From positions 7,791 through 32,334 of the forward strand of contig CAUDNR010004316.1 of NCBI GenBank assembly GCA_958430865.1: DNA of 24,544 bases, written 5' to 3'. The notes under the pieces were generated by a model. The model was not told the origin of the DNA. It worked only from the letters and a program-made list of their open reading frames with translations, and made no database searches. Each line of letters begins with the position of its first letter. Within the stretch, counting starts at the first letter, position 1. Positions 1-24,544 of the stretch are shown here, in pieces. Both the position numbers and the translations under genes were made by a program. This DNA is from Entrophospora sp. SA101 (lineage: Eukaryota; Glomeromycota; Glomeromycetes; Entrophosporales; Entrophosporaceae).

Positions 1-528
1 AACACAACCTTCCATGTAGTTATAAGTGACTTTCTAGGGAACACTTTGGTACAACTGCTGCTTTAGTCTGCATACTAGTTGAGCAATAATCTTAAAATAA
101 GTGTGAAGAAAAGAAACACTTATGACCTGGCATAGAATAACAAATATTTAAGCTAGCCTTTTCTTTTAACTGTTGTTAAAAGTCCCAGTCTGGCTCTAAA
201 AATTTTATTATTGTTGAAAATTGCTTGCTATATGAAAAACTGAGATTTTTTTTTGAAGTGGTAATAATTTTATTTGTGTAATGTTTATATTGAAGTGACA
301 CTTGATCTGCAATGTTCCGGAGATTCTATTTATGTCACTATTTGATGATCGCTGTGATAAATTTAATTTATGTTGTACAACATAAGTTCATAATTGTTTA
401 AAGTACAGTGGATGACAGTAAAAGCCATCAAATATTATTGGCTTATCAAAATGGTATATGCTCCTCAGGGATGATCATTTTTAGAAGTCTGGGAATAATT
501 TGTTGCAGCCAGATTTTTTATTTAAGCT
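1..528. other. Left flank without recognisable gene
   Basis: AT-rich sequence with no open frame that looks coding on either strand. A 29-codon frame from about 312 and the frame from 408 are not supported by composition or family resemblance. Confidence 0.4.
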
Positions 529-539
529 TACTAGCAAAT

Positions 540-670
540 AGTGTTCCATGTCGCAATCCAAAAAAGGAAACCAAAGTGGTTGCAAAGTGGTTGCAACCAG
601 GTGTCACAAACCATTTTTATATGTTGCAAATATGGTTGCAACCATCACCAAGAATTGCGACCAGCATCTA
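540..670. mobile_element. 131-bp MITE-like element with an 11-bp direct repeat
   Basis: The element is bracketed by the exact direct repeat TACTAGCAAAT at 529-539 and 671-681. Its ends are imperfect inverted repeats sharing the core GTCGCAAT (left ATGTCGCAATCC; right, complemented, CTGGTCGCAATTC). The interior repeats GGTTGCAA several times, including palindromic GGTTGCAACC. A 9-11 bp duplication fits a Mutator-like non-autonomous element. This class call is inference; the flanking repeat is seen directly. Confidence 0.55.
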
Positions 671-815
671 TACTAGCAAATGTTATAAGGGTTTTAAAAC
701 CTTACTATTTTTGTAATATTTCATATATAATTTTCAAAATTTGCTGCCTGTTATAATCATCAGGAAATTAATTTAGCATAAACTTGCATAAATCTTACGA
801 TGCCGACGTAATATT

Positions 816-850
816 GTGTAAATCTTACAGTGCTGATGTAAGTTTTACAC
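816..850. repeat. Strong hairpin, 14-bp arms and 7-nt loop
   Basis: GTGTAAATCTTACA at 816-829 pairs with TGTAAGTTTTACAC at 837-850 with one mismatch. A diverged copy of the same hairpin (CTTACG, atgccga, CGTAA) lies immediately upstream at about 794-811. It could be the tip of a decayed inverted-repeat element. Confidence 0.6.
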
Positions 851-913
851 TTTTTTATTATTAAACTTACAATTGACATGTGTAAAATTTTTTTATATTT
901 TCTGGATGTTATG

Positions 914-1150
914 GATTCAAATCAGTTGTTATTATTATAGATTCAAATCAATCAGTTTGAATCAAATCAAGTAAATCAAATTAGTTCAAATCAAATTATA
1001 TATTCAAATCAGTTCAAATCAAGTTGAATCAAATCAAAGTACAATTTGGATTTGATGCGAATTCAATTTGAATGAAACGAATCAAAAATTAAGTGATTCA
1101 ATTTGATTCAATTTGATTCAAATTCAAATCAGTTCAAATTTCATTGATTT
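914..1150. repeat. Degenerate TTCAAATCA minisatellite in both orientations
   Basis: About 240 bp built almost entirely from variants of TTCAAATCA, GTTCAAATCA and TTTGAATCAA. The first part is mainly TCAAATC on the plus strand. The later part mixes TTTGATTCAA with the same word, so it can fold back on itself. No coding potential. Confidence 0.7.
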
Positions 1151-1224
1151 GTTCAGAGCCTTACCCCCTTCCTCTAAATTAGATAGATCTAAATTTATAA
1201 AAGGAGGTATGATAGTATTATGTG

Positions 1225-1428
1225 TAAGGTTGTGGGTGAAACCTACTTAGTAATTACTGAAACAATGGCAAAACTATATTAAATCTTATCAAAAATCCTG
1301 TTGAAACTATGCCGAAATGGCGAAACCTCAAAATGTGAAACTCTGCCAAAACTCTAATAAACAATTAATGTGTAACCTGCCGAAACCCTGCTGATTGATT
1401 TCTGGAGGAATTTCGGCAAGCAACCTTA
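1225..1428. mobile_element. 204-bp hAT-like MITE with 8-bp target duplication
   Basis: Exact 8-bp direct repeats ATTATGTG at 1217-1224 and 1429-1436 flank an element starting TAAGGTTG and ending CAACCTTA. The inverted ends extend imperfectly (TAAGGTTGtgggtGAAAC against TAAGGTTGcttgcCGAAA). The interior repeats (TG)CCGAAAC several times. An 8-bp duplication with short inverted repeats is typical of hAT-superfamily non-autonomous elements. Confidence 0.8.
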
Positions 1429-1436
1429 ATTATGTG

Positions 1437-2263
1437 ATTAGTCTTCATTATCCTTACCAAAAAATAATCAAACACCAAGAACAACTTTATTCAATCCTTT
1501 GAGTAAAAATGGAAAACATGATACACATAAAGGAATGATTCTGTTATTAGAAATCCACTATTGAATTTTTGATGGGGTTTTTTAGATAAATTCATTTTCC
1601 AACTTTGATTTTGTTTATTTAAAATAATTATTTTATTTTCTCATACACACACACACGCACACACACTCTCTCAAGTTATTTTCTAATGTATGAAGACATA
1701 CAACTCCAATTCATCCAAGGATTCCAGCACAATTGTAATATTACATAATTTAATTTAATCTATCAATAATCAATCAGATAGTGATAATAAATATACATAT
1801 ATATTTGCATATTGATAGGTTTACTTGATTTACATCCATATTCAAAAATTTTAAAAAGTGGAACTGGTAATGGGTTTTTGACATTATATCTAGCATGAGC
1901 TCTACATCCAACTAGAATTGTTCGCATCATAGACATTAATCTGGATTATATAAAAATATTCATGTGGTTTGTACTATGATATTATTGAATTTAGTACTTG
2001 GTCATGTTCAGAATCTAAAAATTGCTAATGATTATGGTGCTAAAAAGAGGCATCATCATCTACTACTTATTTCTTAAAACATTTAATATAATAATAATAT
2101 GATCCTAGAAAAGCATTATCTTATATTTGTCAACTTTCTCTCATATACCAACAAATCATGCTGCATTCAATTCAAAAAAATATCTTCTTTTTCAACAAAG
2201 ATTTAAAAGGTTAAAATCTACATAAAAAAAAGAAAAAGAAACTTTTATATAATTGTTAATTTC
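1437..2263. other. Intergenic, downstream of RPC19; (CA)n tract
   Basis: No firm gene. A CA/CT microsatellite lies at about 1644-1672. An open stretch on the plus strand at about 1441-1563 reads like protein (contains LPKNNQTPRTTLFNPLSKNG) after an AG dinucleotide, but it has no partner exon and is not called. Confidence 0.4.
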
Positions 2264-3044
2264 CTAATTTTCATTGTTATCATAAGATTTATTTGATTCA
2301 ACAAACAAATCTGTTATGTGACCACATATATTTCTCAAATCTTCTAAACCTTTATGCATTGCATCTATTGCTGTTATATTGTCTATGAAAATAAAATAAA
2401 ATACTTGTAAATACAAAATTAATATATTATGAAAGTTTTTAACATAATAAAGAAATTAATTACTGGTAGTTTGTACACGTAAATTAAGTTTATCTTCTGA
2501 TGGATGTGGTATAGAATATCCACAATATTCTACTTCTGGGCTTTTTTTTTTTTGAAAAAAAAAAAAATCAAGTCAATTAATAAAAATAAAAATAAAAATT
2601 TCATCATCATCATCATCATCATAATTATTACTTTTGCATTATTACATAACGTAAAGCATTTCCCAATGTATGATCTTCTTCTGATATGTTAAATGTTAAA
2701 CTTGTTGGATCATCATCTTTATTGAATTTCTTTTTTTTTAAAAAAATTAATAATATTGTAAAGTAAAAAAAACCAAAAAATGGGGTTTTACTTTAAAAAT
2801 AATTAATTACAAAATCTAATATTTCACTATAAGCATCATCATCAACAGTCTCTCCATCTTCTCCTCCTTCCTCTTCCTCCTCTCCTCCTTCCTCTTCCTC
2901 CTCTCCTTCTTCCTCCTCACCCTCTTCGTCTTCTTCAGTAGTGATTATAACTTTTTTATTATTATTGATATTATCATCATCAATTTCCATTTGTTGAGAA
3001 GTACTTTTTGGTTTTATAGCTCTTTTATTGGATTTAGTGGTCAT
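2264..3044 (-). CDS. RPC19: RNA polymerases I and III subunit AC19 (RPAC2/RPC19)
   Basis: Small alpha-like subunit shared by RNA polymerases I and III; it pairs with AC40 in the nuclear assembly platform. Four exons: 3044-2811, 2729-2632, 2540-2464 and 2382-2264. The phases fit (0, 2, 1), giving 175 residues and a TAG stop; introns are 81, 91 and 81 nt. The family core is unmistakable: [17 protein letters not shown], then [26 protein letters not shown] and [17 protein letters not shown]. The first exon (78 residues) holds a basic head, [12 protein letters not shown], then a Glu/Gly run of about 35 residues that makes it longer than yeast Rpc19 (142). No lesion is seen. Exon 2 starts after a purine-rich, unusual acceptor (run of A before AG). 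Confidence 0.95.
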
Positions 3045-4454
3045 TATTATTTATTTTGAAAAAAAATTTATATATGTATATTGGAGTGACTAGTAAAGTT
3101 GAAAAAAATATATATGGGGCATACTGCAACAAAACCAGACAAAGTGAACATTGTGTCACTATGGGATTACAGGGATCAAAATTTAGTAACGTGATTATTA
3201 TTATTATTATTATTGTGATTTAACAATTTTATAATCTCCCATCTGTTGTCTTTGATTTTTCTTAATATTAAGTGGTATATAGAATTGCTTCTATATAAAA
3301 ATAATTAATATGAAATTAATTTATATCAGATCTATCATGGAACCCAAGGATTACAGCACTATCATCTCAATCAAAACAATTCTCAATCTTCAATTAATTT
3401 TTAAGATGAAATTTGTGAATATATCCCGTGGTTTCTTTTATATTTCTGTGAAAAAACGATTTTCTGTGAATGAAGCACGCTGAAAATACTCAAAACATAC
3501 TGAAAACATACAGTGTGTTTTATTTTCGGTGTTTCCGTATATTTTTAGTAAAAATTTCGTGTTTCAGTGCAAAATTTTTTATAGGTCAAGATTTTCCATA
3601 TTTCTAATAATTTTATGCAAATAATTCCCCAAATAAAATTATTTATAACAAAAAATAATCTTACTATTGTTTTAACAAGTCTCTTCTAAATGTATAAATA
3701 AAGGCAGATTTTCTTTATTGAATTTTTTAAAATTGATAATAAATAAATACCTTTTAATTCTACACAATTAATATTTTTTTAGATCAATAAATTCTTTGAA
3801 CCTCCAATTTATAAAATATCACAACACCATCTTTTTCTCTATTTAAAAAATGTACATATATTATGACAGAACAAAAACGCGAATCATGTTTATTGAAACG
3901 GACTTTTTTATTTTATTTTATATAAACATATAATAATAAGTAAAATTTTCCATCGATCATTCTCTCGTTTCCAACGGATCTATGGAGACTGGCCACCTAA
4001 TTCCATTGAAATGAGGTTTGACTGTATCCGGTTATTTAACCGATTAACATTCAAAAGTTCAAAAGGTTCAAAAAAAGATTTGAACTGGTTAAATTGTCAA
4101 CACTGAGTACATAATATGGTAATTGTAATATTTATTTTTTGCCAAGCTTGGTACATCTTTGATAATTAAATACAATACTATTAAACAACGGTAATAATAA
4201 ATAACATAACTAATACTTAATCTATAGCAATGATCCTAACATATATGATGCTTTTAAAGCAAGTTATTATTTTTAATAAATGTATGAACAATAGTGCTAA
4301 TGTTACTAGGAGTTAAAAATCTTTATGATTAAACAATTATTGTATATAATATATATTATTATTGATATTTCTGTTCCGATTTACTTGTGAATTTTACAAT
4401 TATGTAAGATCAGTATATCCCTTGAAAAATTTCTTTGAAAGGATTCTCTTTTGT
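3045..4454. other. Gene-free stretch with transposon remnants
   Basis: No supported gene. 3430-3586 resembles a decayed relative of the 148-bp element at 5653: it ends in AAAATTTTTTATAGG and contains tandem ACTCAAAACAT/ACTGAAAACAT. 3960-4026 ends GAGGTTTGACTG followed by TA, the form of a pogo/Fot-like terminal repeat with its TA target. A 14-nt hairpin CGGTTATTTAACCG lies at 4029-4042. Confidence 0.45.
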
Positions 4455-5652
4455 TCATTTTATTTGTGGAGGAGTTTCAGGTGTCTCATGTAACGGTGAT
4501 GATTGAGGTGATGGCGTAGTTGTTCTTGCAGCAATCGTAACTTCTTTGGTTTTGTTCACCATATTTAACATAGTGTGCTAATGATGTACAACCAATTAAG
4601 TTAAACAATAGAAAACAATTACCAACACCATATTTTACACTTTCATTAGATACATACCCGAAGTGACAATAAATTTTCTATAAGATATGGCAGAAAAAAT
4701 TCCAAATCAGAGAATGATGTCGGAAAGTGAAAAGAACATAGTTGGTGAAAAAAATAGTATTTGGATAAAGGATCATAGGTCATTGAATAGATGATCCATT
4801 TTGTATCTATTAAAACAATAAAATTGGCATTAGAAAAAAAAATTTTTTTTGCCATCAATGATTTCAATAAAGATTTTTGTTCGATTACCAATAATTTGCA
4901 ATCCAAGTGTGCAAATTTCAGATATTTCTGCTGTAGACAGATGTAACCATTCCATAAACATATCTAAGCAATCCTTTAATGCTATTTTTAATTGTGAGTG
5001 GTCATTGTGATATTTTCTACCATAAATGTCAGTCTTGTCATCACCAGCCTCAAGCAACAGTAGTTCGAGCCCAAAATTCCTTATTTCAGCAATACAATCA
5101 AATTTTTGATAATCGTTTGTTAAGTTTGTATAGTCTGTGTTTATGTATTTTCATTTCCTGCTTGTGACTGCCACACATTCTTTTTCAATCCTAATAAATC
5201 AAAATGAACGTTATTTCATTTCCCTGAAAACTAGTTGAGGGTATGCATGCAACATACCAGTACAACGAGAATTCACATATATTGAATTGATTTAATGTTT
5301 TACTCAGCAATGGTGCAACAATGTTAATTAAAATATCTCTTTCCCTTGTTGACGTTTGAAAAAGATTGACTAATTTATTAAGTGCCTTTTGACTTTGACA
5401 AAATAATTAGTTACTTCAGTGCTGCAAACCTAACTAAATACAATATTATTATTATATACTTACTAAAATGAAATTAATTTAATTGCAAGCTTTGCATCTT
5501 CATTTTCTATATTTAAAAATTTTGACTTCCACTCGTTTAGACCTTCAACAGATCGCTAGATTAAATTATTATAAAAAAAGAATTGATGAATAGCATTTGA
5601 TAGTAATTTTTATTTATAGAAATGGCTTACTAGTTTGTTTGGCGGGTTTCTG

Positions 5653-5800
5653 CCCTATAAAAAATTTGGTACGGAAAGTGTATGGAAAATGTACAGAATT
5701 TGTACAGTAAAACAGTACATGAACCATATTGTTTTACGGAATAGGTACAGAAAAATGTATGGTTCATGTACTGTTTTACCGTATGTTATTTTTTATAGGG
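5653..5800. mobile_element. 148-bp palindromic MITE inside exon 5 of gene A
   Basis: Terminal inverted repeats CCCTATAAAAAAT and ATTTTTTATAGGG are perfect over 13 bp, and CTG is duplicated at 5650-5652 and 5801-5803. A second nested palindrome (AAAACAGTACATGAACCAT and its complement) fills the interior. Removing the element and one CTG rejoins the exon in frame (LTFTRNPPNKL, then the next exon). The 3-bp duplication points to a CACTA/Harbinger-type element; the class is uncertain. Confidence 0.85.
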
Positions 5801-6520
5801 CTGGTAAAAGTGAGAATATTGTCAGGAATTTTATCTCTTAATAAATGGGGTTTTGTTTTTTATTAACTGATATCTATCAGGACAATATAGTATTGTATTC
5901 CAATCAATTGTGGCCCAACCTGAGAGGTCAATTATTTGAGCCTCAATAGATCTATAATAGAGTATACAATTCATGATAATTTAAACAACCATGGAAAAAC
6001 AAAATGTAAGAATTCTTACTGGACTTGGATTTTTGCTTTTTTTAAATGATTTATGACTTCAACCCATATTTTTTCAAGATATAATTTGGATTTCAATATT
6101 GTCATGGATAACTGTAATCAAATCAATGAGTTAATGTTATTGAACGTAGTCAGATATGAGTGTTGTCATGATGCTTACTTGCTCTGATACAATGTTATCA
6201 TTATTAATGATATCAAGATTGGTTTCTTTACATTTAAATATAAATATTTATAAATATATTGATTAAGAGGTATTTTGTCATATTAATATATATTCTCCTT
6301 ACCGTCATCATTATCTGATGAGTAGGGTGATAAATTTTCCTACAAATTGGGAATTGGATTAGTATTAAGACAATCAGTTTTACTGATCAAAGAGAATATA
6401 GTTTATTGCTTACCTTATCATGAACAACTCTAAACAAATTAGGAATCAATAAAAAAAAAGTTAAATTTATATTGTTATTTATAAAGAAGTTGCAAACAAC
6501 CATCATCACCATTCTTAAAT

Positions 6521-6554
6521 AAACTAGAGTGATGAGTGGTGGCGATAACCACCA
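6521..6554. repeat. Short repeat shared by genes A and B (copy 1)
   Basis: Reads AAACTAGAGTgatgagtgg then tGGCGATAACCACCA. The second copy is at 8240-8280. Here it lies inside the open first exon of gene A; in gene B it lies in intron 1. Confidence 0.6.
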
Positions 6555-6626
6555 TTCTTCTAGTTGTTTTCTTTTTTTGTTGTCATTCTGATTTGGCATT
6601 TTTTTTTATTTTTTTTTTATAAAGAA

Positions 6627-6640
6627 TTTGTTATTTGATC
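6627..6640. promoter_or_regulatory. Conserved 14-bp block upstream of gene A start
   Basis: TTTGTTATTTGATC is identical to 8362-8375 upstream of gene B, and both are followed by AC and then GTACAC. It lies 28 bp from the gene A ATG and 17 bp from the gene B ATG. It could be a core promoter or 5' UTR motif, or simply leftover duplication. Confidence 0.45.
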
Positions 6641-6657
6641 GACAAAACGCGTACACT

Positions 6658-7239
6658 AGGGGTGTTCAAAGTTGTTCCGTTCCTGTTCCTGTTCCTTGTT
6701 GTACAATACCTTATTAGGTAATGGAAATAAGGATCAACTTTGAGCAGAAATTTCCTAGTTGTTTCCATAACTTCTTGAACTACACGCATTTTTTTTAAAA
6801 ATATGTCAACTTGTGAAAGAATTGAAGAGGCATTGTTTCTAAATCTATTCCAAGAAATAACTGAATTGGATGAATTTGATGAAAGTTTTGTTGTTACACA
6901 TCATTATTATTAGTAGAAGTTACTGAACCGGATAAATGCTTTGTTGTTGTTGCATGTCATTAGTAGAAGCTACTCTTTGAACTGGACGAGGCTGTTGTAC
7001 ATTATTAGTAGAGGCTATTTTATGATTTTCTCATTTTCTTGTTTTTATTTTTTTATTTTTATTTATTATTTTTTATTTTTTATTTTTTTTTTTAAAAATT
7101 GTTTCCAAATTTGGAAGTGGAAACAAGAAGAAACAACAAATTTGTTGTTTCTCTGTTCCTTCTGATCAGCCAATAAAATTTAATTTTGACTATGTAACAA
7201 GGAACAGGAAACAGGAACGGAACAACTTTGAACACCCCT
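6658..7239. mobile_element. 582-bp non-autonomous DNA transposon, hAT-like ends
   Basis: Long inverted repeats of about 44 bp with one indel: AGGGGTGTTCAAAGTTGTTC at the left and its complement ending CACCCCT at 7239. No clean 8-bp duplication is visible; flanks CGTACACT and GATGTATG differ. Inside are a 36-codon frame from 6805 (MSTCERIEEALFLNLFQEI, rich in Glu/Asp), about three tandem copies of a ~50-bp unit containing TTAGTAGAAGYTACT (6880-7025), and a 70-bp T-rich tract. No transposase. It separates genes A and B. Confidence 0.75.
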
Positions 7240-7454
7240 GATGTATGGCGCAGTAGTTATACAAAATCTTAAGATAAAATAGAAAATGATGCTATTATCA
7301 CGTGACTAACACAGTAAGTTGGTTCCGATTGATCATCATATATACTTGGGACTTCTTCAGTCCCCGTTTACAATCTCACAATATCGAAGATAAATGATAG
7401 TATTGGATCATCATAATTAGCTTTTAAAATTGATTCAAGTTTTATAGCCATGCC

Positions 7455-7597
7455 TATACATGAAGTCGAAATTAAAACCCCAAAGTCGAAATGTTTCGAC
7501 TTGAGGCAACTACATAGTAAAAATCAGTTTCGACCTTATTTCGACCCTATTTTGACCAGATCTGCAACTGGTCAAAATAGTTTCGACTTCATGTATA
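7455..7597. mobile_element. 143-bp MITE with GCCATGCC duplication inside exon 3 of gene B
   Basis: Perfect 17-bp terminal inverted repeats TATACATGAAGTCGAAA and TTTCGACTTCATGTATA. Exact 8-bp duplication GCCATGCC at 7447-7454 and 7598-7605. An internal hairpin CTATTTTGACCAG ... CTGGTCAAAATAG adds a second fold. The 8-bp duplication fits hAT. Its near-perfect ends suggest a fairly recent insertion. Confidence 0.9.
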
Positions 7598-8239
7598 GCC
7601 ATGCCAATGGATCTAACTATATCTATTTCCAAGTTTTACTACTATTCCATATGACCCATTGACTTGGTTTATTCTAAACCAAAATTATAATTAAATTAAA
7701 AAAGTATTCATTAATTGAACTTACATTAATATTTTGATAGTTTATAAAAACTCTTTCCCTATCATTGTTATTTTCATTGCCTTCAGCTTCTTTAAAAAGA
7801 TCTAAACCAAAAGATTGTGATGATGATGGTGACAATGACAATGAAGATAACAATCTTTTTCTTTTTTCAGTAAATGATTCATCCTCACTATTACTATGTA
7901 CATATAAAAAAATTAAAAATCAGTCAAAGAAAATATAATGATGATCATGATCATTTTACAAGTCTCTCATTACAAGCTATAAAAAAAAACAGTGGTAATG
8001 GTGATTGGACTATGATTTGTCATTCTAGTCCTTTTGAACATGCCCTGATAATACTTACTTGTTTGCATCAAGATTTTTTCTTTGAATTGTTCTGTATTAC
8101 ATGTTTTAAAGTGAAAAAAAAAATAGTATGTTAGTATTATAGTATTATAAAGTTTGAGCATTGGAATTTATGTAATATCAAAAAAAAAAAAAAATCATTT
8201 CTGCTAGTTTTTGAAATAAATAATCTTTTTTTTAAAAAA

Positions 8240-8280
8240 AAACTAGAGTAATGATGAGTGGCGGGCGATAACCACCACCA
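8240..8280. repeat. Short repeat shared by genes A and B (copy 2)
   Basis: AAACTAGAGTaatgatgagtGG then CGGGCGATAACCACCACCA, within intron 1 of gene B; diverged copy of 6521-6554. Confidence 0.6.
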
Positions 8281-8345
8281 TCCTTAAAAACTTACTCAGG
8301 AAATTCTTCACATTCATCTTGTTTACTTCTTTTATTTCGAGGCAT

Positions 8346-8780
8346 GTTTAAAGAAAAGAAGTTTGTTATTTGATCAACATGTACACATTAATTATTTATC
8401 CTATTGGTTTTTTTTTGACAGTGTCCAAGGTGATAAAACATGAGTGTTGTTGTTTGGTTTGGTTTGGTTTGGGAATACATGTTAATAACTAACCAGAGGT
8501 ACTTTTTTTTATTTGTATTGATTGATATTTTTATTTTAGTTTATAAATATTTTAATTGGAAATCAAAATGTGGAGCAGATCATTGCTGGGTAATTACAAG
8601 ATTTTCATTGATAATATTTTGCTTTGTGTAATCATAATAATAATACTATTATTAATATATAATTACAAGATGTCAAGGGAGCATTGACTGTTGAAAAAGA
8701 AACATTTTGAAATGCAACATTTGATTATCAGAAATTTAGAGACGCATGCTACCTTGAACATACTTACAGTCATTCTCACA
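8346..8780. other. Gene-free stretch upstream of gene B
   Basis: AT-rich, with a (TTTGG)4 run at about 8455-8472. No coding exon recognised on either strand. Confidence 0.4.
8362..8375. promoter_or_regulatory. Conserved 14-bp block upstream of gene B start
   Basis: TTTGTTATTTGATC, identical to 6627-6640 upstream of gene A. Confidence 0.45.
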
Positions 8781-8841
8781 CATTCCTCATGTACAAAGGC
8801 TAATCTGACCAAGATTCCCCCGATGATACAACAATGCTACC

Positions 8842-8876
8842 AAATTCCAGGAGGGGGCCACATGGCCCTGGAATTT
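8842..8876. repeat. GC-rich hairpin
   Basis: AAATTCCAGG, a 4-nt bulge, GGCC, loop ACAT, then GGCCCTGGAATTT: 13-bp arms with one bulge. Confidence 0.65.
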
Positions 8877-9162
8877 ATTAAAACTGCATCAATCGTCAAT
8901 GACGCTTTTCATTAATCTTCCCTCACAGCACCAGACCAGAGATGGCTGCTGGCATGCTGGCTGAAAAGTTGCCTGCAATGATCCCACCTCTGGGGTAAGG
9001 ATGGCTCTGTGACCAAGTCACAACTCTGCTGATGAATTGTAGTGCCATGTAAATATCCAGATCCATCAAAGCAAAGAGAATCTGCAACTTGTTTCAAGCA
9101 CAGGAAGTCACAATCCAGAGCAGGGTTGATGGCCCTGAAATTGCATTGGGCTCTGATGTTAA

Positions 9163-9300
9163 GAGGAAAGTTGTAAAATAGTGTTTGTTTTGTATAATCA
9201 TTTTCATAAATTTTCTGTTTCTCTTTAATTTTTGTTGACCAACTGTATTTGTTGTTTTTTTAAATGGGAACTTTTTCCCATATAACCTTCCACTCTAGGT
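9163..9300. repeat. SINE-tail-like repeat, copy 1
   Basis: Shares GAAAGYTGTAAAATA, TTTTGTAT, AATTTTCT and TCTCTTTAATTTTT in the same order with 9402-9540. It lacks a tRNA-like head, so it is a truncated or tandem copy. Confidence 0.55.
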
Positions 9301-9304
9301 TAAA

Positions 9305-9371
9305 GGAGTGTAGCTCAATGAGAGCATGTATCTTACAAGTGTAAAGATGGCAGTTTGATTCTGCCCACTTC
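9305..9371 (+). repeat. tRNA-Val(TAC)-like head of a SINE-like repeat
   Basis: The sequence folds as a degenerate tRNA. Acceptor GGAGTG/CACTTC; D arm GCTC-AATGA-GAGC; anticodon arm TGTAT-CTTACAA-GTGTA (stem with G-U pairs, anticodon TAC); perfect T arm GGCAG-TTTGATT-CTGCC. TAGCTCAATGAGAGC and GTTTGATTC are close to the pol III A and B boxes. The acceptor is one pair short and there is no T-run just after it. The downstream segment is repeated nearby, which favours a tRNA-derived SINE over a working tRNA gene. Confidence 0.6.
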
Positions 9372-9401
9372 TATTGTGATAGTCACCATGATCACTGGCA
9401 T

Positions 9402-9540
9402 CAAGGAGAAAGCTGTAAAATAAAATGGTTCGGATTTTGTATGGTATGTTATAAATTAATCATTTCCCCAAATTTTCTCATCTCTTTAATTTTTATTTGA
9501 CCAATCAAATTTGTTTTTCGAATGGGGGTAGGGTTGTTGG
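9402..9540. repeat. SINE-tail-like repeat, copy 2
   Basis: Follows the tRNA-like head. It matches 9163-9300 with indels, so the two copies are offset by about 240-260 bp. Confidence 0.55.
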
Positions 9541-10370
9541 TGAGTAGGCATGCCACTGACAAGACAGGGGATGCCTTTGAGATATACCAGCCAAATTCAT
9601 AGAAAGGGATCTTTTGTCCAGACTCAGGTCACATGGATGTTAAGCACAGAAAATGTACACTATCAATGTATATTTTTTTCAACAAAATAAACATTTAAAT
9701 AATTAATTGTTAAATATTAATACTTTTCTTTTCATAAAAATTACAGCAACCCAGGACTCAAAACTGTAAATTCAGGGAAAATCCAAAACAGCAACCCAGG
9801 TTGCAACCTTCTGAGTTGCAGAATTTTCAACCAGTTGCAGGTGCCAACTTTTATGCTAGTGTGGCAATAACATGCAGCAATCATCACACAAATTCCAGCT
9901 ATCAGTAATCAATGCCCATATGGTGACAGCCAAGCCTGGTCTGAGGAGAAGATAAGTATGTTTTGTCCAAAGCCTTCTAACATGTGTGCGGCACAACCTG
10001 TGGAGAAAATTCCACAGTTATAGGGCATGTGAAAGCATGGTTATTGCATGTTTGTGACAGGAAAGTTTTAATTAAATCTGACACATGCAATCAACATCAG
10101 ATTTATTATTCATAAGGAACCATAATTGATAATCAGGAAAAGTAATTTATTTTGTGAACCCCAGAGATCTGGGTAGACATGCATTATTAAAGTTTCATTT
10201 TTGCATGGCCTTGGTATTATTACTACTGGGTAATGCAATTGTTTGTTATGTCAATTATAACATCAGATGTATTGAATAATCATCATGAACATCATGAATA
10301 TTTGGTGTATGAAGGCATTCACATGCAAGGAAATGATTAAATAGCTAAATCATGATTAATTATATTTAAA

Positions 10371-10784
10371 ATATACAATAAAAAAATTGCAAGACTGCAC
10401 CATTATGTCAATCAAGCTATCAAGCTGTTATGTTTGTGCATGATTTAAAATTCTTTTGTGCTAATTTAAGGTCCCATTTTTCTTTGTTTATATGTAATCT
10501 ATTGGTTCTCTTTTTACTGGTCAAAATGATGCCAAATTGGGTAATGAGGTATCAGTAAATATCAGAATCTCATATAGTCTAAAGGCCTATTAGTAAATAT
10601 TGAATGAAATTATCAGATATTCTTTTAAAATTAATCCTATTTTTTAATTAATTTAATAAACCAATAACTCTTTTATATTTTGTAACTAGTTAAGAAAGGA
10701 GTTTAGATCATTATATTTTAAGACTTTCTTAACAAAATAGTTGTAAAACATAAAAAAAAATAAAATTCAATCTTATCACTATTA
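10371..10784. other. Gene-free AT-rich stretch
   Basis: No exon recognised. It contains the hairpin at 10689-10733 and a region at 10550-10620 with repeated TATCAG and AGTAAATAT words. Confidence 0.4.
10689..10733. repeat. Inverted repeat, 10-bp perfect arms
   Basis: GTTAAGAAAG at 10689-10698 and CTTTCTTAAC at 10724-10733, with a 25-nt spacer. Confidence 0.6.
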
Positions 10785-11009
10785 TTATATATTAATATGG
10801 CTTCCAGAAATATTCAAAGCTAATTCAAGTTCCTCTCTCGTCAATGTTACTCATTTAGCATGGTTAGTGCATAAATTCCTGATAATAATGGAGGAAGAAG
10901 TTTTTTATTAATAATAATATTACTAATGAAATCATTATTTTTTACAGATTGAAAAGTATCAAATCAACATACGCATTTTCAAACAATTCAACAAGATGTG
11001 CTTCAGCAG
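10785..11009 (-). pseudogene. Histone H3 / CENP-A-like C-terminal fragment
   Basis: Two short exons, 11009-10973 and 10878-10785, separated by a 94-nt intron with a GTATGT donor and TATCAG acceptor. They read AAEAHLVELFENA, then NLCTNHAK, a TGA stop at 10851-10853, VTLTREELELALNISG and a TAA. This follows the end of the histone fold of H3 (EAAEAYLV-LFE--NLCAIHAKRVT in the family). The stop sits at the invariant Arg of HAKRVT, as CGA to TGA would give. The expected preceding exon (RFQ...ALQ) is absent. A possible trace of an earlier exon (SLSRLINNW) lies at about 11220-11260. The tail is unlike canonical H3 and could be from a centromeric variant. As it stands the copy is dead unless TGA is read through. 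Confidence 0.75.
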
Positions 11010-11898
11010 CTAATTAAAAAAAAATACAATACAATTATTAAGGTGTGCAACATTCTAAGGAAAATCAAAACTAATTAATTTGTTAATCAACTGATATCAA
11101 ATACCCCAATAAATTATTATATATACATATATATAAATTCACAAACTCATATATATATAGCGCTGAAATAAAGTATTAAATTCTTGATTATTTTAATAAA
11201 TTGATAAGGTCCTCACCAGTTGTTGATTAAACGACTTAAAGAATCCCGGTTATAAAAATTAACCACTTGGATAAATGCAAATGTTTTGTCATTGTAACAA
11301 GACCCACTGCACAATTCAAATGAACTGGTGGGTATTCTACTATGTTGTGGAACTTTATACAATACCTAACCACGTGTTCATCAAAGTTAATGCCATCCAA
11401 CAATTAGTAAAATATGCTTCTTTTAAGAAAGGAAATCTTTTGACACCAAAATCTTATAAATATATCAATTAGAATTTGAGATAAAGCCATGTAACAAGAT
11501 AAAATTTTGGTCAAATTTACCTCATTAACAAGGGTTACACGTAATATATAAAAGTAAAAGGCAACGCTATCAAACTTTTTTTTTAACGCATATTTTAAAG
11601 ATAATAAGAAACTAGGTGTTCTGACAAAAATTTATTCCCGTGGCTTTTAAAATGGGCCCAGAATGATAAATATAATTGGGGTTTTGTTCCAGGATACCAG
11701 TTCATTTGAATCTCTAATGTAACACGAAATAAATGATATTCTCTCAACGCGCTCCATATAAATCATGTATATACTCGTGTTTGTTTGTTTTTTTTTTTTT
11801 TTTTAAAAAAGCAATGAAAAAAATTCCAATTAAAGATACCCAAAGCTCTCCAAAAGGTACTGTACCTTTTAAAAAAGATAAAATTAACATTCATTCAC

Positions 11899-11932
<34 letters not shown>

Positions 11933-11959
11933 AAAGATAATGACGATAAAATCGAAAAA
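11010..11959. other. Upstream region of the zinc-finger gene
   Basis: A 65-codon open frame at 11275-11472 (MQMFCHCNKTHC...) has no recognisable relative, and the opposite strand is also open there; it is not called. GTTACACGTAATAT occurs at 11534-11547 and again at 13444-13457 beyond the zinc-finger gene. CATATAAAT near 11756 could serve as a TATA element. A (TTTA)n tract ends 27 bp before the start codon. Confidence 0.4.
11903..11933. repeat. (TTTA)n microsatellite in the zinc-finger leader
   Basis: About seven TTTA units just upstream of the ATG at 11960, probably within the 5' untranslated region. Confidence 0.7.
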
Positions 11960-13225
11960 ATGCTAGACATTCGTTACAATATTAACAGCGTCGATGAGGA
12001 TGAAGATGAAGATGAGGATGAGGATGAAGATGAAGATGAAAATGAAAATGAAAATGATTATAATAATGATAGTAAAATTGGTGAAATTAGTGATGATGGT
12101 GATAAAGATCACGATATTGATGTTGGTAGTGATGAAGATGATACTGATAAAATTGAAACCAGTTGTGAGGATGACGATAAGGGTAATAAAGATGAAGATG
12201 ATAACAGCGATCAAAGTAAAAATAAATTTTTTTGCACAGTTCCAAATTGTGATAGATCATACAAGTCTATAAAAACATTTAACCGACACAGCAAAGTTCA
12301 TGGTGAAAAAGGTTTCATATGTGAATATTCAGGATGCGACAAAGCATTTTATTTTAATAACGTTTTACAACAACATATAAAACATTATCATCTTGGAATA
12401 AAAAATTTTAAGTGTGAATACCCAGGATGTGCAAAAGCATTTTCTATAAAAGGTGGCTTACTGAGTCATACAAATCGTTGTCATCTTGTGGTGGGAAATC
12501 ACAAGTGCGAATATCCAGAATGTGGACAAATATTTTCTCAAAAACAAGATCTACGAGTACACGAGAAGCGTCATCTTGGATTAAAAAATCACAAGTGTGA
12601 ATATCCAGGATGCGGAAGATCATTTTTTCGAAATGTTGAATTACAAGATCATACGAAGCGTCATCTTGGATTAAAAGATCATAAATGCGAATATCCAGGA
12701 TGTGCTTCATCATTTTGTAAAAAAAGTGAATTACTAAGACATACACAACATCATCTTAAAATAAAAAATCACAAATGTGAATATCCAGGATGTGATAAAT
12801 CATTTTGTCAAAAATGTGAATTACAAGCACACATAAGACGTCATTTTCAAATAAGAGATTTCAAATGTGATTATCCAGGATGTGATTCATCATTTATTAA
12901 AAAAATTGAATTAGCAAGACACACAAAACATCATCTTAAAATAAAAAATTTCAAGTGTGAATATCCAGGATGTGAAAAATCATTTTGTCAAAAAAGTGAT
13001 TTACAAATCCACACAAGACGTCATCTTGGAGTAAAGAATTTCAAGTGTGAATATCCAGGATGTGGAAAAGCATTTCATCGAAGAGATAGTTTGCTAGATC
13101 ACACAAAACTTCATCTTGGAATAAGAGAATTTGAATGCGATATACCTGAGTGTAACAAAAATTTTATTACCAAATCTGGACTCAAGAAGCATAAATCTAA
13201 AGTTCATAAGACTTTAGTTGAATGA
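11960..13225 (+). CDS. C2H2 zinc-finger protein, 11 TFIIIA-like fingers, acidic N-terminus
   Basis: Intronless, 421 residues; probably a nuclear nucleic-acid-binding protein. Residues 12-33 are eight Asp-Glu pairs then Asn/Glu, and acidity continues to about residue 85. Eleven fingers run from Cys92 to His416, each C-x4-C-x12-H-x3/4-H with the CEYPGC lead typical of TFIIIA/Zap1-type fingers. Fingers 1-3 and 11 are the most divergent; 4-10 are close copies. Linkers are HLGLKNH or HLKIKNH rather than TGEKP. All Cys/His ligands are present in every finger. The ATG is the first in frame after a stop; the end has four consecutive stop codons (TGA TAA TAA TGA). Target genes cannot be inferred. It might bind RNA as TFIIIA does, but finger number and linkers do not identify it as TFIIIA. 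Confidence 0.93.
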   Translation: MLDIRYNINSVDEDEDEDEDEDEDEDENENENDYNNDSKIGEISDDGDKDHDIDVGSDEDDTDKIETSCEDDDKGNKDEDDNSDQSKNKFFCTVPNCDRSYKSIKTFNRHSKVHGEKGFICEYSGCDKAFYFNNVLQQHIKHYHLGIKNFKCEYPGCAKAFSIKGGLLSHTNRCHLVVGNHKCEYPECGQIFSQKQDLRVHEKRHLGLKNHKCEYPGCGRSFFRNVELQDHTKRHLGLKDHKCEYPGCASSFCKKSELLRHTQHHLKIKNHKCEYPGCDKSFCQKCELQAHIRRHFQIRDFKCDYPGCDSSFIKKIELARHTKHHLKIKNFKCEYPGCEKSFCQKSDLQIHTRRHLGVKNFKCEYPGCGKAFHRRDSLLDHTKLHLGIREFECDIPECNKNFITKSGLKKHKSKVHKTLVE

Positions 13226-13291
13226 TAATAATGATGAATTATCAAAATTCAAATTGTTGTATAGATGGTGTACAAATATCAATCAAGATTC

Positions 13292-13297
13292 AATAAA
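13292..13297 (+). terminator. Polyadenylation signal of the zinc-finger gene
   Basis: AATAAA 67 nt after the stop codon, followed by a T-rich stretch. Confidence 0.6.
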
Positions 13298-13746
13298 CTA
13301 AATTTTTTTTTGATCTAATTTACAATATTTTATATTATGTTACGATAATTTCATAGAAGTGCTAAGGATTTAAAAATCATTATTCATCTTATGAATTCAT
13401 CATATAATTAATTCACCGATCGTTGAGGTTTGGATTTTAAAATGTTACACGTAATATGTTTTTTTTCAATAATGGTTATACACCTATTTGATTTCTTATC
13501 ACAAAAAGAATTATGAAATTTTAATAGCTAATTATTAATACTCTGAATTATAAAAATAATTTCTTCGTGACGATCCGCCTATAAAATTAGTATATCGAGT
13601 TTTTTTAAAAAACAGAATCAATCTGGATATCAGTAAGCGTTATTAGAGAGAAAAACAAAAACTCGTTTCAATGATGTTAGAAACCATTTAAATATCATTA
13701 AACTTTGTTTTTTTTTTTTTATTTACTTGGTGAAAATTGAGACCAG

Positions 13747-14085
13747 GTGTTGGAACTTGTTATTTTTTAACGAGAAGATATGAAACACTTTGGTAAGTTA
13801 TTAGAAGATGAATATGAAAGTGAATTATCTGTTGAAGAGTTGAAGGAATGCAATATTATGAAATTACTTGGGAAACAATCATCACGGATAGAGCTAGAGA
13901 TTTTGGAGCTGGGTCACTGTTTAATCAAATTCTTCCACTGTTTTTGTCTCAATAATTGGAAGATCAGGAATTTCATTTACTAGTTAAAGCAATTGATCAT
14001 ATTTTTTATTTGGTACATCCATATATGTCCATGAAATCCTTGCGGTCATCAAACCACTTTTGATTATTTTGCAAGATGTGATTCT
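13747..14085 (+). pseudogene. SF3B1: SF3B1 (U2 snRNP splicing factor 3b subunit 1) pseudogene, 5' fragment
   Basis: Matches the start of the HEAT-repeat region of SF3B1/Hsh155, in order but in shifting frames. EDMKHFGKLLEDEYESELSV (13774 on) is followed by IMKLLGK. A deletion of about 14 codons leads into ITDRARDFGAGSLFNQILPL. After a TAA at the end of LFLSQ come LEDQEFHLLVKAIDHIF and LVHPY, then in another frame YVHEILAVIKPLLI and DYFAR. Homology stops there and resumes at 17866. The frame is open from the ATG at 13780 only to 13983. No introns are visible, so a retrocopy is possible. The real SF3B1 is about 1300 residues; only about 110 remain here. Confidence 0.85.
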
Positions 14086-14602
14086 TTTCTATTGAAATTT
14101 ATATAAAGGGTAGTAATAAAATTATAAGTAGTTTAAATAAAGTTGCAGGATTATCAACCATGATTATCACAATGAGACCAAGCATGCAATTCTTCCATTG
14201 TCCTTTCATTTTCCTAAATTACCATCCTTTTAAAATTTAAATTTAAATTATAATGATTGCATAATTAATTTTAATTATATACTTTGAATTCGATCGATTT
14301 AGTATCAACATTATTTGGTAATATGCTTGCAACATTTTCTTGCCACGTATGAAATTGTTTTAATCGTAAAAAACATTATTATTAATATTAATATTATTAT
14401 ATAAAATTGATTTAAGCTTGTTGTTCCTTTTAAATATTCTGGCAGTAATTGTTGTAAAAGTCAAAAAAGATGAAAACATTATTATTTTGATTGTCTAGTT
14501 TATTTGAATCGCCAATTCACTTTAAAATATATATGGAAATATTACATTTAATCTCTTTGCAAAAAGTCAGATGATTGAAATTTGATAATAATAATAAAAT
14601 TT

Positions 14603-14641
14603 GCCGTGTCGGACTTGTGAATTTAACGAGCTTTGACTGTA
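14603..14641. mobile_element. Solo pogo/Fot-like terminal inverted repeat
   Basis: GCCGTGTCGGACTTG ... TTTAACGAGCTTTGACTG followed by TA. Read on the other strand it is TA-CAGTCAAAGCTCGTTAAA, the common form of pogo/Fot-type ends. No opposite end was found nearby. Confidence 0.5.
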
Positions 14642-15791
14642 CCAGCCTTTTTATTATCTGAATCTTTATCCATAATTAAATGTGATGATAGACAAAATAA
14701 TAGAATCCTTTAGCACATTCAAACGTTTTAAGGAGTAGAAGGTACAGTTCTAACATCATTGATAGTTTTGTAGGTCTTTTCATAACTAAGATAATTTTAT
14801 GCTGAAATAAGATATTCTATTTGCTTAGGTGAAGAAAAGAATGAAATCAATCTTTTACAACGCAAGATAAATCTTTGGATTTCTTTATTTAGTTTAAATG
14901 CAGATAATTGTAGAATATATGTACAAGGAATTCTGAAAATATTTATTTACTTTTCCAAATTTTTATGGTGTCAAATAAAATATCACAATTTTTTCCTGTG
15001 TGAGGGTAATTTATTTGTTTGATGCCTCTTTAAATCTAAACTTTTGAAATCCCAATGCAAGTCAACAGTCAAACTTTCAGTAAAAACATTTGAATTGATT
15101 AAATTTTGTAGTTGTTGATGAGTATACTGTTGACTAGCATTGGTCACCAAAACTATTTTGATGAGGTAAAAGTCAAAACTAAAATTAAAAGTTATATGTC
15201 AAAACTAAATCAAAAGTCAAAACTAGTTTCGACTTATGGCAAAGCCTTCAGACTTTCGCACAGTGCAAAAATCCATAGTTTCGGAAACCAACTCTACTGT
15301 TGACCCAATTCGGGCAAATTTTCTATTATTGATTCACAAGGGCTTCATAATTAGGATTTAATGCAGATAGAAACTTTTTAAGTGAACCTACTTTTAATTA
15401 TTTTGGTTGATTGCGAAACTTTTGAAATAAACTCGACAAATAGTTGATTTATAAAGTTTCACTCTTTATTAGCCAAAGTTCTAGTTTTAGGAAATAAAGA
15501 AGTAATTTGTGTTTGATTTGAAGATTTTAGCTAAAATAAAAATAAATAAAGGATTTATTTAATTAACTAAAAAAAAAGTAACTTATATAAATAAAGTTTG
15601 AAAACATACTTTTTCTTCGGCATTTGGTGATGAAATTTATGCTTTATTGTTAAGTGTCGAATTCTGTTTGTTGTATATAGTGATTACTTTTATGGATCCA
15701 TAACTTAACACTACTATTATTCTTTTTCTCAAAATTTGATTGGTAGGGTTGGAGCTTACATACGAATAATGATGCTTTTGACTTTAGTCAT

Positions 15792-15891
15792 TGACGTAAC
15801 TAAAGTATTGATTAGAGGTAGTTTCTCACCAGGACATTTCGACGGCTAACTAAAATAAAAGCCTTGACGTAATTAAAAACACTTGACGTAA
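15792..15891. promoter_or_regulatory. Cluster of three TGACGTAA (CRE/bZIP-like) sites
   Basis: Exact TGACGTAA at 15792-15799, 15865-15872 and 15884-15891, each in a TTGACGTAA context, about 650-750 bp upstream of the kinase start. TGACGTAA is a known ATF/CREB-type half-variant. Binding and link to the kinase are inference. Confidence 0.4.
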
Positions 15892-16537
15892 GTAAAAACA
15901 AGTAAAACACTTGATACAAGCAAGCAATAATGATAATGATAAAATAGGATCATCAAAAGTTCCAAATTATATAAAAATGTGTGTCTCTCTCGAGGATGAA
16001 TAAAGAATTATTATATCATTGTATGTAGATTGCAATGTTGCGAGAAGAATAATTATCATGGAAAGTTTATAAATGTTATAATTTGAATTAGAAATTTCAT
16101 TTTTTTTATTTTTTTTCTGTGTATTTTTTTCAAAATAAAAATGGCTCTTCTTTTTTTATATTCTTATATTATTACATTTTGTAAAATGTAAATGTTTTTT
16201 TGAATTTTTGACTTTGAAGTTAGCTACGCATAATAGTAATACGCAATAATATTAATAATGTGCTTGTGTCTTTAGTTTCTGAGTGTGAAGAAACATAGGT
16301 TGATGGATATTGGTACTTAGAACGATCTTTACATAACACATAAGACAGGTTTTGGTACATATTTTTGTAAGTTTTAAACCTTCAAAGAATTTTTTTTATT
16401 GCTGAATCTTCAAAAATTGTTGTACGAAAAAATTGTTTGTCACACTCATTCATTCTCCGCTCCACAAAGAAAAAGTTATTCATTTATTATTATTAAAAAA
16501 ACATCACTTCGAATCTTATATTTTATATTTTTATATA

Positions 16538-18018
16538 ATGTCATATAATAAACTATTATCATCATTATCAACAGAAAAAAGGAGATTTGTATTTAAAATC
16601 TATACTGAAATACTTAATAATGCTAATGGTGATTCTAATTCTGATAAAGTAGAAAAGATTATTTTTTTTCATTAGTCAACAAAAACAAGGAGCTTTCTGA
16701 AAATGAAAAAGAATATTGTAAAGAAAGGTTTATTTATGAGTTTGAATTAAATAGTGCAATATATAAATTGGGCAAACCAAAAGAATGTAACAAGTGTAAA
16801 TTGACAAAATACTCTGATAGGTTCTGTGAAGGTTGTATTAGTTTACAATTACAGAGTCTTTTCACCACTTGGACATCTGGAAATAACATAATTGATGATT
16901 TTATTCAACAATGTCAAATGAAATCATCTCTGCCAAGCTATGTTTTAGAATGGATACCTTTTGAGCAATTTGATGATATTACAAAGTTGACAGAAGGTGG
17001 ATTTAGTTCGATTTTTACTGCTGGATGGATAAGAGGAAGTATTAATGATTACAACGAAAATACAAAGGAATTTAATTATTTTGGAGAGCAAGAAGTAGTA
17101 TTAAAAAGTTTAAATAATTCAAGTAATCCAGGAAAAGCCTTTTTTGATGAGGTTGGTAGTTGTCATTTAAACAAATAAACAATACTGTATTATATAATAA
17201 ATATTAATTGATTTTATATTTAATTACAGGCAATGAATTATTGTAAAATTAAATCAGGGTCGATTGTTAGATGTTATGGTATAACTAAATTCCCAGATAA
17301 TGGAAATTATGCAATTGTTTTAAATTATCATTCAGAAGGAAATTTAAGGGATTATTTACAAAATAATCATTTAAATCTAACATTAAAAGACAGAATTAGT
17401 ATATTTCATTATTTATGTTGGGCATTATATCAGATACATGAAAAAGATTTAATCCATTGTGATTTACATAGTGGTAATATACTTGTGCAAGTAGGTAGTT
17501 GTTATATTACAGATTTAGGATTATGTGGACCAGTTGATGACGAATCATCAAATAAAGTTTATGGAATTGTATCTTATGTTGCACCCGAGCTACTTAGAGG
17601 CAATAACACAAAGAACACCAAAGAAACAGATATTAATAGTGTTGGGATGTTAATATGGGAAATATTTGCAGGACATCCACCATTTGATGATAGAGCTCAC
17701 GATCATCGCTTGATTTTTGATATATGTGCAGAAGGCTTACGACCACCAATATTATCTGGAATGCCTGATGATTATGTACAAATGATGCAGAGATGTTGGG
17801 ATGTGGATCCATCAAAAAGACCAACTAGTGGAGAGCTTTATAATTTTGCTAACATTTTATTTATTGATGCACATGTTAGAAACACCACAGCAAAAGCATT
17901 TTCGGTTGTAGCATCAGCACACAGTATTCCTGCATTATTACCATTTTTGAAAGCAACATGTAAAAGTAAACAACATTACGAGCTAGACATACAGGAATCA
18001 AGATTGTTCAACAGATAG
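16538..18018 (+). CDS. TKL-like protein kinase fused in frame to an SF3B1-derived tail
   Basis: Exon 1 is 16538-17151, then a 78-nt phase-0 intron (GTTGGT...TACAG) and exon 2 at 17230-18018; about 467 residues if one frameshift is allowed. The start [11 protein letters not shown] and the next open frame ([16 protein letters not shown]) join only if the T8 run at 16662-16669 gains one T. The head has C84-x2-C87-x9-C97-x2-C100, then [14 protein letters not shown], a signature of Glomeromycotina kinases. Kinase core: EGGFSSIF loop (G154-155), K190 in [16 protein letters not shown] (D283, N288), DLG (D300), APE (323-325), [19 protein letters not shown] and [12 protein letters not shown]. All catalytic residues are kept, so it should be active. 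From residue 418 ([19 protein letters not shown]) the protein is SF3B1 HEAT sequence, ending in about 13 out-of-frame residues. Confidence 0.85.
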
Positions 18019-18378
18019 TTATTTTTATGGATCTGAGATTCTATCACATTTAAAAAATTTAGTTGAAGTTATTATTGCACACAGATTAGAAGTATAGTAT
18101 CATTTGACTCGGTACTTTGTACAGGTATTTGTGAACATTATGGCAAAGGACTTGCTGCATTTTTAAAAGATATGAGATTTATTACTCCGCTTGTGGATTC
18201 AGAAGATATTAATTATTATAATGATTCAGGAATTTCAATCACCACATGAAGAGATGAAAAGATGATTCTTAAGGTGACAGAATGTGCTGCAACAGATGGA
18301 GTATTGCCACATTATATAAAAGATGAGATACTCTCAGAATCTTTCAAGAAATTTTGGGTTCATAGAATGGCAAACATT
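17866..18378 (+). pseudogene. SF3B1: SF3B1 pseudogene, 3' fragment (first part serves as kinase tail)
   Basis: SF3B1 homology resumes with [16 protein letters not shown] and [15 protein letters not shown], in the kinase frame. It continues in shifting frames: [17 protein letters not shown] (17979 on), [48 protein letters not shown], then ILKVTECAATDGVLPHYIK and DEILSESFKKFWVHRM. At least four frame changes are needed, so beyond the kinase stop it cannot be translated. About 40 residues expected between the two fragments are missing at the kinase side. Confidence 0.85.
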
Positions 18379-19036
18379 ATAACTATAAATAAGATCACAT
18401 TATATAATAATAACGGAATCCCTAGGTGTCACATTATTCAAATGGATATCCCAACAAAAACTAAATTAAAGGAAGCAATCAGAATTAAAGAGATATCTAC
18501 AAGAGGTTGACATTCCTCAAGAACCACGTAGCTTTGAATATACTACCCTTAGGAGAATTTAGTGTATGGCAAGATATAGTATTAGAATGACTAGACCTTG
18601 GAGTCTGCACCAAAAACTTGAAATGTTATTGAACGAAGGAAATACAAGTCGAAGTTTAAATACTACCACGTATTGTGTGAAATGATTCGCGAAAACCCAA
18701 AGACCGTCAAAATACTTGAGAAAATGGAGAATATTATTAAGTAGCAACAAGGAGTTGTATCTTGTTCAAAGTAGTTGATGTTGCTTACTTGTCCGTAGTA
18801 AGGTAACTACCACTAATTTACTGTCTCGGAATTCAAAGAATTGTAGCAAAAGTTAGACTAATTTGGTTCCGAAATATGATCCTGCAGGAGCTTAATGCTG
18901 GAGAGAACCTTCTGTTACCAGGGTAACAACACAATCATCATCATCACCACCACCACTTAGTATTGGTTTAGATTACATGGTGTCTTCACTACCAATATCA
19001 ACTTTATCATCTTCTTCAACTTCACCATCAGGATGA
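18379..19036 (+). pseudogene. Eroded coding sequence of uncertain origin
   Basis: Directly downstream of recognisable SF3B1. Protein-like stretches occur in different frames: NKITLYNNNGIPRCHIIQMD, VDIPQEPRSFEYTTL, KYYHVLCEMIRENPKTVKIL (about 18657-18740), and a Ser/Pro-rich end at 18908-19036 (PSVTRVTTQSSSSPPP ... STSPSG, TGA). The first could still be SF3B1, but later parts do not match what I remember of it. They may be remnants of a second gene. No start and no continuous frame. Confidence 0.4.
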
Positions 19037-19379
19037 ACCCACATGACATATAATTAATTATCATTTACAATTATTTATTATTTTTATTTATTTATTTCAT
19101 TATTTCATTTATTAATTTCTTATACTTATTTGATAGTTGGTTATAATAAATATGTATTGATGTTATAATGTTATTTAACGTTAGATTATTAGTCACTATC
19201 ATATTAGATGCTGATTATATAATTATATATAATAGGATAAAACAAAATCTGTCACTAAATTAACTACATATTCACATTTTAAAAATTAACTTTGATCTAA
19301 AGATCTAAAATTATTCTTTGGTTTCGACCATCTGAATAAACAAATATTCATATCAAATCACAAACCCAAAACTATTCGC

Positions 19380-19705
19380 TGGTCTACTGCCATTTCATCT
19401 GATTCTGCATAATTAAAAATACATTATCATCTATTACCACATCAATACCCACCTGATAACAATATTTATAATAATAAAATCATTTTGTTAATATGTATGT
19501 CAATAAAAAAATACATTTTCCATTTTTACATGATTGATAGTATATTAGCATACATGCAATTTTTATTTTTTCGATACTCTACGCCACACTGAATACAAAC
19601 ACATACATTGTTAAAGAATATAAAATCTGATGTAGGCAAAAATGTATTCTTTACATCATCGTGTGTTAATAATCAATTTTGGTAGTAGTGGTAATGATTC
19701 ATTTA
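19380..19705 (-). pseudogene. Possible eroded exons, unknown protein
   Basis: On the minus strand 19705-19526 reads NESLPLLPK, a frame change, then DDVKNTFLPTSDFIFFNN, VCVCIQCGVEYRKNKN and CMYANILSIM before a TAA. The C-x-C-x2-C cluster suggests a small zinc site. After an AG near 19460 a second piece, VGIDVVIDDNVFLIMQNQMK, ends in TAG. The pieces look coding but no family is recognised, and no start or complete splice pattern is seen. It may belong to a transposon or to gene D. Confidence 0.3.
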
Positions 19706-19772
19706 CTTTACTGAAATGAAAAAAATTTTCAGATATTAGCAACATTACATCGTAATACATGCTTTCAACATA

Positions 19773-21876
19773 CTATGCTAACGGATTTGTGGTTGTTCTT
19801 GTAGATTCTGCTATATTTGAGATTCCCTTTGGCTTTGTCGTCACCACCTTTCCGAGGACAAAATTTTCTTTTTTTGCTCTTTCCTTTATAAGCTTGAAAT
19901 GAGAAACTGTAGAACGCAACAATTTCTGCAGGTCATAATGAAATGAAAATTTTTTTGTATCATTCTCGATTTTAGAACCTGCACGTTCGCAAAGGGAAAA
20001 TTCTCGACCGTACGGCAAATCTTTTCCTATATCATGTTTCTGTAGGCATCTGTTAGTAATCAAAAAAAAAAAAAATATTGATAACAACAATCAAAAGCAC
20101 CATAAATCTAACCACACCGTAAATATCCAGTCTAAATGAAATCCCTCTGCATCAAGATTGGCAAATTTACTGGTCAATTGAGAACTGATGGACTTTGGAC
20201 TGGTCCATTGCCATTAATAAATATTAAATATGGTTAAAGTGTTACACTAATGGACTCAATGGATCATCAATAGACCACTAATGGACCACGCATTTGCCAA
20301 CCTTGCTCTGCATTATCTGGGGCATCTGTTGCTTCACACCATTGATCTCGAGATGACCTAGACACCATTTCTCCACTTATTTGAGAAATAATTAGTATTA
20401 TTATCAACAATGAACAGTACATAAGAATGATAATAGAACCTACAAGTGGCTACCAAGGATGTCATCAAAACATGAAAATATGTGTCTTTTGATGAAAATA
20501 TCAATATCTCTTTCTGTGTTTTTTCGCTGGGGAATTCCCTTTTGCTAACATTTCACATCCGATTGCAAAGAAATGTGGTATTAGACGTTCAAATGATAAT
20601 GTGTATGCAAAATAACAAAATGCCAAGCTAGCATTATCAAATAAAATAAACTTACGTATAACAAGCCAATTCTAAAATGTGACTCACATCTTTATCCAGA
20701 TAGTCTATTTCTTCAATAAAAGCAAATGGTATTGTATTATTATTTGGATTCTCATCGCAAATAAATCGGGTTCTAGGTTCGGCTCCTCGGTATTCTTTAT
20801 GATTTTCCGAAGTTCAAGAATGGCTCCATGTATTCCTTTAGGCTTCACTATTTCTCCAATAATACAGATCTGACCACTGTCCAGCTAGGAACAAAAAGTG
20901 CATGTTAATTAAAATTATCATATAAAACCAAACTCCTTAATTTCAATACTTACCCTTGAAAGAGATTGCAGACATCTTTCAGCAATAGGCTCTAGCACTG
21001 TCCAGTCATTCTTGGGATGAACAATATTAAGAGCAGTTGAAAACGTGGTTTGTAGATCTAAAATTCTTCTTTAGACAAGAATTCTTGCGCGATTTTTGGG
21101 TCTGACACATCCACAATCCGTCACCAGATTGGTCTAAATAATGAAATCGGTCAGAATTTGGCCACCATCAAAGACAAAAGGATCCAGTATTGATCAAGCC
21201 CTTACTCTTTTGTTGATTTAAATCTCTCGGATGGGTCAGTTTGTGAAATCAATAATTTATGTTGTTCCATCATTTTTTGCAACCAGCTTGGAACTGGTGT
21301 GTCAAGTTCCCAATCTGTTGAAAGTTCCATATGTCGATTTTGGGAACACTGGCAATTTCATTTCTATAAGCCCACTCAAGTCAACATATTCATCAAATGA
21401 AACATTAAACCATTTGGCCTATATTGTATTAAAAAAAAAAGCATGATATCAATATGAAGCAATGAAAAATAAAATTAATACTTACTTTCTTGTTTTGATC
21501 TGACGTGAAAAATTAGAAATTTTATCATGATCTTGAGAATCTTCTACATGTGACTAGATATTGAGAAGGAAAGTAAATTTACTATGCAAAATATAAATGT
21601 AATACCGATTTTAATTAATATTTACAAGAACTCGCTTCTTAGAGCACTGAATTGAGTCTGTTACAAATGATTCTAGCTTGTCAGATAAGAATGTTCTTAC
21701 AGTTTTGAAAATCTTTGATTGAATCATCCATAACGTCATTGATGTAACCTAACTATTTACAAATATATCAGATCAGATCCTTTGCGTATATAAAAAATTG
21801 CAAAACACAATTTACAAACCAAACCTTTTCAATATTGTTTTCTCTTTCCAGAAGTTTGGGAGGTTTTCTCTCTCAT
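19773..21876 (-). pseudogene. Gene D: lineage-specific multi-exon gene, multiply disabled
   Basis: Exons: 21876-21825 (tentative start MREKTSQTSGKRKQY), 21752-21626, 21553-21486, 21418-21206, 21133-20954, 20884-20656, 20627-20444, 20375-20118 and 20039-19773. Introns are 67-84 nt. Key stretches: TFLSDKLESFVTDSIQCSKK, FNVSFDEYVDLSGLIEMKL, VPSWLQKMMEQHKLLISQTD, NDWTVLEPIAERCLQSLSR, ICIIGEIVKPKGIHGAILEL, IPFAFIEEIDYLDKDVSHIL and DLPYGREFSLCERAGSKIEN. It resembles a Rhizophagus-only multigene family; function unknown. Lesions: TGA at 21829-21831 and 21121-21123, frame changes in at least five exons, and a 153-bp transposon in the penultimate exon. The first two exon joins are uncertain in phase. 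The last exon is open to a TAG. Confidence 0.65.
20153..20305. mobile_element. 153-bp hAT-like MITE inside the penultimate exon of gene D
   Basis: Ends CAAGATTGGCAAAT and ATTTGCCAACCTTG (14 bp, one mismatch), flanked by exact 8-bp repeats CTCTGCAT at 20145-20152 and 20306-20313. The inside repeats ATGGAC/GGTCCAT words. Removing the element and one CTCTGCAT rejoins the exon as DNAEGFHLDWIFT in frame. Confidence 0.88.
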
Positions 21877-23462
21877 TCGTTAAAAAGAGATGAATATTAG
21901 TATAAGAACTGGATATTACTATAAGTTCAAATAAACATTTTTTTATTATTTTATGCGATTGAGATGGACCATAACATGGGGCATGGCCTAATAACCAGTT
22001 GGGGCATATTCATCGGTTGTGTTATGGCAACTACCAAGTAGTGTATTCAAGGGCGCCCGAGGGATGGCATAGATCACTATCACTAGCTAGGGCGTGGTGG
22101 CTAGCTACTCGGGGGTTGTCAATATGTCACAACATGTCCTAAGACCGGAACATACTCTAGCTCTTGAACCCACACAATCTGCAATCATATTAAATATACT
22201 TAACTTCAAAACTCAGGAGACATGATTAAGCTCGCTCTTCAGAAAACATGTTTAAAACTCTCTTGTATACTCTATGCTCCATTCCTCTATTGTACGTAAA
22301 GCTTACAGTTTCCTCTCTATATTGAAGAAATTTTAGTAATGACCAGGTCAAATTATTCTCAAAGAACTATATAACAATATTTGTGAAATATTCATATTTG
22401 ATTGTGTTGTGTTGAGGAAGTCGTGTTCGTGTTACATTAAAGCAGCCAATAATAATAATTAATAATTGTGTAGAAAAATTCGTGCAACAAAGTACAGTAT
22501 AGCATATGGGCTGAAATTGGACATTAACATATAAATTTACTCCGTTAATCCGTAGCCTTTCATCTTTTAATCCATAGGTAGACCCTGTTAGACCGAAATT
22601 TTTTTTTTTGAAACCATTCCTTCCTTCTATTTAAATTACACGATAATCCGATCTTCAGTTTTTGAAGTACTCCGTTAATCCGAAGAAAAGTGGCTGCATA
22701 AATGCCTTTGGTTTGACTATGTATATATTTGAAATGAATTATTGATATATCCAATCAACAATGTATTATGATAATATTCTTTAGTTTGTTACATTCTCAC
22801 TGCATATTAATATGCTCGTTCTTGTTGGTTGTGGCAAACTATATATTATTTAATGAAATTCAATAATGAATTTGGTAGATACAATGGGAAGCGGGAGGTT
22901 AGTCCTTCCTATCAGTTATATTAAACGATAAACATGTATTTCTGGCTTTTCCCTTATGATAATAACCTTTAACACCCAAACTTTTAAGTGAAATATTGAA
23001 GATAATTTGTAAATTACTATATTCTTGTATTCTAATTTATTTAAATAAAATTAATAAATAAATAAATAGAAATTAACTTTAGCTACAAAGAACATTAATT
23101 ACAGCAAACAAAAGTCTTAGAACCAAGAAATGAGCTTTGATGGTATTGAACTAATAAATATGATATAATTGCTTTATATAGTTAATATCCAACTTTTCTT
23201 TCTAATATTCTAAAGCCCTGATAGATAGATAGATATTAATCTTTTCTATTTTTTTCTTGCTACTTTTTTCTTCTCTTGTACCCATCTCTAGCATACACAC
23301 ACATCATTCTTTCTTGCCCCATTCTGATTTGTAAAATTATGAGACTTGTGATTTATTTAATTTTGATGAAATAAGTTTATATGTCCGGTTGAAAAAAAAC
23401 ACTAAAAAAAAAAATAAATAAATAGGTAATCAGTCAATTAGTTAATCAATCAATAGTATTTT
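21877..23462. other. Gene-free region with a GC-rich island and pogo-like repeats
   Basis: 21960-22200 is markedly GC-richer (GGGCGCCCGAGGG, TAGGGCGTGGTGGCTAGC). With CTATATAAC at 22369 it has the look of a degraded LTR, but no matching partner or target duplication was found. ACTCCGTTAATCCG occurs twice as a direct repeat at 22539-22552 and 22669-22682, with GATAATCCG between. Such words are common in pogo/Fot-type ends. 22800-23460 holds only AT-rich sequence and simple repeats (GATA at 23220-23235). Confidence 0.4.
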
Positions 23463-23873
23463 TTATATGTGTGTATATGTATATATACCAGAATCTTTAG
23501 AAGAAATTACTAATTTTTTTGTAATTTTTCGACAAATTAGAAGCCAAATTGATACACTAACAGCCCCTAAAATTTAATTTTTTGATAATATATAAATATA
23601 AATATAAATATAAATGTATGTATGAATGTATTTGAAAATTAAACAAACGAACGTAAAAAATCAACAATAAAATCTTCAAAAATCAAAAACCTGATGGAGA
23701 AAAGGGCAATGAAAAGATCCAACTAACTGGACTGAACCAATTTTTTGGTAAAAAATAAACAGGTGTAGTTCTATACCATAATATCATAATTATTTGAATT
23801 CCATTAATTGATCCCCACAAAATAGTTTGAAATTTTAGTACAAATGATGTCCTCATATATCCTAACGAAGTTG

Positions 23874-23915
<42 letters not shown>

Positions 23916-24487
23916 ATTATTATTATTATTATTATTAAAAAATAAAAATTAATATATTAATTAAATTTTTTTACACCCCCAACTTAATTATTAAATATAT
24001 ATATATATTTACAAATCTTTTCTAATTCATTCATCTTGCTATCCAATTTTCTTCTTAACTTGGCCCATTTAGCAAATTGATCCTTTATCAATAACGAAGC
24101 AAAAGTAAATCATATGGATTTATAACAATCTCTTTCTGATTCCAATTCGCCTCCTCCTCGCATAAATACCTGTGAACTTGTTCTTGTCAATTCTTGTTTT
24201 ACTTGTAAAATATCTTTTTTAAGCATCCTTTGTTTTTTTATAGTTTCCTTTTGAAATACACTTAAATATATGTTATATGCCTTATTTCAAAAATACATAT
24301 AACGTTGTTTTCAAATGTTAAAAAAAAATTGCATATTGGAAGGCTAATTATTAAGTTAATTGATTAGTTAAATGAATAAATACAAATATTAACAAGTTCT
24401 TACCATGTTCGCTATTTGTGAGTATCCATACCAATTAATCAATTCTATAATAATCACTATCATTAAAATAATTATTGCTAAAGCCAT
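23463..24487 (-). CDS. GET1: GET1/WRB, receptor subunit for tail-anchored protein insertion
   Basis: ER-membrane receptor that, with GET2, docks the GET3 ATPase and inserts tail-anchored proteins. Five exons: 24487-24404, 24280-24170, 24082-24013, 23873-23691 and 23566-23463. Phases fit throughout, giving 183 residues with a TAA stop. Residues 2-17 form a first membrane segment (ALAIIILMIVIIIELI). A cytosolic coiled coil follows (KKDILQVKQELTRTSSQ, then DQFAKWAKLRRKLDSKMNEL); the FAKWAKLRRK box is the family hallmark. The membrane half reads FQTILWGSINGIQIIMILWY, TPVYFLPKNWFSPVSWIF and AVSVSIWLLICRKI, as in other GET1 proteins. Length is near human WRB (174). Intron 3 carries a TA/TTA microsatellite. 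No lesion seen. The ATG follows a CAA/TAA-rich leader that reaches the window edge. Confidence 0.93.
23875..23936. repeat. (TA)n-(TTA)n microsatellite in GET1 intron 3
   Basis: About 18 TA units followed by about 8 TTA units. It abuts the acceptor of exon 4: on the minus strand the intron ends ...TATATAG. Confidence 0.85.
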
Positions 24488-24544
24488 TATTATTGTTGTT
24501 GTTGTTAATATTGTTATCAGTATTTGTTTTATCGATTAAGTTAC

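Follow-up and report, generated by a model that had tools for sequence, protein, structure and literature searches.

An in-frame join of a kinase exon to an SF3B1-derived fragment in Entrophospora sp. SA101: apparently a private accident or an artefact of assembly, not a new protein

An expansion of tyrosine kinase-like (TKL) genes is reported for Rhizophagus irregularis (PMC4219462). The kinase gene studied here is like the expanded TKL genes of arbuscular mycorrhizal fungi in its kinase domain, in one intron at the same place and in its many close paralogues, but differs from them in a frameshifted 5' end and in lacking the SRILDEEIA tail. It is located in a window of 24,544 nucleotides (the whole stretch of DNA that was analysed, C1810:7791-32334) from an assembly of 101 Mb in 2123 contigs, and the kinase and SF3B1 parts of the locus described below lie on the + strand. 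We take this kinase to be a TKL, a label given by resemblance. Its open frame runs into a tail that, together with degenerate pieces flanking it, matches SF3B1, a subunit of the U2 snRNP and a HEAT-repeat protein; unlike SF3B1, the window holds fragments in several frames with stops. Fusion ORFs that arise by deletion between neighbouring genes are a known kind, and so are genes nested in another gene. The locus resembles deletion-made fusion ORFs in that the end of one gene and a spacer are removed and two coding stretches are joined in frame, whereas it departs from them in that the second partner is already degenerate and the event is present in one contig only. Neither a kinase-SF3B1 fusion nor an SF3B1 pseudogene in these fungi is described in the titles or abstract openings of the papers that our literature searches listed.

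The frame at 17224-18018 comprises 264 codons without a stop, and its first ~205 residues match the kinase-domain profile PF07714 at 3e-33, over positions 56-255 of its 258. The exon-2 part alone reaches 115.7 bits for PF07714 against a cut-off of 23.1 and 110.4 bits for PF00069 (1.3e-31) against a cut-off of 31.7. Exon 1 (16538-17151, by homology) and exon 2 (17230-18018) are separated by a 78-nt GT-AG intron inside the kinase domain (17152-17229, by paralogue mapping). The kinase portion of exon 2, assigned by Pfam, extends from 17230 to 17851; it is identical to the copies on C1237 and C1580b and has one difference (17574) to that on C1806. From there the exon stays open into 33 clear SF3B1 residues, as a first-pass annotation of this DNA had claimed. 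The same annotation had the gene start at 16538, the family's usual ATG, and this start could not be upheld: spliced over the intron, the frame ends after 45 codons (16538-16675, from a 20-locus alignment and splicing of the window), because exon 1 carries a net 2-base frameshift near 16650 when compared with most aligned paralogues. An intact frame from the family's ATG is thus missing from the window. The earliest ATG in the kinase frame is at 16918, with a possible product of 340 residues.

Broken copies are common in the kinase sample and therefore a broken start does not set the window apart. Of 1104 first-look candidates in the assembly, 40 were scored and gave 47 kinase matches, and 20 kinase loci, the window among them, were excised for alignment; some of these are near duplicates of one another. 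By one procedure throughout, frames of at least 477 aa were found in 10 of the 20 loci, the window being counted in the 20, and the remaining loci are broken somewhere, with the exception of L035, whose start is without alignment and whose frame was left unjudged as to intactness. The fused frame is really present in the contig, and whether it counts as a gene is very doubtful. Tails were readable in 18 loci including the window. SRILDEEIA is present in 16 of the 17 paralogue tails (window excluded) and an SF3B1 ending in none of these 17, which bears out the earlier statement that members of the family end otherwise; the window does not carry the conserved C-terminal tail with this motif. A protein search with the whole frame returned 351 proteins, and tails were judged among the 120 of them that were listed. 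At least 30 residues past the kinase's last motif, and hence a judgeable tail, were found in 57 of these 120 relatives, the other 63 being too short or without that motif; an SRILDEEI-like motif occurs in 21 of the 57, SF3B1-like words in none of them. The paralogues that could be mapped have a single intron at the same position. We also noted that the kinases of the window, C1237, C1580b and C1806 are nearly identical in their 3' parts and over more than 6.6 kb downstream and that their 5' parts differ. The onset of identity lies inside exon 1, at ~16825-16847 for the window, C1237 and C1580b and at 17095 for C1806.

The fused tail occupies 17852-18018, with a clear SF3B1 frame from ~17872 to 17970 and out-of-frame residues from there to the stop. 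A 33-residue stretch of this tail matches chains of Splicing factor 3B subunit 1 (6en4_C, residues 171-203, E 1.2e-10; 5ife_C, residues 623-655, E 2e-10), a likeness that, judged by sequence comparison, is far beyond chance. The SF3B1 frame departs by a 1-base shift after ~17970 and the stop is a TAG at 18016-18018; by eye, a like shift is present at that place in an SF3B1 copy on C1334 and absent there in the copy on C1703. Later pieces are in other frames with stops between them, so that there is no continuous open HEAT array. The earlier label of a HEAT segment is too strong for ~33 residues; presumably the fused frame spans at most about one HEAT unit. When the tail was searched against ~5.8 billion proteins, 6 candidates led to 3 proteins, which are SF3B1-like by sequence and include no kinase. 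A Funneliformis caledonium SF3B1 fragment picked up by the tail search is 70% identical over 44 aligned residues. This fragment (P0001) also served as the SF3B1 query against the assembly, where it gave 43 matches, in degenerate-looking copies on C1334 (two), C1038, C1479, C1703, C1580, C1237, C1806 and C1810. A clearly intact SF3B1 was not seen among these 43 matches, which is no proof of its absence in an assembly that has stretches withheld as N and may be incomplete.

At 17851-17852 the kinase is joined to the SF3B1 piece as ...AATTTTGCT -> AACATTTTATTTATTG, with one base common to both sides. By alignment this is a deletion junction with one-base microhomology, at which 730 bp of four other copies are absent. 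To the left as well as to the right of the junction, the window matches these four places (C1237, C1806, C1580a and C1580b), which carry the 730 bp, identical across them, between kinase and SF3B1 piece. Downstream, an aligned block of 6694 bases (17851-24544) has one difference (24530) to each of the four. Upstream, the identity to the window extends over 1027 bases in C1580b, 1005 in C1237, 431 in C1580a and 277 in C1806; past its 431 identical bases C1580a breaks off inside the kinase, and C1806 has one difference to the window at 17574 and is then identical to 17095. First in the 730 bp comes the kinase end that the window lacks, RNKRNEIIKNNNDD...SRILDEEIAKSRSLKIHTSNSSLNNLDCNSFL with its stop codon, an open tail like those of the paralogues; the 3' flank of the kinase follows, and then ~45 bases from an SF3B1 intron. 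Two placements are possible, in which the missing stretch begins with AGAAAT or GAAAT and ends with AAGTA or AGTAA, and in neither of them does it have GT...AG ends. The 31-mer that spans the junction occurs a single time in the assembly, and we found the junction in no other copy of this assembly and no kinase among the protein-database matches to the tail.

The kinase is flanked on both sides by SF3B1. Upstream, a 5' piece of a degenerate SF3B1 copy with internal stops covers 13742-14180 (P0001 residues ~153-306; tblastn with P0001, blastn to C1334 and C1703, edge by alignment) and ends near an exon edge that precedes an intron. The upstream tblastn matches of P0001 are at 13756-13875 (residues 153-192) and 13881-14186 (residues 208-306), with stops present, and its match at the tail covers residues 305-348. 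Downstream, a 3' piece of the degenerate copy covers 17852-18372 by homology (5ife_C ~623-824), with frame changes and small losses. The 5' piece (residues to ~306) and the 3' piece (from ~305) are on one strand and in order. On C1334 and C1703 these exons of SF3B1 lie near each other, parted by an intron between residues ~304 and 305, so that the two pieces around the kinase are consecutive ones. The compared SF3B1 copies are also degenerate, so that the exon border is accurate to a few bases only.

What lies between the two pieces (14187-17851) would be the remnant of an inserted kinase-bearing segment of ~4.35 kb in its undeleted form, according to C1498 homology and the undeleted copies. 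Both ends of the insert were set by comparison with a donor-like kinase locus on C1498 (L036, L052). Homology to C1498 begins at window 14187, with 92% over 526 aligned bases and then 88% over 2703, and ~500 bases of the window's flank are absent from C1498. In the undeleted copies this homology (82%) runs to ~base 685 of the 730 and halts at ...CTTCAATTTCAGC; of the bases that follow, 39 of 41 match the SF3B1 intron of C1703. By eye, ~15 bases of the SF3B1 exon/intron edge were lost at the insertion site, and neither a target-site duplication nor terminal repeats were seen at the insert ends in the alignments. The undeleted order, as reconstructed from these homologies, is SF3B1 exon, kinase insert, intron remnant and SF3B1 exon, and it follows from this reconstruction that the form in the window would derive from it by a loss that took the kinase end together with the border of the insert and what was left of the intron. 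The left end of the insert is also present in three 100% copies on C1580 and its right end in the four undeleted copies. In C1237, C1580b and C1806 the 5' flanks are different and the SF3B1 5' piece is absent; on C1580, none of the three copies of the upstream part of the window extends as far as the SF3B1 3' piece. Because only C1810, the contig of the window, joins the 5' and 3' pieces across the kinase, the nested order rests on the window together with insert ends found in separate copies.

How far does this agree with a gene that took its tail and stop codon from a splicing-factor pseudogene, as was originally proposed? The origin of the tail in a degenerate SF3B1 copy stands. An established tail-capturing gene is not supported: the junction is found in one contig, four copies keep their own tail, stop and 3' flank, and the usual start is frameshifted. 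That an expressed kinase gene with a captured HEAT segment works here as a new chimera is, accordingly, very improbable. Although the frame is open through the junction, the kinase domain is above the Pfam cut-offs and translation from the in-frame ATG at 16918 would yield the 340 residues, the SF3B1 frame is gone after ~33 residues behind that broken family start, the chimera junction is confined to one contig with its 31-mer unique in the assembly, and kinases are missing from the 3 database matches to the tail. Even harder to credit is a join that reflects, in place of a deletion, either an intron that went unrecognised or a retro copy made from mRNA. On their right side the missing 730 bp do end near an SF3B1 exon start, as would fit such a join, but the lack of GT...AG ends in either placement speaks against it, and so does the kinase's own 78-nt intron, which is retained 622 bp upstream of the junction.

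A more serious rival, to which we give slightly less than an even chance, is that the 730-bp gap is a chimeric join from assembly or from DNA amplification in an unresolved repeat; it overlaps with the last step of the explanation that we prefer. Five places have 6.7 to >11 kb in common at 99.98-100% identity, and their 5' sides are different. Of the C1580 copies of the window's upstream part, two break off at window-equivalent 16848, only a few bases from the point at which the window turns identical to the C1237 kinase; one of them runs into exactly 10 N and the other into a long stretch of N (a third diverges at 16390). C1580 further has an inverted join with ~7 bp overlap, and the window's own contig terminates inside the repeat, with its one difference 14 bp from that end. 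Such patterns occur when an assembler takes several paths through one repeat, or by ectopic recombination between kinase paralogues. However, the microhomology at the junction is one base and therefore a simple repeat-driven misjoin fails as an explanation; moreover, C1810 keeps both SF3B1 pieces in the order to be expected, and misjoining at random through the kinase would have no bias towards that order. For single nuclei of such a fungus, one assembly workflow is reported to give more duplicated genes (PMC6987183), and the workflow behind the present assembly may differ. On balance, we consider the chances of a true deletion allele and of an assembly or amplification artefact to be about even.

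The best explanation, and in our view a quite probable one, is an accidental fusion by deletion within a nested, decaying locus. The ends set by C1498, the undeleted copies and the upstream SF3B1 piece argue for an insertion of ~4.35 kb that carried a kinase, followed by a deletion that produced the fusion. In this reading a genomic SF3B1 copy with introns, degenerate today, was present at the site, and into its exon/intron edge a C1498-like segment of ~4.35 kb, an intron-containing kinase gene with ~2.3 kb of upstream flank, was inserted at the cost of ~15 bases of the target and with no target-site duplication visible; homology shows both steps. The stretch is found in several near-identical versions in the assembly. 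In the window's version the 730 bp that begin just behind the kinase's LYNFA and reach roughly to where the next exon of SF3B1 starts would have gone, which is seen as a sequence difference in the contig, and the join with its one-base overlap would place the kinase in frame with ~33 SF3B1 residues. The deletion model leaves unexplained why the deletion ends close to the SF3B1 exon start. The product, if there is any, would probably be a kinase minus its conserved C-terminal tail and with a short functionless end. The fusion seems to be no new protein but a private accident or an artefact of the assembly.

The case shows that a gene-fusion call from one contig can stem from nested duplication and deletion, and that near-identical copies in the same assembly expose this. 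Retroposition of the kinase was ruled out because its 78-nt intron and ~2.3 kb of upstream flank are retained. A kinase duplication of 4.35 kb, well bounded within an SF3B1 copy and with no visible target-site duplication, suggests that the family may spread in this way; judging from this one case, it might be possible that it does so as DNA segments with upstream flank and intron and not by retroposition. Should the deletion prove real and expressed, it would offer a minor example of a signalling protein with a new C-terminus. We see a slim prospect that it is a real nuclear allele transcribed from a downstream start, giving a kinase that lacks its tail and ends in SF3B1-derived sequence, and that, in addition, the kinase family gains new C-termini by repeatedly inserting into other genes and undergoing deletion within them.

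Some further features were noted around the locus and on C1580 (L013-L019). The latter contig has three copies of the window stretch from ~11.4 or 12.0 kb to 16.4 or 16.8 kb. It also carries the downstream block twice, inverted each time, and includes both a gap of 10 N and an inverted join. Past the SF3B1 piece, short frames at 18440-18930 resemble remnants of another gene; the five pieces examined after 18440 gave no Pfam match above cut-off, and one of them, 18470-18559, gave no PDB match. Just upstream of the 5' SF3B1 piece, at 11888-13225, a frame is open over 445 codons; its start is acidic, and it encodes many zinc fingers of the C2H2 type (PF00096, 2.4e-33).
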